In this document: positions 1-64,000 of the stretch, piece by piece
Layout of the letters: each line of letters begins with the position of its first letter
How positions within the stretch are numbered: position 1 is the first letter of the stretch
Source: Halovenus rubra
GTDB taxonomy: Archaea; Halobacteriota; Halobacteria; Halobacteriales; Haloarculaceae
DNA length: 64,000 bases
Assembly: GCF_026586665.1 (NCBI RefSeq)
Contig: NZ_JAODIY010000010.1
Coordinates: forward strand, 1-64,000
Direction: 5' to 3'
Made by a program: the position numbers and the translations under genes
The notes under the pieces: model-generated
Seen by the model: only the letters and a program-made list of their open reading frames with translations
Told to the model about the DNA's origin: nothing
Database searches by the model: none

Positions 1-99
1 AACCGTCTGTTCGATACCCTCGACGATCTTCGTGATGCTGCGCTCTCTGCGCTCGATCGTATCGAAGTACCAGATGTCTTCACGTACTTATATCCGTGA
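1..99 (+). CDS. IS630-type transposase, C-terminal fragment (5' end outside window)
   Basis: Thirty-two in-frame codons are visible before TGA at 97-99, with no start codon in the window. The fragment begins NRLFDTLDDL and ends in VPDVFTYLYP. This resembles the tail of haloarchaeal IS630-family DDE transposases, which typically has an acidic helix after 'NRFF(D/E)SL' and a final 'VP(D/E)V..Y(L/F)'. The catalytic DDE residues lie upstream and cannot be seen. The fit of its stop codon to the proposed IS end, with a TA duplication beside it, supports the call. It could belong to another DDE family. Confidence 0.55.
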   Translation, partial: NRLFDTLDDLRDAALSALDRIEVPDVFTYLYP

Positions 100-102
100 G
101 TA
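1..102 (+). mobile_element. Right end of an IS630-type insertion sequence inserted into nirA
   Basis: The nirA reading frame on the minus strand breaks at about base 103. A plus-strand open frame resembling the C-terminus of an IS630 transposase ends at bases 97-99. IS630 elements insert at TA and duplicate it; the TA at 101-102 sits exactly at the join, so the element would end at base 100 with the transposase stop codon in its terminal repeat. The left end of the element lies outside the window, so the terminal repeats cannot be compared. The family assignment is inferred from the short protein tail and the TA junction. Confidence 0.6.
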
Positions 103-1337
103 TCAGTACCGGTACACGCGATAGAACCACGTTCGAACGGGTGTGGGTCGGGGGAGTACTCTTCCAAAAGCGGTTCGTCGAGGAACGACTCCAGATCCTC
201 GTCAGCGATGTCGGCGACGACAAGGTTCTGCCGCTGGGTCACGCCAATCATCTCGGAGCCATAGGTGTCGGCCAGGTCCGCGAGTTCGACCACCTCTTCG
301 ACGCCGACGCGCCCGGTGAGCACGGACAAACCGACGTAGTTCTGGCCGTCTTTCTGGTCGAAGACGCCGACGTAGTCGCCCGGGGCATCACTCCGGCCAG
401 CGTTGTAGTCATACTGGTCGCGCAGGTCCCGGCCCGCCGTCGGCAACTCGTAGTCGATGTACTCCTCTTGGAGGACCCGGCGGAGTTTTTCCGGGCCCCA
501 CTCGTCGACGAGGAACTTGATACGCGCGTTGAACCGGTCGTCGCGGTCCCCGTAGTCCCGGAAGAGCGCACTCACGCCGGCGGCGACCGCGGTGACATCC
601 TCGGGCCTGCAGAAGATGTCCACGTCGCGGGCGAACCGTGGCTCCTTCCGGGCGAGTCCACCACCGACTCGGATGTTGAACCCCGTCACCTCCTCGCCGT
701 CGACCTGTTTGAGGGCGGGTTCGATGGCGAGGTCATTGATGTCGCCTTGGCCGGCGCCGCGGGTGTCACCAGTGACCGACACCTTCCACTTCCGTGGGAG
801 GTCCGAGTGAGCCGGATTCTGCTTGAACTCGTCGTTGAGTTCCTGAACAAGCGGCCAGACGTTGACGTGTTCGTCAGCGTCCCGGCCGGCCATCGGCGAC
901 CCAACGATGTTTCGCCAAGAGTCGCCACAGGCCTGCACCGATGAGAGGCCGACCGCCTCGATGCGCTCGAAGATCTCGGCGACATCCTCCAGTTTGATCC
1001 AGTGAAGCTGGATCGACTGGCGGGTGGTGAAGTCCGCGTAGGCAGCGCCAAACTCGGGGTTCTCGGCTGGCCCACGGGCAAACTCGTCGGCGATCTCACC
1101 GACCGTCCGCAACTGTTCTGGCGTGAGACGCCCCATTGGCACCCCGATCCTGAGCATGAAGTACGACTCCTGACCCTTCCGCTGGTGGTACAGTCCCCAC
1201 CATTTGAAGCGCTCGAACCAGGCGTCACGTTCGTCTTCCGGGAGCGTCTCCCAACCCTCTCGCGCGAACTCTTCGACGTAGTCTCGGATCTCGGCCCCGT
1301 ACACTTCCTTTTTCCACGTTTCGACTTCCGTCGGCAT
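103..1337 (-). pseudogene. nirA: Ferredoxin-dependent assimilatory nitrite/sulfite reductase, cut by an insertion sequence
   Basis: The frame starts at ATG 1335-1337 (MPTEVETWKKEVYG) and reads as the NirA/SirA haemoprotein family for about 411 codons. The ferredoxin-like half-domains are recognisable, for example FNIRVGGGLARKEPRFAR in the first and MIGVTQRQNLVV in the second. These enzymes reduce nitrite to ammonia (or sulfite to sulfide) with ferredoxin, using siroheme and a [4Fe-4S] cluster held by C-x5-C and C-x3-C motifs. Here the frame reads ACTGTD, the start of C-x5-C, and then runs into the insertion sequence. The second cysteine and the whole C-terminal cluster/siroheme region are missing, so the product should be inactive. 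The rest of the gene may lie beyond the left edge. Confidence 0.85.
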
Positions 1338-1450
1338 GCGACATATCAGCGTCCACAGTAGTAAAGGGGTGTCCGCGGCGACAACTTTTCCCGGCGGGCC
1401 GAGATCCCGGCGATTTCTTCCCGTGACGGTGAGCAGTTACCCATCCGAGT

Positions 1451-1804
1451 GTGCGCTCAAACGGGCTCGGAGAGCCGATGTCTGCGTCGTGGCACATGGA
1501 TGCTATCCGGGATAACGGCCCTGAACTGCCCGCTGGTGTGGTCGACGCGACCCAGTTCGATCCAGTCGGTGACCCCGTGTTCGCCACAGCCGACACAGAC
1601 GCCGGCGATTCGCCCCTCAACGGAGCTGGCCTGCACCCCTATATCTACGAACGCCTCCGCCAGGAAGTCGGCGGGCTGACAGTCACAGACGTCGTGGCGA
1701 GCGAGCATCCAGAGGTTACTGACCGGGACAGTTCGGCTGTCGTCGACGCTGAGCCAGGCACCATCGTCCAGTTGCCGGATGGAAGTGACCACAACATGAA
1801 GTAG
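1451..1804 (+). CDS. Hypothetical acidic protein
   Basis: This 117-residue open frame is strongly acidic (about 21 Asp/Glu against 6 Lys/Arg), as expected for a haloarchaeal cytoplasmic protein. ATG codons at 1478 and 1496 are equally possible starts. It would be transcribed divergently from nirA. No domain is recognised. The opposite strand carries an open frame over the same bases (1457-1921) with similar base composition by codon position; that product is less acidic and has an arginine-rich tail. I prefer the plus strand, but the choice is uncertain. Confidence 0.4.
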   Translation: MRSNGLGEPMSASWHMDAIRDNGPELPAGVVDATQFDPVGDPVFATADTDAGDSPLNGAGLHPYIYERLRQEVGGLTVTDVVASEHPEVTDRDSSAVVDAEPGTIVQLPDGSDHNMK

Positions 1805-1982
1805 GCATGCCGACGGGAAACCGTGACGCCCCACGCGATCGTTGCCGGTCTCGACGACGGTCCGGGCTGACACTGCGCGCTCGATGAACGGGATACCGGC
1901 AACAAGAACCGTCGTCCCCAACCGATGACAGAGTTTTCCCCGGGGAGAGTCTATATACTTCGATGGAATTGATACCTACTCG

Positions 1983-2141
1983 ATGGCCGATACAGAGTCC
2001 GAGGACCAAGCGCCGGAGGAACCGGATCAGAATCACCTGCAACATCTCTCGGACGGCGCGGGGTGTACAGAAATATGGGAACATCTCTCGGACTTCCGAG
2101 ACGCGGAGAACGAAGAGGAGACCGATGGCGACAAGACGTAG
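1983..2141 (+). CDS. Small acidic protein with NHL...GCxEIWExLS motif
   Basis: This is a 52-residue frame starting MADTESEDQAPEEPDQ and ending ETDGDKT. Its core reads NHLQHLSDGAGCTEIWEHLS. A second protein in this window, at 31,414-31,524 on the other strand, shares NHL(x6)DGxxGC(x)EIWExLS. Finding the same motif in two independent small frames is good evidence that both are translated. It is very acidic and has one conserved cysteine. Function is unknown. It sits beside a broken integrase gene and may be part of the integrated element. Confidence 0.65.
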   Translation: MADTESEDQAPEEPDQNHLQHLSDGAGCTEIWEHLSDFRDAENEEETDGDKT

Positions 2142-2414
2142 CGACTGGACCCGTCACAGCCCCCCGGGTGGCCTCAGGACCAGCGATACCGGACGCCGTT
2201 TCTCCCTGTGACGCGGTCAAGAGGCGGCGTGGTGCCGTCAGCGCGATGACCCAGTCGAATCGCGGTCCCGACGGCAGCGACGGGGATGATGCCGGGGCCA
2301 GTCGTCGAACCGAGCGCCGGGAGCCGGTGGGAGAGCCTGTTGTGCGTGGCGACCCCGAGATAGCGGGTGGTGACGGTCGGGACGCAGTCCGGTACGACCC
2401 GGCGGACCCCGAGA

Positions 2415-2766
2415 GCCTCGAATCGGCTTCCGAGACGTGCGGTAGAAGGATTTTTTCGTGTAGTCCCTCCTCTGCCGCATCAATCGACTCACAAAAGTTC
2501 AGGAACACGCGCAGCGTCGATAGCTGGCCTTGCAGAGTCACAGGCTTCAGCCCGTCATTGTCCTGACGGTGGACCCGGAAGCGGTGTAGGTCTCGCCCGG
2601 TCAGGTTGTTGAGGTTGTGAATACCGTCGTCATCGCACCACTCGGCAAACTGCTGGAGCCTGTACCCGTGTGACTTGAGAGTTTCAGACGAAATCTCGCC
2701 TTCGCGGTGCTGGACGTAGAGTTTCACAGCATCCTCGGGGGCGAGCGCTTCGAGCTCGTCGCTCAC
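2415..2766 (-). pseudogene. Tyrosine recombinase/integrase, N-terminal fragment
   Basis: About 117 codons read as the SAM-like core-binding (N-terminal) domain of a XerC/D-type integrase: VSDELEALAPEDAVKLYVQH, then a helix with SHGYRLQQFAEWC and TGRDLHRFRVHR. After LLPHVSEADS the frame continues open but no longer resembles an integrase, and the catalytic domain with its R..HxxR..Y residues is absent. The recombinase is therefore truncated and inactive. The likely start is GTG at 2764-2766, overlapping the stop of the upstream zinc-finger gene by four bases (GTGA), which indicates translational coupling. An ATG four codons further upstream (2784) is less likely. The cause of truncation is not visible. 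Confidence 0.75.
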
Positions 2767-2864
2767 GCTCGCGCACCCCCGCATTTAGACCACCCACACT
2801 CGGGGCAGAACGGACACCCACCCGACGGGTGGACGTTCGTGCTTCCGCATTCAGGGCAAGTCAT
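2763..2864 (-). CDS. Tiny zinc-finger protein beside integrase
   Basis: This is a 33-residue protein, MTCPECGSTNVHPSGG onward, with CPEC and CPFC-x2-C knuckles that could bind one or two zinc ions. It is too short for most automatic gene callers. Its ATG overlaps the stop of the gene before it (ATGA) and its stop overlaps the GTG of the integrase gene (GTGA), so the three form one tightly coupled transcription unit. Comparable minute zinc fingers often sit before integrases in haloarchaeal elements, possibly as regulators; that role is inferred. Confidence 0.75.
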   Translation of the reverse strand: MTCPECGSTNVHPSGGCPFCPECGWSKCGGARA

Positions 2865-3118
2865 GCTGACCCCCTCCGGTCGAGATCACGGTCGTAGGGA
2901 CCGGCGGCTGTGAGTAGCTTCACGTCCTCACGTTCGTATTCACGGCCAGTCTTCCGGTCGACCAACTCATAGAACACGCCGTCAATCTCGTGCTGGCGCG
3001 CGCAGTTGGCACACCAGAAATGGTGGTTCGTCGGTTCCCAACTCCGGTGGCCGCGTGGACAGACGAACCGCCAACGGTCCAGCCGATCTTCGATATCGAT
3101 AGTTTGCTTGTCCGACAT
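2861..3118 (-). CDS. Small zinc-binding protein of the integrase operon
   Basis: This is an 85-residue protein starting MSDKQTIDIEDRLDRWRF. Its cysteines lie in FVCPRGHRSW and FWCANCARQH, a CPxGH...CxxC pattern suggesting one zinc site. The C-terminal half is charged and helical. I chose ATG 3116-3118 because a TATA-like TTTATC lies about 30 bases upstream, giving a leaderless transcript. It is the first gene of the three-gene overlapping unit ending in the broken integrase. Similar small proteins accompany integrases in haloarchaeal integrative elements. Function is unknown. Confidence 0.7.
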   Translation of the reverse strand: MSDKQTIDIEDRLDRWRFVCPRGHRSWEPTNHHFWCANCARQHEIDGVFYELVDRKTGREYEREDVKLLTAAGPYDRDLDRRGSA

Positions 3119-3143
3119 AGCTGGTCGAAACTGACGGACGGGG

Positions 3144-3173
3144 TTGATAAACGACCTGTCCACACGCGGACAG
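3144..3173 (-). promoter_or_regulatory. Promoter and candidate operator of the integrase operon
   Basis: On the minus strand a TTTATC box lies about 30 bases before the ATG at 3118. Immediately upstream of it is a perfect inverted repeat, CTGTCC-N6-GGACAG, at 3156-3173. A palindrome against the upstream edge of an archaeal TATA/BRE element is a plausible binding site for a dimeric regulator, such as the PhiH1-type repressor encoded nearby. The repeat is seen directly; its role is inferred. Confidence 0.45.
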
Positions 3174-3313
3174 TGAAAATGAAATGGTCGTTTTCGACGC
3201 GTGACGTGTCCGCTACGCCGGTGAGTCGCCGGTAACAGGTAGGTGAAAGTGATGAAAGTGGTTCGCGGGCTGTATCGACTTGTGTTAAATGCGCTTGCGT
3301 CTCGTGGTTTCAT

Positions 3314-3335
3314 GTGTTCGCTCCAGTGCGAACAC
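3314..3335. repeat. Perfect 8-bp inverted repeat in divergent control region
   Basis: GTGTTCGC-N6-GCGAACAC lies in the 393-base gene-free stretch (3119-3511) between the integrase operon and the PhiH1-type repressor gene. Arm length and 6-base spacing match the operator-like repeat at 3156-3173, though the sequence differs. It could be a second operator. The rest of this stretch shows no coding potential that I can support. Confidence 0.5.
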
Positions 3336-3480
3336 GCGGCCGACTGCTCTTTTTTCGGAACCAGATCGGAAGCAGATTCGGGTGTCGCCATATCTCGCAC
3401 TGTTGCGGCCACTTCACTTAAAATCAACGTACGTTGTAGTATGACTATCTATATGTTAGTTTGTAGAGTACCCACCGATG

Positions 3481-3490
3481 CTACTATAGT
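3481..3490 (+). promoter_or_regulatory. TATA-type promoter of the PhiH1-like repressor gene
   Basis: The palindromic TACTATAGTA is centred about 27 bases before the ATG at 3512, the normal spacing for a leaderless haloarchaeal transcript. This supports the longer start chosen for the gene. Because the box is itself a palindrome, it could also be a site for autorepression. Confidence 0.5.
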
Positions 3491-3511
3491 ACAGCCTCAA
3501 AACCAGAAAGT

Positions 3512-3778
3512 ATGCGCCGTCCAAGGGTTTCATGGATGACACAGGCAGATGATAGAATTCTTGAAGCCCTCGAAGATAGTGGTCTAAGACTCTCACCGCG
3601 TATTCTTGCAGCTAATGTTGATTATTCCCGCCATTATATCGCGCGGCGGCTTGCGAAATTAGAGGAAGGTGGTTTGATTGAAAAAGTCGATGAAGGTCTT
3701 TATGAAATTACAATCCAAGGACGAAAATATCTGAGTGGTGATCTGAGTGCCGAAGATCTCGAATTTAATGAGAAATAA
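3512..3778 (+). CDS. PhiH1 repressor-like winged-helix transcription regulator
   Basis: This 88-residue protein begins MRRPRVSWMTQADDRILEAL, which matches the usual N-terminus of haloarchaeal PhiH1-repressor-like proteins ('WMT..DDRILE.L'). A winged helix-turn-helix follows: the recognition helix is in DYSRHYIARRLAKLEEGGLI and the wing in VDEGLYEITIQG. The family takes its name from the phage PhiH repressor and is common in proviruses, plasmids and defence islands. It probably controls promoters in this island, perhaps its own and the divergent integrase operon. A decayed second copy of the same kind of gene lies directly downstream. Confidence 0.85.
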   Translation: MRRPRVSWMTQADDRILEALEDSGLRLSPRILAANVDYSRHYIARRLAKLEEGGLIEKVDEGLYEITIQGRKYLSGDLSAEDLEFNEK

Positions 3779-3840
3779 GACGTGAATCTGGCCTTTCTTG
3801 ACCAAGAAAAATCGCAGTAACGCTAGTGTCTATTTTTACG

Positions 3841-4026
3841 ATGAGACTGCAGTTGCAGCTCCGCCCGGTGTTGCATCGTTTAATCCGAATATAGTACGAC
3901 TTATACCAAACGTCGGGTTTCAGAACTAATAGAACTTGAACTGATTGAATGAGTTGATGACGGCAAGGGTACTATCAGATTACAGACTACGGTATCCAGA
4001 CGGTAGCGCTACAAAGGAATAGATAG
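3841..4026 (+). pseudogene. Decayed PhiH1 repressor-like gene
   Basis: The stretch has no intact frame, but reading across frames gives pieces of the same winged helix as the gene upstream: DETAVAAPPGVASFNP, then TKRRVSELIELELIE, a TGA stop at 3950-3952, VDDGKG, and, after a one-base frame change, YYQITDYGIQTVAL. These align with the SPRILAANVDY, ARRLAKLEEGGLIE, VDEG and YEITIQGRKYL segments of the intact repressor. At least one stop and two frameshifts are needed, so it is dead. No start codon is visible. Bases 4027-4154, up to the next gene, hold nothing I can identify. Confidence 0.65.
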
Positions 4027-4154
4027 AAGAGAGTTGACAACAGAGCCGCCACTATATGTTTAACCAGTGGGGCTCCAAACCGTCAGACAGTCTACTGATA
4101 TATCAAGCTCAACTCAATGAATGGTTGCTATAGAACGACGTAGGAAAGGTCTCA

Positions 4155-5456
4155 TTATCCAGTCGATTGCTCCCTGGTGTCCTGTTCTGCTTCTTCAGCA
4201 AGTGTGTTTTTCCACATTTCCGGCTCCTCAGTTGGGTCCGTAAAGCGCCGGACCCACACCCGTTGGATGTCGTGGTGGCCGTACTCGTCCATCTCGAATA
4301 CTGGTTCTTCCGACCGATGCCAGTATGCTTCGAGAAACGTACCGGCATTGTCAGAGTTGATCTCAACGAGATCGACAACAGGCCAGACGTCCCAATCGCG
4401 TTTCGTTAGAAACTGTCCCATTGCGTGTTCAAGATGTTCGACCGAGCCATCGTAGTTCGCGAGGCCTGCCAACTCCGCCGTGTACTCGTACTTGTCCTGA
4501 AGCGTCGTTCCCGCGTTCGTTGACTCAATTACCTCCAGACCCGCATCTGACCCACTGCCGACTTCTACCCCAAACTCGTTAAGCCACGATTCGATCTTGT
4601 CTCGCTGTTCCTCTGTGGCATTCGGAGCCAGTATGAGGCGGTTGGCCATCCATTCAGTTGCTGCCGGTAGCTTCAGAAATGGATCCTCCTCAAGATCAGG
4701 CCGGAACGCGACCGGGGTCCCGTCTGCCGCTGACTCAATGAAAACGTTGCTCGTAAATGGATTAACCAGTATGCGGAACTCGATTTCGTCGTCGAAGTCC
4801 TCGCCTTTAAAGAAAGTGATAGCCGCGTTCCAGCCCGCTGGTTGGTCCTGAGTGGGGTTTTCATCCTGTTGATATTTACAGGTTCCAAACCGGATGTCGC
4901 ACGTGTCCGTGGTGAACGACAGGTTCCATTCAGAGGTCTGTGTAATGTTGTTCGGACCGAAGCCGTCGTCTTCGTCTTGAATCACTGGCCAAGACGGCAG
5001 GGCTGCAACCAGCTGGCCGACGGTAGTCTCGATCGCACACCCGGCTTTCATCTCGGCATCCTGAGTGTAGCATTTCCAGATGTTGTCTTTCTCTTCGGTT
5101 CCGAGTCGCCAGCAGTTGGCAAAGTGCTGGTGGCGGGAGTCACGATGGTACTGGTCGAGCGCCTCTTGGAATTCTTCGTCAGATACTATGTCAATACCTT
5201 CGTCCATGCGCTGTCGTTTTCGCCTGGAGTCTGCTGCAAGACTGCCTTTGAGGTTATTATATCCGCCGGGATGCTCGAGGATTCCTTCGTTATTATCGTC
5301 GAAGTTCGTGAGGTGGTTGCAGAACAAACCCTCGGTGAAGTACGTCTCAATCTGGCGTTTTTCGCTCAGTGAGCGGTATCGGCGGACAATCATCTGTTCA
5401 GAGGGGACAGGTGTATACTCGGAGGAGGGGTTGCGAGAGGGGTTGAGAAAGATCAT
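4155..5456 (-). CDS. DUF2971-like protein in the defence region
   Basis: This is a 433-residue protein. The N-terminal 160 residues resemble DUF2971: RRYRSLSEKRQIETYFTEGL, NFDDNNEG, then HFANCWRLGTEEKDNIWKCY and KAGCAIET. This follows the family pattern 'Y+Y....L..G.L.......FNDP......CFS.....+W..Y.....G'. The remainder has no recognised domain. DUF2971 proteins are uncharacterised but recur in defence and toxin neighbourhoods. The gene has its own TATA box and starts 205 bases downstream of the ATPase operon's last stop, so it may be an accessory of that operon or independent. It is more AT-rich than the core genes. Confidence 0.65.
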   Translation of the reverse strand: MIFLNPSRNPSSEYTPVPSEQMIVRRYRSLSEKRQIETYFTEGLFCNHLTNFDDNNEGILEHPGGYNNLKGSLAADSRRKRQRMDEGIDIVSDEEFQEALDQYHRDSRHQHFANCWRLGTEEKDNIWKCYTQDAEMKAGCAIETTVGQLVAALPSWPVIQDEDDGFGPNNITQTSEWNLSFTTDTCDIRFGTCKYQQDENPTQDQPAGWNAAITFFKGEDFDDEIEFRILVNPFTSNVFIESAADGTPVAFRPDLEEDPFLKLPAATEWMANRLILAPNATEEQRDKIESWLNEFGVEVGSGSDAGLEVIESTNAGTTLQDKYEYTAELAGLANYDGSVEHLEHAMGQFLTKRDWDVWPVVDLVEINSDNAGTFLEAYWHRSEEPVFEMDEYGHHDIQRVWVRRFTDPTEEPEMWKNTLAEEAEQDTREQSTG

Positions 5457-5474
5457 ACGCTTACCTCTACAGGA

Positions 5475-5483
5475 AGATATAAT
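5475..5483 (-). promoter_or_regulatory. TATA box of the DUF2971-like gene
   Basis: TATTATATC on the minus strand is centred about 23-25 bases before the ATG at 5456, which fits leaderless transcription. The 5457-5661 interval otherwise holds AT-rich sequence without a supported gene. It separates this gene from the ATPase operon. Confidence 0.45.
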
Positions 5484-5661
5484 AACAGTTTGTTTTCAGA
5501 TGGTGAGGGGGATAGCCGATCGCCCACCGACCACGTGGTTATTTTGTAGAGATAAATGCAAGGGACTTAAACTATATATCAAATTCTCAATAATGGCAAC
5601 TAAGGTATACTCGACTGGTTTAGCAATCTCAGAACTGGGGAACCTACAATAGTATTCTGAC

Positions 5662-7782
5662 TTAGTCCTCAAACTGCGCCAAGTCTGCTTGTCCTTGACT
5701 TGGGTACTTTTTCATATCGTACTCACTGGCGAATGTAGATGATTCAAATCCTTCCGTAGATGCTGAAGTAATCACTATTTGGTAGTTCGGTAGGAAATCA
5801 GGAAGTTCATTCAAGAAATTTGTAATATCTTTCTCATTTTCTTTATCAATCTCATTAGTAAATGGAGAATCAATAACAAACATTCTGAACGGCAGACTAT
5901 TAATTGAACTACTAAGTCTCCGAAGAAGTGCAGTATGGAACAGGAATGCGTGGATATTGGTTTCAGCGGTGCTCGGCTCTGGTCTGCGCGATCTTAGTTC
6001 TCGTTCTGGGGTTTGGATTGTGTAGTGGTACGTATCTCCCTCTTCAAAACGTGGGTTATGTGCTTCCGCAAATGTTCCATGATCAAAAACTCCTAAAAGC
6101 TCTTCAATCTCTTCCTCTAATTTCCTCTTTTCACTTTCTCGTCTCTTTTTTCGCTGACGCTTGACTATCGGCTTGAATTTTTCAAAGGTATCTCTGCGGC
6201 TTTGTTTCTCCTTAGCTATTGGAATTAATCGTTTCTGGGCACTGATTTCATAGTCTATACGTTGCAATTCGTCCTGCAGATGTTCAATATCTGATTCAAT
6301 AGAGAATATATCTTTCCTCAAGTGGTCAATTTCGTCTCTTAATTTGGTTTTTTCCTCTGCAAGATCCTTCACTTCGCTATTTCGTAACTGATTCTGAACA
6401 GATTCTAACTCTTCTTCAAGATCGCTTATTTGTTTTCGTAGGTGTTTCTGTTCCCCTTCCAAGTCCCGTTTCTTCTTACGGTAATCTTGAATATCGTCAT
6501 CATCGGGGAGTCTGCTGTCAGTGAGTGAATCGGGAGACTGGTGCTCATGTTCCACCAGCATCTTCTCTTCTGGCATTTCTTTGGCACAGAGCGGACAATC
6601 GCCATCGTCAACGAGCCTTGACCGCTGCTCTGCATCAACCTCGTTGGTACAAACAGGACAGGTATTCGGCACTGTCATCAGATTTCGCAGATCGTCTGCG
6701 ATTCCAGACAAATCTCGATGTAACTCTGTGCTGTCGTGGCGTTCAATAAGCCGCTTTATTTGACCTAACTCGTCAGTCGTTTCCTCAAGTCTAACCTTCA
6801 AGTCGGCTCGCCGACCTCGAAGTTCATCTCTACGGTTTTCGAGGCTTTTTAGTTGGTCTTCTTCTCCTAATGTATCGTCAATTGAGTCACGACGGTCTTG
6901 AAGCTGAGTAAGACGGTTTATTTTCTGCTCGCGCGTTAACTTCAGCTCGTCAATTTCTTCTTCTAACTTCTCTTTCTTATTCCGGTATCTCGTAAGTTCT
7001 CCCTGTGCATTAGCTTCCTCTTCGCGTAACTCTAGATCATCTATTTTTTCGTCAATTGCATCTACAACTTGTGATACACTAATCCCAAATAACAAATCGA
7101 TAAACTGTGAATTATCTCCAAAGAATCGCTTGAAATCTTCACCCATTAAGAAAAACAGGGATAGTATCTTGAAGGGAGAATGTCCCCTTATATTCAATCC
7201 GTAGAGACCCAATCTTTTCAGTAATTTCTTGTTGCTAATACCCTCTTCTCCGATATGCTTCTCCGGGTTTTCCATCCGATCCACTACCGAGTCAGCTTCC
7301 TCAACGAACCCCTCTCTCAAATATGGGCTATCGTATTCTTTCCGTTTACCACCTCGCCCCGTCTTCAGAAGATTTCTCTCAAGCGTATGGGGTTTTTCGT
7401 CTAATTGCCAAAATCCTATTGTGCTGAGACGCTCAGAGTTTCCATGTACAAGATTCCTCATCCCGTATTTATCTTCGTCACCCTCTGGAATTCCAGCAAT
7501 ATTGAACTGTATAGCTTTGATGAGACTAGTTTTACCCTTGGAATTTGGGCCGTAAAGGTAGGTTGATCGCTCATCAAAATCAATCGTCTCCGTTCGTCCT
7601 ATCGCCTTGAAGAAGCGGGTTGAAAACTTCGCTAAGCGAACGTCATCCACGTTATAACGAATTTCATCGAAATTGGAGAGGAAGAACTCTCTAAGACGCT
7701 CTATATCTTCAATTGAAAAGTCGTCTCCCTTTGCATCTAACTCCTCTTCAATACGTGTCCAGACGGCGGGTGTTTCAGGCAT
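5662..7782 (-). CDS. SMC/Rad50-like ABC ATPase with zinc-hook-like motif (defence operon)
   Basis: This is a 706-residue ATPase. A Walker A motif, GPNSKGKTSLI, lies at residues 78-88. Long coiled coils (about 245-370 and 430-565) flank a hinge with CPVC (375-378) and CPLC (396-399), a four-cysteine zinc-hook-like element that differs from the single CxxC hook of Rad50. A Walker B-like strand MFVIDSPF (634-641) has Ser-Pro where classical ABC ATPases have the catalytic Glu. This layout occurs in the SMC-like ATPases of prokaryotic conflict systems (Lamassu, ABC three-component). Its start overlaps the preceding gene by eight bases. It is the last gene of a four-gene operon and probably the energy-using sensor. 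It is not housekeeping Rad50: there is no mre11 neighbour and the motifs differ. Confidence 0.8.
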   Translation of the reverse strand: MPETPAVWTRIEEELDAKGDDFSIEDIERLREFFLSNFDEIRYNVDDVRLAKFSTRFFKAIGRTETIDFDERSTYLYGPNSKGKTSLIKAIQFNIAGIPEGDEDKYGMRNLVHGNSERLSTIGFWQLDEKPHTLERNLLKTGRGGKRKEYDSPYLREGFVEEADSVVDRMENPEKHIGEEGISNKKLLKRLGLYGLNIRGHSPFKILSLFFLMGEDFKRFFGDNSQFIDLLFGISVSQVVDAIDEKIDDLELREEEANAQGELTRYRNKKEKLEEEIDELKLTREQKINRLTQLQDRRDSIDDTLGEEDQLKSLENRRDELRGRRADLKVRLEETTDELGQIKRLIERHDSTELHRDLSGIADDLRNLMTVPNTCPVCTNEVDAEQRSRLVDDGDCPLCAKEMPEEKMLVEHEHQSPDSLTDSRLPDDDDIQDYRKKKRDLEGEQKHLRKQISDLEEELESVQNQLRNSEVKDLAEEKTKLRDEIDHLRKDIFSIESDIEHLQDELQRIDYEISAQKRLIPIAKEKQSRRDTFEKFKPIVKRQRKKRRESEKRKLEEEIEELLGVFDHGTFAEAHNPRFEEGDTYHYTIQTPERELRSRRPEPSTAETNIHAFLFHTALLRRLSSSINSLPFRMFVIDSPFTNEIDKENEKDITNFLNELPDFLPNYQIVITSASTEGFESSTFASEYDMKKYPSQGQADLAQFED

Positions 7783-8683
7783 GTGCGTTGAATTCTCCTT
7801 GCTTGGACTGCTTGTCGTTCTCTGTGAAATTCATTGGACGTCCGTGTAGGACGACGTTACCCTCCTGAGCCTGTTGAACCAGGTCGATCGACTGAAGGTA
7901 TGAATGAAGGCTTTCGATCGACTCAGCAGCGAAGTCGTTCAGGACTTGTCGTTGCTCATCTTCCCAGGTTTTCAACAAGAGACTATCAAACTGGTTTATT
8001 TTCTGCTGATACCGTGTAAAGAAGAATTTGCCCCGCTCGCCCATAGACAACTCAAACGGATATTCGCAGTTGCTAAGGTTTGGAACTGTACGCTCATTAA
8101 GCAGGTTCCAACCGATAAGACGATTCTTATCTCGTTCTAAACTCTCTGAGAACGGATAGCCACTCTGCTTGATGAAAGAATACCGGTACCCCGTTCGTTG
8201 TAGATTGCCAATGCCTAGTGAATCCTCAAACCGCACAATATCATCGTTCTTCGAGAGCCGGTAGTTAACTGTAAATGCAAGATAGTATAGTTTATCTAAC
8301 GGCATCTGACTATCTTCAACACGACTGCGGTACCCATCTAGTAGTTTCAGAACCATCACAAAATCTACAATTTCGTCAAGGGTGTAGTTTACTAGATGAG
8401 TTTCGTTTAGGAATTCCTCAAAATCAACATTCCCACTCCTAATCGCAGATAACTTTTCCGGAGAGAGCCCTTGATTAGTTATCGCTTCCTCGATCTCAGG
8501 CGAACTGAGGACCTCCTGATTGAGGAAATGAAAATATTCCGTGTCCATATCATACTGTTGCCCACTTTGTTCAACCGCTTTATTATGAATCTGGCTAGCG
8601 AGTCTGAGATAAGTATCTAAGTCATCTCCTTCTAGACCTGCCCATTTTCCGACTTCCTCCAAGACAATCCAATCGTTGCTCAT
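7775..8683 (-). CDS. Probable middle component of the ABC-ATPase system
   Basis: This is a 302-residue protein. I chose ATG 8681-8683 because it overlaps the previous stop by four bases (ATGA); the frame is open further upstream. The first 130 residues are acidic and helical. The segment from MPLDKLYYLAFTVNYRLS to YPFELSMGERGKFFF looks like a winged-helix module of the DUF4065/SocA or 'middle component' kind (helix, 'Y.Y...K..GYPFS', a short strand pair, 'L...G..F'). In ABC three-component systems such a protein links the ATPase to an effector. The assignment rests on pattern only, so treat the function as unknown. It is tightly coupled to the genes on both sides. Confidence 0.6.
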   Translation of the reverse strand: MSNDWIVLEEVGKWAGLEGDDLDTYLRLASQIHNKAVEQSGQQYDMDTEYFHFLNQEVLSSPEIEEAITNQGLSPEKLSAIRSGNVDFEEFLNETHLVNYTLDEIVDFVMVLKLLDGYRSRVEDSQMPLDKLYYLAFTVNYRLSKNDDIVRFEDSLGIGNLQRTGYRYSFIKQSGYPFSESLERDKNRLIGWNLLNERTVPNLSNCEYPFELSMGERGKFFFTRYQQKINQFDSLLLKTWEDEQRQVLNDFAAESIESLHSYLQSIDLVQQAQEGNVVLHGRPMNFTENDKQSKQGEFNAHA

Positions 8684-9240
8684 TGTGGATCTATATACTC
8701 CAGGATTCTGTGAACTTCTTGGCTCCACTCTTTCAAGTCTTCTTGACCATTCTCAGGATTTGCGGTATGAAACAGGTAGCCCCAGACTTTACGACGGAAA
8801 TCATTTTCTGAGTGTTCAATATATGCTCTCGGAATGATCCCTGTGAGTTTCTCAGCAACCTCTTCGCGATTGTCTTTACAGTCGACCCAGACTACAACCT
8901 GTCCAGTATCCGGAACAAGATTTGCGTTGTTTGAAATCGTTCCGACATGGTCAGAATCAAGCAAACAAGAATAGTGAATCAACCAAAGACTGTTTACATG
9001 GAGTTGCATTTGACTCTGATAGTCTTTATCTGCATTTTGTGCGATTTTGAGGCCTTCTGGTTCTGGTGTAGCATCAACTGAATCTGGACATTCCTCAATA
9101 CTCTTCTTTTCCTCTTTGATCAAATCAAGGGGATCAGTTCCAAAGCACGTGGCGTTAGGGCCACAGATGATGACGACATTTTCATCATGGCATTGAATGT
9201 CTTCCCCGTCATCATACGGTCTGAAATTAGCTACCGACAT
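8680..9240 (-). CDS. Unknown protein of the ABC-ATPase operon
   Basis: This is a 186-residue protein, MSVANFRPYDDGEDIQCHDE onward. It is acidic and seems to be a mixed alpha/beta fold: strand ENVVIICGPN near the start, LHVNSLWLIHYSCLL in the middle, strand GQVVVWVDCKD, then a helical C-terminus. Five cysteines are scattered without a zinc pattern. No family is recognised and no nuclease motif is evident. It starts five bases after the stop of the membrane-protein gene and overlaps the next gene by four bases. It is therefore an integral part of the four-gene unit, and could be effector or adaptor. Confidence 0.65.
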   Translation of the reverse strand: MSVANFRPYDDGEDIQCHDENVVIICGPNATCFGTDPLDLIKEEKKSIEECPDSVDATPEPEGLKIAQNADKDYQSQMQLHVNSLWLIHYSCLLDSDHVGTISNNANLVPDTGQVVVWVDCKDNREEVAEKLTGIIPRAYIEHSENDFRRKVWGYLFHTANPENGQEDLKEWSQEVHRILEYIDPQ

Positions 9241-9244
9241 GAAC

Positions 9245-10042
9245 TCACTGTCTTTGTTGACCAGTCACACTCATCATACGTAAATCATTCTCCATGTCCT
9301 CAAAACGTGCTACCTGCCTTCTAGTGCGCTCTGTTGTGGGAGATTTTGGACTGTCAGGAATCATCCGAAGACGCGAAATTAGAGTATTTGATTTTGAACA
9401 TTCCGTGCACCAAGTCTGTATTTTCTCATAACGCTCTTGATCTTCAACCAGAGGTTCTATTTTCATTTCTTTTGCAATATATTCTAGTCCAGAGACCAGA
9501 TTTTCAGTGTCTTTGAAATCCGCATTTCCATCGCGAATTTTTGTGAGTGAGTTATGAACTAGTCTACCCTCTTCAGTAATTCTAACAGACGTTCTATCAG
9601 CCCTGATTACTCTTAATCTGAGGACTGACAGAAAGAGTGCGAATAGCGATGCTATTGCAAATCCGACACCTACGTCTCCAAAAGATGGGATCATTGGCTC
9701 ACCCAGAGAGACATGGAAGAGGAGATAGCCAAGATAGGTCAGGACGATCGCAACAAGTGTTAGAGATAGAGTGGAGATGACAATTCCTGAGGAATGATGT
9801 AAGCGAGGACAAAACAAAACCTCTGCCGCAGATTTCGTGAACCACGCTGTGGACAATAGACATATTATCCCAATAGCAACACTACCTATGAAAATTTCTT
9901 GGCTGAACTCTTCTGTACCGGGAATCGGGATAGAAAACAAAGTTCCAACTCCTAGAGTTACGAAGAGCGGAAAAACTGCAATAATCCATCGTGAGAGGAG
10001 CTTTTTACCCCTCCCCCAAGTGAGCCAGTGGTGACGCTTCAT
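9245..10042 (-). CDS. Four-helix membrane protein, first gene of the ABC-ATPase operon
   Basis: This is a 265-residue protein with four predicted membrane helices at about residues 17-38, 47-67, 84-108 and 122-145. A soluble, probably cytoplasmic, helical tail of about 115 residues follows and contains a CTEC pair. No family is recognised. Multi-spanning proteins in ATPase-based conflict systems often act as membrane-disrupting effectors, so that role is plausible here but inferred. A TATA-like element precedes it at the leaderless spacing, and the following gene starts within five bases, so it leads the operon. Confidence 0.65.
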   Translation of the reverse strand: MKRHHWLTWGRGKKLLSRWIIAVFPLFVTLGVGTLFSIPIPGTEEFSQEIFIGSVAIGIICLLSTAWFTKSAAEVLFCPRLHHSSGIVISTLSLTLVAIVLTYLGYLLFHVSLGEPMIPSFGDVGVGFAIASLFALFLSVLRLRVIRADRTSVRITEEGRLVHNSLTKIRDGNADFKDTENLVSGLEYIAKEMKIEPLVEDQERYEKIQTWCTECSKSNTLISRLRMIPDSPKSPTTERTRRQVARFEDMENDLRMMSVTGQQRQ

Positions 10043-10066
10043 AGATTATCTTATACCAAAATCAAC

Positions 10067-10076
10067 CATTATTAAT
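10067..10076 (-). promoter_or_regulatory. Promoter of the ABC-ATPase operon
   Basis: ATTAATAATG on the minus strand is centred about 28 bases upstream of the first ATG of the four-gene operon. This is the spacing of a leaderless haloarchaeal promoter. No other strong TATA-like element precedes the downstream genes, which are coupled by overlaps, so this probably drives all four. Confidence 0.4.
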
Positions 10077-10525
10077 ACACTCGATACTATAACCACATGA
10101 CTACTTTGGTTCCCTTGCTAACGATATGGTGAATAACTGGTGTAATTTGATTTACCTATAAATTATAAATCGGATTTAAATAGTCATAGCCATCGGGTCT
10201 AAAATGTGTTCGCCGTTCCCCTGTAGAGCGAGGGATAGACGGCTTAATACAACATAGGCTTCGACCACCAGTATACAATTCCAAGAGATAACGATTCAGA
10301 GTGGGCGGGCCTGCTGTTGTACTTCAGCGTCGGTTACTTGAAAAGTGGTGATGAACTATATCACTTATATGAGATTATACCAGGGAGATAGATACCCATA
10401 AAAAACCTCTATATTACACACTCACGTTCCAACATACAGATACACCCTTAGCCCTATGGGTTGCACGTCGAGAAAAGCCGATTCTGATTTTTGCATATCA
10501 GACCAACCAGAACAGCAGACACGTT
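10077..10525. other. AT-rich intergenic stretch with a coding-like remnant and one repeat copy
   Basis: No intact gene is supported in this stretch of roughly 450 bases. A stop-free frame at 10,248-10,391 reads YNIGFDHQYTIPRDND then SEWAGLLLYFSVGYL and ends EIIPGR. It looks protein-like but has no start codon, so it may be a gene remnant. The right part holds the first copy of the 47-bp imperfect repeat (10,452-10,498). The rest is AT-rich and featureless to my reading. Confidence 0.4.
10452..10498 (+). repeat. 47-bp imperfect direct repeat, copy 1
   Basis: This copy matches 11,818-11,864 at 39 of 47 positions in the same orientation. Shared blocks are GGGTTGCACGTCGA, AAGCCGATTC and TTTTTGCA. 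The two copies bracket a 1.3-kb segment holding two divergent genes. They may be recombination scars, attachment-like sites, or duplicated upstream control regions. Confidence 0.6.
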
Positions 10526-10930
10526 CTACTCAAACAGACTGCGAACACGGTCAAGAAAACCATCACTGTCGAGGTCGGGGGCACGACGTAGCCGTTCGTG
10601 AACGTCCTGGCTCACACTCTGGTGTGCTTCGAGATATTCGTCGAGCAGCCACCGTGACCCTGTACGCTCGTATTTGAACAGCCCCTCGACACCGTATTCG
10701 TCACAGATGCGCTTCGCACGGGCAAGCGCGTCTACTTGGGACTTTTCGCGTCCACCGTCCAGTTCGGTATTCTGGTTGGTGACGGTTATCGTGTACTGGT
10801 CGCCAGTCTGTTCTACGATAACGCCGGATTGTGTCACCTCGTGGAAACGGTCAAGGCAACTGTCACAGTAGTGGTACTCTTTGTCTGCTTTGTTGTCGGT
10901 GAAGTCGTTGCAACGGACACACTCTGGCAT
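10526..10930 (-). CDS. Zinc-finger hypothetical protein
   Basis: This is a 134-residue protein. I chose ATG 10,928-10,930 because a TTATAAAA box lies 27 bases upstream; a GTG two codons earlier is less likely. The N-terminus has CVRC (x15) YCDSC, a CxxC...CxxC zinc knuckle. A short beta region (VIVEQTGDQYTITVT) follows, then a charged helical C-terminus ending DRVRSLFE. No family is recognised; it could bind nucleic acid. It is divergent from the membrane-protein gene at 11,020, and both lie between the two 47-bp repeats, suggesting they move together. Confidence 0.6.
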   Translation of the reverse strand: MPECVRCNDFTDNKADKEYHYCDSCLDRFHEVTQSGVIVEQTGDQYTITVTNQNTELDGGREKSQVDALARAKRICDEYGVEGLFKYERTGSRWLLDEYLEAHQSVSQDVHERLRRAPDLDSDGFLDRVRSLFE

Positions 10931-10953
10931 AGGCACGGCTTCGGAGCCTACTG

Positions 10954-10996
10954 TTATAAAATTATATGTCGTCCTAAGAAACGCCCCAATTTATAC
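10954..10996. promoter_or_regulatory. Divergent promoter pair
   Basis: A minus-strand TATA element (TTTTATAA, 10,954-10,961) lies 27 bases before the ATG at 10,930. A plus-strand element (TTTATACT, 10,990-10,997) lies about 27 bases before the ATG at 11,020. Both spacings fit leaderless transcription and fix the start codons of the two divergent genes. Confidence 0.55.
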
Positions 10997-11019
10997 TCTC
11001 TTTCTGAGTATTGAGGCAT

Positions 11020-11721
11020 ATGAATTATCAGCAGTTTGGACTCTGGGATGTCTTTGGCAATATCATCCCAGGAACGGTAGTAATGTTTGGAACTGCAAGC
11101 CTGCTCAGCGAAGAGTACTTCTCTATTTTGCAAGGTGGATTAGATGCTGGTGGCGCGTTCTTTGCATTTCTCTTAGTGATTTTTAGTTTCGTTGTTGGCT
11201 GGGTATTTCAGGCACTAGCAAGAGTAATTGACGGGGCTATGCCTTACACAAAAACTACAATATCGACTTTCCGTGACGAAGTCAGTAATGCGTCCTCTGG
11301 GGATGACGGGATTAATTATACTGAGCGATACATGCGTGGAGCCAAATTATTTTTTGCCGATAACCAGGCAGATGAGTTGGATAATCTTGACTGGGAACTG
11401 AGTCAGGACTTGGTTTTTCATATGACTTATGGACATATCTACGACAACAATATTGGTCGCTCCCATCGGTTCTATGTATTAATGATTCTTTCTAGAAGCC
11501 TGTACGTTGCTTTCGGTCTCACAGCGGTGGCCCACCTGGTTATTTTACTGGCTAATTCCTTCATTGCGTATTCTCCCGTACTAAATCCCGGAGAGTCAGG
11601 AGCAATAATAGGGATTACTCTACTGAGTTCCTTTCTTATGTTCTCGACAAAAGATTACATGCAGCGGAGTCGAGTGAAAACGATGATTGGCGATTTCTAC
11701 AGGTCTGAATTGACTGATTAA
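11020..11721 (+). CDS. Membrane protein with 'GNIIPG' N-terminus
   Basis: This is a 233-residue protein starting MNYQQFGLWDVFGNIIPGTV. A first hydrophobic region (about residues 12-30), a strong helix AFFAFLLVIFSFVVGWVF and two C-terminal helices (LYVAFGLTAVAHLVILLA and AIIGITLLSSFLMFS) flank a soluble central domain rich in acidic and aromatic residues. The 'D.FG...PG' opening followed by a hydrophobic helix is seen in uncharacterised membrane proteins of defence islands. The ATG was chosen over an upstream TTG because of the TATA spacing. It is AT-rich compared with core genes. Function is unknown; a membrane effector role would fit its setting. Confidence 0.6.
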   Translation: MNYQQFGLWDVFGNIIPGTVVMFGTASLLSEEYFSILQGGLDAGGAFFAFLLVIFSFVVGWVFQALARVIDGAMPYTKTTISTFRDEVSNASSGDDGINYTERYMRGAKLFFADNQADELDNLDWELSQDLVFHMTYGHIYDNNIGRSHRFYVLMILSRSLYVAFGLTAVAHLVILLANSFIAYSPVLNPGESGAIIGITLLSSFLMFSTKDYMQRSRVKTMIGDFYRSELTD

Positions 11722-11817
11722 ACTATATGTAGTGACTACTCATGGTTAACCCAGTGCAGCATCGTTGTACTGTTTTGTAGTTGCTACTGCCTCATCGATT
11801 AATACACAGTCGACAAT

Positions 11818-11864
11818 CCCTGAGGGTTGCACGTCGACAGAAGCCGATTCGCGTTTTTGCACAT
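11818..11864 (+). repeat. 47-bp imperfect direct repeat, copy 2
   Basis: This is the second copy of the element at 10,452-10,498, with eight differences in 47 bases. It lies about 150 bases upstream of the DUF7692-like gene, and its right end forms one arm of an inverted repeat at 11,850-11,895. Copy 1 has no such partner arm, so copy 2 may be the original location. Confidence 0.6.
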
Positions 11865-12020
11865 GCCAGCAGCTCGAACCATGTGCAAATTCGCGCTGTT
11901 TTCGTCGAGCCTGGAGCCGTCCCATCACGATCTCCCCGGATACCCCCACCGAATCACCCTGAATTACCCCGTTGAGTAACCCCAAAAATCTAGGAACTCG
12001 GCCACCATGTGCAAATATGC
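11850..12020 (+). promoter_or_regulatory. Inverted repeat and third half-site before the DUF7692-like gene
   Basis: CGCGTTTTTGCACATG (11,850-11,865) and CATGTGCAAATTCGCG (11,880-11,895) form an imperfect palindrome: 14 of 16 pairs match around a 14-base loop. A third half-site, CATGTGCAAATATGCGC (12,006-12,022), overlaps the ATG at 12,017. Three related half-sites, one across the start codon, suggest autoregulation by a DNA-binding protein or an RNA-level control. The repeats are seen directly; the function is inferred. Confidence 0.5.
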
Positions 12021-12283
12021 GCATCAACACAGACGGTAAGAAGGCTTGGAGAAGCGACCTTTACGAACGGACCGCTGACGTACTCGATGAATCCACCAAG
12101 GCGGGCGCGATAGATAGCGCGTGCATCCACGCGAAGCAAGACGTTGAGGCAAAGCAAGAAGCAATAGAATATCTTGCCGAGCGATTATCGGCTGGCGAGC
12201 TGGAAGAAGTAACCACAAAACTCAGTACAGACACCATTGAGATATCTGCTGAAGTAAAAACGGATGTAGAGCCAACTGCGTAA
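12017..12283 (+). CDS. DUF7692-like small protein
   Basis: This is an 88-residue protein starting MRINTDGKKAWRSDLYERTA. The opening 'MRI.TDGK.A.R...L...AD...' and the alternating acidic helices match the small haloarchaeal family DUF7692, often found in integrated elements and plasmids. The predicted fold, a strand then helices, recalls ribbon-helix-helix-type regulators. The ATG at 12,017 was chosen over an upstream start because it gives the family's N-terminus. Inverted and direct copies of CATGTGCAAAT sit upstream and across the start, consistent with autoregulation. The exact role is unknown. Confidence 0.6.
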   Translation: MRINTDGKKAWRSDLYERTADVLDESTKAGAIDSACIHAKQDVEAKQEAIEYLAERLSAGELEEVTTKLSTDTIEISAEVKTDVEPTA

Positions 12284-12306
12284 AAACTCCGTCTGAATGC
12301 GGAAAG

Positions 12307-12888
12307 CTACTTACTCACGGCCACGGCTGACAAAAATCCAAAGAGAGTCACACCAACACCACCACATAGCGTTACATACACACCGGTTCCAATTTCAGAA
12401 ACTTCTGAAAGTGCTGCAACTTCAAAATCATCAAGATTAGGTTGGAACATGAATGGATCAATTAGAAGAGCAACCATCCCAGCAGTGATACCGAGTCCAA
12501 GCAATCCAGCAAAAAGATATAGTGATGACTCCCCAGCGATCAAGCACAAGCATGACACAACGGCCAGAATGGAAACTGCGAGACCCAAATTAAAATCAAG
12601 TCCAATTGCAGTGGTACTAACACTTTGATTTAGTACACTGACAAATTCAAATTGGATCCAGTTCATAAACACTCCAACGATGGCCATACCGGTCGATATA
12701 ACACCTAAGAGTCGAAAGTATTCAGCTTCTGTTGATTCTGCACCAGCTGATCCTGAGCCATCAGAGCGGCCAATCCGCTTCCGGGCACGATTCTCTGAAC
12801 GAGGTTTTTGTCGTATCTGCGTCCCACAGTTAGCACAAAAAACATCATTTTTACTGACGCTTTCTCCACATTCAGGACAATAATTCAT
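12307..12888 (-). CDS. Zinc-ribbon membrane protein
   Basis: This is a 193-residue protein. A zinc ribbon MNYCPECGESVSKNDVFCAN (CPEC...CANC) is followed by a basic, low-complexity linker to about residue 50. Four hydrophobic segments follow: LLGVISTGMAIVGVFM, GLAVSILAVVSCLCLIAG, YLFAGLLGLGITAGMVALLI and VYVTLCGGVGVTLFGFLSAV. Such ribbon-plus-membrane proteins are common in haloarchaea and mostly uncharacterised. It lies just inside the low-GC block of the island, convergent with the DUF7692-like gene 23 bases away. Confidence 0.7.
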   Translation of the reverse strand: MNYCPECGESVSKNDVFCANCGTQIRQKPRSENRARKRIGRSDGSGSAGAESTEAEYFRLLGVISTGMAIVGVFMNWIQFEFVSVLNQSVSTTAIGLDFNLGLAVSILAVVSCLCLIAGESSLYLFAGLLGLGITAGMVALLIDPFMFQPNLDDFEVAALSEVSEIGTGVYVTLCGGVGVTLFGFLSAVAVSK

Positions 12889-12998
12889 TTCTTATGCAGA
12901 CACCCGAATGCCATTTAACAATAACTACTCAACTTGGGACCCACTAATTGGTCAAAAGCTACTACCTGTGTTAAACCACCCCGTCTAGTATCAGAAGA

Positions 12999-13193
12999 GT
13001 GACCATGAACTCTGGTCACTCCGTCCCAGAACAGGGACACACGACAGGCGTACAGACACTCCCTAGGCTCGGGCCGACGTGCTCGGGCTGTGGCGCAAAA
13101 GAAACTCATTATCTCGGCAGTGAGGGCGTGACGGACAGGTTCATCTGTCTGAACTGCCAGCACGTCGAAGAGCGGGAGGCGGGCCATGCGTAA
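12999..13193 (+). CDS. Small zinc-finger protein
   Basis: This protein of 62-64 residues has four cysteines arranged CSGC (x17) CLNC, a typical zinc-binding knuckle: PTCSGCGAKETHYLG and DRFICLNCQHVEEREAG. The start could also be the ATG two codons later (13,005). Its last eight bases overlap the start of the next gene, so the two are co-translated. Similar small proteins precede membrane-protein genes in haloarchaeal integrated elements. Function is unknown. Confidence 0.6.
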   Translation: MTMNSGHSVPEQGHTTGVQTLPRLGPTCSGCGAKETHYLGSEGVTDRFICLNCQHVEEREAGHA

Positions 13194-13536
13194 GGATTTC
13201 GCTATCTTCTACGCGTGGCTGTATCGTCAAGTCCACGGCACCCACCCGCTGGGGACACCGATGACCGACGGCGGCAAGCTCGACTTCAACGACGCATTCA
13301 TTTCTCCGATGTTCGTCTTAAGCGCGGGAGTGGATACCGGTATTTTGGGGATGACTATCTGGGGATTCAATTTCGCAAGTCCACTTATCACGCTATACGA
13401 GGGAGCCGGTATATCGGTGGCTACGATTTTGTCACTCATCGTGTTCCCTCTTGGGTTGCGCGAGAGTGGCAGTCACCACAGAGGCAGGCGAGTTCGGCCA
13501 AGCCGGGTTCTACTTCGGCGAGAAGTGATGTACTGA
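13186..13536 (+). pseudogene. Truncated membrane protein of an integrated element
   Basis: The frame starts MRKDFAIFYAWLYRQVHGTH and reads like a small haloarchaeal membrane protein up to about residue 90, with hydrophobic segments MFVLSAGVDTGILGMTIWGF and ISVATILSLIVF. After LGLRESG it turns arginine-rich (HHRGRRVRPSRVLLRREVMY) and overlaps the opposite-strand gene by 101 bases. The switch at about 13,440-13,460 suggests that the true C-terminus was lost at a recombination junction. The ATG overlaps the preceding zinc-finger gene. Confidence 0.5.
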
Positions 13537-14275
13537 GAAGGCCAGCGAGCAGGCCAGCAAGTCCGGTAATCTGGGCCTCGGTAGCTGACCAGGGGCCTGT
13601 TATCAGGAAGTCGTCGTCATCCTTGATTTTCTTCGCGCGGCCTTCCTCGAGGGACTGTTCAGAATAGAGTATCGCAAGGGAGTCGTCCACAAGATCAACG
13701 AAGTGAACGTCGAACAGCAGACGGTAGTCTTCGATGCGGTTGAGGTAGGATGTAAAACCGTCGACGAGCAGTTCCCGAAGGTCATCGTCGACAGAATCGA
13801 CGCGAGCGAGGTAGTTACGCAGAAACTCGCGGTCGTACGTCAGTCCTTCCGTATGGGTTGTTTGAGTAATGCCTTCTGTAATCAAGTCAAGAAGGCGCAC
13901 TGTCGGGGTCACGAAAAGAACACCTGACGACTCCGATTTCCGGACGTATGGGTCGTCTGGTGCTACAAGGTCGTTGATGAAGCGGTATGCAAACTGGTAG
14001 TCTGGGTCCGAGCCGTCGACGTGCTCGCAGTGGTTCGGGTTGACGCCTTTAACCGCGTATGAAACAACGTGCGTGAGTGGCGTACCTTCTGGTTTCGACG
14101 CAATGAACTTCGCTATCCGAACTCTGTCAGTATCGCGTTGTGTGAGAGTCCCGTCGATAAGTGGGCCGTGGCCGAGCAGGTCACGCTCGTCAAGGAGGTC
14201 TGCTAAGACGGGAGTGTTACATCTATCCGCGAGGTCGAGCCCACCGAGGTGTCCTAGAGGCTCAGCGAGACTCAT
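13436..14275 (-). CDS. Element-associated protein with N-terminal helix-turn-helix-like region, probably truncated
   Basis: This is a 279-residue frame. The N-terminal part (TDRVRIAKFIASKPEGTPLT) may be a DNA-binding helix-turn-helix. The middle is acidic and helical: SSGVLFVTPTVRLLDLITEG, YDREFLRNYLARVDSVDDDL. A short hydrophobic stretch (ITGLAGLLAGLLSTSLL) is followed by an odd Cys/Arg-rich tail that overlaps the opposite gene. The tail suggests truncation at the same junction as that gene. It overlaps the small upstream gene by four bases (ATGA). No family is identified; replication or regulatory proteins of small haloarchaeal elements are possible matches. Confidence 0.55.
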   Translation of the reverse strand: MSLAEPLGHLGGLDLADRCNTPVLADLLDERDLLGHGPLIDGTLTQRDTDRVRIAKFIASKPEGTPLTHVVSYAVKGVNPNHCEHVDGSDPDYQFAYRFINDLVAPDDPYVRKSESSGVLFVTPTVRLLDLITEGITQTTHTEGLTYDREFLRNYLARVDSVDDDLRELLVDGFTSYLNRIEDYRLLFDVHFVDLVDDSLAILYSEQSLEEGRAKKIKDDDDFLITGPWSATEAQITGLAGLLAGLLSTSLLAEVEPGLAELACLCGDCHSRATQEGTR

Positions 14276-14475
14276 TCAGTCGTGAGAATAGGAGTAGCAG
14301 GTTCCGAGTCCTCAGCTGGCAAGTGGTGGGACACGAGAGGAGCATCTTGATTGTCTCGACAGCATTCCCAGCACTGCTTCGTCTGTGCAGCTGCGGAGTC
14401 GATATGATTGATACAGTCCTCGCTACAGCATGAGTGCCGACAGATGTACGCGACGAACTGAGTCCAGTCCGTCAC
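14272..14475 (-). CDS. Small cysteine-rich protein
   Basis: This is a 67-residue protein starting MTDWTQFVAYICRHSCCSED. Its cysteines (C..CC...C and CWECC) suggest a metal-binding knuckle. Its stop overlaps the start of the next gene by four bases (ATGA), so the pair forms an operon that begins about 190 bases from tRNA-Ile. That is where the first genes of a tRNA-integrated element are expected. Function is unknown. Bases 14,476-14,661 hold only AT-rich non-coding sequence. Confidence 0.6.
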   Translation of the reverse strand: MTDWTQFVAYICRHSCCSEDCINHIDSAAAQTKQCWECCRDNQDAPLVSHHLPAEDSEPATPILTTE

Positions 14476-14661
14476 GGGTGCGCCACCTCCGCGAGGGAAG
14501 TCTTGGCTCTAAAAACCGGCAGACGGCAGAGGGCGGCGCAAGCATGGCTTGTGAATTGCTCAGAATGATAGTTTTCTGAAAAATCCTTATCGCCCGAATA
14601 TCGAGTATTCAGGCAGTTTAGAGACGAATATAGAAAATCTAAGAACGGGGAGGAATCGAAG

Positions 14662-14735
14662 TGGGCCGACGCGGATTTGAACCGCGGGCCTCCCGGTTAT
14701 CAGCCGAGCGCTCAACCTAACTGAGCTATCGGCCC
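14662..14735 (-). tRNA. tRNA-Ile (anticodon GAT)
   Basis: The minus strand folds into a full 74-base cloverleaf. The acceptor is GGGCCGA paired with TCGGCCC plus discriminator A, the D-arm is GCTC..GAGC, the anticodon loop CTGATAACC has anticodon GAT, and the T-arm is GCGGTTCAAATCCGC. No intron is present and CCA is not encoded. The 3' end points towards the accessory island at lower coordinates. This is the usual orientation when an element has integrated into a tRNA 3' end. I saw no second copy of the tRNA tail on the far side of the island. Confidence 0.95.
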
Positions 14736-14781
14736 GACGCATCTCACGGTAACCGGCAGGCACTGTTAAACGTTACTTTTC

Positions 14782-15288
14782 TCATCGGGAGTCGTCAACA
14801 TCTTCGAAATCGACGTCATTCGACGCTTCAAAGCCGCTCTCACTGGATTCGGGCTGTGTTTCGTCATCGTCCCCGGGGAAACCGCCGATGTAGACGCCGC
14901 CGCTGGCGAACCCACCAGTCTTACTGTCGGCATAGGGGACGACCACCCATTTTTTGAGCGCCAGCCGGATTGGGTACCGCGTCAGGGGCACCAACAACAA
15001 GAATCCAATGGCGTCGGTGACAAGTCCCGGCGTCAACAGGAACGCCCCGGCAATGAGCAGGAGCGCGCCGTCCATCAGTTCGTCAGTCGGTGCTTCGCCG
15101 CGGGCAGCCTTTCGCTGTATCTTCGCGAGCGTATGACGTCCCTCCAGGCGAGCGAGAAACATCCCGATTAGCGCCGTCAACACGACCAATAACACGACCA
15201 GTTGCCATCCGAGAGAGCCCGCTAACACGACGAGGAACACCGCATCGAGCAGTGGGATTAACAGCAGCAACCCGATGAGTCTGAGCAT
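14782..15288 (-). CDS. FxsA family membrane protein
   Basis: This is a 168-residue protein of the FxsA family. The N-terminal helices MLRLIGLLLLIPLLDAVFLV and WQLVVLLVVLTALIGMFLAR are followed by the LEGRHTLAKIQRKAARGEAP loop. A re-entrant hydrophobic pair with LLLIAGAFLLTPGLVTDAIG, the family hallmark, comes next. The last 50 residues are an acidic tail typical of haloarchaeal versions. FxsA in E. coli relieves phage T7 exclusion by the F plasmid when overproduced; the archaeal role is unknown. It is the first conserved chromosomal gene after tRNA-Ile. Confidence 0.88.
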   Translation of the reverse strand: MLRLIGLLLLIPLLDAVFLVVLAGSLGWQLVVLLVVLTALIGMFLARLEGRHTLAKIQRKAARGEAPTDELMDGALLLIAGAFLLTPGLVTDAIGFLLLVPLTRYPIRLALKKWVVVPYADSKTGGFASGGVYIGGFPGDDDETQPESSESGFEASNDVDFEDVDDSR

Positions 15289-15377
15289 ACTGGCTCTATT
15301 TTCCCCTCACCCAAACGCTTTTCGAGACTCGTCATTACGGGACAGCGTTTTTCAGGCTTCCCTCAGAGGCACACAAT

Positions 15378-15881
15378 ATGGTGCCGAGACTATCGATGAT
15401 GCTCGTCCCGATATTTGCAGTGGTGACACTTCCGCTTGGTATTCTGGCCGGCTTGTACGTGAGCCTCCAAGCCGCGGTGACCGTCTTCGTCGTTGGTTGG
15501 TTCTTGCTTACCCCGTTGGCCGCACTTCTGCTCGGATTTATGTACACAAGCTCGTCTCAGATGTCGACGAATGAGGAACTCGAGCAGAGCAGACAGACGA
15601 ACGAGAAAAGACAAGAGGCGGCGAACGGAGCCGACGGCAGTGACTCCGTTGCTGACCCAGTTGAAAAGCTTCGGGATAGATACGCCCGTGGCGAAATTGA
15701 CGAAGTCGAGCTAGAGCGCCGTCTCGACACGCTCATCGAGATGGAAGACGTCGACTCGACTGATAAGGAAGTCATCGAGCGTGTGGCTGACACCCTCGAT
15801 ACGGACAACTCAGTCGAGGGGCACAGAGAAAATACCGATACCGGCACTGAGTCGGATGACTTACTCTCAGAACACGAGTGA
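15378..15881 (+). CDS. Membrane protein with SHOCT domain
   Basis: This is a 167-residue protein. Two N-terminal membrane helices (MMLVPIFAVVTLPLGILAGL and VTVFVVGWFLLTPLAALLLG) are followed by a charged linker. A C-terminal SHOCT motif, DPVEKLRDRYARGEIDEVEL followed by ERRLDTLIE, lies at about residues 95-122, and then comes an acidic tail. SHOCT domains are short helical oligomerisation modules found in many prokaryotic membrane proteins. Specific function is unknown. It is divergent from the FxsA gene, with the two promoters in the 90-base gap. Confidence 0.85.
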   Translation: MVPRLSMMLVPIFAVVTLPLGILAGLYVSLQAAVTVFVVGWFLLTPLAALLLGFMYTSSSQMSTNEELEQSRQTNEKRQEAANGADGSDSVADPVEKLRDRYARGEIDEVELERRLDTLIEMEDVDSTDKEVIERVADTLDTDNSVEGHRENTDTGTESDDLLSEHE

Positions 15882-15900
15882 GTGTTATCTGTGTGGGTGC

Positions 15901-16635
15901 CTACTGGTACATACCAAGCGGCTGGGCCTGTGTGCTTTCCCCAGTGGCCTGTTCCATTTTTTGTGCAAGCTGTTCGCGCGCCTCAGCAATCTCCTCGGCT
16001 TGCTCGACCAGCTTACTGGTTTCGACCTCGATATCAACGAGTGGCTCAATAGCGTTGACCAGCAGTATCCGGGCGGCTTCGGGGTCAGGGAACTGTTTGT
16101 TTGCCTGGACAACCAATCCGATAGCAGCAAGGTCGCGTTCACAGACCTCTGCGAGCAATGCGCCCGTTGGGCCACTTACCATCCCGTTTTCGCTTGGTTG
16201 GTCGATATCGTGTTCATCTAACAGCGTCAGTCCGTCGCCACAGCCAAACCCATACATTGCTGGGACACCATCTTTCTGTTCGGGTAGTCCACTCAGAAAC
16301 ACCGGTGTGATGTTTTCCTCGGCGAACCAGCCCGCCAAACAGGTTGCAAAATCAGGTGCTGAGTCGGGTGAAACCGGGACATCACTCTGAAGGACAAGCA
16401 AGTCTTTTTCCTCGTCGCCGTAGATGCGTACCGGTTGGTGGACTTGCCGGTTGTCCGCTTCGTACACTGCGACACGGGGGAGTCCGTCACAGAAACACGT
16501 CGCATACTGGGTCATATCGAGTGTACTCACTAAGTGGTCGGCCACAATTTTTCCGACCAACCCGACGCCAGGCAGGCCTTCGACAAGCATCGGTTCTTCA
16601 AACTCCATCCCGTTGTGAATCTCTATGTGCGCCAT
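15901..16635 (-). CDS. PAC2-family proteasome assembly chaperone-like protein
   Basis: This is a 244-residue protein of the PAC2 family. The N-terminus MAHIEIHNGMEFEEPMLVEG then GLPGVGLVGKIVADHLV carries the GxPGVGLVG signature. The segment LAGWFAEENITPVFLSGLPE and the C-terminal coiled helix are also typical. Eukaryotic PAC2 helps assemble the proteasome alpha ring; archaeal homologues are probable assembly chaperones. I chose ATG 16,633-16,635 for its family-like N-terminus, although the frame stays open upstream. It starts 25 bases after the opsin-like gene's stop, so it may be co-transcribed with that pair. Confidence 0.88.
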   Translation of the reverse strand: MAHIEIHNGMEFEEPMLVEGLPGVGLVGKIVADHLVSTLDMTQYATCFCDGLPRVAVYEADNRQVHQPVRIYGDEEKDLLVLQSDVPVSPDSAPDFATCLAGWFAEENITPVFLSGLPEQKDGVPAMYGFGCGDGLTLLDEHDIDQPSENGMVSGPTGALLAEVCERDLAAIGLVVQANKQFPDPEAARILLVNAIEPLVDIEVETSKLVEQAEEIAEAREQLAQKMEQATGESTQAQPLGMYQ

Positions 16636-16660
16636 GTTCACACAAAGAGAGGGGTGAAAC

Positions 16661-17338
16661 TTAACTGTCGGCGGTGACCGACGCCTCGAAATCATAGAAG
16701 ACACTGATATTCGCAAAGAGGAAGCCTGCAAAGCCGACACGCAAGAGGAAATCGACGTACGCGATTAGTGTGTCGCTAATATCCGAGACGAAGAAATCAA
16801 GCGACGTAAAGGCAATGAGGATGAGAAAGCCAATCAAGAACAGAAGCAAGTTCCGGAACTTTCGGTACAGACGCTGGCGCGCACGTGAGGTCTGTCGAAC
16901 GGTCTCGACAAACGATCGGAAATAGAGCCAACAGAGAACTGGATACCCAAAAATGACGATTAACGCACCGACGAGAGCAAGGATACCGTCGGTGACCGCT
17001 GCGCCTTGGAACGCAACGTTCATCGTCGCCGGAAGGGCAACAGCGACCCACAGCTGGCGACGAGTCACGTCAGCCAGCAGTGCTGCAGCCCCGAACAGGA
17101 CGCCGTATGCGATAGAGCCATCAATCACGTTAAAAACATCGAACTCCGCGCTGCCGAGGTCAATAACACCGACAGTGAGGCCGGATAACGTGTGCGTAAC
17201 CGCTGCAAGCACAACGAGACCCAGCAACGGGTAACAGTACTCTCGCAATTGGACTGGCACCCGTCGAACCCAAGCAAACAACACGGCCGACGACACCGCG
17301 TATGCCACGGCAAACGAAAGCAAGATTGGGTCAGTCAT
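16661..17338 (-). CDS. Opsin-like seven-helix protein lacking the retinal-binding lysine
   Basis: This is a 225-residue protein with seven membrane helices. It aligns along its length with sensory rhodopsin [11 protein letters not shown] (71-79) matches YIDWILTTP of helix C, with Asp73 at the counterion position Asp75. [12 protein letters not shown] (157-168) matches the E-F loop and start of helix [17 protein letters not shown] (191-206) matches LIVYLDLVTKVGFGF of helix G. The Schiff-base lysine (Lys205 in SRII) is Arg200 (CGT), and the only lysine, Lys160, is in a loop. The SRII pocket aromatics Trp171, Tyr174 and Trp178 are Ile, Leu and Ala. Tyr194 keeps SRII Tyr199, which contacts the transducer. 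The gene overlaps the transducer gene by four bases (ATGA). It is probably a retinal-free signalling partner. Confidence 0.85.
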
Positions 17339-18891
17339 GCACTGTCACCTCTCAATTCGTGCCCGATTTCAAAGGTTGCCAGTGTCTCTCTGAGTTCTTG
17401 TGTCCGGTCGACAAGCGAATCCGCACGGGATTGGGTTGTCTTCATCCGGTCGGCAGCCTGCTGTGCAGTATCCGACAGGTCGTCGGACTCTTTGGACATC
17501 TCAGTTGCTGTGTCGGAGGCTTCCCGTATCGTCGATGCGACCTCAGCCGTCGCGTTCGCTCCGTCGTCAGTCGCACTGGCTATCTCGCGCATTGCCGTGT
17601 CGATATCTGTGACGGTATCAGTGAGTGACTGGAGCGTCTCCGCCGTTTCCTCGACGGTTGCCGTGCCCTCCGTCGTCGCGTCACTCGTGGCCTCCATCTT
17701 GTCGCTTACCTCGCGAACGTCACCGCGAACCGACTCGACAACAGTCTCAATTTCGCCGACAACCTCCTGTGATTGCTCAGCAAGCGCTTTTACCTCGTTG
17801 GCGACGACAGCGAACCCTTCACCATCCTTGTCGGCCCGTGCCGCTTCGATGTTGGCGTTCAATGCGAGCATGTTCGTTTGCTCGGCAATCTCGTCGATGA
17901 GTGTCGTTGAGTCGACAACATGTTCCATCTCCGTATCAAGTCGCTCGACAAGCGAATCGAGTTCTTCAACGGTCGTCTCGATTTCTTCCATCCGTGTTAT
18001 CGCTTCCGTGATGCGCTGTTCGCCGTCACGGCCGATGTCGGCGGCCTCATCTGTCTGTTGGGCAACGTCCTGTGTCGTCGAGGCAACCTCCTCGATAGTT
18101 GCAGACAACTCGTTAGTCTGGTCAGTCGTCGAGACGAGTTCGTCAGCCTGGGCAGTTGCGGTGTTGGCCATCGTCAGAACCGACTCCGCAACCGTCTCGT
18201 TTATCGATTCAACCTCGCTTGCGTTCTCGCTGACAGTCGTACTAGCCGATTCTACATCCTCGGCGAAAGTAATCAAGTCACTGACCGTTGCCTCTAACTC
18301 CTCAGCCATCTCGTTAAACGCACCAGCTATCTCGCTCATGGCGTCGATATCACTGTTGGCTTCGAGCCGAGCGGTCATATCACCATCAGCCAACTGCCGC
18401 ATCGCAATACTGAACGACTCGGCGTCGGCAACAAGTTGGTCATTCAACTCTTCTGCCTCCGCTTTGGCGCTTTTGGCGCGTTCTTCGGCCTCTCGCGCGT
18501 CTTCAAGCGCTGACTCGGACTCCTCAATAGCGTCACGAAGCGATAGTCGCATGTTATCAAAGGCTTCATACAACCTACCGATTTCGTCAGGCCGGTCAGA
18601 TTCGAGTTCGAAATCAAGGTCCCCCTCTTCCATCCGACGGGTTCCATCCATCAAATCACCAAGCTCCGCCCGCAGGTTACCACTAAGTACGATACCTAAC
18701 ACCCCCAGATGCATGATGAAGATGATTGCTGTCCCCCCTGCAGCCGAGATGACTGCCTGCTCGTCCGGTTCGCCACGCAACAACACCCACAGAAAGACCC
18801 CTGTGAACGCGAGTGACACTAATGTCACAACCACTATCGATGCAACGACTCGGTTTCCGTATTTGTTCCGAACTGCCCCTATATAACCCAT
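17335..18891 (-). CDS. HtrII-like methyl-accepting transducer
   Basis: This is a 518-residue transducer. Membrane helix 1 (about 16-38) and helix 2 (about 47-70) are joined by a very short outer loop, as in the transducer of sensory rhodopsin II. Helix 2 aligns with NpHtrII without gaps ([17 protein letters not shown] against SAILGLIILLGINLGLV), with His61 at the position of Asn74. A HAMP domain ([20 protein letters not shown]) follows, then a second HAMP-like unit ([19 protein letters not shown]). The cytoplasmic signalling rod has its tip at [20 protein letters not shown], which binds CheA/CheW. Gene order and overlap with the opsin-like gene match htrII-sopII operons. No CheA or CheW gene lies in this window. 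Confidence 0.88.
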
Positions 18892-18915
18892 ACTCCGTTA
18901 GAATTAGAGGAAGGG

Positions 18916-18923
18916 CATAAAAG
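18916..18923 (-). promoter_or_regulatory. Promoter of the transducer-opsin operon
   Basis: CTTTTATG on the minus strand is centred about 29 bases before the transducer's ATG (18,891), consistent with a leaderless transcript. No other TATA-like element lies before the opsin-like gene, so both are probably expressed together from here. The rest of the 18,892-19,058 gap is AT-rich and shows no gene. Confidence 0.45.
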
Positions 18924-19058
18924 CACGTCTAAGAATACCAAATATGAGAACAAGAAGGGCCTGTTTGTCACAAAGTAACGATATAAACTATTTAATTAAA
19001 AGAAAATGAGAATATCACACACACCAGAGAGATGGCAGTGATTGGTCGTCGATAACTG

Positions 19059-19487
19059 TTAGCGTCGCAGCAAGGCGACGGCCCCAAGCCGCCACGGAAT
19101 CAAAACGAGGAGGCCAAAGGCAATATTCACTAGGACAAACGTTACGCCCGCACCACCCTCGAAGAACTGACTCGCTCGGATAGCAGCGGCGACCAGCGCG
19201 ATGATAACCCAGCCGGGAACGAGCAACAGAAATGTTCGGCGGTAGCTTCGGAGCGTCCGGTGATGGTACAAACAGAACAGTGGTGCGAGCGCGAGCCATG
19301 CAGCGAGAAATGGTGTGAGTGTCTCTGCAGTATGTACCGGAACCTCCCAAGCCAGGAGATTATGCTCGTACAGACCCCACGAGACGAACAGGAGTAAGCC
19401 AAGCAAGTCTCCAAACAAGACGAGTGCGGCTCCCAGAGAGGCCGGCAGTTGGGGCCGGACATCGAGTGTGCGAACGGAGCGAAGCAT
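19059..19487 (-). CDS. DUF3054 family membrane protein
   Basis: This is a 142-residue protein with four membrane helices: ASLGAALVLFGDLLGLLLFV, TPFLAAWLALAPLFCL, FLLLVPGWVIIALVAAAIRA and VTFVLVNIAFGLLVLIPWRL. The 'GD...L..F...G...H' opening and 'P.....W........R' spacing fit DUF3054, a family of small membrane proteins found in actinobacteria and haloarchaea with no known function. It is a monocistronic gene between the transducer promoter region and htpX. Confidence 0.7.
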   Translation of the reverse strand: MLRSVRTLDVRPQLPASLGAALVLFGDLLGLLLFVSWGLYEHNLLAWEVPVHTAETLTPFLAAWLALAPLFCLYHHRTLRSYRRTFLLLVPGWVIIALVAAAIRASQFFEGGAGVTFVLVNIAFGLLVLIPWRLGAVALLRR

Positions 19488-19593
19488 TGGTTGATTCTCA
19501 GGAGCGCAGTCTTATCAGTCTCACTACGTAGATGTTCGTTTACCCTGAGAAGCCCTGGTCTCGAATATCGAGATTATCTCAAGAGAAACGAGT

Positions 19594-20607
19594 CTATCTC
19601 AGCTGGAGAGTTGCCACGTCGTACTGTGTGCTGATTTCGGTGTCGTCAATCAGTCGGTCGATGCGGTCCTGTAACGGTGGATGGGTCGAAAGCAACCGGT
19701 CGCGATTCGTCCGCTGGTCGTCGTGGATGTACAGCATAGATAGCAGCCCCCCACGAGAGTTCGTCACGCGGTGGAGCTTTGCCAGCCCACGGGCGAGTGC
19801 AGCTGGGTTGCCCGTCAACTCGGTTGCTCGACTGTCGGCTGCGAACTCTTGTCTGCGCGAATACGCGAGAAAGGCGAGCGTGAAGACGAAAAACAGCCCG
19901 CCAAGGCCGAGCAACACCGCCTGTTGGAAGTAGCCGGCGAGACCGACCCGCGACCGCCCAGGGTCACCAGCAATCCAAGCACTTCCTTGGTCGATGCCGA
20001 CAAGAAAAATACTGACCGGAAGCAACGCAACGAGTACCAGCCCAGCTAGCGTACGTACAGCAGTGACTGCTAGCGTGTTCCAGAAGGTATCGAGCCGCTC
20101 CATGTGTGCGAGTTCGTGGGCCAGAATGCCTTCAAGTTCGTCGATACTGAGTAGTTCAAACAGCCGACGGTCGAAGACGACAACACCTTGTCGGGGACTG
20201 CCAAGAGAGAGTGCATTCGGTACCCCAAGGTCAGCGACCAACAGCTCTGGCTGACGTACTCGGGACTGTGCACAAAGGCGTTCGATTCGATAGAAGAGTT
20301 CCGGGACACGGTCCCGTGACAGGCGAGTGGCATCAAGACTCGAAACAACTCTGACGGTCCCAAACCGGTAGCCGACGTATCCCATACCGAGCACAACGAT
20401 CAAAAACGCACCCAGCAACGTAGTCAGGGTTGGCGGGTCAGCGAACAGCCACTGCACCAGCACTAGCCATCCAACAGCGACAGCGGCGTAGACCGCAAGT
20501 ACCGTCACCCCGACAAAGAACATGAGGGTTCGCATCAGGATAGACATACCCCCATTTAGCCGAGGTCGCTCAAAACGGCTTGCTTCAACAGCGTCTGACA
20601 CCACCAT
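19594..20607 (-). CDS. htpX: HtpX-like membrane zinc metalloprotease (M48)
   Basis: This is a 337-residue M48-family protease. The zinc-binding HELAH lies at about residues 164-168 and the third ligand sits in RRQEFAADSRATEL. Four membrane helices are present, two before the catalytic motif and two between it and EFAAD. The C-terminal STHPPLQDRIDRL is typical of HtpX. HtpX degrades misfolded membrane proteins. The start is uncertain: ATG at 20,622 would sit on the bidirectional promoter, so 20,607 is preferred, and 20,547 is also possible. It is divergent from a sensor kinase gene. Confidence 0.85.
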   Translation of the reverse strand: MVVSDAVEASRFERPRLNGGMSILMRTLMFFVGVTVLAVYAAVAVGWLVLVQWLFADPPTLTTLLGAFLIVVLGMGYVGYRFGTVRVVSSLDATRLSRDRVPELFYRIERLCAQSRVRQPELLVADLGVPNALSLGSPRQGVVVFDRRLFELLSIDELEGILAHELAHMERLDTFWNTLAVTAVRTLAGLVLVALLPVSIFLVGIDQGSAWIAGDPGRSRVGLAGYFQQAVLLGLGGLFFVFTLAFLAYSRRQEFAADSRATELTGNPAALARGLAKLHRVTNSRGGLLSMLYIHDDQRTNRDRLLSTHPPLQDRIDRLIDDTEISTQYDVATLQLR

Positions 20608-20621
20608 TATGTTGTGGGACA

Positions 20622-20632
20622 TCTAATATTGG
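20622..20632. promoter_or_regulatory. Bidirectional TATA region between htpX and a sensor kinase gene
   Basis: TCTAATATTGG lies about 22 bases from the preferred htpX start (minus strand) and about 22-25 bases from the kinase ATG at 20,650 (plus strand). One near-symmetrical AT element could serve both genes. The small gap argues against the longest htpX reading frame. Confidence 0.35.
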
Positions 20633-20649
20633 AACAAGCAACCCCCATC

Positions 20650-21732
20650 ATGAGCGACGACCACGCCGAGAACTCATCGCCGCCTGCCAGTGACGAGCAG
20701 ACAACAGGTCTGCACGGACGCATCGTAGAAGCGGTGGGGGACCCGGTCTGTACGTTCAGCAGAAACGGGCAGTTGGGGTATGTAAACCCAGCCTTCGAAC
20801 GACAGACCGGCTACACTGCCACCGAAATAGATGAGATTACAGCTGTTGTCGACGAGGCGGATTCTCAGGCCCTGCTATCGGCAGTTGAGGACCTACAGAT
20901 GGCTGCCGACACTGCCAGCACAACGGTCGAAGTTTCGCTCAGGCAACGCAACGGTGACAGCGTCTCTGTTGAGTGTCATCTCACCACATTTGAGAGTGAC
21001 CACCACGAAGCTGATGTCGTCGCGGCTGTCCGTGATGTGAGTGCACGGACAGCCCGTACGGAACGCCTCTCACGATTCGCAAGCGTCGTCAGCCACGACC
21101 TTCGGAACCCACTTGATGTGGCACTTGGGCGGGCTGAGGTACTGCCCGAAATCGCTGACGTCGACGAGGAGAGCGAACAGCATCTCAACGAGATATACAA
21201 CTCGCTCAAACGTATGGAACGGCTCATTCAGGATGTCTTGACGCTGTCCCAACAACGGGAGGGGTCGGTGAAGACCGGGCCAGTTGCGCTTGAACCCGTG
21301 GCACGAGACGCGTGGGGGAACGTCGACACGGCTGATGCAACGTTGGCCGTAACTGCTACGGCCGACATCGAGGCCCATCGTGATGGGCTGCTCAGGCTGT
21401 TCGAGAACCTGTTTAGAAACGCTGTCGAGCATGCCAGTCAGGAGTCAGCTGATACCGCCGTCACAGTCGAGGTTGGCATAATCGACCGTGACAGTCAAGC
21501 TGGGTTCTACGTGGGTGACAATGGACCGGGCATAGACCATGGGGACCAAAACCAACTGTTCGAAGGAGGATACACGACGACTGCCGACGGAACCGGGCTC
21601 GGGTTGACTATCGTCCGTGAGATTGCCGAGGTCCATGACTGGCATGTCACTGTCACTGACCGCGACTCCAAGCAAAGCGGTGCGCGCTTCGAGCTGACCG
21701 GGGTAACGCGTCCGGACTCAGAGTCGGGATAA
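20650..21732 (+). CDS. PAS-domain sensor histidine kinase
   Basis: This is a 360-residue soluble kinase with no membrane helix. An N-terminal PAS domain (about 20-140) contains FSRNGQLGYVNPAFERQTGY. The phosphoacceptor H-box is FASVVSHDLRNPLDVALGRA. The ATP-binding domain has NLFRNAVEH (N box), DNGPGI (G1) and GTGLGLTIV (G2). It probably senses a cytoplasmic or membrane-associated signal and phosphorylates a separate receiver. No response regulator is adjacent; the nearest is the HalX-type regulator 3 kb downstream. Start ATG 20,650 gives MSDDHAENSSPPAS. Confidence 0.9.
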   Translation: MSDDHAENSSPPASDEQTTGLHGRIVEAVGDPVCTFSRNGQLGYVNPAFERQTGYTATEIDEITAVVDEADSQALLSAVEDLQMAADTASTTVEVSLRQRNGDSVSVECHLTTFESDHHEADVVAAVRDVSARTARTERLSRFASVVSHDLRNPLDVALGRAEVLPEIADVDEESEQHLNEIYNSLKRMERLIQDVLTLSQQREGSVKTGPVALEPVARDAWGNVDTADATLAVTATADIEAHRDGLLRLFENLFRNAVEHASQESADTAVTVEVGIIDRDSQAGFYVGDNGPGIDHGDQNQLFEGGYTTTADGTGLGLTIVREIAEVHDWHVTVTDRDSKQSGARFELTGVTRPDSESG

Positions 21733-21838
21733 CTACCAGAAACAATAGAGGTCGCTGACTCCGCCGATGCGTTGGCTGTGGCCCTTCGACGGGACCGATT
21801 CGAAAGCTTGAGATGTGTCCCTCTCAGTATTCGTGTGT

Positions 21839-22123
21839 ATGGAACTACGGGTTATCGACAAACAGGAGAACGAACTCTCCATCGAGATTGCCGGCGAGGA
21901 CCATACGTTTATGAACGTCCTCAAAGGCACACTGCTGGAAACCGACGGCATCGACGCTGCGACATACGATGTGAACCCAGAGCAGTCGGGCGGTCAGACC
22001 GACCCCGTCCTAACAATTAAGACCGAAGATGGTGTCGACGCACTCGACGCGCTCGAAGAGGGAGCAGACGAAGTAATCAACAAGGCAAACGAGTTCCAGG
22101 CTGCCTACGACGCCGCAGTCTGA
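21839..22123 (+). CDS. rpoL: DNA-directed RNA polymerase subunit L (Rpo11)
   Basis: This is a 94-residue protein. [34 protein letters not shown] and the C-terminal helix [20 protein letters not shown] match archaeal subunit L, the partner of subunit D in the assembly platform of RNA polymerase. HTFMN.L...L matches the family's HT..N.L conserved core. The shorter start (21,839) matches the family length. It is expressed alone here, next to histidine-pathway and hypothetical genes. Confidence 0.93.
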
Positions 22124-22188
22124 GTGTGTGACGCCACAGGACACCACTGGTATTGGCGAATAGTTTTTTCGACTGCACTCAAGCAGCG

Positions 22189-23022
22189 CTATCTCCCGTT
22201 ACAGCTAATCAGTCCGAGATAGATATCACCCCGAACAGAGTGTGCGTCGAGACCAAGCGCATCAGTTTCCGCGGTCAACTCAAGTCCGCGATCGGTAACG
22301 ATTTTCTCCGCAAGCGCTGCGCCCAGTTTCTCGGCAGTTTCGCCGTCATTGGCCGAGACTCGAACAGTAGTAGCATGTAGCCTAGTCCCGGACTGACACG
22401 CATCGCTAGCAAGGCTGGATATCTGTTGCCCGGTGAGGCGCTCACCGTCGGCGTAAAGCGATTTGATTACCCGTTGGGTGTAGCGAGTCGCAACGTCGTC
22501 GAGTTGGGTGCTACGGCGCAATCGGTGGTCTGTGAACTGCTCGTTCAGTGCGGTAGCGGAGGTAGTCTCGACAGCATCGAGAGCGATACCGTCAGCGGCG
22601 GTCGCGTTGCCTGGAACCCCGTCTACATCCGGGACACCGCCTTGGTCGAAGCCGGGCACGTCAATAACGCCAGTGAACCCAAGCACTGCAACGGCTACGA
22701 CGACAAGTGTCAGCCCGAAAGCAACGAGATACTGGGGTGTCACGAGGTCGAAATAGCCTGGAGCATCGAGTTCTGACTCCGCAACGCGTTGTTTTTGCTT
22801 TTCAAGTGTCGGGTTTCCACATCGGCTACAGGGGGGTGCGTGTTTGGGATGTTCGCGCCCACAGTCTGTACACGCCCAGACGAGCGTTGCTTCCTGCCCG
22901 TCTTCGTCGGAAAGGTCAGTCTGTCGGACAACAGCCTTCTCGAACTTCCCGTGTCCGCAGTTGTCACACGGTGGGTCATCCTCTTCGTGGGGCTTGCCAC
23001 ACCACTCGCACCGCCATTCCAT
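22189..23022 (-). CDS. Double zinc-ribbon protein with one membrane anchor
   Basis: This is a 277-residue protein. The first zinc ribbon has CEWCGKPHEEDDPPCDNCGH and the second CTDCGREHPKHAPPCSRCGN. A linker, one membrane helix (QYLVAFGLTLVVVAVAVLGF) and an outer domain of about 135 residues follow, the latter with THRLRR-like and CAP-like helical character. ATG 23,020-23,022 begins directly at the ribbon (MEWRCEWCG), so the upstream open frame is not used. The layout, a cytoplasmic zinc ribbon anchored to an external domain, recurs in haloarchaea but has no known function. It is convergent with rpoL. Confidence 0.75.
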   Translation of the reverse strand: MEWRCEWCGKPHEEDDPPCDNCGHGKFEKAVVRQTDLSDEDGQEATLVWACTDCGREHPKHAPPCSRCGNPTLEKQKQRVAESELDAPGYFDLVTPQYLVAFGLTLVVVAVAVLGFTGVIDVPGFDQGGVPDVDGVPGNATAADGIALDAVETTSATALNEQFTDHRLRRSTQLDDVATRYTQRVIKSLYADGERLTGQQISSLASDACQSGTRLHATTVRVSANDGETAEKLGAALAEKIVTDRGLELTAETDALGLDAHSVRGDIYLGLISCNGR

Positions 23023-23074
23023 TGACTGCTTGTTGTGAGCATGCGACGAAAAGGGTGGCGCTCTGGCCAAACGA

Positions 23075-23890
23075 TTACAGTCGGACCGCCACGTCGCGCT
23101 CATCGAGATACTCCTTGACCTCACGGATAGAGTATTCGTCAAAGTGGAAAATCGAGGCAGCTAGCGCCGCATCGGCATCGGCCTCAGTGAACACCTCGTA
23201 GGCATCTTCGGGACGACCACAGCCCGACGAGGCGATGACTGGTGTAGAGACAGCGTCACTAACTGCGTTCATAAGCGGGATATCGTAGCCGTTTTTTGTG
23301 CCGTCAGCGTCGATAGAATTGACGAACAACTCGCCAGCGCCGCGGTCCTCGGCCTCACTTGCCCATTCGGCAGCGTCAATACCGGTTCCCTCGCGTCCGC
23401 CCTTAACGGTACATTCGAACCAACAAGACTCGCCATCAACCTCGACGTACTGTTCTCCCTCACTGTCAAATCGGCGGCGTGCATCGACCGAGATGACGAT
23501 ACACTGGCTGCCGAACGACGCTGCCCCATCCTCGATAAGGTCAGGGTTTTCCAGTGCTCCGGTATTTATCGACACTTTGTCAGCGCCGGCGCGAAGCGTC
23601 TCCTTGATATCTGCACGAGTCCGGATGCCACCGCCGACAGTCAAGGGTATAAACACTTCGTCGGCAACTGAGCGGACGGTATCAAGCATCGTCTCCCGAC
23701 CCTCGGCCGATGCCGTGATATCGAGGAAGACGAACTCATCCGCACCAGACTCGTTGTAGCGTTTTGCCATCTCTACGGGGTCGCCCGTGTACTCCAAATC
23801 CTCAAAGTTGACTCCCGTGTACACCGCTGGATTGCCATCGTCGTCGACATCAACGTCGATACAAGGGATAATGCGTTTTGTAAGTGCCAT
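23075..23890 (-). CDS. hisF: Imidazole glycerol phosphate synthase, cyclase subunit
   Basis: This is a 271-residue beta/alpha barrel. MALTKRIIPCIDVDVDDDGN carries the first catalytic aspartate, and CIVISVDARRRF the second. The phosphate-binding loops are VGGGIRTRADI and VIASSGCGRPEDAYE. With HisH it converts PRFAR and glutamine-derived ammonia to imidazole glycerol phosphate and AICAR in histidine synthesis. HisH is not adjacent. A short insertion (about residues 16-22) is rich in Asp, a haloarchaeal feature. Confidence 0.95.
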   Translation of the reverse strand: MALTKRIIPCIDVDVDDDGNPAVYTGVNFEDLEYTGDPVEMAKRYNESGADEFVFLDITASAEGRETMLDTVRSVADEVFIPLTVGGGIRTRADIKETLRAGADKVSINTGALENPDLIEDGAASFGSQCIVISVDARRRFDSEGEQYVEVDGESCWFECTVKGGREGTGIDAAEWASEAEDRGAGELFVNSIDADGTKNGYDIPLMNAVSDAVSTPVIASSGCGRPEDAYEVFTEADADAALAASIFHFDEYSIREVKEYLDERDVAVRL

Positions 23891-24106
23891 AGAAGCTGGT
23901 GAACGTTCTACCTTAGTGTAGCACGGGACTGTACGTAGACCTTTCTATCACCGAGTTCCTGGCATAACAGCAACGCCGACTGTAAAACAAGACTCAGCGC
24001 CAGATGTGCGACCGATTTTCCGTATGCTCGAACGATGAACACGGGTGAACTGATAATCACAGGACGGCGCTCGGAGAGCAAAACACGATACCCGTCGCTC
24101 AGACAG

Positions 24107-24676
24107 TTAGGACTGAACGTGGGTCATGTAGCTGCCGATACCACCAAGACCACCGAACACGACTGGGTAGACGAGACCGCCAAGGACCACAGCTCTGGTC
24201 GTGTCGATTCCAACGAACGCGAATCTCGCGGTGTTATACAGTGTTGCCAGACAGAGTCCAACAACGAGAGTGTACCCTATCGCTATGCTCGCTCCGTGCA
24301 AGAATGCCTCTTGACCGGTATCGGCAGTCAGTCCCGTGTGACACAACCAGCCAAAGTACCCGAGCAAGAGAGGCACAGCAAACGTATACGCCGGCTCGGG
24401 AACTGTACCGACACCCGCAACACCGAGGACAACGCCATCAGTGACGCCAATATGTGCGCTAAAAAAGTCACCAAGTGTTGCTCGAAAAAGCGTCTGGATA
24501 CCGATTCCCGAAAACGTCACATTCGCCGTCGTCAACACGTGTATCCCAACGAAGAGTGTGACTGTGACGTACGTTCCAAGACCAGCGACGACACCGTAGA
24601 CGGCCCCGCGAAGCGGCAGTGGCCAGCCTTCGATACGCTCATCAGGAGGATTTGCTTGACCGACGCTATCTGCCAT
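24107..24676 (-). CDS. Haloarchaeal membrane protein
   Basis: This is a 189-residue protein with about five hydrophobic helices, for example GAVYGVVAGLGTYVTVTLFV, YTFAVPLLLGYFGWLCHTGL and GASIAIGYTLVVGLCLATLY. A cytoplasmic start rich in Pro and Glu precedes them. It resembles a conserved haloarchaeal family of unknown function (possibly DUF7978). It is divergent from the response-regulator gene, with about 95 bases between them for both promoters. Bases 23,891-24,106 downstream hold no gene I can support. Confidence 0.65.
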   Translation of the reverse strand: MADSVGQANPPDERIEGWPLPLRGAVYGVVAGLGTYVTVTLFVGIHVLTTANVTFSGIGIQTLFRATLGDFFSAHIGVTDGVVLGVAGVGTVPEPAYTFAVPLLLGYFGWLCHTGLTADTGQEAFLHGASIAIGYTLVVGLCLATLYNTARFAFVGIDTTRAVVLGGLVYPVVFGGLGGIGSYMTHVQS

Positions 24677-24771
24677 AGTCAGAGATAGTGGTGGCGGCAG
24701 TAAACAATCTCGTTACACGAGCCGAGACTGTGACACATACACTTATTATACCCGGATAGCCAACTAAGAGT

Positions 24772-25347
24772 GTGTCCGCCCAGCGTGATACTGCCACGGT
24801 GTTGGTCGTCGACGACGAAGAAGAAGTCGCCGACGTGTACGCACTCCGACTCCGGAACCAGTTCGAGACGCGCGTTGCTTACAGCGGGAGCGAAGCGCTG
24901 GATGTGATAGATATCGATGTCGATATTGTCCTATTGGACCGTCGCATGCCGGATATCGCCGGCGACGAAGTGCTGACTAAACTGCGTGAGAAAGGGTACG
25001 ACTGCCGGGTCATCATGTTGACGGCTGTTGACCCTGGCCTCGATATTGTCTCGATGCAGTTCGACGACTATCTCTGTAAGCCGGTAGAAAAAGAGGACCT
25101 TGTCGATGCAATCAATCATCAACTCGACATCATCGAACACGACGAGACAGTCTCAGAGTACTTCGAACTTACCTCAAAGCTGGCACTGCTCGAAAGTGAA
25201 CTGAGCGAAGAAGAGACTGAGACAAGCGACGAAGTCGCCGAACTCCGCGACCAAGTCCACGAACTCAGGGAGGAACTCGACGATGTACTCGATGAGATAG
25301 ACGATATTGAAGCAGAGTTCAGCAATATTGGACGGTTCCCCGGGTGA
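24772..25347 (+). CDS. Response regulator with HalX-type output
   Basis: This is a 191-residue protein with a GTG start. The receiver domain (residues 10-120) has the acidic pocket VVDDEEEVAD, phosphoacceptor Asp in DIVLLDRRMPDIAGDEVL, the conserved Thr in IMLTAV and Lys in LCKPVEKEDL. A HalX-like region follows, ending in a coiled coil from ELREELDDVLDEIDDIEAEF. HalX regulators are a haloarchaeal class without a classical DNA-binding domain. It is a candidate partner for orphan kinases in this window. TATTATAC lies about 25 bases upstream, so it is probably leaderless. Confidence 0.88.
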   Translation: MSAQRDTATVLVVDDEEEVADVYALRLRNQFETRVAYSGSEALDVIDIDVDIVLLDRRMPDIAGDEVLTKLREKGYDCRVIMLTAVDPGLDIVSMQFDDYLCKPVEKEDLVDAINHQLDIIEHDETVSEYFELTSKLALLESELSEEETETSDEVAELRDQVHELREELDDVLDEIDDIEAEFSNIGRFPG

Positions 25348-25420
25348 CCACGGGCGGTTGAGGCGAGCTACGGACTACCGCAAGAGAAACGTTATTGTGA
25401 CGGCGACGACGGCCTAGTGC

Positions 25421-26329
25421 ATGGCGCTTGGTGACTTACACGAGGCGACTGCGGCAGAAACGAATAATCTCTACTATGTCGACGTTGGGATGTACGATAC
25501 TCCTGCGTACGGACTGGTGTATATCCTTGATGCGGAGCGCCCGGCACTCATTGACACGGGAACCGGCTTCAATTACAAAACAGTACTCGACGCGATGGAG
25601 ACGGTCGGTATCTCTCCTGAAGAGCTTGAAGTTATTGCTCCGACACACGTCCACCTTGACCATGCGGGTGGAGCACACCTGCTCGCTGATGCCTGTCCGA
25701 ACGCCGATGTCTGCGTCTACGAGGCCGGCGCACAGTTTCTCACGGACCCCACAGCAATCTGGGAGGGAACACAGAACGTTATCGGAGACCGTATTGAATA
25801 CTACGTCGAACCCGAACCGATTCCAGACGACCGGGTCGTCGGACTCGAAGACGGCGAAACGCTCGACCTTGGCGACCACTCGCTCGAAGTCCATCATGCT
25901 CCCGGCCACGCTTTCCATCAGGCGGTCTTCTATGACCCAGTTAACGATGGTGTCTTCACCGCTGACGCCGCGGGTATCAACTCACCCCATATCGATGGGA
26001 TCACTCATACGAGTCCGCCACCGGGCTTTGACCTTTCGGGCTGTCTGGCCGATGTCGAACTGCTCCAAAGCCTCGACCCTGCGGCGCTGTACTACGCTCA
26101 CTTCGGCGACAGAGAAACCGGCACCCTGCTCGATGAGTACGCTGACCGCCTGGAATCGTGGGTCGACCGCGTCGCGGCCAAACGTCAAGAGCTTGACGAC
26201 GACGAGGCCGTTTTGGAGTTTTTCGCCGAGCGTGCAAAAACAATGGATGCTTGGGGTAAGGCCCACGCAAAAGAGGAAGAGCGTATGAATGTCAGCGGCG
26301 TTTTGCACGACCTCGACCAGCGCGAGTAA
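25421..26329 (+). CDS. Metallo-beta-lactamase fold hydrolase
   Basis: This is a 302-residue protein. The metal-binding motif is THVHLDHAGGAHLL (HxHxDH). Further ligands are His in APGHAFHQAVFYD, Asp in VFTADAAGIN and His in YYAHFGDRE. The overall pattern matches MBL-fold hydrolases of the SoxH/glyoxalase II type. The substrate is unknown. The helical C-terminus (LDDDEAVLEFFAERAKTMDA) is seen in haloarchaeal members. It is monocistronic and convergent with the thioesterase gene. Confidence 0.88.
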   Translation: MALGDLHEATAAETNNLYYVDVGMYDTPAYGLVYILDAERPALIDTGTGFNYKTVLDAMETVGISPEELEVIAPTHVHLDHAGGAHLLADACPNADVCVYEAGAQFLTDPTAIWEGTQNVIGDRIEYYVEPEPIPDDRVVGLEDGETLDLGDHSLEVHHAPGHAFHQAVFYDPVNDGVFTADAAGINSPHIDGITHTSPPPGFDLSGCLADVELLQSLDPAALYYAHFGDRETGTLLDEYADRLESWVDRVAAKRQELDDDEAVLEFFAERAKTMDAWGKAHAKEEERMNVSGVLHDLDQRE

Positions 26330-26349
26330 GACACAGGCCCGAAGTTGTC

Positions 26350-26829
26350 TCACTCCGATGGCTCGTTCGTGGAACGGTCGGCTTGTGCTTGCTCGTGGCC
26401 TTCCCACGGTGCTTCGTCGCCTTTCCAAGGGGTTGCCTCGCCTTGACCACCAGTTTTGTAGGTCCCCTGGGCACTCGCGACTCGCTCACCCTCGGCGTTA
26501 TGGATATCCACATGTACCATCGCAAGACTCGACCCGAACCGGCTGACTTCTGCCGTTGCAGTCAGGTCCGATGTGGCCGGTGCAAGATAATCGATACGCA
26601 TGTCGACGGTCGGAGTCACGTCCCCGGCAAGGGAGATGGCTGCTGCGCCACCGACGGTATCGGCGAGCGCATACGTAGCGCCGCCGTGTGCAACGGAGCC
26701 AAAGTTGTTTGACCGCATTTCCTCGCTGAAGGGAAGCCGGCCTTCAGCGTAGCCGTCCTCCGCTTCGGTCAACTCGATACCAAGGTGTTCGACAAACGGT
26801 GTCTGATTGAACAGTTCTACGAGGTCCAT
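26350..26829 (-). CDS. PaaI family hotdog thioesterase
   Basis: This is a 159-residue protein. MDLVELFNQTPFVEHLGIEL begins the hotdog fold; NFGSVAHGGATYALADTVGG holds the catalytic HGG..Y.L.D motif. The fold ends at SLAMVHVDIHNAEGERVASA followed by TYKT. Such enzymes hydrolyse acyl-CoA thioesters, often phenylacetyl-CoA-type. The start at 26,829 gives the usual N-terminus; the frame is open nine codons further. The acidic tail after residue 130 is unusual in length. It is upstream of the thiolase gene's stop, separated by 160 bases. Confidence 0.85.
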   Translation of the reverse strand: MDLVELFNQTPFVEHLGIELTEAEDGYAEGRLPFSEEMRSNNFGSVAHGGATYALADTVGGAAAISLAGDVTPTVDMRIDYLAPATSDLTATAEVSRFGSSLAMVHVDIHNAEGERVASAQGTYKTGGQGEATPWKGDEAPWEGHEQAQADRSTNEPSE

Positions 26830-26990
26830 GTCCTCGTTGAGACGCCACGAACCCATAAAGCCACGAAAACTACGAGAAACGGTCAGCAGGTGGTTTTCTC
26901 TCCGTAGCTAGTGTCGCTGCCTCTATCGACTGCCCAGATAGACAACTGACAAAAATATCGCTTTGAGTGAAGCATAGCGCGACCGGTTGC

Positions 26991-28130
26991 TCAGGGTAAG
27001 TGGAGTTCGATAGCCGCACCCTGCCCGAAGCCGACACACTCCGTTGCGAGTCCGAGTTCGGCGTCCCGGCGGTTCATCTCGTGGGCGAGTGTCACTGGCA
27101 GACGCGCACCCGACGCACCGAGCGGATGGCCGATGGCGATTGCACCGCCGTTGACGTTGAAGCTGTCGTCGTCAAATCCGAGTTCTTCCTGACAGTAGAG
27201 CGTTTGACTGGCAAAGGCCTCGTTCAGCTCAACGAGGTCGTAGTCATCGATATCGCGGCCGGTCCGTTCCGAGAGTTGGCGAACGGCGGGGACCGGGCCA
27301 ATGCCCATAACTGTTGGGTCGACACCGGCGACGTTGTGGTCGCCAATTTCGGCGAGCACGTCGAAACCGTGCTCGTCGGCGAACTCACGGCTCGTGATGA
27401 GGAGACCGGACGCGCCGTCGGACACCTGCGAAGCGTTGCCCGGGGTGACCGTTCCCTCAGCCTTGAACACCGTTGGAAGCTCTGACAGTGCCTCGAGAGA
27501 CGTCTCGGGACGGATACCCTCGTCTTTCTCGACCACGCCGTCGTCGGTTTCGATTGAAACGATTTCGTCAGCAAAGCGGCCCTCCTCAGTTGCTTTGGCA
27601 GCCCGTTGCTGGCTTCGGAGGGCGTACTCATCTTGTTCCTCGCGACTGATATCAAACTCCTCGGCGACCGTTTCGGCGGTCATACCCATCCCGAGTTCAG
27701 CGACGTTGTAGTCGTTGTTCAGGCGCGGATGTACGTTGTGCGTGTTCGCGCCCATCTCGACGCGACTCATCGACTCAACACCGCCAGCGATAAGACAGTC
27801 ACGCTGGCCGGCGGCGATTGAATCAGCAGCACGCATCACGGCCTCAGCCGAGGAGGCACACCACCGGTTGACCGTGCTTGCCGGCGTTTCTTCACCGAGG
27901 TCTGACAGGAGCGCGATAACGCGGGCAAGATTGTTCCCTTGTTCGTCGCGTTGCTGGGCACAACCCCAAATCAGGTCATCGACATCCTCACCGGTTACTC
28001 CGGTTCGGTCAAGCATCTCATTGATAAGCGGGACTGAAAGGTCCTCGCTACGGACGCCCGCAAAAGCGCCGTCTTCTTTTCCCTGTGGTGTGCGAACCGC
28101 CTCGACGATAACGGGAGTGTTTGCTGACAT
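26991..28130 (-). CDS. Acetyl-CoA C-acyltransferase (thiolase)
   Basis: This is a 379-residue thiolase. The nucleophile Cys is in TVNRWCASSAEAVM, and GGVESMSRVEMG, GGAIAIGHPLGASGARL (catalytic His) and ATECVGFGQGAAIE (C-terminal Cys) complete the active site. The last motif usually reads C(I/V)GGGQG; here it is CVGFGQG. It performs the reversible thiolytic cleavage of 3-ketoacyl-CoA in fatty-acid degradation or acetoacetyl-CoA formation. The substrate range cannot be told from sequence. The gene is alone in its unit. Confidence 0.93.
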   Translation of the reverse strand: MSANTPVIVEAVRTPQGKEDGAFAGVRSEDLSVPLINEMLDRTGVTGEDVDDLIWGCAQQRDEQGNNLARVIALLSDLGEETPASTVNRWCASSAEAVMRAADSIAAGQRDCLIAGGVESMSRVEMGANTHNVHPRLNNDYNVAELGMGMTAETVAEEFDISREEQDEYALRSQQRAAKATEEGRFADEIVSIETDDGVVEKDEGIRPETSLEALSELPTVFKAEGTVTPGNASQVSDGASGLLITSREFADEHGFDVLAEIGDHNVAGVDPTVMGIGPVPAVRQLSERTGRDIDDYDLVELNEAFASQTLYCQEELGFDDDSFNVNGGAIAIGHPLGASGARLPVTLAHEMNRRDAELGLATECVGFGQGAAIELHLP

Positions 28131-28340
28131 ACAACCCTATTGTGTAGTGACAGTGTTAAACACACTGGAACTGCAAACCCGTGGTGAACTGTTGTTTTGC
28201 CCGGAAGTAAAAAACCAATGACAGGTCAAATAGTAGACAGAGAACCGGTATCGACGCGTGTCAGACCCCAAAGCTCAATTGTCTCATCAACAAACCTGTG
28301 CAATAGTTCAAGAGACGGTCGCCACTACCGGATGTGATCC

Positions 28341-30617
28341 ATGGGCCTTAGAGAGAACATTCCAGACTTCCTCCGTTCGCGGTATGCAGTCAAGCTGTTC
28401 ATAGTTGCACTGCTCATCGTCGCAGTTATTGGGACAATAAGTACGATAATGGCACTGCAGGTCTCCGATGAAGTAACTGCCGGACAACTACAATCCATCG
28501 AGAGTAACACGGAACTCGAAGCGGATCAGCTCGCAAAGTGGTTCGAGGGCGAACAGGAGTCGATTCGTGTCCTTTCTGCTCACCGAGGTATCACCGGTGA
28601 CAATATTATAATGACGCGAGGGACATTTCGATCTGAGCTGGCTCAACGGTCAGACGAAATCGTGGGTTTTCACCTTGTTGAACGGACAGCTAACTCATCG
28701 TCCAACGGGACAACAGAGCAGATTATCGTAAGCACGGATCAGCAACTTGAAGGCCAACAGCTCAGTGCAACAAACATCAATTGGGGCGAGGATACCAATG
28801 GTAACGAAATTTCGTTCACGTTCGACGGCCAAGATGACGTTCTTGTCTCGTGGGTGTATCTCGATAACGGTAATATGTCCGTTGCGATGGCGTCACCGAC
28901 TCCGGACGGAGAACACGTCCTTATTGGCGAATACCAGCCGAGTGTACGCATCGGGGAATCAACACACGTTGTCAACGGGACCGATACTATCGTCCTTGGC
29001 GGTGTGAGCGCGTACGTGATGTTCGAAGCCGATAGCCCCAATGAGTTTCGGCCATACAAGGGCAACAGAACAACAACAGACGTTGGCACCCGTATTCTCG
29101 AACGCGATAACCAGTTTGCCCCATTGAGCGGGTCGAATATCGACGATAACGAGGTCAGAGGATACCACAGTGTGCCAAGCGAGGGGGTCAACTGGGTCGT
29201 CGTCAAAGAGGCACCGCGATCAAAGGCGCTCGCACTGACTGGTCAAGTCCAGCGAGACCTTGCAATCCTGTTCTGTGCGGTCTTTCTGGGGTTCCTCCTT
29301 ATTGGTGCAGTCATTCACTTTGGACCAATTCGCTCAATCAAACGACTGGCTGGGCAGGCAGACGCCATCGCCGAAGGTGACCTCAGTGTCGAAATCGAAG
29401 ATGAAGCACGAACCGACGAGATCGGCCAGCTCAGAGAGAGTTTCAGAAACACGAAACAGTATATCGAGACGATTACACGTCAGTCCGAAAAGCTGTCACA
29501 ACAAGAGTTCGACTCCGAAATCCTTGATAAGGAGATACCTGGCCGTGTCGGCGAGTCAATGGCGGACATGCAGACTGACCTGAAACGATTTATCGACGAG
29601 ATAGAAGAGGAGCGCGAGCGGTACACGACACTCGTCGAGCAGAGTAACGACGGCGTCGTCGTTGTTCAGGACGGACGGTGTGTGTTCACGAACGAACAGT
29701 TCCTCGAAATAACTGGGTACGACCACGATGGGCTCGTTGGTCGTAAGTTCGTGGATATCGTCGTACCGGCCGACCGTGACCTTGTCAAGGAGCGGTATCA
29801 ACAGCAACTTATCGGAGAGTCGCCGCCGACGCAGTACGAGGTCGATATCGAAACACGCGATGGTGACCGGCGGACCGTCGAGCTATCGATTGCACGGATT
29901 GAACACGACGACGACCCCGCAGCACTGATTAATGTCCGTGATGTGACCGAACGGAAACACCGCGAGCAGCGGCTGGAAGTGTTTAATCGCGTGCTCCGTC
30001 ACAACATTAGAAACCAGTCCGACATCGTCAAGAGTCACGCTGAGGTGTTGAGTGATCGCACGGACGACCGTCATGCACAACAGATTCAGGAATCTGCGGA
30101 TCGGCTCGCGGTAATCGGGAATCGAGCGCGGACTATCGACCAAATAATATCACGGGACGTTCAGTCCTCGGAGGTTGACCTCTCGGACCTGTTACGGAGA
30201 ATAGTTCGCCAGATCGATGCCGATGGTGTGACAGTTACGACTGAAATAACCGGCGCAGGATCGCTCGTGACTGATGAGTGGATTCTCGAAGCAGTACTTG
30301 AAAGTATGCTCCGTAACTCGTTGCTGTCCGCAGATTCGACGCTGACAATCGCTGCCGACGCGTACGAAGATGGCTACGTCTTCACGGTGGAAGACGACGG
30401 CTCCGGACTTCCCGAAGACGCTGTCGCAGCGCTGCAGGCTGGAACCGAAACAACCCACCAGCACAGTCGTCGGCTGCTTGGTCTCTGGCAACTCAAATGG
30501 GGCGTAGATAAACTCGCTGGCGAACTTGTGTTCGACGAAGGGCTGGAAACGACTGTCCAAGTGACGCTCCCGGATCGGAAAGAACACCCAGACCACACGC
30601 AGGAACGCGCGTCCTGA
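28341..30617 (+). CDS. Membrane sensor histidine kinase with extracellular sensor, HAMP and PAS domains
   Basis: This is a 758-residue kinase. Membrane helix 1 is YAVKLFIVALLIVAVIGTIS (about 14-33). A large outer sensor domain of the Cache type follows (about 40-300), and helix 2 is ILFCAVFLGFLLIGAVIHFG (about 308-327). Next come HAMP (about 330-380), PAS (about 427-540), the phosphoacceptor region FNRVLRHNIRNQSDIVKSHA and an ATP-binding domain with VEDDGSGLPED. This kinase head ('LRHN.RN') is typical of haloarchaea. It presumably senses an external small molecule. No response regulator is adjacent. Confidence 0.9.
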   Translation: MGLRENIPDFLRSRYAVKLFIVALLIVAVIGTISTIMALQVSDEVTAGQLQSIESNTELEADQLAKWFEGEQESIRVLSAHRGITGDNIIMTRGTFRSELAQRSDEIVGFHLVERTANSSSNGTTEQIIVSTDQQLEGQQLSATNINWGEDTNGNEISFTFDGQDDVLVSWVYLDNGNMSVAMASPTPDGEHVLIGEYQPSVRIGESTHVVNGTDTIVLGGVSAYVMFEADSPNEFRPYKGNRTTTDVGTRILERDNQFAPLSGSNIDDNEVRGYHSVPSEGVNWVVVKEAPRSKALALTGQVQRDLAILFCAVFLGFLLIGAVIHFGPIRSIKRLAGQADAIAEGDLSVEIEDEARTDEIGQLRESFRNTKQYIETITRQSEKLSQQEFDSEILDKEIPGRVGESMADMQTDLKRFIDEIEEERERYTTLVEQSNDGVVVVQDGRCVFTNEQFLEITGYDHDGLVGRKFVDIVVPADRDLVKERYQQQLIGESPPTQYEVDIETRDGDRRTVELSIARIEHDDDPAALINVRDVTERKHREQRLEVFNRVLRHNIRNQSDIVKSHAEVLSDRTDDRHAQQIQESADRLAVIGNRARTIDQIISRDVQSSEVDLSDLLRRIVRQIDADGVTVTTEITGAGSLVTDEWILEAVLESMLRNSLLSADSTLTIAADAYEDGYVFTVEDDGSGLPEDAVAALQAGTETTHQHSRRLLGLWQLKWGVDKLAGELVFDEGLETTVQVTLPDRKEHPDHTQERAS

Positions 30618-30720
30618 GAGATGTTTGCCTACGTTTAGAACAGACAATGATGCTCTGTTGAACATTGTCGAGAAAGGAGTTGACCACAGAGATATTGCCA
30701 CTTCAGCCCCAAGTTACGAT

Positions 30721-31350
30721 ATGTCCGAAAAGAAATCCCAGAAGGCTCCAGTCACAGCAACACCGCCAGAGAGTCCGTTTCGGACGCTCGGCACCGACCA
30801 TATCACCGTCTGGGGCTCTAACCCAAAGGCAACAATCGAGTACTACCGTGACCTACTCGGAATGTCGCTCGTCTTGCGCCAGCCGAACCTCGATGACCCC
30901 TCGCAGGAACACCTATTTTTCGATACTGGCGACGGAACGATTATTACGTTCTTCGTCAGTAGCGACCGTGAGGCAAACCCCAAGCCACAGCGTAACGGGG
31001 TCGGCGGTGTCCATCATCTCTGTTTCAACATCGACCCTGAGCGGTTCGAGGAAGTTGCTTTGGCGCTTGATGACGCCGGACAGTCCTACAACGTCTTCGA
31101 CCGTGGAATTTTCTTTTCATTGTACACCCGCGACCACGACGGCTTGATGATTGAGCTTACCGCCGATAAGTTCGATATTCCCGACGACCGGAAGGGTGAG
31201 ATACTCGCAAAAACCCAAGCGATTCGTATCAACCAAGAGGCCGAATACGCCAAGACACACCATCTCGAAGCTGCGCTTGAAGCGTTAGATATCGAAGCGA
31301 CAGCCTACGATCTGCCCAACGCCACAAGTGGAGTCGGCGGGGTCAACTAA
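30721..31350 (+). CDS. VOC family (glyoxalase/dioxygenase-like) protein
   Basis: This is a 209-residue protein with a vicinal-oxygen-chelate fold. LGTDHITVWGSNPKATIEYY then RDLLGMSLVLRQPN forms the first module, and NGVGGVHHLCFNIDPERFEE with DHDGLMIELT the second. The likely metal ligands are His in TDHITVWG, His in GGVHHLCF and Glu in MIELT. The C-terminal helical extension is less common. Members include dioxygenases, glyoxalases and resistance proteins; the substrate is unknown. ATG 30,721 was chosen over an upstream frame that has no family similarity. Confidence 0.85.
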   Translation: MSEKKSQKAPVTATPPESPFRTLGTDHITVWGSNPKATIEYYRDLLGMSLVLRQPNLDDPSQEHLFFDTGDGTIITFFVSSDREANPKPQRNGVGGVHHLCFNIDPERFEEVALALDDAGQSYNVFDRGIFFSLYTRDHDGLMIELTADKFDIPDDRKGEILAKTQAIRINQEAEYAKTHHLEAALEALDIEATAYDLPNATSGVGGVN

Positions 31351-31413
31351 TCAGTTCGCCACCCCAGAGGCAAAGACCGGTCAGTACGGACGGACGACTA
31401 CCGTTGACACCGA

Positions 31414-31524
31414 CTACTCACCCTTACGTTCATCAGAGAGTTTCTCCCAAATCTCGACACAGCCAATGCCACCATCAATATCGTCCAGATGATTATTCTC
31501 ATCTGTTTCCTCAGCCTCATCCAT
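31414..31524 (-). CDS. Tiny acidic protein with GCxEIWExLS motif
   Basis: This 36-residue protein starts MDEAEETDENNHLDDIDG and continues with IGCVEIWEKLSDERKGE. It shares NHL...D...GC(V/T)EIWE(K/H)LS with the 52-residue protein at 1,983-2,141, which lies in unrelated surroundings. That conservation between two independent loci argues that both are translated. CATATAAG, a TATA-like run, lies just upstream on this strand. Its size and charge suggest a binding partner rather than an enzyme. It is too short for most gene callers. Confidence 0.65.
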   Translation of the reverse strand: MDEAEETDENNHLDDIDGGIGCVEIWEKLSDERKGE

Positions 31525-31644
31525 ATAAGTTGAACAGGACCGAGGCAGTATCTAGGTTGTGGTTGATAACATATCACACAGAACACCGTACAATAAACGA
31601 GAAACGGTTTTTGGCCCGAGTTTTACTTTCACTGCCCTTGGGGA

Positions 31645-31653
31645 GATTTTTAT
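31645..31653 (+). promoter_or_regulatory. TATA box before the RPA operon
   Basis: TTTTTATAG lies 64-72 bases before the chosen ATG at 31,717, so the transcript would have a leader of about 40 bases. It is too close to the first in-frame ATG (31,657) for that codon to be the start of a leaderless message. This is one reason to prefer the downstream start. Confidence 0.4.
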
Positions 31654-31716
31654 AGGATGGAAAAGCAAGTGTCGTATGTCTCCCACAGAAACACAAGCGG
31701 AGACAGTGAGCAACCG

Positions 31717-32655
31717 ATGACCGAGACAGATTTGCATACGCACGCAGAAGAGATACACGAACAGTTTTCAGACCAGGTCGATATTACCGTCGAAGAGGTC
31801 GAAGAACGGCTGAATACGCTGGTCAACGAGTACAAAGTTCCGACAAGTGAAGCGCGCCGTAGCGTTGTGAACACGTACCTCGACGAAGCAGGGATGGAAC
31901 GAGATGACCTTTCGGGCGGTGGCGGAAACGAACAAAAAGCCGTTGCTGATATCGACCATGCCGAGGAGTGGATTGATATCACAGCGAAGGTTGTCGAGCT
32001 CTGGGACGCAAGCAGCGATGCTGTCGCGCAGGTTGGCCTGCTCGGCGACGAGACCGGGACCGTCAAGTTCACAAAGTGGTCGAAATCCGACCTGACCGAC
32101 CTCGAAGCTGGGTCAGTCTACGATCTCCGGAACGTTGTCACCGACGAGTATCAGGGGCGCTTTTCGGTGAAGCTCAATCGGACAACCACCATCGAAAAGC
32201 GCGACGAGGAGATTGAGGTTGGTGATGACTCCACCGAGGTCGAGGGGGCACTAGTTGACATCCAGTCCGGTTCTGGGCTTATCAAGCGCTGTCCCGAAGA
32301 AGACTGTACGCGCGTACTCCAGAACGGGCGCTGTTCCGAGCACGGTGAAGTCGAAGGCTCGTTCGACCTCCGAATCAAGGGTGTCATTGATGATGGAACC
32401 GATGTCCATGAGATTATTTTTAACCGCGAGGCGACCGAAGACCTTACTGGGATTACACTCGATACGGCACAGGAGATGGCGATGGACGCACTGGATACAT
32501 CCGTTGTAGCCGACGAAATGCGCGAAAAAGTCCTCGGTCGATACTACCGGATCGTCGGCCCGACACTTGGCCGATATGTTCTGGCCAACGAGTTTGAGCA
32601 GTTAGAATCGCCAGCCGATTCTGAAGCTGTTCTCATCAAAGCGAGGTCGATATAA
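31717..32655 (+). CDS. rpa3: Replication protein A (single-stranded DNA-binding), Rpa3 type
   Basis: This is a 312-residue protein. A helical N-terminus precedes a central OB fold (EEWIDITAKVVELWDASSDA, then GLLGDETGTVKFTKW). A zinc finger CPEEDCTRVLQNGRCSEHGE is followed by a further OB-like region. Archaeal RPA binds single-stranded DNA in replication and repair. Length, one clear OB fold plus a zinc finger, and the overlapping partner gene match Haloferax rpa3 rather than rpa1 or rpa2. The stop overlaps the ATG of the next gene by one base (TAATG). The frame is open for 20 codons upstream. Confidence 0.82.
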   Translation: MTETDLHTHAEEIHEQFSDQVDITVEEVEERLNTLVNEYKVPTSEARRSVVNTYLDEAGMERDDLSGGGGNEQKAVADIDHAEEWIDITAKVVELWDASSDAVAQVGLLGDETGTVKFTKWSKSDLTDLEAGSVYDLRNVVTDEYQGRFSVKLNRTTTIEKRDEEIEVGDDSTEVEGALVDIQSGSGLIKRCPEEDCTRVLQNGRCSEHGEVEGSFDLRIKGVIDDGTDVHEIIFNREATEDLTGITLDTAQEMAMDALDTSVVADEMREKVLGRYYRIVGPTLGRYVLANEFEQLESPADSEAVLIKARSI

Positions 32656-33245
32656 TGTCGAGTGCACCAACCCGTGAAGTTGCCCGCCGTGTCTTCGCAG
32701 CAGAGTTCAACGACGCTACCTACACCTTCAAAGAGAGCGACGACGACCGTGCGCCGGTGTACGTTCTTTTGCCAACCGGCGAGCGTGCCAACCGTGTGTT
32801 TGTCGTCGGCACGCTTACAGAAACAGAGGACGTGGGCGAGGACTCCGAATACTGGCAGGGGCGTATTGTCGACCCGAACGGTGACACGTACTTCACGTAC
32901 GCCGGGCAGTACCAGCCTGACGCCGCATCGATGCTCCGCGAGCTTGATGCACCGGAGTACGTCTCCGTCGTCGGCAAACCACGAACCTACGAGACCGACG
33001 AGGGCGAGGTAAACGTCTCTGTCCGTCCAGAGTCAATATCGACAGTCGACGAGGCAACTCGAGACCGCTGGGTCGTCGAAGCCGCCGAACGGACAGTAGA
33101 ACGCATCAAGCGGTTCGAGGAAGACAGCCCTGATGAGTATGTCCAGATGGCCAAAGACGAGTACGACTTACCGACCGAAAGCTACCGTCAAGCCGCTGTC
33201 TCTGCGCTTGAAACCCTGCAGGAAGCCGAGACAAGCACAAACTGA
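32655..33245 (+). CDS. rpap3: RPA-associated protein (Rpap3 type)
   Basis: This is a 196-residue protein of the haloarchaeal RPA family COG3390. REVARRVFAAEFNDATYTFK opens it, then comes the OB-fold segment PVYVLLPTGERANRVFVVGT and SEYWQGRIVDPNGDTYFTYA, with a helical C-terminus. In Haloferax each rpap gene is co-transcribed with its rpa gene and the products interact. Here the start overlaps the rpa stop by one base, the same arrangement. It probably modulates or completes the single-strand-binding complex. Confidence 0.85.
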   Translation: MSSAPTREVARRVFAAEFNDATYTFKESDDDRAPVYVLLPTGERANRVFVVGTLTETEDVGEDSEYWQGRIVDPNGDTYFTYAGQYQPDAASMLRELDAPEYVSVVGKPRTYETDEGEVNVSVRPESISTVDEATRDRWVVEAAERTVERIKRFEEDSPDEYVQMAKDEYDLPTESYRQAAVSALETLQEAETSTN

Positions 33246-33340
33246 CTCCCGGTTTCGGGAGCTGTGAACGCTATCCAGACGGTTTCGGGCCTGGAAACCG
33301 CTGCCCAGGCTTCTTTTAATTATCGCTGTAACTCAGTAGT

Positions 33341-33631
33341 GTGATCGACACACTCGTCCTCGCCACAGTCGGAGTGATTGTCTTGGTTCCCAGCATCGCC
33401 ATCGTCGGCGGGCGAACCGAGTTGCTGACTCACTACCCTGACAGTGGAGGCTCACAGCGGGTCCGGTACGGGGCCGGTGGTGCTCTCGTTGGATACAGCC
33501 TCTTTACCGTCGCCACCGCCTTTGCACTCGTCCGCACCGACCAGACCGGTCTACTCTGGGCTGGCTGGACTGTGTTGACTGTCGTGATTGGATTCGGTGT
33601 TAGTGTCTTTTCTGTCTCTCAGGGGGCGTAA
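33341..33631 (+). CDS. Small three-helix membrane protein
   Basis: This is a 96-residue protein with a GTG start. The hydrophobic segments are IDTLVLATVGVIVLVPSIAI, ALVGYSLFTVATAFALV and LLWAGWTVLTVVIGFGVSVF. A TTTTAATTAT element lies about 25 bases before the GTG, supporting a leaderless transcript with that start. No family is recognised. It lies just downstream of the rpa operon but has its own promoter. Confidence 0.65.
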   Translation: MIDTLVLATVGVIVLVPSIAIVGGRTELLTHYPDSGGSQRVRYGAGGALVGYSLFTVATAFALVRTDQTGLLWAGWTVLTVVIGFGVSVFSVSQGA

Positions 33632-33743
33632 CTCTGACTCAGTGAGCGTCGTGTCAGCGGCCAGAGCCACGCTGTGACGAGTCACGTCATGCGTTTGTCT
33701 GACAAACGATTAAATGTGAGGAGTTATGAGTATCCAGTTGACA

Positions 33744-34187
33744 ATGGGCAACAAGAATAAAACAATCTCCTTTCGCGTGAGCCAAGAGAAATTCGAAACC
33801 CTGCGCGACATCGCAGAGGAGCGTGATATTTCGCTTTCGGCAGTCTTCCGAGACTACGTAGATATGCTGGTTGCCCACGATGGTCAAGTTGAGGTCGTCC
33901 CAGAACACGAGCTTAAGGGGTCTTCCGAAAGCGACGAAATGAGTCAGAGCTTCCCGCCGAAAGTCAAGGTACCCAAGAGCTTCGTTCGTGAGCACGAGCG
34001 CCTCGAACTAGAAGCCGAGCATCTTCGCGAACAACTCGAAGAACACAAACGCTACGTGACAAAGCTCCGTCAGGAGCTCGACGAACACGATCAAGAAGAC
34101 GTGGTCGACCTCGACGAGCTTGACGGCGACAAAGGGGAAGAGGAATCTCCCTACCGCATCGGAAACGAGTTCGAAGACTCCCTCTAG
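33744..34187 (+). CDS. Ribbon-helix-helix protein with coiled-coil tail
   Basis: This is a 147-residue protein. The N-terminal 45 residues, NKTISFRVSQEKFETLRDIA onward, form a CopG/MetJ-type ribbon-helix-helix: strand KTISFRV, then helices KFETLRDIAEER and LSAVFRDYVDML. A linker is followed by a heptad-rich helix (LEAEHLREQLEEHKRYVTKL) and an acidic tail. The strand predicts major-groove DNA binding as a dimer. ATG 33,744 places the DNA-binding strand at the N-terminus; an ATG six codons earlier is possible. The targets are unknown. Confidence 0.8.
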   Translation: MGNKNKTISFRVSQEKFETLRDIAEERDISLSAVFRDYVDMLVAHDGQVEVVPEHELKGSSESDEMSQSFPPKVKVPKSFVREHERLELEAEHLREQLEEHKRYVTKLRQELDEHDQEDVVDLDELDGDKGEEESPYRIGNEFEDSL

Positions 34188-34342
34188 TTGACGGCGTTCT
34201 TTTTATACCCGACTGTCGTGGTTGGTAAGTGGCCTGTTGTCACTTCGTTGTCTATTCAAAGCATGCCACACAAAAAACAGAGTCAGTACCCACCACTATC
34301 GCATGGAAAGCGATTTAGCCAGCCTCCAGCAATGAGTCCGTA

Positions 34343-36556
34343 ATGACACTGGCCGATTCAGACAGGGAACTCGTCGTTGCGGAACTCGGCCGCGAGCCGA
34401 CAACCGCGGAAGCGGCACTCTTCGAAAACCTCTGGAGCGAGCACTGCGCCTATCGCTCCTCACGACCGCTGCTCTCGGCGTTTGATTCCGAAGACCAGCA
34501 GGTTGTTGTCGGGCCGGGCGACGACGCCGCAGTCGTCGCGTTACCGTCCGACGGAGACGATAAGACATACATCACGTTAGGCATCGAGAGTCACAATCAT
34601 CCATCTTACGTCGACCCGTTTGATGGCGCAGCGACAGGCGTCGGCGGCATCGTCCGTGACACACTCTCGATGGGTGCCTACCCCATTGCGCTCGCGGACT
34701 CGCTGTATTTCGGTGATTTCGACCGCGAACACTCACGCTATCTCTTCGAGGGTGTCGTCGAGGGGATTAGTCACTACGGTAACTGTATCGGCGTCCCAAC
34801 TGTCACCGGGAGCGTCGCGTTCCACGACGACTACGAGGGGAATCCGCTGGTCAACGTCGCCTGTGTCGGTCTTATCGAGGACGACGACCGACTGGTGACT
34901 GCAGAGGCTCAGGAACCGGGCAACACGCTCGTCCTTGTGGGCAACTCGACCGGCCGGGACGGCCTCGGTGGGGCATCCTTCGCCAGTGAGGACCTCTCCG
35001 AGGATGCCGAGACTGAGGACCGCCCTGCAGTCCAAGTGGGCGACCCCTACACGGAGAAACTTCTCATCGAGGCTAACGAACGCCTGATCGACGAGAATCT
35101 CATCGAGTCCGCGCGCGACCTTGGAGCTGCTGGGCTGGGCGGTGCAAGCAGCGAGATGGTCGCAAAAGGCGACCTCGGAGCACACATCAAACTCGACAAG
35201 GTTCACCAGCGCGAGCCGGGGATGAACGGTCTCGAAATCCTCATCTCCGAATCACAGGAGCGGATGTGTTACGAGGTCGACCCCGAAAACGTCGACCGCG
35301 TCCAGGAGATAGCCGAGCGCTACGACCTTGGCTGTTCGGTCATCGGCGAGGTCACCGAAGGCAACTACGTCTGTACCGTCACCGAAGGCGAAGACCAGGA
35401 ACGCGAGACACTCGTGGATGTGGACGCGGAGTTCCTCGGCGAGGGCGCGCCGATGAACGACCTGACCATGGAAGAGCCGACCCAACCAGCGCGTGACCTG
35501 CCCGATATTGCGTTGACCGACGCATTCGAGGCAGTCCTGAGCAGCCCAAACACAGCGTCCAAACAGTGGGTTTACCGCCAGTACGACCACGAAGTACAAG
35601 TTCGGACGGCAGTCGCTCCGGGCGACGACGCCGCGGTGCTTGCGGTACGGGAAGCTGGCATAGATGCTGCTGAAGCGGCAAGCGATAGTGACGACGAGAC
35701 AGGCGTCGGGTTGGCATTCTCGTCCGGGGCCGACCCCAACTGGACCGACGCCGCGCCATACGAAGGTGCACGCGCAGTCGCACTGGAAAACGCCACGAAC
35801 GTTGCCGCTAAAGGAGCAACCCCACTGGCAGCAGTCAACTGTCTTAACGGTGGAAACCCCGAGAAGTCAGACGTATACGGTGGCTTTGGCAGTATCGTTG
35901 ACGGCCTCGCCGATATGTGCTCGACTCTCAACACACCGGTCGTCGGTGGGAACGTCTCGCTGTACAATGACTCCCCGAGCGGTCCGATTCCACCGACGCC
36001 GACGCTTGCACTCGTTGGAACAAAAGACGGATACGATGCACCGTCACTGTCGCTTGATGGCACGGGCGAGCTTCTCGTCGTCGGCGACTACGCACTAGCC
36101 CAAGCGACCACAGCACGGCTCGGTGGCTCAGAGTATCTCGCACAGTTCGACGGCTCCGATACATTCCCGACACTTCCAGAGACACCAGACGAGCTCATCG
36201 AAACGATTGCAGCGGTGGCCGACGCCGAGTCAACTTGTGCTACACACGACGTGAGCCATGGCGGCCTTGCCGTCACGCTTGCAGAGATGGTTACCGCCGA
36301 CGCAGGCGCAGCTGTTGAAATATCCGGCCCGAACGCGACTGAGTTGCTCTTTCACGAGCAGGCGGGGCGCGTCGTCATCGAGACGACCAAACCCGAACAG
36401 GTCCGAGACGCGTTCGATGGTGTCGCACCGGTGACACAGATAGGGCGTGCAACCGACAGCGGGACGCTCTCGTTATCGGCTGGTGATTCAACGATTCACG
36501 TCGACGACGATACGATTGCCGAGTATCGGGAAACTATCGGGGAAGAACTGGCATAA
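34343..36556 (+). CDS. purL: Phosphoribosylformylglycinamidine synthase II
   Basis: This is a 737-residue PurL of the small archaeal/Bacillus type. [16 protein letters not shown] holds the catalytic His, and [15 protein letters not shown] and [20 protein letters not shown] the ATP/Mg site. [10 protein letters not shown] and the second repeat half from [18 protein letters not shown] complete it. With PurS and PurQ it converts FGAR to FGAM in purine synthesis. PurQ and PurS are not in this neighbourhood. The gene stands alone between a regulator gene and a DUF7115 gene. Confidence 0.95.
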
Positions 36557-36643
36557 TACGAAGGTACCGACGCGACACAGCAGTTATCAACGAGGCCAGC
36601 GAGTACCCTCGGATTTATATCCTCGCGGCGGAACATCCACAGC

Positions 36644-37735
36644 ATGGAGATACCGGACACAATCAAACAGCGACTCGGAGACGAGGAGCTGGAGTCCGCG
36701 GTCAACCTCGGGGATGAAGACATTATCTGTTTCACCCCGTCCCGGACACTCCTCTACCGTGGGGAGGGGTTGTTGAGTGACGATTCACTAGACACATACG
36801 ACCACGATGTCGAGCGCCTAGATATCTCAGAAGGACGGCGAAAGACATCGTTCACACTTACGTACGTCGACAGCGAGAAGCGGTTTACTGTCGCCGGCGA
36901 CCGGACCGAAGCAGTGCTTGAGCGTCTGATCGCGGGCGTCCTCAAGGACTCAGATGTGACAGCGAGTGGTGAAGATATCGAAGGCGTCTTTCGGTTCAGT
37001 GAGCTGACGCTCATCATCACCGACAAGCGCATCATCAAACACGTCGGCTCGTACCTCTGGGACGCAGATTACGAGGAGTATCCGTACGCAAACGTGACAC
37101 AGCTTGAATTCGAGGAGGGAAGTGTCGCAACCTCCATCGTCATCTCTGTCGATGGAAGGCCACAACGAATCAAGGCACCGCGTGGCGACGATGCAGTCAT
37201 CCGACGTGCGCTTACAACTGCCCTGTTCAGCTACTATGAAGTCGACACACTCGACCAGCTCAACAGTGTTATCAGCGACGACAGCGCGACGACCAGCGAG
37301 AGTGGGTCCTCACTCTCTTCAGATATCGAACTTGACGACACCATTGACCCACTAGTTACGTCCGACGACGACGAAGACGTTACGCCACTCACTGAGGAAG
37401 AAACGACAACAGACCTAAACACAGAGACCACTGCCGAGTCCGCTGATTCCGGGCCGACCACACAGACCAGTACCACAGATCGACAGGCAGCCACAAACGA
37501 GCCGGAGCCGACACGCACCGTCGATACGCACCCAGAAGAACACACCAACTCAAGCAGTGCCGACCAGACACCGACACCGGTCCAGACCGAGGTAGCAGTT
37601 GACCCGGATGATATCGAAGCGATGAAATCGCGCCTCGCGACGCTGACAAAGGTCTCCAAACGCCAAAACGAGCTGCTCAAAGAACAGCAAGAAACGATAA
37701 CCCAACTCGTCGAGGAGCTACGACGCCAGCAGTGA
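36644..37735 (+). CDS. DUF7115-like protein with PH-like domain and coiled coil
   Basis: This is a 363-residue protein. Residues 1-205 contain two repeats with a pleckstrin/GRAM-like pattern: DIICFTPSRTLLYRGEGLL and SELTLIITDKRIIKHVGSYL. A low-complexity, strongly acidic Ser/Thr-rich linker (about 210-310) follows. The last 50 residues form a coiled coil: MKSRLATLTKVSKRQNELLK then QQETITQLVEELRRQQ. It matches haloarchaeal proteins of unknown function. The layout suggests a scaffold or membrane-surface sensor; that is inference. Confidence 0.7.
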   Translation: MEIPDTIKQRLGDEELESAVNLGDEDIICFTPSRTLLYRGEGLLSDDSLDTYDHDVERLDISEGRRKTSFTLTYVDSEKRFTVAGDRTEAVLERLIAGVLKDSDVTASGEDIEGVFRFSELTLIITDKRIIKHVGSYLWDADYEEYPYANVTQLEFEEGSVATSIVISVDGRPQRIKAPRGDDAVIRRALTTALFSYYEVDTLDQLNSVISDDSATTSESGSSLSSDIELDDTIDPLVTSDDDEDVTPLTEEETTTDLNTETTAESADSGPTTQTSTTDRQAATNEPEPTRTVDTHPEEHTNSSSADQTPTPVQTEVAVDPDDIEAMKSRLATLTKVSKRQNELLKEQQETITQLVEELRRQQ

Positions 37736-37760
37736 GAGTCTTACCATCCTGTACCGCCTC

Positions 37761-38165
37761 TTACTCTCGGCCAGTCACTTTCCGGATACACGACGAGCCG
37801 AAAGGACCGTGCTCGCCTGCATCAAACTCGATAAAATAGCCGGTGGTGATACTTGTCCCACAGCGACGGCAAACGAACTCGCCCTCGCGCGAGGTAACGT
37901 CGGCCTCAAAGCTTACGAACTGTCCGCTTGTGGAGCGAATCAGGCCATCCTCGCGTTCGATGATGCCACGGAGTTCAGCCGTATCGAGAATTTCTCGTGT
38001 CACTGCGGGGTCGGTGGTCAGTGTCTCTAATCGGTCGAGTGCCTCCTTGAGCGAGAGTTTTGGGTCTTCGAGATGGGCGAGCAACTCGACACCGAGTTCA
38101 ACTGTCTCCGTTAGCGGGTCCTCATCGTGCCCGGACACAAACGAACGCTTGGACGCCGGGTACAA
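37761..38165 (-). CDS. DUF5830-like protein
   Basis: This is a 134-residue protein. A helical N-terminal half (ETVELGVELLAHLEDPKLSL, then KEALDRLETL) looks like a winged-helix domain and is followed by LRGIIEREDGLIRSTSGQFV. A C-terminal zinc ribbon FVCRRCGTSITTGYFIEFDA ends in GSSCIRKVTGRE (CxxC...C). It resembles haloarchaeal DUF5830 proteins. It probably binds nucleic acid, but no function is known. It is convergent with the DUF7115 gene, with 25 bases between stops. Confidence 0.7.
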   Translation of the reverse strand: MYPASKRSFVSGHDEDPLTETVELGVELLAHLEDPKLSLKEALDRLETLTTDPAVTREILDTAELRGIIEREDGLIRSTSGQFVSFEADVTSREGEFVCRRCGTSITTGYFIEFDAGEHGPFGSSCIRKVTGRE

Positions 38166-38241
38166 AGTGTTTATCTCGACAGCCGACGCCGCGTGACGAG
38201 CGGGACCACAAAACGTTTGTCGTCAGGGGAACGTTGTTTCG

Positions 38242-38922
38242 ATGATGAAACGGGCGACAGTCCGCCAGCTTATTGGACTGACGGGCCTCTGTGGACTCGC
38301 CGCCGTGGCCGCAGTGCTGTTCTCTGTCGACACCGTTATCTCCGAACTCGAAGGACTGGCCTCTCGCCCACTGCTTTTTTGCCTTGCGCTTGGAATTGTC
38401 TACCTTGTTCGACCGTTCCTGCTGTGGCCCGTCTCCTCGCTCGCGCTCGCGCTTGGGTTCCTGTATGGTGCCGCGATTGCGTTTCCGCTCGCGCTGGCTG
38501 GGGCAGCGCTGTCGGCGCTCCCACCGTATCTTATCGGTCGATACGCACAGACCGATATCGGGCTGTTCGGCGCTATCGGTCACTCTGGTGAGGCCTTCGT
38601 CGCGACCGTTGGGGAGTTCCGGGGTGTCGTCGCTGCCCGTTTCTCACCGGTCCCAGGTGACCCAATTTCGTACGGTGCTGGGCTGACTGGTGTCTCTCTG
38701 CAGCCGTTTCTCTCGGGAACGGTCGTCGGTGAGGTGCCATGGGCGCTTGTGACCGTCTTCACCGGCGCGTCAATGCGAAGCCTGTCGCTGTCAGAGTTCG
38801 CCGTAAGCCCAGAACTAGTTGTCGCTCTTGCAGGACTGACAGTCATTTTGCTTGCAGGGCCGCTGTACAACTACTACAGAGGCGAGCGGCGGACAGGTGC
38901 ACCGACAGTCTCACAGGACTGA
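38242..38922 (+). CDS. TVP38/TMEM64 (DedA-like) membrane protein
   Basis: This is a 226-residue protein with about five membrane helices. Signature segments are RPFLLWPVSSLALALGFLYG, FPLALAGAALSALPPYLIGR and the re-entrant ARFSPVPGDPISYGAGLTGV, followed by FLSGTVVGEVPWALVTVFTG. These match the VTT/SNARE-associated domain of TVP38/TMEM64 proteins. Relatives move lipids between membrane leaflets or act as transporters; the role in haloarchaea is unknown. ATG codons at 38,242 and 38,245 are both possible. Confidence 0.85.
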   Translation: MMKRATVRQLIGLTGLCGLAAVAAVLFSVDTVISELEGLASRPLLFCLALGIVYLVRPFLLWPVSSLALALGFLYGAAIAFPLALAGAALSALPPYLIGRYAQTDIGLFGAIGHSGEAFVATVGEFRGVVAARFSPVPGDPISYGAGLTGVSLQPFLSGTVVGEVPWALVTVFTGASMRSLSLSEFAVSPELVVALAGLTVILLAGPLYNYYRGERRTGAPTVSQD

Positions 38923-38929
38923 GCCCGTG

Positions 38930-39046
38930 TCAGTAAAACGTATCAGAGCAGTCGTAGACAATACCGTGTTCCGGACAGACGTACTTGCAGTGACGGTGGT
39001 TCATCGGTCGGTCACAGATCGGACACGGACGGCCACCGTCATTCAT
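38930..39046 (-). CDS. Tiny zinc-finger protein downstream of nrdJ
   Basis: This is a 38-residue protein beginning MNDGGRPCPICDRPMNHRHC and ending VCPEHGIVYDCSDTFY. It contains CPIC, HRHC, VCPEH and DC, enough for one or two zinc sites. It starts 14 bases after the nrdJ stop on the same strand, so it is probably co-transcribed with the ribonucleotide reductase. It is too short for automatic callers. Function is unknown. Confidence 0.7.
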   Translation of the reverse strand: MNDGGRPCPICDRPMNHRHCKYVCPEHGIVYDCSDTFY

Positions 39047-39060
39047 GGCTCCGTAGTGTC

Positions 39061-42000
39061 TTAGCACTCGCTCCAGCCACAGGACTCACAGGTCTTGCAG
39101 CCTTCGGCGTAGTACAGCGAGAGCGAGCCACAGTCAGGACATTCCGGACTTTCGCCCGCCTCGATGATAGTCTGGTGGTCGGACTCGATACTTGCGGCGT
39201 CTTGTCCGACAGCACCGCCGTCAGTCTCCGGACCGGTCGACTCGACGGCAGCGTCGTTTCTCTGTTCATCTTGTGGTTCGCCAGCAGTCTCTTCGAGCGT
39301 CGCTTGGTCAGGGTATGCCTTGTCGACCTCGTCATCGAGGTAGCGCCGAAGGGCGGTCCCGAAGGCGTCAGGGATCGAGTTGATTTGCTCGCCTTTATCC
39401 CAGGCAACCTTCGGTGAGCGGATACCCTGCAGTTTGTCGACGATTTCGTAGGGGTCGACACCAGAGCGCAATGCGACCGAGATAGTCTTGGCTAGCGCGT
39501 CAGTAAAGGAGTTGGTGAAGCCACCAGAGTGACCCGTGTTGGCGAACAGCTCGAATGGCTCGCCTGTCTGTGGGTCCTCGTTAGTGGTGACATAGAGCTT
39601 GCCGTAGCCGGTATCGATACGCTGTGTGATGCCATGAAGCTGGTCAGGCCGTGGCTTCTTTTCGGCGTAGAGCGAGCCGCTGTCAAAGAGGTCATCTAGG
39701 TCTGCTTCGAGCTCTGCACGGACATCTTCGTTGTCGAGGAAGTCCTCAATGCCACCGAATAGCTCCTGAATCTGCTCGACGATGGCTTCGGCGGCCTCGT
39801 CTTCATCGGAGAATTCGGTGTTCTGGGCACGGGTGGTCAACACCTGCTTCGAGCGTGTCCCGTCACGGTAGTAGGTGACGCCCTTGCCACCGTTCTCGTA
39901 GATATACTCGAAGACCTCCTTTGCATCGGCGACCGTCGAGTCGTTTGGTGCGTTGACCGTCTTCGAGATAGCTGAGTCGACGCCCTGCTGACAGGCTGTC
40001 TGGACGCCTGCGTGTTGCTTGGCCGAGAGATCACCGGTCGTCACGAACAGCTCTCCGACAGCGTCCGGAACCGTCTCCAAGCCATCGACACCATCGAAGT
40101 TGTTGGTTGCCATCTGCTCTTGGGCTTCTTGCTTGACCGCTTCAACGTCGATGTCGTTGTCCTCAAGCGTGCGCAGGAAGTAGTCGTCAAATTCGACGAG
40201 CATCTCGTCGCCCTGCACGTCGTCAGAGACGTTCTTGTAGTAGGCGACGTTGTAGATAGGTTCACAGCCACCAGTGGTGTTACCGACCATGCTGGTCGTC
40301 CCGGTTGGCGCAATCGTTGTCGTGTTGTGGTTGCGGATGGCGAAGCCGTCTTCCCACTCATCGGCATCGAGACCGGTTTGTTTTTCGAACCACTCACGGT
40401 ATTCGGTCGGGTTGGCGAACTTCGAGTTGTCCCACTCAGCGAACGTACCACGTTTCTGTGCAAGTTCGTGGCTTGTCCATTTTGAATGGTGGTTGATGTG
40501 AGTCATGAGCTGGCGTGCGACCTCGTTTGCCGGGTCGCTCCCGTATTTCAGGCCGAGCTGGATGTACAGTTGTGCCAGCCCCATGATACCCAGCCCAATC
40601 TTACGCATCTCTCGGACTTTCTGTTCGATTTTATCGACCGGGAAATCTGACATGGTGACCACGTTCTCCAAGAAGCGAGTCCCCATTTCGATACGGCGGT
40701 CGAATTCATCCCAGTCGATGGCAGCATCGAGGAAGGCCATAATGGCGTCGTCGCGGCTCTCGAACTCGTCAGCGTGCTCATCAGCCCAGACACGCCAGTC
40801 GGGCGTGTCCTGAGAAGCGAGCGTCGAGAGGTTGATGTGCCCGAGATTACAGGCTTCGTACTCCTCAAGTGGCTGTTCGCCGCACGGATTCGTCGCCAGA
40901 ATCTGGTGGTCAGGGTGTTTCTCAACGTCAAAAGAGTGCTCTTTGTTCACTCGTTCGAGATAGATGACACCAGGTTCACCGTTTTCGTGAGCACCCTCGA
41001 CAATGCGGTCCCACACTTCTCCAGCGGGCACCGAAAGCACCTCACCGACCTCGACGTGTTCGCCAAGACCGAACATATCGTACAGTTCTTTCGTTTCCTC
41101 GGTAGCGATATGTGGTTTCTCGGTCCGTGGGTTGGTGAACGTGTACTCTTCGTCGTTTTTGACGGCTTCCATGAACTGGTCGGTGATGCCAACCGAGATG
41201 TTGAAATTCGAGAGGTGGCCCTCAACAGCGTTCCGGAGGTGCTCCGGAACGCGCCCGTCGTCATCGATTAGTTCACGAGCTTCATCCAGTGCATCGGTAA
41301 AGGAGTTATGTGTGAAGTCGTCGGGATCGTTGAGACGAAGCGTGTTCGCAAGCGAGACATCTTTGTTCTTTGCGTGGATGAACTGGATGACGTCTGGGTG
41401 TGAGACACGCATGACACCCATCTGTGCGCCACGGCGTGCCCCGCCTTGTGCGATTGTCTCACACATTTGGTCGTACGTACGCATGAACGTGATTGGGCCG
41501 GACGCGATACCGCCCGTTGACCCGACTGCGTCGCCGTAGGGACGAAGTTTCCAGAACGCATACCCCATACCTCCGCCGGACTGGAATACTTGGGCTGCCT
41601 CCTTGGCTGTCTGATGAATATCGTCAATGTCGTCGGCCGGCGAATCGACGAAGCAGGCCGACAGCTGCTGGAGTTCGTCGCCAGCGTTCATCAGCGTCGG
41701 ACTGTTTGGCATGAACGACAGTTTCTCCATACTCTCCTGAAACTCGGCTGCGACGCTTTCGACGTGGTCCTGAACGCTGTCGGGCAAATCCCCAACAATC
41801 GTCTCGTAGGAGAATTTGTTGACGTTGTACTCCGAGAGAACGGTTTCAACGTCGTCGTCAGCCGTGACACCTTTTCCGAAGACTTCAGCAGCGAGTTCGT
41901 CGCGCCGTGGGTGGTCTGGCTTGAGCTGGTCCGGCGTCACCGTAACTTCGATATCTTGTTTACGCGCCTCAAAAACAGCTTCTGCAAGCGAAATGTTCTT

Positions 42001-42180
42001 CGCAACGCGCTCGAAGAGGTCTGCCTGTGATTCGGTAACGTCACCGTCGGCATCTTTTCGGAGATATCGGGCCGGGAGAATATTGTGATATGCGTTACCG
42101 GTGAGTCGTTCTTCGAGCGTGTCTCCATCCGTTCGTTTGATCGGTAGCGTCAGTTCGTCAGCCGCGAGCTCCTGACTCAT
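39061..42180 (-). CDS. nrdJ: Adenosylcobalamin-dependent ribonucleoside-diphosphate reductase
   Basis: This is a 1039-residue class II reductase, full length and without an intein. SFMPNSPTLMNAGDELQQLS, SACFVDSPADDIDDIH (active-site Cys), ATNPCGEQPLEEYEACNLG (radical Cys) and APTGTTSMVGNTTGGCEPIY are the conserved barrel motifs. The C-terminus carries a zinc/redox tail, CPDCGSLSLYYAEGCKTCES ending CGWSEC. It makes deoxynucleotides without oxygen using vitamin B12. An oxygen-independent enzyme suits fluctuating brines. It has a 428-base upstream region with no gene. Confidence 0.96.
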   Translation of the reverse strand: MSQELAADELTLPIKRTDGDTLEERLTGNAYHNILPARYLRKDADGDVTESQADLFERVAKNISLAEAVFEARKQDIEVTVTPDQLKPDHPRRDELAAEVFGKGVTADDDVETVLSEYNVNKFSYETIVGDLPDSVQDHVESVAAEFQESMEKLSFMPNSPTLMNAGDELQQLSACFVDSPADDIDDIHQTAKEAAQVFQSGGGMGYAFWKLRPYGDAVGSTGGIASGPITFMRTYDQMCETIAQGGARRGAQMGVMRVSHPDVIQFIHAKNKDVSLANTLRLNDPDDFTHNSFTDALDEARELIDDDGRVPEHLRNAVEGHLSNFNISVGITDQFMEAVKNDEEYTFTNPRTEKPHIATEETKELYDMFGLGEHVEVGEVLSVPAGEVWDRIVEGAHENGEPGVIYLERVNKEHSFDVEKHPDHQILATNPCGEQPLEEYEACNLGHINLSTLASQDTPDWRVWADEHADEFESRDDAIMAFLDAAIDWDEFDRRIEMGTRFLENVVTMSDFPVDKIEQKVREMRKIGLGIMGLAQLYIQLGLKYGSDPANEVARQLMTHINHHSKWTSHELAQKRGTFAEWDNSKFANPTEYREWFEKQTGLDADEWEDGFAIRNHNTTTIAPTGTTSMVGNTTGGCEPIYNVAYYKNVSDDVQGDEMLVEFDDYFLRTLEDNDIDVEAVKQEAQEQMATNNFDGVDGLETVPDAVGELFVTTGDLSAKQHAGVQTACQQGVDSAISKTVNAPNDSTVADAKEVFEYIYENGGKGVTYYRDGTRSKQVLTTRAQNTEFSDEDEAAEAIVEQIQELFGGIEDFLDNEDVRAELEADLDDLFDSGSLYAEKKPRPDQLHGITQRIDTGYGKLYVTTNEDPQTGEPFELFANTGHSGGFTNSFTDALAKTISVALRSGVDPYEIVDKLQGIRSPKVAWDKGEQINSIPDAFGTALRRYLDDEVDKAYPDQATLEETAGEPQDEQRNDAAVESTGPETDGGAVGQDAASIESDHQTIIEAGESPECPDCGSLSLYYAEGCKTCESCGWSEC

Positions 42181-42601
42181 ACGGAGTCACCACGCTGCGC
42201 TGTCTGACGGGCGATACACCCTTCCTGTAGCGTTCCCTTGGCTATCATTTGTGACGGAAATTCCTTTCGTGACGGGACCCAATAAGGGTTCTGTCCTGCG
42301 ATTGTTAATAACTTCTGACAGTTGCGACTGTGTTGATTACTGCACTGCGAGACACCTCACTCACGGGTGTAACCTCGCTGGCTTATACTGATGGGAGAAA
42401 GCCTCTTAACAGTTCGTAGACCAGAGTGAAAGTAAACAGTACACGGCAGATATCGGTGACAGCAGCGGGATATCCAGCTGAACAGATGGGGGGTTTCATG
42501 TGGAGGTTTCCCCAGTTGTGGTTACCGAGATAACCGCCAGTTCACCACCAACCACGTGCCAGTTCGTCAAGGCGATAAGCAAACTCGCATCGCTAAATAT
42601 G
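42181..42601. other. Gene-free region between nrdJ and the trp operon
   Basis: About 420 bases between nrdJ (start at 42,180) and the end of trpG hold no supported gene. A run of six G at about 42,486-42,491 next to GTTTCATGTGGAGGTTTCC faintly resembles parts of haloarchaeal origin boxes, but the G-run is in the wrong orientation. The promoter of nrdJ must lie here. I saw no convincing B12 riboswitch. Confidence 0.5.
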
Positions 42602-42634
42602 TCCGAAATTATATATGTGTTAGGAAATTTCGGA
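42602..42634. repeat. Inverted repeat overlapping the end of trpG
   Basis: TCCGAAATT (42,602-42,610) and AATTTCGGA (42,626-42,634) are perfect 9-base arms around a 15-base AT-rich loop. The repeat spans the last codons and stop of trpG (TAA at 42,609-42,611). It could act as a 3' end stabiliser or terminator of the trp message, or as a protein site. The AT-rich stem makes it a weak RNA hairpin. Confidence 0.5.
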
Positions 42635-43259
42635 TAACATCGTGGCCGACCGCGGTGAGCACCGATTCAGGGTGGAACTGAACACAGGCGAGAGGGTACT
42701 CGTGGTGGCGAATTCCCATGACGAGTTCGTCTCCGTCGACTGTCGTTGTCGCAGTGACAGCAAAGCAGTCAGGAACATCCGTCGCAATCAAGGAGTGATA
42801 TCGCCCAGCTTGGAACTCCTCTTCGAGTCCACGATAGACGCCCGCGCCGTCGTGGTCGATTGGGAATGCCTTGCCGTGAACTGGTTCGGGTGCCCGACCC
42901 ACGTTGCCACCGTAGGTGTGGACTGCAGCTTCCAATCCCAGACAGACGCCAAGCGTCGGTACCTCAGGGCTTACTTCGCGGAGTACATCGGCGCTGACAC
43001 CCACATCACGGTCGTTGGCCGGGTGGCCCGGACCCGGCGAAATAACGATTGCATCGGGGTCGGCCTGACGTATAGCCGATAGATCGGCTGTGTTCCGAAC
43101 GACCGTTACCTCTGTGTGCTCACGTACTGTTTCAGTAGTATCAGCCTCAGAATCAGGCGACGAGGTATGATTCGCCTCCTCGACGTACTCCACAAGGTTG
43201 TACGTAAACGAGTCGAAGTTGTCGATAAAGAGAACCCGCTTTGTGGTGGTTCCAGTCAT
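42609..43259 (-). CDS. trpG: Anthranilate synthase component II (glutamine amidotransferase)
   Basis: This is a 216-residue class I amidotransferase. VLFIDNFDSFTYNLVEYVEE opens it, the nucleophile Cys is in LGVCLGLEAAVHTYGG, and CVQFHPESVLT holds the catalytic His and Glu. It supplies ammonia to TrpE for anthranilate formation. An acidic insertion at about residues 33-47 is haloarchaeal. Its ATG overlaps the trpE stop by four bases (ATGA), so the two subunits are translated in step. It is the last gene of trpDFEG. Confidence 0.95.
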   Translation of the reverse strand: MTGTTTKRVLFIDNFDSFTYNLVEYVEEANHTSSPDSEADTTETVREHTEVTVVRNTADLSAIRQADPDAIVISPGPGHPANDRDVGVSADVLREVSPEVPTLGVCLGLEAAVHTYGGNVGRAPEPVHGKAFPIDHDGAGVYRGLEEEFQAGRYHSLIATDVPDCFAVTATTTVDGDELVMGIRHHEYPLACVQFHPESVLTAVGHDVIRNFLTHI

Positions 43260-44848
43260 CGACTCACCTCCGGTGTCTCTGTCTCGATTCGCTCTAATGC
43301 CGAAAGGACACCGTCCATCTTCTTTTCTGTCTCCTCGTACTCCGCAGTCGGATCACTGTCTGCGACGACGCCCGCACCTGCCCGAACAGTGATACGCTGT
43401 GATTCTGCCGTCTCCTCGATAGTTGCCGTCCGGATGACAATAGCGAAGTCGGTATCGCCCTGCCACGAGACGTAGCCGACGCCACCCCCGTAGACGCCTC
43501 GCTGTGTGGATTCGAGGTCGTCGATGAGTTCCATCGCACGCATCTTTGGCGCGCCCGCGAGCGTTCCTGCTGGGAACGATGCCCGCACTGCATCGAACGC
43601 ATCGGCATCGGCAGCCAGCGTTCCGGTCACCGTAGACTCGATGTGCTGGACGTGAGAGTATTTGAGGACGTTCATGAACTCTTGGACGCGGACGCTTCTG
43701 GGTTCAGCAACCCGGCGAACATCGTTGCGTGCGAGGTCGACCAACATGGTGTGCTCTGCTCGCTCCTTGTCGTCGGCAAGCATCTCGCCAGCCAGTCGGC
43801 GGTCCTCGACAGGACTTGACCCTCGCGGACAGGTACCGGCAATCGGGTTCGAGACAACACGTCGGTTTCCAACCGAAACGAGTGTCTCGGGGCTCGCGCC
43901 GACAATAGACCGGTCGCCATACGAGAGGACGTACATGTACGGCGAGGGGTTGATATCTCGTAACGCCTCGTATAATCCAAGCGGGTCAATATCTCCGTAC
44001 AGCTCTCGCGTGCGTGAGATGACTCCCTGATAAATTTCGCCGTCAAAAACAGCCTCTTTGGCCGTCTCGACAGCATCCTCATACACCGACTGGTCGCCTG
44101 CTACCTCGTTGTCTCGCTGGAATCCTTCCGTTTCGAGGGGGTTGGCTTCGGCTAGCAGTGTCTGTATGTGGTCGAGGTCTGTGATAAGTTCGTCGTAGCG
44201 CTGGCCAGCGTCCTCGTCGGGACGGACCACTGGTGTACAGACGAGCGAGAGAGTTCCCTCGGCGTGGTCGAATGCGAGCGTCCGGGTCGTGAGCACAAAC
44301 TGTGCATCGGGTCCATCAGACGCAGGTTGCTCAACGCCGACCTCAGAGAGGTGGAGGTCATAGACAGCATCGTAGGCCAGAAATCCCACAAGCCCGCCAT
44401 CGAGATGTTGGCGGTCACGGTCAGGTACCCCTCGTAGCTCCACGTCTGGCATGGCATCACGCACTGTATCCAGCGTGTCCCCGCCGTTTGTCGTGACTAA
44501 TCCCTCATACCGCTCGTCAAGAATATCGAGGTCTGCCTCGCCGTCATTGACCGTAATAACAGCGGCAGGGTCGTAGCCGACAAACGAAAACCGTGCGTGG
44601 CGTTCCTCTGGCGCGGCTGTGAAGGCGCCATCGGGGTCACTGGAGGGGACTTTTTCGGCGCTTTCGAGGAGGAAGCTGTACTGTGCAGTTTCGGTGTCAG
44701 CCGTCCGACCTGTGACCGCCGCATACACATCAAGCGGGTCGGTGTCAACACCGAGTTCCGCCGCAACTCTGACCACAGCCGGACCATCGGTGTCTGCCAT
44801 TTCGACGAACTCCTCGCGGTCTACACCAAACGTCGGTCTTGCTGTCAT
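43256..44848 (-). CDS. trpE: Anthranilate synthase component I
   Basis: This is a 530-residue chorismate-binding enzyme. YSFLLESAEKVPSSDPDGAF lies in the N-terminal regulatory domain. The catalytic part has IYQGVISRTRELYGDIDPLG, SPETLVSVGNRRVVSNPIAG, HIESTVTGTLAADADAFDAV and FPAGTLAGAPKMRAMELIDD. It makes anthranilate from chorismate with TrpG. A tryptophan-sensing 'LLES' motif is present, so feedback inhibition is likely. The start overlaps trpF by one base. Confidence 0.95.
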   Translation of the reverse strand: MTARPTFGVDREEFVEMADTDGPAVVRVAAELGVDTDPLDVYAAVTGRTADTETAQYSFLLESAEKVPSSDPDGAFTAAPEERHARFSFVGYDPAAVITVNDGEADLDILDERYEGLVTTNGGDTLDTVRDAMPDVELRGVPDRDRQHLDGGLVGFLAYDAVYDLHLSEVGVEQPASDGPDAQFVLTTRTLAFDHAEGTLSLVCTPVVRPDEDAGQRYDELITDLDHIQTLLAEANPLETEGFQRDNEVAGDQSVYEDAVETAKEAVFDGEIYQGVISRTRELYGDIDPLGLYEALRDINPSPYMYVLSYGDRSIVGASPETLVSVGNRRVVSNPIAGTCPRGSSPVEDRRLAGEMLADDKERAEHTMLVDLARNDVRRVAEPRSVRVQEFMNVLKYSHVQHIESTVTGTLAADADAFDAVRASFPAGTLAGAPKMRAMELIDDLESTQRGVYGGGVGYVSWQGDTDFAIVIRTATIEETAESQRITVRAGAGVVADSDPTAEYEETEKKMDGVLSALERIETETPEVSR

Positions 44849-45504
44849 CAGGCAGACACCTCCGGCCGAGTCGCCCGGCGGACAAACGTGGCAATAGCAT
44901 CGTGGCTCTTGTGCCCGTCCGTACGTTCGACGCCTGTAGCCGTATCAACCGCGAACGGCTCAACCGTTTTGACCGCACGCCCGACGTTCTCCGGTGTCAA
45001 CCCGCCTGCGAGCAGAACCGGCGTCTCAGCTCTATCGACCAGTTGACGCGTTCGCTCCCAGTCATGGGTATCGCCAGTTCCGCCTGCGCCGTCCGCATCG
45101 GTTGAATCGACTAAAACGGCATCAACGACATCTGTAACAGCCATCACATCTTCGTCGTGTACGTCGACAACACCAATGACGGCTGCGTCAACGCGGTCAG
45201 TGAGTTGTGCCAACTCAGCCGGTGTGAGGCCACCGTGAATCTGAAGCGTGTCAGCACCGATACGCTCGTGCAGGGCAACTGCATCAGTCACCGACTCGGG
45301 CATCGTCACCAACACTGTATTTGCGAGTGGCGGTGCACCCGAAACGAGGGTGGCTGCCTGCTCCGGCGAGAGTTCCCGAGGTGTATCGACGGGAACATCG
45401 ACAATGAAGCCAAGCGCATCTGCGCCCGCTCTTATGGCTGCGTCGCGGTCAGACCCGTTTGTGAGGCCACAGATTTTGACCCTCGTTCGCTCGCCAGCGG
45501 TCAT
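44848..45504 (-). CDS. trpF: Phosphoribosylanthranilate isomerase
   Basis: This is a 218-residue beta/alpha barrel. VKICGLTNGSDRDAAIRAGA contains the catalytic Cys, LGFIVDVPVDTPRELSPEQA follows, and VLVDSTDADGAGGTGDTHDW holds the catalytic Asp. PVLLAGGLTPENVGRAVKTV and AVDTATGVER form the phosphate site. It converts PRA to CdRP in tryptophan synthesis. It overlaps trpD by four bases and trpE by one. The operon order D-F-E-G is the haloarchaeal one. Confidence 0.95.
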   Translation of the reverse strand: MTAGERTRVKICGLTNGSDRDAAIRAGADALGFIVDVPVDTPRELSPEQAATLVSGAPPLANTVLVTMPESVTDAVALHERIGADTLQIHGGLTPAELAQLTDRVDAAVIGVVDVHDEDVMAVTDVVDAVLVDSTDADGAGGTGDTHDWERTRQLVDRAETPVLLAGGLTPENVGRAVKTVEPFAVDTATGVERTDGHKSHDAIATFVRRATRPEVSA

Positions 45505-46508
45505 GTTTGTGCAGTCACGCCACAGAGGTCATCAAGTTTCTTGGCCGCACTTCCAGAGTCAATACTCTCACGAGCTAATTCGATACCCTCGGTAAGTGAG
45601 TCGGCAGTGTCAGTGACATACAGTGCTGCACCTGAGTTAGCAAGGATGATATCTCGTTTTGGTCCGTCGATTTCGCCGGTGATAATCCCGCGGAGGTCCG
45701 CAGCGTTTTCTTCGGGCGTTCCCCCCGCGATGCGCTCGATTGCAGCGCGTTCGAGTCCGAGGTCAGCAGGCGACAGGGTGTACTCGGTGACAGTTTCGCC
45801 CTCAACTTCGGCAACAGTCGTCTCGTCGTGAATCGCAATTTCATCAAGCCCGGAGCCGTGAACAACCATCGCTCGCTCGACAGACATTCTCGATAGTGCA
45901 CGTGCGAGGACAGGGACGAGGTCGGGATCATAGACACCGACAACCTGTGCTTCGGCCTCAGCAGGGTTCGTCAGCGGCCCGAGCAGGTTGAAAATCGTCC
46001 GCATCCCGAGTTCCCGACGCGGGCCAATAACAGCCTTCATCGCCGGATGGAATACCGGCGCGAGCATGAAACCGATGCCATCAGCTTCGATGTCAGCTTC
46101 GACGGCCGACGGTTCGGCATCGACAGTGACTCCAACTTCCTCTAAGACATCCGCGCTGCCCGATGATGACGAGACAGAGTAGTTGCCGTGTTTGGCGACC
46201 GGCACACCTGCACCCGCAACTACCATCGCACTTGTCGTCGAGACGTTGATTGTGTCGTAGTCATCGCCACCGGTCCCACAGGTGTCAACCATCCCGTCAC
46301 AGTCGGGACGTATCGTTCGGGCGACCGCGCGCATCCCTTGAGCAAAACCCGCAATCTCCGCCTCGGTTTCGCCTTTCGCTCGCAGTGCGCTCATGAGTGC
46401 ACCCATCTGTGCTTCCGTAGCCTCCTCAAAAACTAGGCGTGAAGCCTCCCGCGCCTCCGCCTGCGTGAGGTCTTTCCCGGCGGTAACACGCTCGATATAT
46501 TTTCTCAT
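45501..46508 (-). CDS. trpD: Anthranilate phosphoribosyltransferase
   Basis: This is a 335-residue protein. The helical N-terminus (RKYIERVTAGKDLTQAEARE) is followed by the PRPP-binding VDTCGTGGDDYDTINVSTTS, VAKHGNYSVSSSSGSADVLE, PVFHPAMKAVIGPRRELGMR and IFNLLGPLTNPAEAEAQVVG. It transfers phosphoribose to anthranilate. It is the first gene of trpDFEG and has a Shine-Dalgarno-like GGTGAG about seven bases before the ATG, so translation of the operon starts from a leadered message. Confidence 0.95.
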   Translation of the reverse strand: MRKYIERVTAGKDLTQAEAREASRLVFEEATEAQMGALMSALRAKGETEAEIAGFAQGMRAVARTIRPDCDGMVDTCGTGGDDYDTINVSTTSAMVVAGAGVPVAKHGNYSVSSSSGSADVLEEVGVTVDAEPSAVEADIEADGIGFMLAPVFHPAMKAVIGPRRELGMRTIFNLLGPLTNPAEAEAQVVGVYDPDLVPVLARALSRMSVERAMVVHGSGLDEIAIHDETTVAEVEGETVTEYTLSPADLGLERAAIERIAGGTPEENAADLRGIITGEIDGPKRDIILANSGAALYVTDTADSLTEGIELARESIDSGSAAKKLDDLCGVTAQT

Positions 46509-46560
46509 TTTATCTCACCAATGTACGATTTAGGTATACAATGAACAAATAAGTACAACA
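46509..46560 (-). promoter_or_regulatory. Promoter and ribosome binding site of trpDFEG
   Basis: On the minus strand GGTGAG sits about seven bases before the trpD ATG, and CTTATTT lies about 42-48 bases upstream, a plausible TATA box for a leader of about 20 bases. The region contains several GTAC/GTATAC steps (TTGTAC, GTATAC, CGTACA), loosely like the TGTACA boxes bound by TrpY in methanogens. Whether a TrpY-like repressor works here is not shown. Confidence 0.4.
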
Positions 46561-46665
46561 ACTTAAGCGTGTCGTCTGTCACGACGGGACGTATTCTACA
46601 GGCGGAACAGGTTGAGTGCCTCGGGGCTTGACCCCGAGCGGTTCACAGCGAACAGTGGGTTTCGT

Positions 46666-46869
46666 TCATCTGTCTGCAATCTCTGGGTCAAAGATATCCG
46701 CAATACTGCAGTCAAAAAACTGTGCAAGTTTGAACGCCAGTTCAAGCGAAGGATCGTATCGCTCGCGTTCGATGGCGTTTATTGTCTGTCGAGAGACCCC
46801 AACTGCAGCCGCGAGGTCTCCCTGGGATAGATCGTGCCGGTCGCGTAATTCGGGAAGAGTATTATTCAT
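46666..46869 (-). CDS. XRE-family transcription regulator
   Basis: This is a 67-residue helix-turn-helix protein: ELRDRHDLSQGDLAAAVGVS, then RQTINAIERERYDPSLELAF and KLAQFFDCSIADIF. This matches the compact regulators of the YozG/'DNA-binding protein, CPA1' type. It lies 51 bases downstream of a DUF2178 membrane protein on the same strand. This pairing occurs widely in archaea and bacteria, where the regulator controls the membrane-protein operon. Confidence 0.9.
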   Translation of the reverse strand: MNNTLPELRDRHDLSQGDLAAAVGVSRQTINAIERERYDPSLELAFKLAQFFDCSIADIFDPEIADR

Positions 46870-46920
46870 GCTGTCTCGAAATTTACCGAGGACATCGTCT
46901 CAGTCGTCTGTTTTCTGCGG

Positions 46921-47376
46921 TTAGTGCTGTCGTTTGACCCACCACGACGTGGCTCCAGTAAGCGTGAACAAGAACACGTACGCGATGATAACGCCCCAGA
47001 GTATCTCTGGGACATCGAACCAGCCCGTTGTATCGGCTGCCGTCGCCAGCGGTGTAACTGTGACGAAGACTAGCCCGACAATGTAAATTGCGAGTCGGCC
47101 TGCCTCGTTTTCTATCTGCATCTCCCGCTCGTCGCGCACCTTCATCGGACTCGCGGAGTTGATTGCAATATAACCGACGTATCCAAGCGGGAGCGCGAAC
47201 GACCCAGCCCAGAGTACGGCGTCGATATCGAACACCGCCCAGAGAGCCATCGACGCGAAAAGTATACTTATCCCGCCCAGAATGCACCGTTCCATCCACT
47301 GTTCGTACCGCTGTCGGCGCTGCTGTCGTTGCTGTGCTGCCTCCAAATCCGCCTGTGGAACTGAGTCGTCTATCAT
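46921..47376 (-). CDS. DUF2178-like membrane protein
   Basis: This is a 151-residue protein. A charged helical start ([20 protein letters not shown]) precedes four membrane helices, including [40 protein letters not shown] and [20 protein letters not shown]. The loop [20 protein letters not shown] is the hallmark 'DER...I...A' of DUF2178 proteins, which are typically encoded beside a small XRE regulator, as here. Function is unknown. Confidence 0.8.
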
Positions 47377-47494
47377 GTGTAAACCTCGCTTTACAGTAAA
47401 GGTTACTTTACACTGGTATTTAGTATTGTCGACCTATTTCTCAGGCAGGTTGGCCGATAGACACCCTTATCGGCGGCTCGTTCGAATTACAGGT

Positions 47495-48112
47495 ATGTTT
47501 GAGACACGACCAGACCGCAAGCACGAGGTTGCGCTTCTCGGTCGCTCTAACGTCGGAAAGTCGACGCTGATGCGCGAGATTACGGGACATACGTTTGACA
47601 CTGGGCAGCGGCCGGGTGTTACTCGCAAGCCAAATCACTACGACTGGGCAGGCGAAGATTTCGTTATCACCGACCTCCCCGGGTTCGGGTTCATGAAAGG
47701 AACACCTGAGGATGTCCGCGAGCAAATCAAGACTGACATCGTCCACTACGTCGAATCCAACGCAGACAATATCCTCGCAGGCGTCCTCGTCCTCGACGGA
47801 AAGGCCGCTGTCGATATCATCGACCGACACTCGGGACCCGACGAAATACCACACACCGTTGAACTGTATCATTTCCTGCAAGATGTAGAGATTCCCACTG
47901 TTATCGCTGTCAACAAGATGGACAAGGTTGACGACCGAGACGGGCGGCTAGACGAGATTTCCGAGCGGTTCGGACTGGTTCCGCCCTGGAAGCAATGGCA
48001 GGACACGATTGCGCCGATCAGCGCTAAGCGGGGTAATATCGACACACTCAACGATGCAGTCAGAACACATCTTCATGCCGCCAAACGCGACGACCTCTTT
48101 CAATTCTTTTAG
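47495..48112 (+). CDS. engB: EngB-type GTP-binding protein
   Basis: This is a 205-residue GTPase. Its G-motifs are G1 [17 protein letters not shown]2 PGVTRKP, G3 DLPGFGFM, G4 VNKMDKVDD and G5 ISAKRG. This is the YihA/EngB family, which in bacteria assists assembly of the large ribosomal subunit. The start was set at ATG 47,495 ([20 protein letters not shown]) because the upstream open frame lacks similarity. It is divergent from the DUF2178 gene. Confidence 0.93.
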
Positions 48113-48208
48113 CTGCTGTTGCTCGCTGGCGGCGATAGAGTGAACTAATGTGTGGCGTGTCAGCACAAAAAATGAGATGTTGCGGCGACAGCTCGTCGTC
48201 CAAGTGCC

Positions 48209-48520
48209 TCAGATTTCGTCGAGGTGCTCGACACCCTCTTTGGAGACATTGCCTTTCGTAATCTCTTGGGGCATCCAGTCTGGCTTGTCATCGGGCGCAT
48301 TCTCTTCCCAGGCCCACCCCTCATAGATGTGTACTTTCTTTTCGCCTTTTTCCCGGAGCCGAAGCTCCTCGGGGGTAGCATCATCCTCTGAAGATGCTGG
48401 GTCAAGACGCCGCGCCGCTTTCAGTGCAGCCTGCCGGGGTGTTCGTCCCGAAAATACGCTCGTTTCTTCGCCGCCATCTTGTCGGAGCGCAAAGTTGCGC
48501 TTGTCGTTATCTGGTGCCAT
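48209..48520 (-). CDS. Chromatin protein MC1
   Basis: This is a 103-residue protein. KRNFALRQDGGEETSVFSGR, TPRQAALKAARRLDPASSED and RLREKGEKKVHIYEGWAWEE match the MC1 family, a monomeric DNA-bending chromatin protein of methanogens and haloarchaea. The haloarchaeal version is more acidic and ends in DWMPQEITKGNVSKEGVEHL. The ATG at 48,520 is preceded by a good ribosome binding site (GGTGAT). The longer frame upstream has no similarity. Confidence 0.9.
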   Translation of the reverse strand: MAPDNDKRNFALRQDGGEETSVFSGRTPRQAALKAARRLDPASSEDDATPEELRLREKGEKKVHIYEGWAWEENAPDDKPDWMPQEITKGNVSKEGVEHLDEI

Positions 48521-48893
48521 GGTTATCACCGCTCCGTGTGAAATCAGCACATGACCCGTAATAAATATATCCCCAAATTCGGGTGCCGTCGGTCGGTCTC
48601 TTATAAAAGAACCTGCCAGAATTGATATTTTCGGCGGTTGCCTCGGCAAAAATAGTCTCTTTGTGACGGCTAACAACTGGGGCGCGCCGAAAATCCCCCG
48701 ATAGCGGTGGTAACAGAGAGTTTGTCGCCTTGATACAACCGGCAGTACCATACGGACAGGGAGGCTCGAAAAGCGCCAGCATATCCAGAAACGTGACTGG
48801 GTCTAGTCACCGCGCCGTAGGCGGTCAAACCACCAACCGGAGCGCGGTAGACTTAAGTTTATGCTCCAGTGAACCACAGAATACGATAGCTCG
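48521..48893. promoter_or_regulatory. Divergent control region of MC1 and an AbrB-like gene
   Basis: No gene is supported in these 373 bases. On the minus strand GGTGAT lies six bases before the MC1 ATG, and GATATATTTATT about 38-48 bases upstream is the likely TATA box, giving a leadered message. A second AT box, TTTTATAAG, is at about 48,601-48,609. On the plus strand AAGTTTATGC lies about 30-40 bases before the ATG at 48,894. Confidence 0.45.
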
Positions 48894-49091
48894 ATGGTAC
48901 GGAAGAAAAAATTGAGCCCGAGTGGTGCAAAGGACGAAGACGGCGAGTACCACAACGTCCACATCAACCTGCACGAGGACGAACTCACCGTAGCAGGAAT
49001 GGAAATTGGTGATGAAGTATTCGTCCGCGTGCGTGACAGCAAAATCGTTATTCAGAAGGCCGACCCGGACGACCTTGACCACGAGTTCTAA
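48894..49091 (+). CDS. Small AbrB-like protein
   Basis: This is a 65-residue protein. The N-terminus is basic (MVRKKKLSPSGAK). The core YHNVHINLHEDELTVAGMEI then GDEVFVRVRDSKIVIQKA looks like half of a swapped-hairpin (SpoVT/AbrB) barrel, with 'L......L...GD.V.V......I.I..'. It probably dimerises and binds DNA or acts as an antitoxin-like regulator. It has no toxin partner next to it. It lies between MC1 and pyrD. Confidence 0.75.
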   Translation: MVRKKKLSPSGAKDEDGEYHNVHINLHEDELTVAGMEIGDEVFVRVRDSKIVIQKADPDDLDHEF

Positions 49092-49158
49092 CCCGTGGCA
49101 ATAACAGTATCCGTACTGTCAGAGATTCGACTCCAGAACAGTCACAGACTGATGTAAT

Positions 49159-50211
49159 ATGAATCTATACAGCCTCGCAAAACCCCTGTTGTTTCGCCTA
49201 CCAGCGGAAACGGCCCACCATGCAATTCACACGCTACTTGATGGGTTTCAGCGGACACCGCTTCACTCACCGGTAGCGAAGCAACTCACCGTCACTGACG
49301 AGCGACTCGAAGTCTCTGCGTTCGGCCAGACGTTCACAAATCCTGTTGGACTTGCTGCAGGGTTCGACAAAAACGCAGAGTTACCGCGCGCGATAACGGC
49401 TCTTGGTTTTGGCTTCGTTGAGGTTGGCGGCGTTACCGCTGAGCCACAGGCAGGGAATCCACGACCACGGCTGTTTCGCCTGCGTAAAGACAACGGCCTC
49501 ATCAACCGTATGGGGCTGAACAACCACGGCGCGTCGGCAATCGGACACCGTCTCGCTGAGACGACCGTCGACGTGCCGTTGGGCGTCAATATCGCCAAAA
49601 GCGAGCACGTTGACCCCGAGGACGCACCAGCAGACTACTGTCAGACGTATGAAGCAGTCGATTCTGCGGACTTTTTTGTCGTAAACATCTCTTGCCCCAA
49701 CTCACAGGGGTTCGAGGCACTCCAGAACCGCTCGGCAATGGCCGAGATTATCGGTGCACTCCGAGACCGGGGAGCATCACCGCTGCTGGTCAAGCTCTCA
49801 CCGGACCTGCCAGAGCCTGCTGTCGACGATGTACTCGCAATTGTCGAAGAGTTCGATCTTGAAGGTATCGTCGCAACGAACACCACGACCGAACGCCCGG
49901 CCTCACTCAAATCGTCCAACCGGAGCGAGAAGGGGGGTCTCTCCGGTGAGCCAATCAAACACGATGCAACAGAAATCGTCCGCTATATCGCCGCACGGAC
50001 TGACGTCCCCATTGTCGGTGTCGGTGGTGTATCGACTGCCGAAGATGCGTACCAGAAGATTCGAGCAGGCGCAAGTGTTGTCCAGTTATACACCGGACTT
50101 GTATATCAGGGACCGACGATAGCGCGTGACATCAACCGCGGGCTGCTCGAACTGCTCGAACGCGATGGATTTGACTCTATTGAAGCGGCGGTCGGCGTAG
50201 ACTCGGAGTAA
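49159..50211 (+). CDS. pyrD: Dihydroorotate dehydrogenase (quinone type)
   Basis: This is a 350-residue enzyme that oxidises dihydroorotate to orotate in pyrimidine synthesis. The helical N-terminal extension (YSLAKPLLFRLPAETAHHAI) is typical of class 2, membrane-linked enzymes. FMN-site motifs are VGLAAGFDKNAELP, IGVGGVSTAEDAYQKIRAGA and VQLYTGLVYQGP. The catalytic-base motif reads NISCPNSQG with Cys179. Class 2 enzymes normally have serine here (NISSPN) and class 1 have cysteine. So the architecture is class 2 but the base is of class 1 type. Confidence 0.93.
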   Translation: MNLYSLAKPLLFRLPAETAHHAIHTLLDGFQRTPLHSPVAKQLTVTDERLEVSAFGQTFTNPVGLAAGFDKNAELPRAITALGFGFVEVGGVTAEPQAGNPRPRLFRLRKDNGLINRMGLNNHGASAIGHRLAETTVDVPLGVNIAKSEHVDPEDAPADYCQTYEAVDSADFFVVNISCPNSQGFEALQNRSAMAEIIGALRDRGASPLLVKLSPDLPEPAVDDVLAIVEEFDLEGIVATNTTTERPASLKSSNRSEKGGLSGEPIKHDATEIVRYIAARTDVPIVGVGGVSTAEDAYQKIRAGASVVQLYTGLVYQGPTIARDINRGLLELLERDGFDSIEAAVGVDSE

Positions 50212-50269
50212 GCACCACAGTCGTCGGTGAACCGAGCTATCTTTTACTCGGGTCGAAAAACGGACAGAT

Positions 50270-51433
50270 ATGCAACTGACTGTAGAGGGGACGACTGTCG
50301 GTATTGTCGGGGGTGGACAGCTCGGTCGGATGTTAGGTGAGGCTGCAGCTCCACTCGGTATCGACCTTGTCGTTTCCGACCCGACACCGGATGCACCGGC
50401 GGCTCCTGTCACAACTGAACAGATTGTTGGTGCCTTTGACGACGAATCAACAATTCAGGAGTTGGCCAAACGGGCAGACTACCTCACCTTCGAAATCGAG
50501 CTTGCGGACCCAGACGCACTCGAACGCGTGCGTGAGGAAACTGGAACGCCGGTCCACCCAAAACCTGAGACGCTCCGTACGATACAGGATAAGCTAGTCC
50601 AGAAGCGTCGTCTCTCCGAGGCTGGTATCCCTGTTCCTGCATACCGTGCGGTCGACTCCGCTGACCAGCTCCGCGAGGCACTTGAGGAGCTTGGCTATCC
50701 AGCGATGCTCAAGGCCCGAGAAGGTGGCTACGATGGACGTGGAAACGTCCCTGTAGAGACTCCATCGGACGTTTCGGCGGCGTTCGATGCTATCAATGGG
50801 CCAGCAATGGTCGAGGAGTTCGTCGATTTCGAGCGTGAGCTTGCGGTTATGGCCTGTCAGGGCGACGGTGAGGTCGATACGTTCCCCGTCACGGAAACGA
50901 TTCATGAGGCAGAAATCCTGCGTCAGATGATTTCACCGCCCCGAACCACAACATCAGTCCGCGAGCGCGCAAAGGAAATCGCACTTGCAGTCCTCGACGT
51001 GCTCGATGGTCGCGGCGTCTTCGGTATCGAGCTGTTCGAGACGCCTGACGGTGAGATTCTGCTTAACGAGATTGCCCCGCGACCACACAACTCAGGCCAC
51101 TGGACAATCGAAGGCTGTCACACCTCCCAATTCGAACAGCATCTCCGAGCAGTTACCGGCCAACCCCTCGGAACGACCGAGCGACGATGTCCAACGGCGT
51201 CAGGCAACATCCTCGGAGATGTCGACACACGGCAGCCTGCCAAGCTGTGTGATGTCGAGTCAATCCTCGCTCAGGACCGTGCCGCATTACACTGGTATGG
51301 GAAAGGAGAGGTCTATAACCTACGGAAGATGGGACACGTCACACTTCCTGGAACCGACGACGTAGCTCTTGATTCCCTGCTTGATATGCTCGATGCTTGT
51401 CTCTCGCCGCTGACATTTACCGACGAGGCGTAA
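50270..51433 (+). CDS. purK: 5-(carboxyamino)imidazole ribonucleotide synthase
   Basis: This is a 387-residue ATP-grasp enzyme. VGIVGGGQLGRMLGEAAAPL opens the biotin-carboxylase-like domain. The ATP-grasp core has GYPAMLKAREGGYDGRGNVP and VEEFVDFERELAVMACQGDG. GIELFETPDGEILLNEIAPR and PHNSGHWTIEGCHTSQFEQH form the catalytic part. It makes N5-CAIR from AIR, ATP and bicarbonate. PurE, its usual partner, is not downstream here; surE follows instead. Confidence 0.94.
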   Translation: MQLTVEGTTVGIVGGGQLGRMLGEAAAPLGIDLVVSDPTPDAPAAPVTTEQIVGAFDDESTIQELAKRADYLTFEIELADPDALERVREETGTPVHPKPETLRTIQDKLVQKRRLSEAGIPVPAYRAVDSADQLREALEELGYPAMLKAREGGYDGRGNVPVETPSDVSAAFDAINGPAMVEEFVDFERELAVMACQGDGEVDTFPVTETIHEAEILRQMISPPRTTTSVRERAKEIALAVLDVLDGRGVFGIELFETPDGEILLNEIAPRPHNSGHWTIEGCHTSQFEQHLRAVTGQPLGTTERRCPTASGNILGDVDTRQPAKLCDVESILAQDRAALHWYGKGEVYNLRKMGHVTLPGTDDVALDSLLDMLDACLSPLTFTDEA

Positions 51434-51546
51434 CTGTAAGCGCCTCCACAGTCCCAACTGTTGTCTGGAAAACGGTCAGTGAACGTGTTTAGTTGTTTCA
51501 GCTATCGAGCGCTAGCTTGATTGCTGTCCCGGCCCGACACAGCGGT

Positions 51547-52341
51547 ATGGATGACCTGGACGTGCTGTTGACGAACGACGACGGCATCGACGCGACCGGA
51601 TTACAGGTGCTCTACGACAAGCTTTCGCGGGTCGCAAACGTCACGGCGGTTGCGCCAGCGACTGACCAGAGCGCTGTTGGCCGCGCAATCTCTCACAGCG
51701 TCACCGCCCGCGACCACGAACGTGGATACGCCATCGAGGGGACACCCGTTGATTGTGTCGTTGCTGGTCTCTCGACGCTCGTCCCGGAGGCAGATATGGT
51801 TATCTCTGGGTGTAACTGCGGAGCAAATCTGGGTAGTCACACGCTTGGGCGCTCGGGCACGATTAGCGCAGCAGTTGAGTCCGCGTTCTTTGGTGTCCCT
51901 GCCATCGCTGTGTCGGCGTACATCCCAGCCGAAGAGTTCACCGAAGAATCGATTGCCGATATCGAGGTGCCGGCACATCAGTATGCCGAAGCAGCACAGG
52001 CAACCGAGTTTCTCCTCAAGCGAACGCACACGGGAGCTGTCTTTGACCACGCAGACTACCTGAACGTCAACGCGCCGATTACTGACCGTGCGACCGGTGA
52101 GATGGTGCTCACGCGCCCCTCACACATCTATCGGATGGATGCCAGCCGGGACGGAGAGACAATAGCTCTCGAAGATAATATCTGGGGTATGATGGCCGAG
52201 GGGCAGGTACCCGACGAAGACGGGACCGACAGACAGGCAATCATGGAGAACAAGATTAGCATTTCACCGCTGACGGCCCCACACACCACTGAGCACCACG
52301 ACGAATTGGAGACAATCACAGAAGACTATCCCGCAAACTAA
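51547..52341 (+). CDS. surE: 5'/3'-nucleotidase SurE
   Basis: This is a 264-residue phosphatase. MDDLDVLLTNDDGIDATGLQ has the metal-binding DD, and VTAVAPATDQSAVGRAISHS, GTPVDCV and ISGCNCGANLGSHTLGRSGT complete the active site (usually 'SGIN.G.N'). It removes phosphate from nucleoside monophosphates. The middle AEEFTEESIADIEVPAHQYA is helical. ATG 51,547 gives the family N-terminus. It follows purK by 114 bases. Confidence 0.93.
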   Translation: MDDLDVLLTNDDGIDATGLQVLYDKLSRVANVTAVAPATDQSAVGRAISHSVTARDHERGYAIEGTPVDCVVAGLSTLVPEADMVISGCNCGANLGSHTLGRSGTISAAVESAFFGVPAIAVSAYIPAEEFTEESIADIEVPAHQYAEAAQATEFLLKRTHTGAVFDHADYLNVNAPITDRATGEMVLTRPSHIYRMDASRDGETIALEDNIWGMMAEGQVPDEDGTDRQAIMENKISISPLTAPHTTEHHDELETITEDYPAN

Positions 52342-52369
52342 CACTGGCCTGTAGGCGGCTACCCTCCAG

Positions 52370-54952
52370 TCAGCGTGAAGAGGCGTCAGTTGCCGTCGGG
52401 AGCTGGACAGTCACAGCACTCCCACCGTTAGACACGTACTCGTGGCTCAGAGTCCCGTTGTAATCGTCGACGATAGCCCGGACCAGCCAGAGACCAAACC
52501 CAGTTCCGTGTGTGAGCTGTGTCTGTTCCTCGTCGGTGACGATGCCCGAAAGTTCATCTGGCGGGATACCCGGCCCGTTGTCGACAATGCGGCCCAGAAC
52601 AGCCCCGTTATTTTCGGTAACAGAGACAGTGACCGATGGGTTATCGTGGTCAGCATGGATGATGGCATTCTCGATAAGCTGTTCGAAGACTGGTTCGAGA
52701 CGATGGTCCGCGCTGACAAGGCTGTCAGTTTCGACCGATAACGTAATTGACGCCTCAGGAAACTCTGTTCGGAACTTGGAGACAACATGCGAGAGAGTGT
52801 CGGAGGGATTCATGGGTCGCAACTGTGTATCAGCCTCGATGGTGAGCTGGAGCAGTTCGTGGGCTGTCTCCGCGAGTTCAATGAGTTCGACGGCTGCTTT
52901 ATCAATCTGTTTGAGATACTCTAGGGGCCCTGTGCTAGCAATCTCGTCGAAAAGAACATCTGTTGTCCCTTTGATTACCGTCATCTTGTTCCGAAGATTA
53001 TGACGCAAAAACCGGTTGATGATTTTGAGATGGCGCTCACGCTCTTTGAGGGCGGTTATTGTCCGCCCTTCTGGGACGAGTAGGGTGACCTCTCCTTGTT
53101 CGTCAACAATCGGTCGGACCGAGAAGTCGATTATCTCAGTTCGTTCCGCTCCTTGTACCTCGAGTTCTTCGCGGAAAGGCGAGCCAGTCTGTGCCTGCTC
53201 AACTGCCGTCTTGACAACCGACGTATTTTTTTCGCTGTTCTGGAACAAATGCGTATCCCACAGCCGCTTGCCGACGACCTCGTTGCGTTCGAGTCCGCCA
53301 AACTGAAGTGCAGTTTCGTTAATCTCGATCACCGTACCGTCAGGTTTCATCAGTCCCGTAAACTGGTAGGTGTTGTTGAAAACTGCCTCAAACCGTCGTT
53401 GGCGTTCTTTCCGTCCAGAGATATCACGTCCAAGTCCGACGATTCCGAGCAGGTTGCCGGTTTCGTCGGTCAGTTTCGTGCCGGTATACTCGTATGGAAT
53501 TGGATCTCCGTCTTTCTGTCTAGCACGTGCCTCAAACTGAACCGTCTCATCGTGCTCGATGATGTTGGCAATCCCCTCAAAGACTTCTTGTCTATCGTCT
53601 TCGACGACGAACTCGGATGGGTGCATTGAGGCAATTTCCTCGTCTGTATATCCGCTTACCTCGTTTGCACGGTCATTCCAGCGAATGAACTGTCCGTGCT
53701 CGTCGAACAAAAAGAAGATATCTGGAAGTGTGTTGAAAATTGTATCACTCAGTGCTTTCTCCTCGCGCAATTGCTGTTGACGCTCTTTTTGGTCGTTGAT
53801 ATCAACGTAGACAGCGAACCCTTCTGTGCCGTCGTTATAGACCGCAGTCTGGAGCAGAAAGTAACGCTTCCCGTCCGCTGTCTGGCGCACAACTTCGTCG
53901 GCGACAAATTCATCACCGGATTTGAGTTTCTGGTTGAATGTTGCAGCCTGTTGATTTTTCGGTTGTGGAACAATGTACTCGTCGACGGACTCTCCGAGAA
54001 GTTCGTCGGAATCGTAGCCGAATGTCTCTTCAAATGCGGAGTTGACGCGTTTGGCCACAGGGACGCCATCCTCGAACTCGAACTCAACGGTCGGTTCAGG
54101 AAATCGGTCGAAGAGGATGTTGAGTCGTTTGCGTTCCTCGCGGAGTTGCTGCTCGCGTTCCTTGCGTTTGGTTATTTTACGGGAGGTAATCACGACGCCG
54201 CTAATATTCGGGTCGTCAAATCGGTTCGTTCCCCGCGACTCAACCCACATCCACTCACCGTCAGCATCCTGAACTCGATACTCAAAGCTGTGAATCTGGT
54301 CCGGACAGTTTATTACTTCCTCGAAAACGTCTTTGACTGCTTCTCTGTCTTCTGGGTGGATATGCTCGAACCCGGACGTGCCAAGCAAGTCTCCCGGGTC
54401 GTAACCCATCAGGTGTTCGACGGCAGGGCTGACAAATTTATATGTCCCATCCCTGTCAAGTATGCTCATTCGGTCGGACGACCATTCAAGAAGTGAATCA
54501 ATCAGTTGGTCGTGACGACACGAAAAATAGTCCGAATCAGCATTCGGTGGCGAGATGGTTTCAGTATCCCGAGACTGCTGTTTGACAGCGTTTTGCACCC
54601 TGTTTGCCAGAATCGTCGGCGCGGCCTCCCGGTCGCAGTCGATGACATCTGTCGCGCCCGCGGCAAGTGCATCACGCGCTGTTGGACCAGCCACATTGGT
54701 CACTAGTATTGGAACGTCCGGCCAGTTTTCTTGCAACCGCTCGATATTTGCTGTGAGTGTCCCCGTTAACTGTTCAGGGGCAACCACGAGACAATCAACT
54801 GCTTCGGGTTTATTGCCAGTAAGTCCTGAAATAGCTTCCTCAACCGAGGATACGTCCCACGTAGTAACCGTGTTGGTAACCGCTAGTCCCTCCCATGTTG
54901 GAGCCCCATCAGTTCCAAAGCCAACACCAAGGATTACGATACGGTCACTCAT
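52370..54952 (-). CDS. Multi-PAS sensor histidine kinase with receiver-like N-terminus
   Basis: This is an 860-residue soluble kinase. An N-terminal receiver-like domain (1-125) has LVVAPEQLTG where the phosphorylated Asp should be, so it is probably not phosphorylated. Four PAS domains follow (about 145-265, 275-390, 400-515, 520-635); one has FEYRVQDADGEWMWVESRGT as its PAC segment. The phosphoacceptor region FLRHNLRNKMTVIKGTTDVL comes next, then an ATP domain with ENAIIHAD, DNGPGIPPDEL and HGTGFGLWLVRAI. No membrane helix is present, so it senses intracellular cues. ATG 54,952 was chosen over one six codons earlier. Confidence 0.9.
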   Translation of the reverse strand: MSDRIVILGVGFGTDGAPTWEGLAVTNTVTTWDVSSVEEAISGLTGNKPEAVDCLVVAPEQLTGTLTANIERLQENWPDVPILVTNVAGPTARDALAAGATDVIDCDREAAPTILANRVQNAVKQQSRDTETISPPNADSDYFSCRHDQLIDSLLEWSSDRMSILDRDGTYKFVSPAVEHLMGYDPGDLLGTSGFEHIHPEDREAVKDVFEEVINCPDQIHSFEYRVQDADGEWMWVESRGTNRFDDPNISGVVITSRKITKRKEREQQLREERKRLNILFDRFPEPTVEFEFEDGVPVAKRVNSAFEETFGYDSDELLGESVDEYIVPQPKNQQAATFNQKLKSGDEFVADEVVRQTADGKRYFLLQTAVYNDGTEGFAVYVDINDQKERQQQLREEKALSDTIFNTLPDIFFLFDEHGQFIRWNDRANEVSGYTDEEIASMHPSEFVVEDDRQEVFEGIANIIEHDETVQFEARARQKDGDPIPYEYTGTKLTDETGNLLGIVGLGRDISGRKERQRRFEAVFNNTYQFTGLMKPDGTVIEINETALQFGGLERNEVVGKRLWDTHLFQNSEKNTSVVKTAVEQAQTGSPFREELEVQGAERTEIIDFSVRPIVDEQGEVTLLVPEGRTITALKERERHLKIINRFLRHNLRNKMTVIKGTTDVLFDEIASTGPLEYLKQIDKAAVELIELAETAHELLQLTIEADTQLRPMNPSDTLSHVVSKFRTEFPEASITLSVETDSLVSADHRLEPVFEQLIENAIIHADHDNPSVTVSVTENNGAVLGRIVDNGPGIPPDELSGIVTDEEQTQLTHGTGFGLWLVRAIVDDYNGTLSHEYVSNGGSAVTVQLPTATDASSR

Positions 54953-55225
54953 TGGGTTCCGAAAATCCACATGCTGTCTGGGGGTTGCCTACCAGTGCAC
55001 TTATCAAATATAGTATATTGTATGTGAAATCTGTAGTGGGCCACAGAGACACCCTCTGTACAGGCACCGTCATAGCATATAGTATTTGCTGGGAACTCTA
55101 AAAAGGCAATGATAGACCAGGAAGTTCACCACAGCAGAGAAAGGTGATCTCAAACGGTATAGGCACTGTTGCTGACAGCCTCCACAAATACAGAGGTAGT
55201 GCGTTTCTATATCCAACCGTTGAAA

Positions 55226-55684
55226 TTAACGGTTATTGGACTGATCGTCGGCTGTTGATGGCGACGGTACATCACCAAGAAACCGCTCTCTGATATCGGG
55301 TGTCGGCACCAGGCAGTTATCACGTTTGCCAAACCAGTCGTACCGGTTGGCAGCAATCACGTCATAAGGGTAGTTACGGAGTCGCCGCGGAATCACGCGC
55401 AACAACCACAAGAACTGGTACAGCCCATTAAGATGGTTTGCTGTCCGGAGCACAGCATCCGACTTTGTGTAGTATGTTTCACCCTCAACAAGCACGACCG
55501 AATCACGATGCTCCTGATTAAGCCCACAGTTAGCTAGCAACTCTCGGGCAACATCGGACTGTAACGGAGCGAACTTCAAGATACCGTCTGGGTCTCGCTC
55601 AATAATAAACTGCACCCAGTAGTTACAGAAGTTACAGACACCGTCAAACAGAAGCACCGGCTGGTCAGCAGGAACCTCGGTCAT
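55226..55684 (-). CDS. DCC-family thiol-disulfide oxidoreductase-like protein (DUF393)
   Basis: This is a 152-residue protein. VLLFDGVCNFCNYWVQFIIE contains the DxxCxxC motif that names the DCC family, and FAPLQSDVARELL, KSDAVLRTANHLNGLYQFLW and YPYDVIAANRYDWFGKRDN are typical. These are thioredoxin-fold proteins of uncertain role. It is monocistronic, and the 273-base gap to the kinase gene holds only AT-rich sequence. Confidence 0.88.
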   Translation of the reverse strand: MTEVPADQPVLLFDGVCNFCNYWVQFIIERDPDGILKFAPLQSDVARELLANCGLNQEHRDSVVLVEGETYYTKSDAVLRTANHLNGLYQFLWLLRVIPRRLRNYPYDVIAANRYDWFGKRDNCLVPTPDIRERFLGDVPSPSTADDQSNNR

Positions 55685-55916
55685 CGGTTATTGATACGGT
55701 CCTGTAACGGTTCAGCGTTGTGCCAACAACTAGTTGATGCCGACAGGAGAGTTCCGGATTCAGCAGCCATCCACAGAGGCCGGGCCAAATATAGCAAAGA
55801 GGAGGCCAATCGTATCAGTTAAATTCCCACGAAGGAATGGCTGCTGTATGTGACCGATAGACAAGTACTCAGTATTTCCAACCATTTATGAATCCTGCAA
55901 CTGAGATATTATACAC

Positions 55917-57431
55917 ATGAACCAAAGGGTGGAAACATCCCGATTACAAGGCAAGTTTCCGGACCCGGAAACAGCGCCTAACGTCCTGTACAATCCCACA
56001 TTCAAACAGTTGCGAGAGTTCGCGGACGAAGATGAGACGACGACTGAGTACGACAGTCCACAGTACGTCAGCGAACAGAAGTCACGGAGTGCGGGCCGGA
56101 CGAAAAACTGTGTCGACGACCAGTTTTCCGATGCTGACTGGGACGCAATTGAAGAGTCGCTGACGGTGCTAGAGGACCGTGAGTTTATCTGCCTCGACAG
56201 GCAGGTTGGCCGACACGCTGAAACCGCGTTTACCTGTCGGCTGTTCGTCCCACGAGAGTACGCCCGAATCGCCCTTGCGTGGGGGAAGCTCCTCGAACCC
56301 GCCGAGGGCGAGCCGGACTTCCAGACGCTCCAGTTGCCCGACTGGGACGAGGACGCCGACCACGAGCGTCGGATTCGAATTCTGCCCGATGGCGGACTCA
56401 CGTTTGTGTTGGGCAGTGACTATACGGGTGAAGCAAAGAAATCATTCCTGCGCTTGTATATGTACCGTGCAAAAGAACAGGGAGGACTCGGTATCCACGC
56501 GGGCAGCAAGCGCGTCACAATCGAAGATGACGACAGTCTACAGACGGTCGGTCAGGCATTTCTCGGGCTGAGTGCGACCGGGAAATCGACGTTGACTGGT
56601 CACGGCTGCTGGCTTGACGACCCCGAGGGAGCAGAGATGCTTCAGGACGATGTCTGTGCACTCCTGCCTGACGGGCAGGTTACTGGCAGCGAGGGTGGCG
56701 GCCTCTACATCAAGACCGATGGCCTTGACGAGAACGAACAGCCCGCGTTGTACAATGCAGCGACAGACGAAAGCGCAGTCTTCGAAAATGTCTGGGTTGA
56801 TAACGAGACAGTTGATTTCGATAATACATCGCTGACGAGTAACGGTCGTGCGGTCATCCAGCGCGACCAGCTCGATTCAGCCGCCGAAGACATCGACTTG
56901 GAGAGCGTCGACCAGATGTTTTTCATCACGCGAAACCCGATGATGCCGCCGATTGCCCGATTGGATAACCGGCAGGCAGCCGTCGCGTTTATGCTTGGTG
57001 AGTCAATCCAGACGAGTGCGGGCGACCCTGACGCCGCCGGTGAATCGATTCGTGTTGTCGGGACGAACCCGTTCATCATCGGGCCCGAAGGCGAGGAAGG
57101 CAACCGTTTCCACGACCTCATTGAGGACAATGATGTGGAATGTTTCGTTCTCAACACCGGACATATCGGCCCAGCAAAAGCCGATATCGGCGTCCGTGAG
57201 TCAGTAACGATTCTGGTTACTGCTGCCCGTGGCGAAATCGAGTGGGAGCACGATGAGACGATGGACCTCGAACTACCAAGCGAGATTCCCGGGATGGACG
57301 CCGACGCGTTCTACCCACCCAAACACTACGACGACTTCGAGCACAAACTCCACGACTTGCGCGAGGAACGGCTAGACCACCTCCAGCAGTTCGAGACGCT
57401 CCGTGACGACATCGTGAACTCGGTCTACTGA
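55917..57431 (+). CDS. pckA: Phosphoenolpyruvate carboxykinase (ATP)
   Basis: This is a 504-residue enzyme. HAGSKRVTIEDDDSLQTVGQ, GLSATGKSTLTGHGCWLDDP (P-loop; the usual form is GLSGTGKTTL), EMLQDDVCALLP (metal site), VDQMFFITRNPMMPPIARLD and AFMLGESIQTSAGDPDAAGE identify ATP-dependent PEPCK. It interconverts oxaloacetate and phosphoenolpyruvate for gluconeogenesis. The kinase loop carries Ala and Ser substitutions, as often in archaeal forms. A TATA-like run TATTATACAC lies just upstream. Confidence 0.92.
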   Translation: MNQRVETSRLQGKFPDPETAPNVLYNPTFKQLREFADEDETTTEYDSPQYVSEQKSRSAGRTKNCVDDQFSDADWDAIEESLTVLEDREFICLDRQVGRHAETAFTCRLFVPREYARIALAWGKLLEPAEGEPDFQTLQLPDWDEDADHERRIRILPDGGLTFVLGSDYTGEAKKSFLRLYMYRAKEQGGLGIHAGSKRVTIEDDDSLQTVGQAFLGLSATGKSTLTGHGCWLDDPEGAEMLQDDVCALLPDGQVTGSEGGGLYIKTDGLDENEQPALYNAATDESAVFENVWVDNETVDFDNTSLTSNGRAVIQRDQLDSAAEDIDLESVDQMFFITRNPMMPPIARLDNRQAAVAFMLGESIQTSAGDPDAAGESIRVVGTNPFIIGPEGEEGNRFHDLIEDNDVECFVLNTGHIGPAKADIGVRESVTILVTAARGEIEWEHDETMDLELPSEIPGMDADAFYPPKHYDDFEHKLHDLREERLDHLQQFETLRDDIVNSVY

Positions 57432-57532
57432 AACTGTTGTCTGCGTTTGATGTTGCCTGAAGTAATGGCAGATGATTCTTATAAGCCTTCAGACATACAA
57501 ACATCGATAAGAATAGAGCAGTAGCCACACCA

Positions 57533-57931
57533 CTAACACTGTTGCATGGATTTCATCGAGTAAGTGACATTTCCATTGTCGAGTAACAAGAATCGAACGC
57601 CGACGCAGTTCTCGTCGCCGTCTGCGAACTCGGCTATCTCGACCTCGCGGGTTTTGCCGTCCATCGTGGCCTGGACGATGTACTCTCTTGGCTTATCGAC
57701 AGGGTCGTCCACGGTGATACTCGCAGTCTCGGGGGTCGTTCCTACCTGGTACGTATCAGCAAACATCGGCTCCCCGTCCGCTACAACGGTTATGTCAACG
57801 TTGTACGCTTCCGTACGGTCGTTCTGTAACCAAATCCATGCAAGCCGTGGTTGTGGCTGGCTCTCACCACGTCTGAGACAGCCACCGAACAGCGTGGCGG
57901 CACTGACTGAGAGGAGGGCGCGGCGTTTCAT
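57533..57931 (-). CDS. Putative lipoprotein
   Basis: This is a 132-residue protein. MKRRALLSVSAATLFGGCLR is a signal peptide with a lipobox ending FGGC; Cys18 should be lipid-modified and anchor it outside the membrane. The mature part, AWIWLQNDRTEAYNVDITVV onward, is a beta-sandwich-like domain common in haloarchaeal surface lipoproteins. ATG 57,931 was chosen because it starts the signal peptide. The ligand is unknown. Confidence 0.78.
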   Translation of the reverse strand: MKRRALLSVSAATLFGGCLRRGESQPQPRLAWIWLQNDRTEAYNVDITVVADGEPMFADTYQVGTTPETASITVDDPVDKPREYIVQATMDGKTREVEIAEFADGDENCVGVRFLLLDNGNVTYSMKSMQQC

Positions 57932-58102
57932 ACAGTCAGTATCCCATGGGTGAACTATAATGGTAACGTGGTAGTCCAGCCTGCGAATCCGTCGAGAAGA
58001 CCAAGACGGCTGCCCCCAGAAGAGCAAGCAGTTAGCAGGCCGGTGCGTTCCGGGACTCCGACTGTCTCATACAAAGCGGAGAACTGGCTATCGAGAGTGT
58101 AG

Positions 58103-59722
58103 TCAGTACCCCGAGACCTGCCCGTCTTTCCGGGGTTCGGTTGCACCGGAAAGGGTCCCCTCGTTGTTCCTGACCGCTTGTGCACCACCGAACAGCCCCG
58201 GATACAGTACTCGCACGTCGTGGCCCTTGCGGGCGAGTTTCGTCGGGATGCCCTCGTGTATCTGTTCCTCAACAGCGAGCGTCCCTTCCTCGCGGTAGCG
58301 CCAGCGCGGTGCGTCAAGTGCGGCCTGCAAGGGCATGTCGTAATCAACAAGGTTTGAGATAAGTTGGACATGACCCTGTGGCTGCATGTACCCACCCATC
58401 ACGCCAAATGCCAGCCAGTCGTCTTCGCCAACCTTTGCGAGTCCGGGAACGAGCGTATGGAAGGGCCGCTTACCGGGTTCGATGCGGTTGGGGTGGTCGG
58501 GGTCGAGCGAGAACGACGCCCCGCGGTTCTGCAGGGCGATGCCCGTCTCACCGGCGACAAGCCCGCTCCCGAAGCCGGCAAAGCGAGAGTTAATAAATGA
58601 GACGATGTTGCCCTGGTCGTCGGCTGCACAGAGAAGGACGGTGTCGGCATCCTCGCCGCTGGCATTGGGTGTTCCAACCGCAACATCCGAAATTGGTTCC
58701 TCACTGATTTCGTCGGCGCGCTGGCGGGCGTACCCTTTCGAGTGGAGCGGCGGTACGTCCTCATACTCGGGGTCTGTCACGTGGTAGTGACCGTCATGGA
58801 ACGCGAGCTTCATTGCCTCGGCAAAGTCGTGCACACGTTCGGGTGAGTCGTAGGGGTGGTCACCGGCCCCGATTTCTTCGGCAATGTTGAGCGCTTCGAG
58901 TGCAAGTTGGCCCTGATTGTGCGGCCCGAGTTCGTAGATTGTGCTGTCGCCGTAGGTCGTCGAGAGTGGTTCGGGCCACTCAACCTCAAACTCCGCAAGG
59001 TCGTCTATCGTCATGAATCCGCCTTTTTGTTGTATCTCCTCGACAATTGCCTCGCCAATTGGTCCCTCGTAGACGGCGTCGGCCCCCTGCTCTGCGATGC
59101 GTTGCATCGACTCGCCAAGGCGAGGAAGAACAGCAGTCTGGCCCACGCTCGGGGCTTGGCCGTCGAAGAGATATGCCTCACGAGCGTGGGCATCATTGAA
59201 CAGGTCCTCCGCGTGTTGCCACTGTGCTGAGACGACTTCGGTGACGGGATAGCCGTCGATGGCATACCCGATTGCCGGGTCGAGTACGTCCGAAAGCGAC
59301 AGCCGGCCAAGCTCCTCGACAGTGGCCTCCCATCCACGGGCAGTTCCGGGAACAGTGACAGTGTGGGGACCATGCATTGGCATCGACACGTCGCCGGGGG
59401 CTTTGTCTTTCCCGTCGGCAACGCGCTCGCGGACGCCACTGAGCGTCGACTCCTGTGGCGCGCCGCCAGCGGCTCGCATCGCGCCGACCTCGCCGTCAGC
59501 GGTCCGATAACACGCGAACACATCGCCGCCAAGACCGGTACTCGTCGGCTCAACGACGTTCAGTGCCGCCGCCGTGGCGACGGCAGCATCGAAAGCGTTG
59601 CCACCCTCACGGAGTATCTCGACACCAGCCTCAGCCGCGAGTGGCTGGCTCGTGGCAACGATGCCGTTCGGTGCGTACACTGTCGACCGGCGAGAATCGA
59701 AGCTATCGATGTCCGGGTCCAT
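58103..59722 (-). CDS. Gamma-glutamyltransferase family hydrolase
   Basis: This is a 539-residue Ntn-type protein. GGNAFDAAVATAAALNVVEP then TSTGLGGDVFA is the family hallmark. After processing, the small subunit would begin at Thr361 in DADTVLLCAADDQGNIVSFI (E. coli Thr391). GIALQNRGASFSLDPDHPNR and GVMGGYMQPQGHVQLISNLV complete the pocket. It has no signal peptide, so it is probably cytoplasmic, unlike E. coli GGT. The substrate may be a gamma-glutamyl dipeptide such as gamma-Glu-Cys, the main haloarchaeal thiol, or another amide. Confidence 0.9.
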   Translation of the reverse strand: MDPDIDSFDSRRSTVYAPNGIVATSQPLAAEAGVEILREGGNAFDAAVATAAALNVVEPTSTGLGGDVFACYRTADGEVGAMRAAGGAPQESTLSGVRERVADGKDKAPGDVSMPMHGPHTVTVPGTARGWEATVEELGRLSLSDVLDPAIGYAIDGYPVTEVVSAQWQHAEDLFNDAHAREAYLFDGQAPSVGQTAVLPRLGESMQRIAEQGADAVYEGPIGEAIVEEIQQKGGFMTIDDLAEFEVEWPEPLSTTYGDSTIYELGPHNQGQLALEALNIAEEIGAGDHPYDSPERVHDFAEAMKLAFHDGHYHVTDPEYEDVPPLHSKGYARQRADEISEEPISDVAVGTPNASGEDADTVLLCAADDQGNIVSFINSRFAGFGSGLVAGETGIALQNRGASFSLDPDHPNRIEPGKRPFHTLVPGLAKVGEDDWLAFGVMGGYMQPQGHVQLISNLVDYDMPLQAALDAPRWRYREEGTLAVEEQIHEGIPTKLARKGHDVRVLYPGLFGGAQAVRNNEGTLSGATEPRKDGQVSGY

Positions 59723-59831
59723 GCCTCGGGTTGGTGTCTTGCAGATAAATAACTGTGTGACACCAGCCAATTCGACGAGTTGTTACTCGGGTTTGGCTTG
59801 GTTGAGTTTCGTTCTGTACGTTACAGCCATA

Positions 59832-60389
59832 TTACTCGTCGGCCTCATATAAATCGGCGGCCGAGTCAAATCCCATCTCGGCTTCCTGTCGGGCTCGACG
59901 GGTTTCACATTCGGCAATCGCCTCCGGGTCAGGGTTAGCGTCGTCGTCAACACGCGCCCAAGAGCCATGCACCTTCGCGTGACACCAGCGACAGAGATAA
60001 ACCGTAATTTCGTGACTCATCTCGCCAGAGCCGTCTCCGGAGTCGTCCGCATACGAGAGGTGATGTTCTTCGAGCAAGGGCCGTTCGTCAGCGTGGGCCA
60101 TCCGCTCTTCGCTCAGTCCACAGCGGACACACTCACGGTCGTGACTCCGTCTCCGAAAGTGTGGACAGTCATCCCACTCCCATGGCCCTGTCGGGCCCTC
60201 CTCGTCTGGGTCGCCCGCAACAGGACACTGGAACTCTTCGGCTCGGCGGTCGGCAGCAAAGGCCGGGTCGCGGTCGCCGTGTTCGAGGGCAAAGCGACAT
60301 GTCCCCTCTGAAGCGAGGTGGTCACACCGGTCAACGACTGCGTACGGGTCGTCGACGCCGACCGTGGTTCCCGCCTCCGTCTTTTCCAT
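59832..60389 (-). CDS. HNH-like protein of unknown function
   Basis: This is a 185-residue protein. An N-terminal cysteine cluster (VVDRCDHLASEGTCRFALEH) includes DECPHF-like and ECVRCGLSEERMAH zinc pairs. The C-terminal EEHHLSYAD (x15) YLCRWCHAKVHGSW resembles an HNH nuclease core (EHH...CxxCH..H). It matches a conserved haloarchaeal family, perhaps DUF7097. Whether it cuts DNA is unknown, as the HNH core could be only structural. It is divergent from the FAU-1-like gene. Confidence 0.7.
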   Translation of the reverse strand: MEKTEAGTTVGVDDPYAVVDRCDHLASEGTCRFALEHGDRDPAFAADRRAEEFQCPVAGDPDEEGPTGPWEWDDCPHFRRRSHDRECVRCGLSEERMAHADERPLLEEHHLSYADDSGDGSGEMSHEITVYLCRWCHAKVHGSWARVDDDANPDPEAIAECETRRARQEAEMGFDSAADLYEADE

Positions 60390-60485
60390 ATGCAAGGGTT
60401 ACAGGCCAGCGGCTTGAGCGTTTGGCTGGTCGATAGAGCGACAAAACAGGGAAGCCTATACCGCTTCGGGTCACATCTGCGAGCA

Positions 60486-61913
60486 ATGACAATTCGGGTC
60501 CGTGGCATCTACACGACTGCACTGACGGCCCTGTTCGACGATGTTGTACAGGCGTCGCCACCCATCCAGCAGCGATTCGAAGAGTCGTTCCCAGTCGCGC
60601 CGGCGACCGTCTCCATTACCACGACGAGTGACAGACAGGGGGTCTGTATCACTGGACAGGCCAAACGGGTTGCTGAGGTTGGCGAAACACTCAACAACAG
60701 TGGTCTTGATACGTTTGTCTGGCAGGCACAGCTCTCGCGGGGCGCAGTTTTTGCCGGCGAGGTGGTCGAGACACTGGGCAGCGGTGCGCTCGTCGAGTGC
60801 GGTGCTGTCGACGGTGAACAACTGGATACGCCGGTCGCCGGCGACCGCTGTGGCTTTCTCCCTTACTCGAAGACAGGGGACCGAATCGAAACAGGGGATA
60901 CACTGCAAGTACAGGTCGACGAGCCACGGCCGCCGTGGACCGACGGCCGCCCGGTCTTAGACACCACGCTCCGGATACACGGCGAGTTAGCCTCGCTCAT
61001 CAGAGGGAATTCCACGTCGCACGGCCAGCCCGAACTCGCGGAGATCCTGCCAAGCGACCCGCCCAGTGGTTGGAGCGTGACGTGGAACAACACAGCAGAT
61101 GACGCTGGACTCGATGCACTCGATGATACATTAGACACGCTTGGCGCTCGCGCCGAAAAGCTTGATGCTGCCCTGAGCGATGTTGAATCTCCAGGCGCGA
61201 TTGCACCACACTGTTACTGGCCGGGGGAAGCAACCTGCTGGGTCTGGTTTGGTCGCGAGTCACGGTTCAGTCTCGATGCGGTTCGTCGTGAGGTTGTCAC
61301 GACAATGCCCGGCCACCACCGGGTCAAAGCGGGTGCGAACGAAGCAAGCGCGGCAGTCAATTTCGTGGAGACGCTGTGTGACGACCTCGGTGTCGGGGAG
61401 ACACCCGAAGATGAGGCGTTTCCGTTCGCAGTCGTTACCAACCAGTTCGGTCCAAGAGAGGGCGACTCGATCCACATCGAGCACGGTAAGCCAGACGGAC
61501 GGTTGTTCGACCTTGGGGCAGGTGAAGTCACTGAGCGGGCCACAAGCGGGAAACTGACAGTCACACGGGAAATGTCACCCGGCGGTGACTACGACGCACT
61601 GGGTGTCAAGCGACAGGCCGGGGACATCGCTATTACAAAGTTCGAGGAGGGTCGCTGGTGGTATCCGACGGTGTACCGAAGCGACAGCGGTGAGACACGA
61701 GGAACATACGTCAACGTGTGTACGCCTGTCGAGGTATTCCCCGACAGCGTTCGGTATGTTGACCTCCACGTCGACGTGGTCAAACACGCCGACGGAGCCG
61801 TCGAGCGTGTCGATGACGACGAACTGGACGAAGCAGTCGAAGCTGGCCATATCTCAACCGAACTCGCGGAGAAAGCACGGGCAGTCGCCGACGCAATCTC
61901 AAAGTCGCTGTGA
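60486..61913 (+). CDS. FAU-1-like RNA-binding protein (RNase E/G-type N-terminus, DUF402)
   Basis: This is a 475-residue protein. The N-terminus MTIRVRGIYTTALTALFDDV and the S1-like segment GAVFAGEVVETLGSGALVEC match the AU-rich RNA-binding protein FAU-1 of archaea. A C-terminal DUF402 domain contains GDYDALGVKRQAGDIAITKF, then YVNVCTPVEVFPDSVRYVDL and HVDVVKH. FAU-1 from Pyrococcus furiosus binds AU-rich RNA, and related proteins process 5S rRNA precursors. ATG 60,486 starts the conserved region. Confidence 0.88.
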   Translation: MTIRVRGIYTTALTALFDDVVQASPPIQQRFEESFPVAPATVSITTTSDRQGVCITGQAKRVAEVGETLNNSGLDTFVWQAQLSRGAVFAGEVVETLGSGALVECGAVDGEQLDTPVAGDRCGFLPYSKTGDRIETGDTLQVQVDEPRPPWTDGRPVLDTTLRIHGELASLIRGNSTSHGQPELAEILPSDPPSGWSVTWNNTADDAGLDALDDTLDTLGARAEKLDAALSDVESPGAIAPHCYWPGEATCWVWFGRESRFSLDAVRREVVTTMPGHHRVKAGANEASAAVNFVETLCDDLGVGETPEDEAFPFAVVTNQFGPREGDSIHIEHGKPDGRLFDLGAGEVTERATSGKLTVTREMSPGGDYDALGVKRQAGDIAITKFEEGRWWYPTVYRSDSGETRGTYVNVCTPVEVFPDSVRYVDLHVDVVKHADGAVERVDDDELDEAVEAGHISTELAEKARAVADAISKSL

Positions 61914-62008
61914 GGTGTCGGCCCCGGCCCAAACAGCACCGTACAGGCGGAACTCGTCTGGTGTGCCAAAGGGGTTCGCCGTACAGCCACCTCTCTACGG
62001 TGTAGACA

Positions 62009-63229
62009 ATGGCCTCATCGCTGTGGCGACCACACCCCAGTAACGAGTCAATCGAGCTTTCTGCGTCGAAACAAACACGGTGTATGCTCGATTCGCTCGC
62101 ACAACACGAAAAATCACTCGGACAACCTGTTCCCGAGTACAGCACCTCCGAGTTGCGAGAGCGTGCCCAGTCGTTTATTACACAGTGTTACACGGAACTG
62201 GACAGGGAGTGGGCAATCGAATCACGGCTCGCCGATATCGACCGCGAGATATCGCTAACAGGGACGTACACCCACACAGAAAAAGAGTTGACACATGGGG
62301 CACGGATGGCGTGGCGTAACAGCAACCGCTGTATCGGGCGACTGTTCTGGCAGTCCCTAGAGGTACGCGACGAGCGCAGCCTCAACACTCCCGAAGCGAT
62401 ACATGAGGCCTGCTGTCGTCACATTGAACACGCCAGGAATGGCGGCGATATCCGTCCGATGATTACCGTCTTCAGGCCTGAGACACCACAGACCGGACGC
62501 GTTCGTATCTGGAACTACCAACTATTGGGATACGCTGGCTATGAGACAGAGACGGGGGTTGTTGGCGACCCATCGGAGTGTGCGTTTACCAGCTACTGCC
62601 AGTCACGAGGATGGGAGGGCGCTGGTGAGTCTTTCGACCCCCTGCCCCACGTCATTCAGGTCGGTGACAGCGAGCCAGCCCTGTTCGCGGTCCCCGATGA
62701 GTTGTTCGACGAAATCGAGATAACACACCCGGAGTACGATTGGTTTGCCGAACTTGGACTCCGGTGGTATGACGTGCCAATCGTCTCGAACATGCGTCTC
62801 GAAATTGGCGGTATCAGTTATACAGCTGCGCCGTTCAACGGGTGGTACATGGGTTCTGAACTTGGAGCCAGGAATTTCGCTGACGAGGACAGGTACGACA
62901 AACTCCCAGAGGTTGGAGAGCGATTGGGATACGATACCACGAAGACACGCTCGCTCTGGAAAGACGAGGCATTGGTTGAACTTAACCGGGCCGTGTTACA
63001 CTCCTTCGAAAGCGCAGGGGTGAGAATCGTCGACCACCACACCGCAACCGAACAGTTTGCACAGTTCGAGCGAAACGAGGCAGCCACAGATCGGACTGTA
63101 ACTGGTGACCGAAGTTGGCTCCTACCACCCATGAGTTCCGCGACTACACATGTCTTCGACCAATCGTACGAGACAACGGTAGAGACGCCAAACTTCTTTT
63201 ATATGCCCGACTCACTCTCAGCGGAGTAG
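62009..63229 (+). CDS. Nitric oxide synthase oxygenase
   Basis: This is a 406-residue protein equivalent to the oxygenase domain of nitric oxide synthase, with no reductase domain. The heme thiolate is Cys in MAWRNSNRCIGRLFWQSLEV. The arginine-binding Glu is in NMRLEIGGISYTAAPFNGWY. ARNFADEDRYDKLPEVGERL and SWLLPPMSSATTHVFDQSY complete the pocket. The first residue of the usual 'W.WL(I/V)PP' pterin-site segment is Arg instead of Trp. It must use a separate reductase. The N-terminal 25-35 residues are longer than in Bacillus enzymes, so the true start may be ATG 62,084. Confidence 0.93.
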   Translation: MASSLWRPHPSNESIELSASKQTRCMLDSLAQHEKSLGQPVPEYSTSELRERAQSFITQCYTELDREWAIESRLADIDREISLTGTYTHTEKELTHGARMAWRNSNRCIGRLFWQSLEVRDERSLNTPEAIHEACCRHIEHARNGGDIRPMITVFRPETPQTGRVRIWNYQLLGYAGYETETGVVGDPSECAFTSYCQSRGWEGAGESFDPLPHVIQVGDSEPALFAVPDELFDEIEITHPEYDWFAELGLRWYDVPIVSNMRLEIGGISYTAAPFNGWYMGSELGARNFADEDRYDKLPEVGERLGYDTTKTRSLWKDEALVELNRAVLHSFESAGVRIVDHHTATEQFAQFERNEAATDRTVTGDRSWLLPPMSSATTHVFDQSYETTVETPNFFYMPDSLSAE

Positions 63230-63370
63230 GTTGTTTGATGCGTATTGAGACGACGGGCGTGAAGTTATCCTCTGATTGAAAAAGATAGCCCTCACAATCA
63301 TAGTTTCAGCAGTCGTGAATCCCGACATCAGCTACTCGAAACGAAGAGAGGAGTGAACAACCGTACTGGG

Positions 63371-63619
63371 CTACATACCGGTGATGAGGAAGGCAAGCCA
63401 TGAGGGAAACCCGACTGCACCCGTGACGGCAATTATCGCAGCACCCATGGTCTTTGTTTCGTCGTCATATAGCCGGTACCCGGCATACACGGCGACCAAC
63501 CCAAAGAGCGGAATGAGCACCCATGAGATAATTGCTGACGCGACGCCACCCCAGAAGTAAAGCGTACCATCCTCATTCAACGCTTCCAGTATCGGTCCTA
63601 CGCCCGATGGTTCATCCAT
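63371..63619 (-). CDS. Small two-helix membrane protein
   Basis: This is an 82-residue protein, MDEPSGVGPILEALNEDGTL onward. The helices are GVASAIISWVLIPLFGLVAV and MGAAIIAVTGAVGFPSWLAF, with YAGYRLYDDETKT between them. The start was moved to ATG 63,619, giving an acidic cytoplasmic N-terminus. It is typical of unnamed haloarchaeal membrane proteins. Function is unknown. Confidence 0.65.
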   Translation of the reverse strand: MDEPSGVGPILEALNEDGTLYFWGGVASAIISWVLIPLFGLVAVYAGYRLYDDETKTMGAAIIAVTGAVGFPSWLAFLITGM

Positions 63620-63726
63620 TAGTTCACTCAGTACTCTCTTGGAGTATGGACATTTATGCGTTGGCACGTGCCATCTAAGGCGCAGTATTTAACCGCCCTT
63701 GTCTGATACGTACAGGTAGTCTTGGA

Positions 63727-64000
63727 TGAAGCTTCTGTCGTGTAACGCTGGCTATCTGCTCGATTACGAAGGGTCGTATCACGAGTATGTGTTACGACCC
63801 CATCGCGGTCTCATCGGCAGCAAGCGGGCTGAGGAGAACGCACTCTCACAGTTAGTTGATGTCATCAACGACGAACAGCCTGATGTGGTCGGACTGGTCG
63901 AGGTCGATCAGGGGTCACTTCGAACCCGAACTGACGGGCAGGTGGCAGACATTGCACGTCGTCTTCGAGAGCGAGGGCTAACATACCACCCACAGGCCGC
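63727..64000 (+). CDS. Endonuclease/exonuclease/phosphatase family protein (3' end outside window)
   Basis: The first 91 codons are visible. MKLLSCNAGYLLDYEGSYHE with QPDVVGLVEVDQGSLR matches the EEP (DNase I/APE1-like) fold: Asn near the N-terminus and the metal-binding Glu in VGLVEVD. The family covers nucleases and phosphatases; the substrate cannot be told from the fragment. A TATA-like AGTATTTAAC at about 63,685 gives a possible promoter. Confidence 0.85.

What the first reader, a model, noticed from the sequence alone, without database searches (positions are those of the whole stretch)
1..1337. Insertion sequence splits nirA inside its iron-sulfur cluster motif
The nirA frame stops matching its family right after CTGTD, between the two cysteines of the C-x5-C cluster motif. 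A TA dinucleotide and a transposase stop codon lie exactly at the join, as expected for IS630-type insertion. The strain probably cannot reduce nitrite (or sulfite) through this enzyme.
Basis: partly seen in the sequence, partly recalled or inferred. Interest (0 to 1): 0.5.

Follow-up and report, generated by a model that had tools for sequence, protein, structure and literature searches.

The report
Jumping gene splits sulfite/nitrite reductase gene
A salt-loving archaeon's only gene of the nitrite/sulfite reductase type has been cut in two by a small mobile element; that is ordinary in itself, but this element and its relatives copy three bases at the landing site instead of the two that their family is known for.

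Summary
Confirmed, with one correction. The window starts at a contig edge inside an IS630-family element. Bases 103-1337 (-) encode the first 411 residues of a NirA-type siroheme enzyme. The other half lies on contig C3 of the same genome (252044-252583, minus), bordered by the element's other end. Joined with one copy of TGA, the halves read as one 591-residue frame, the length of the Halovenus salina protein. Cys-x5-Cys is split as stated, but the native residue is Glu; the 'Asp' is a hybrid codon. No other NIR_SIR gene was found, so a null is likely. No molybdopterin oxidoreductase was found either, so a sulfite role is at least as likely as nitrite.

The correction: the TA at the join is the element's own tip. 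The duplicated target is TGA, 3 bp. Such TNA duplications recur in relatives (61 of 66 miniature elements; 8 of 10 named plasmid copies), while a sister element with near-identical tips is flanked by TA (6 of 6). On the tree the 3-bp type is not one clade. IS630/Tc1/mariner elements are described by a TA duplication; my searches found no report of 3 bp, but ISfinder could not be consulted.

The parts
1..102 (+). Right end (end A) of an IS630-family insertion sequence, cut off by the contig edge; holds the transposase C-terminus (..DVFTYLYP) and its stop codon at 97-99; the tip is ..CCGTGAGTA
   Evidence: same end at C4:15-117 (99% over 103 bases); ends of relatives
103..105 (.). Target-site duplication TGA (TCA on the + strand); the second copy lies next to the nirA tail on contig C3
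   Evidence: head ends ..GGTACTGA, tail begins TGAGTACTGC; one copy gives an open 591-residue frame
103..1337 (-). nirA-type gene, first 411 residues (siroheme nitrite/sulfite reductase), truncated within the C-x5-C motif; remaining 180 residues at G000:C3:252044-252583 (-)
   Evidence: 81% (head) and 79% (tail) identical to Halovenus salina NirA
114..116 (-). Codon of the first cluster Cys (residue 408), the only one of the C-terminal cluster cysteines left on this side
   Evidence: position by count from the start codon at 1337; the later cysteines of the C-x5-C and C-x3-C motifs of homologues lie in the tail
1451..1804 (+). Region upstream of nirA that resembles the region upstream of nirA in H. 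salina (synteny of the head side); coding strand not settled
   Evidence: by eye..DAIRDNGPEL../..GLTVTDVVASEHPEV.. against L026 ..DAIGDNWPKL../..RLTATDIVISQQPEV..

Best explanation
A roughly 1,070-bp IS630-family element transposed by its DDE transposase into CTGAG within nirA, cutting the target with a 3-nt stagger, so that repair left TGA on both sides of an element that begins TACT and ends AGTA. SHOWN: both halves of nirA, both element ends, the 3-bp duplication, the coding-frame test at nirA, a second insertion of the same element in the same genome with a matching TGA, no other NIR_SIR hit. INFERRED: one uninterrupted element copy lies between the halves (the assembly breaks there; its length is taken from relatives); the truncated 411-residue product lacks the C-terminal half with all but one of the cluster cysteines and is inactive; the tail is not expressed as a working enzyme; the transposase is made by -1 slippage on A7G; the 3-bp duplication means a 3-nt stagger. 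The enzyme more likely reduced sulfite than nitrite (moderate confidence). The confidence given is for the insertion with a 3-bp duplication, not for every inferred step.
For: Tail at C3:252044-252583 with the element's other end. Joined nirA flanks: 591 residues with a 3-bp duplication, stop at 433 with a TA duplication; H. salina NirA is also 591. Downstream order DUF6360, CbiX, tetrapyrrole methylase, TrpD-like as in H. salina (partly by eye). Second insertion, C32 end/C4 start..ATTCTGA|element|TGAATCTG..; with a 3-bp duplication the interrupted frame has an ATG upstream of the junction, with a TA duplication it has no start codon upstream. Miniature elements with the same tips: 61 of 66 distinct copies with identical 3-bp flanks, against 26 on average (maximum 38) when left and right flanks are re-paired; none extends to 4 bp. 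Named plasmid copies: 8 of 10. Two PF01077 hits in the genome, the two halves. No PF00384 hit.
Against: Contig C3 shows, 105 bases into the element next to the nirA tail, a single N followed by unrelated sequence, so the assembly does not itself show tail-element-head in one piece; a further insertion or rearrangement between the halves is not excluded. Of 14 own-type copies in whole genomes with both ends located, 4 lack matching 3-bp flanks (L171, L183, L189, L150), as do 2 of 10 plasmid copies (L326, L331) and 5 of 66 miniature copies. At the second insertion the frame is open from stop to stop under both models (148 and 146 codons), so that site is weaker evidence than nirA. Loss of function and the choice of substrate are not tested.
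Confidence: 0.92

Rival explanations
1. Canonical IS630 insertion with a TA duplication: the element is CTCACGG..CCGACAG and TA at each end is duplicated target.
For: TA is present at both junctions; IS630/Tc1/mariner are described by a TA duplication (PMC7325037, passages). At the second insertion (C32/C4) the frame stays open from stop to stop under this model too (146 codons).
Against: At nirA the empty site would carry five extra bases relative to the ten homologues printed and would stop at residue 433; at C32/C4 the frame would have no start codon upstream of the junction; flanks outside TACTG..CAGTA match over exactly 3 bp in 61 of 66 miniature copies.
Confidence: 0.04
2. Assembly artefact: a repeat collapse joins unrelated contigs and nirA is intact in the cell.
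For: The join lies at a contig edge within a repeat; a single N lies near the tail.
Against: Each nirA half runs through the element's exact tip with its own copy of TGA on its own contig; the same kind of junction recurs at an independent site (C32/C4); no third NIR_SIR match is in the genome.
Confidence: 0.03
3. The halves are separated by more than one element: nirA tail - element - about 960 bp (repeat-protein fragment plus truncated transposase) - second element copy - nirA head, as contig C3 would suggest. This is compatible with the 3-bp insertion and differs only in what now lies between the halves.
For: C3 places that segment beside the tail, and a second element copy in the same orientation runs to the end of C3; the rest of the truncated transposase is not in the genome at high identity (best 43-49%).
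Against: The join holds an N, and of the element's tip only the last base is seen before the segment; tail and head flanks are a perfect pair for one insertion.
Confidence: 0.25

Closest known systems
IS630 family of insertion sequences (Tc1/mariner superfamily)
   Same: DDE_3 catalytic domain and HTH_32/HTH_33 DNA-binding part; NCBIfam IS630 equivalog above cut-off for the DDE half of a close relative; about 1.07 kb; short imperfect terminal inverted repeats; two overlapping frames with an A7G slippage site; plasmid relatives are annotated as IS630 family by NCBI
   Different: Target duplication is 3 bp (TNA, mostly TCA/TGA in CTSAG) instead of TA
ISNamo16 and ISNpe3 (names as given in the plasmid annotation)
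   Same: Same family, same two-frame layout with A7G
   Different: Tips TATAGTAACC..; C-TA..TA-G flanks in ISNamo16 fit a TA duplication; 65% and 77% DNA identity to the query over 29% and 8% of it
IS5-family groups with CTNAG targets and TNA duplications (IS1031/IS427; recalled, not from a call)
   Same: Same target and duplication type
   Different: Different transposase family; resemblance is in target choice alone
Haloquadratum SMR-A small mobile repeats (about 110 bp, mobilisation called enigmatic; PMC3119063, passages)
   Same: Similar size to the 108-bp miniature elements found here
   Different: Reported to lack target duplications and transposon-like ends; sequences not compared

Membership tests
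IS630 family | Transposase homologous to IS630, DDE_3 domain | tested here: met
   G013 relative, DDE half: NF033545 149.4 bits (cut-off 100), DDE_3 E 5.9e-33; its first-frame half alone 91.0 and the DDE half of the distant G100 copies 85.1, both under the whole-protein cut-off. The element's own first 199 residues match HTH_33 and HTH_32; its own DDE half is mostly outside the assembled pieces
IS630 family | Terminal inverted repeats | tested here: met
   Imperfect: TACTGTCGG.. / ..CCGTGAGTA; 12-22 of 22 matches in copies whose ends I accepted, 9-13 of 20 in ten plasmid copies
IS630 family | TA target and TA duplication | tested here: not met
   3-bp TGA duplication at nirA (frame test) and TGA at both sides of the C32/C4 insertion; TNA in relatives. 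The filing as IS630 rests on the transposase; the target rule of the family fails for this subfamily
NirA-type siroheme nitrite/sulfite reductase | NIR_SIR_ferr and NIR_SIR domains | tested here: met
   PF03460 E 2.3e-36, PF01077 E 8e-34
NirA-type siroheme nitrite/sulfite reductase | C-x5-C ... C-x3-C cluster cysteines in one chain | tested here: not met
   First Cys on the head, the rest on the tail, 2 contigs
ferredoxin--nitrite reductase (NF007125) | Score above the curated cut-off | tested here: not met
   315.3 bits against 594 for the truncated protein; not scored full length
Nitrate assimilation pathway | A nitrate reductase (molybdopterin oxidoreductase) in the genome | tested here: not met
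   PF00384: 0 matches, genome 98.66% complete; control genomes ring in 11 of 14

The most novel reading that the evidence does not exclude
Within haloarchaeal IS630-family elements the target stagger has changed between 2 nt (TA) and 3 nt (TNA) more than once, with hardly any change of the element tips (TACTGACGG..CCGTGAGTA with TA in one element, TACTGAGGG..CCGTGAGTA with TNA in another of the same genome, G120). This breaks the TA rule by which the Tc1/mariner/IS630 superfamily is described and gives sister transposases in which the determinants of stagger and target choice can be mapped.
Probability: 0.72. Interest if true: 0.58.

Novelty: new variant of a known kind. Interest (0 to 1): 0.42.

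Why it matters
The disrupted gene is a routine case of gene loss by an insertion sequence, in a genus where this enzyme type is patchy (8 of 18 genomes with a match, this one included; 3 of the 4 that are at least 90% complete and at most 5% contaminated). Close relatives with 2-bp and 3-bp duplications and nearly the same tips would let one ask which residues set the spacing of the two strand transfers.

Tried and rejected
TA duplication: rejected by the frame test at nirA. Second intact nirA: none found. Composite or rearranged insertion between the halves: not excluded; the search for the rest of the truncated transposase found no close match. Substrate from neighbours of homologues: in two Haloferax relatives (L050, L089) the neighbours, judged by eye, decided nothing. 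A K-W-K motif is present in 75 of the 80 homologue loci (the other 5 did not match the search pattern), but that this motif tells sulfite from nitrite is recalled, so it is weak. A first extraction of transposase frames failed and was redone by anchors. Miniature element against the plasmid collection: no match. Literature for a 3-bp duplication in IS630: searches listed nothing that I could see to report one (listings and abstract starts; passages read in PMC3119063, PMC6352166, PMC5009743, PMC7325037, PMC6563490; PMC6352166 gives 2 bp for its IS630 element). The library lacks most subscription papers, and ISfinder could not be consulted.

Full report
THE SPLIT GENE. The window is G000:C2:1-64000 and starts at the contig edge. 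Bases 103-1337 on the minus strand encode residues 1-411 of a protein with NIR_SIR_ferr and NIR_SIR domains. The ten homologues printed (of 80 loci fetched), 581-598 residues long, read ACTGT-E-[YF]-C at the break. The frame in the window reads ACTGTD and then leaves the family; bases 1-102 are the end of a transposase gene (..DVFTYLYP, stop at 97-99) and the tip of the element.

THE OTHER HALF. A search of the same genome with the H. salina tail found C3:252044-252583 (-), 79% identical, no stops. It is bordered by the other end of the element..CCGACAGTA|TGAGTACTGC on the coding strand. The head ends ..GGTACTGA. One copy of TGA joins the halves into one open frame of 591 residues, the length of the H. 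salina protein (head 81%, tail 79% identical); a TA duplication would end the frame at residue 433. Downstream of the tail lie DUF6360, CbiX, a tetrapyrrole methylase and a TrpD-like gene in the order seen in H. salina (domains for part of each set; the rest matched by eye), and the region upstream of the head resembles that of H. salina by eye. The two halves were therefore one gene.

HOW MANY ELEMENTS. Close matches show three left ends (nirA tail; C3:253648 to the contig end; C32 end) and two right ends (C2, C4). C32 and C4 form a second insertion, in a predicted membrane protein gene, with TGA on both sides. There, a 3-bp duplication gives a frame with an ATG before the junction; a TA duplication also leaves a frame open from stop to stop (146 against 148 codons) but without a start codon upstream. 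No homologue of that gene was compared. The third left end lies in a truncated transposase, 82-85% identical to copies in six other genomes, several per genome in G141 and G120, whose remainder was not found at high identity. On C3 a single N, 105 bases into the element beside the nirA tail, is followed by unrelated sequence. I cannot tell whether this is a false join or a real second insertion; I give the latter 0.25.

FUNCTION. PF01077 has two matches in the genome, the two halves. In the genus 8 of 18 genomes have a match, this one included, and 3 of the 4 of good quality. PF00384 has no match in this genome (control genomes ring in 11 of 14), so no nitrate reductase of that type was found. 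A PAPS_reduct-domain gene lies near nirA in H. salina. A paper on Natrinema J7-2 lists one gene, NJ7G_0304, both as sulfite reductase and as ferredoxin-nitrite reductase (PMC3402447, passages), so the substrate of this type is unsettled there too. I lean to sulfite.

THE ELEMENT. The transposase belongs to IS630 by profile. In the eight families examined the two halves lie in different, overlapping frames; an A7G run at the overlap was found in six of eight (L171, L173, L176, L199, L207, L209; not in L203 and L195). It is also in the four plasmid copies looked at. NCBI annotates three plasmid relatives as single 1,022-nt genes, a length that needs a frameshift. Frameshifting in IS630 is known (PMC5009743, passages).

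THE DUPLICATION, MINIATURE ELEMENTS. 75 loci were given (5, 30, 40, the last 40 from three genomes); 10 had no pairable ends; 66 distinct copies remained after copies with the same flanks were counted once. Of these, 61 have identical 3-bp flanks (TCA 31, TGA 25, TTA 2, TAA 2, AGT 1), none extends to 4 bp, and re-pairing left and right flanks gives 26 on average and 38 at most in 1,000 trials. The target is CTSAG. The tip pattern, with at most one mismatch, is present in 14 of 142 family genomes.

THE DUPLICATION, FULL ELEMENTS. Own-type copies in whole genomes, with the two of this genome: 10 of 14 with both ends located have matching TNA flanks (L172, L173, L174, L175, L182, L185, L151, L187 and the two here); misses are L171, L183, L189 and L150. 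The ends of L187, L189 and L150 were set by eye on the printed sequence. Copies whose ends I could not place (L184, L186, L188, L190, L152-L155) are not counted. A second lineage, copies of G100 (L202-L206), has TTA, TGA, TCA, TGA at four distinct sites of four (L206 repeats L205); the middle base varies but agrees on both sides. In G059 2 of 3 placed copies match, and 4 more were not placed. In contrast, copies of G120b (6 of 6), G089 (4 of 4), G094 (2 of 2) and G093 (2 of 2) are flanked by TA; without an empty site I cannot exclude TATA there.

TREE. On a tree of 20 transposases, of which 9 were labelled TNA, 10 TA and 1 none, the label needs 2 changes, and an AU test rejects TNA as one clade (p 3.6e-8). 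The tool warns that long branches meet in this tree; some rows are partial, and I chose rows with known duplication, so 'more than once' is likely rather than proven.

NOVELTY. The introduction of PMC7325037 (passages) states that IS630 was linked to Tc1 by the shared TA duplication; PMC6352166 (passages) gives 2 bp for an IS630 element of Thermus. My nine searches showed no report of a 3-bp duplication in this family. I could not consult ISfinder. I file this as a new variant of a known kind.

Noticed in passing
G000:C32:14648 and G000:C4:117 (L134, L003): A second insertion of the same element, in a predicted membrane protein gene (..ELEQIQNVIDRQASNSFK..), with TGA on both sides.
   Followed up: yes
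G000:C8:36936, C45:92101, C45:91967, C47:96740, C48:439615, C3:12443; also G106, G103, G107, G135, G022: Families of 108-bp and 78-bp miniature elements with tips TACTGGTGGCTGTAA..CCAGTA, up to 132 end matches in one genome (G106).
   Followed up: yes
G000:C3:252690: A single N joins the element's first 105 bases beside the nirA tail to unrelated sequence; possible false join or nested insertion.
   Followed up: partly
G000:C3:253142-253654 (L128): Truncated transposase of another multi-copy element, interrupted by the IS630 element; its remainder is not in the assembly at high identity.
   Followed up: partly
G000 whole genome: No PF00384 (molybdopterin oxidoreductase) match; worth a check in a halophile with a nirA-type gene.
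   Followed up: partly
window 1951-2784 (-): ORF whose start looks like the N-terminal part of a tyrosine integrase and whose end looks degenerate (by eye only).
   Followed up: no
Haloquadratum SMR-A repeats (PMC3119063, passages): About 110-bp repeats whose mobilisation is called enigmatic; size fits the 108-bp miniature elements found here. Sequences not compared.
   Followed up: no
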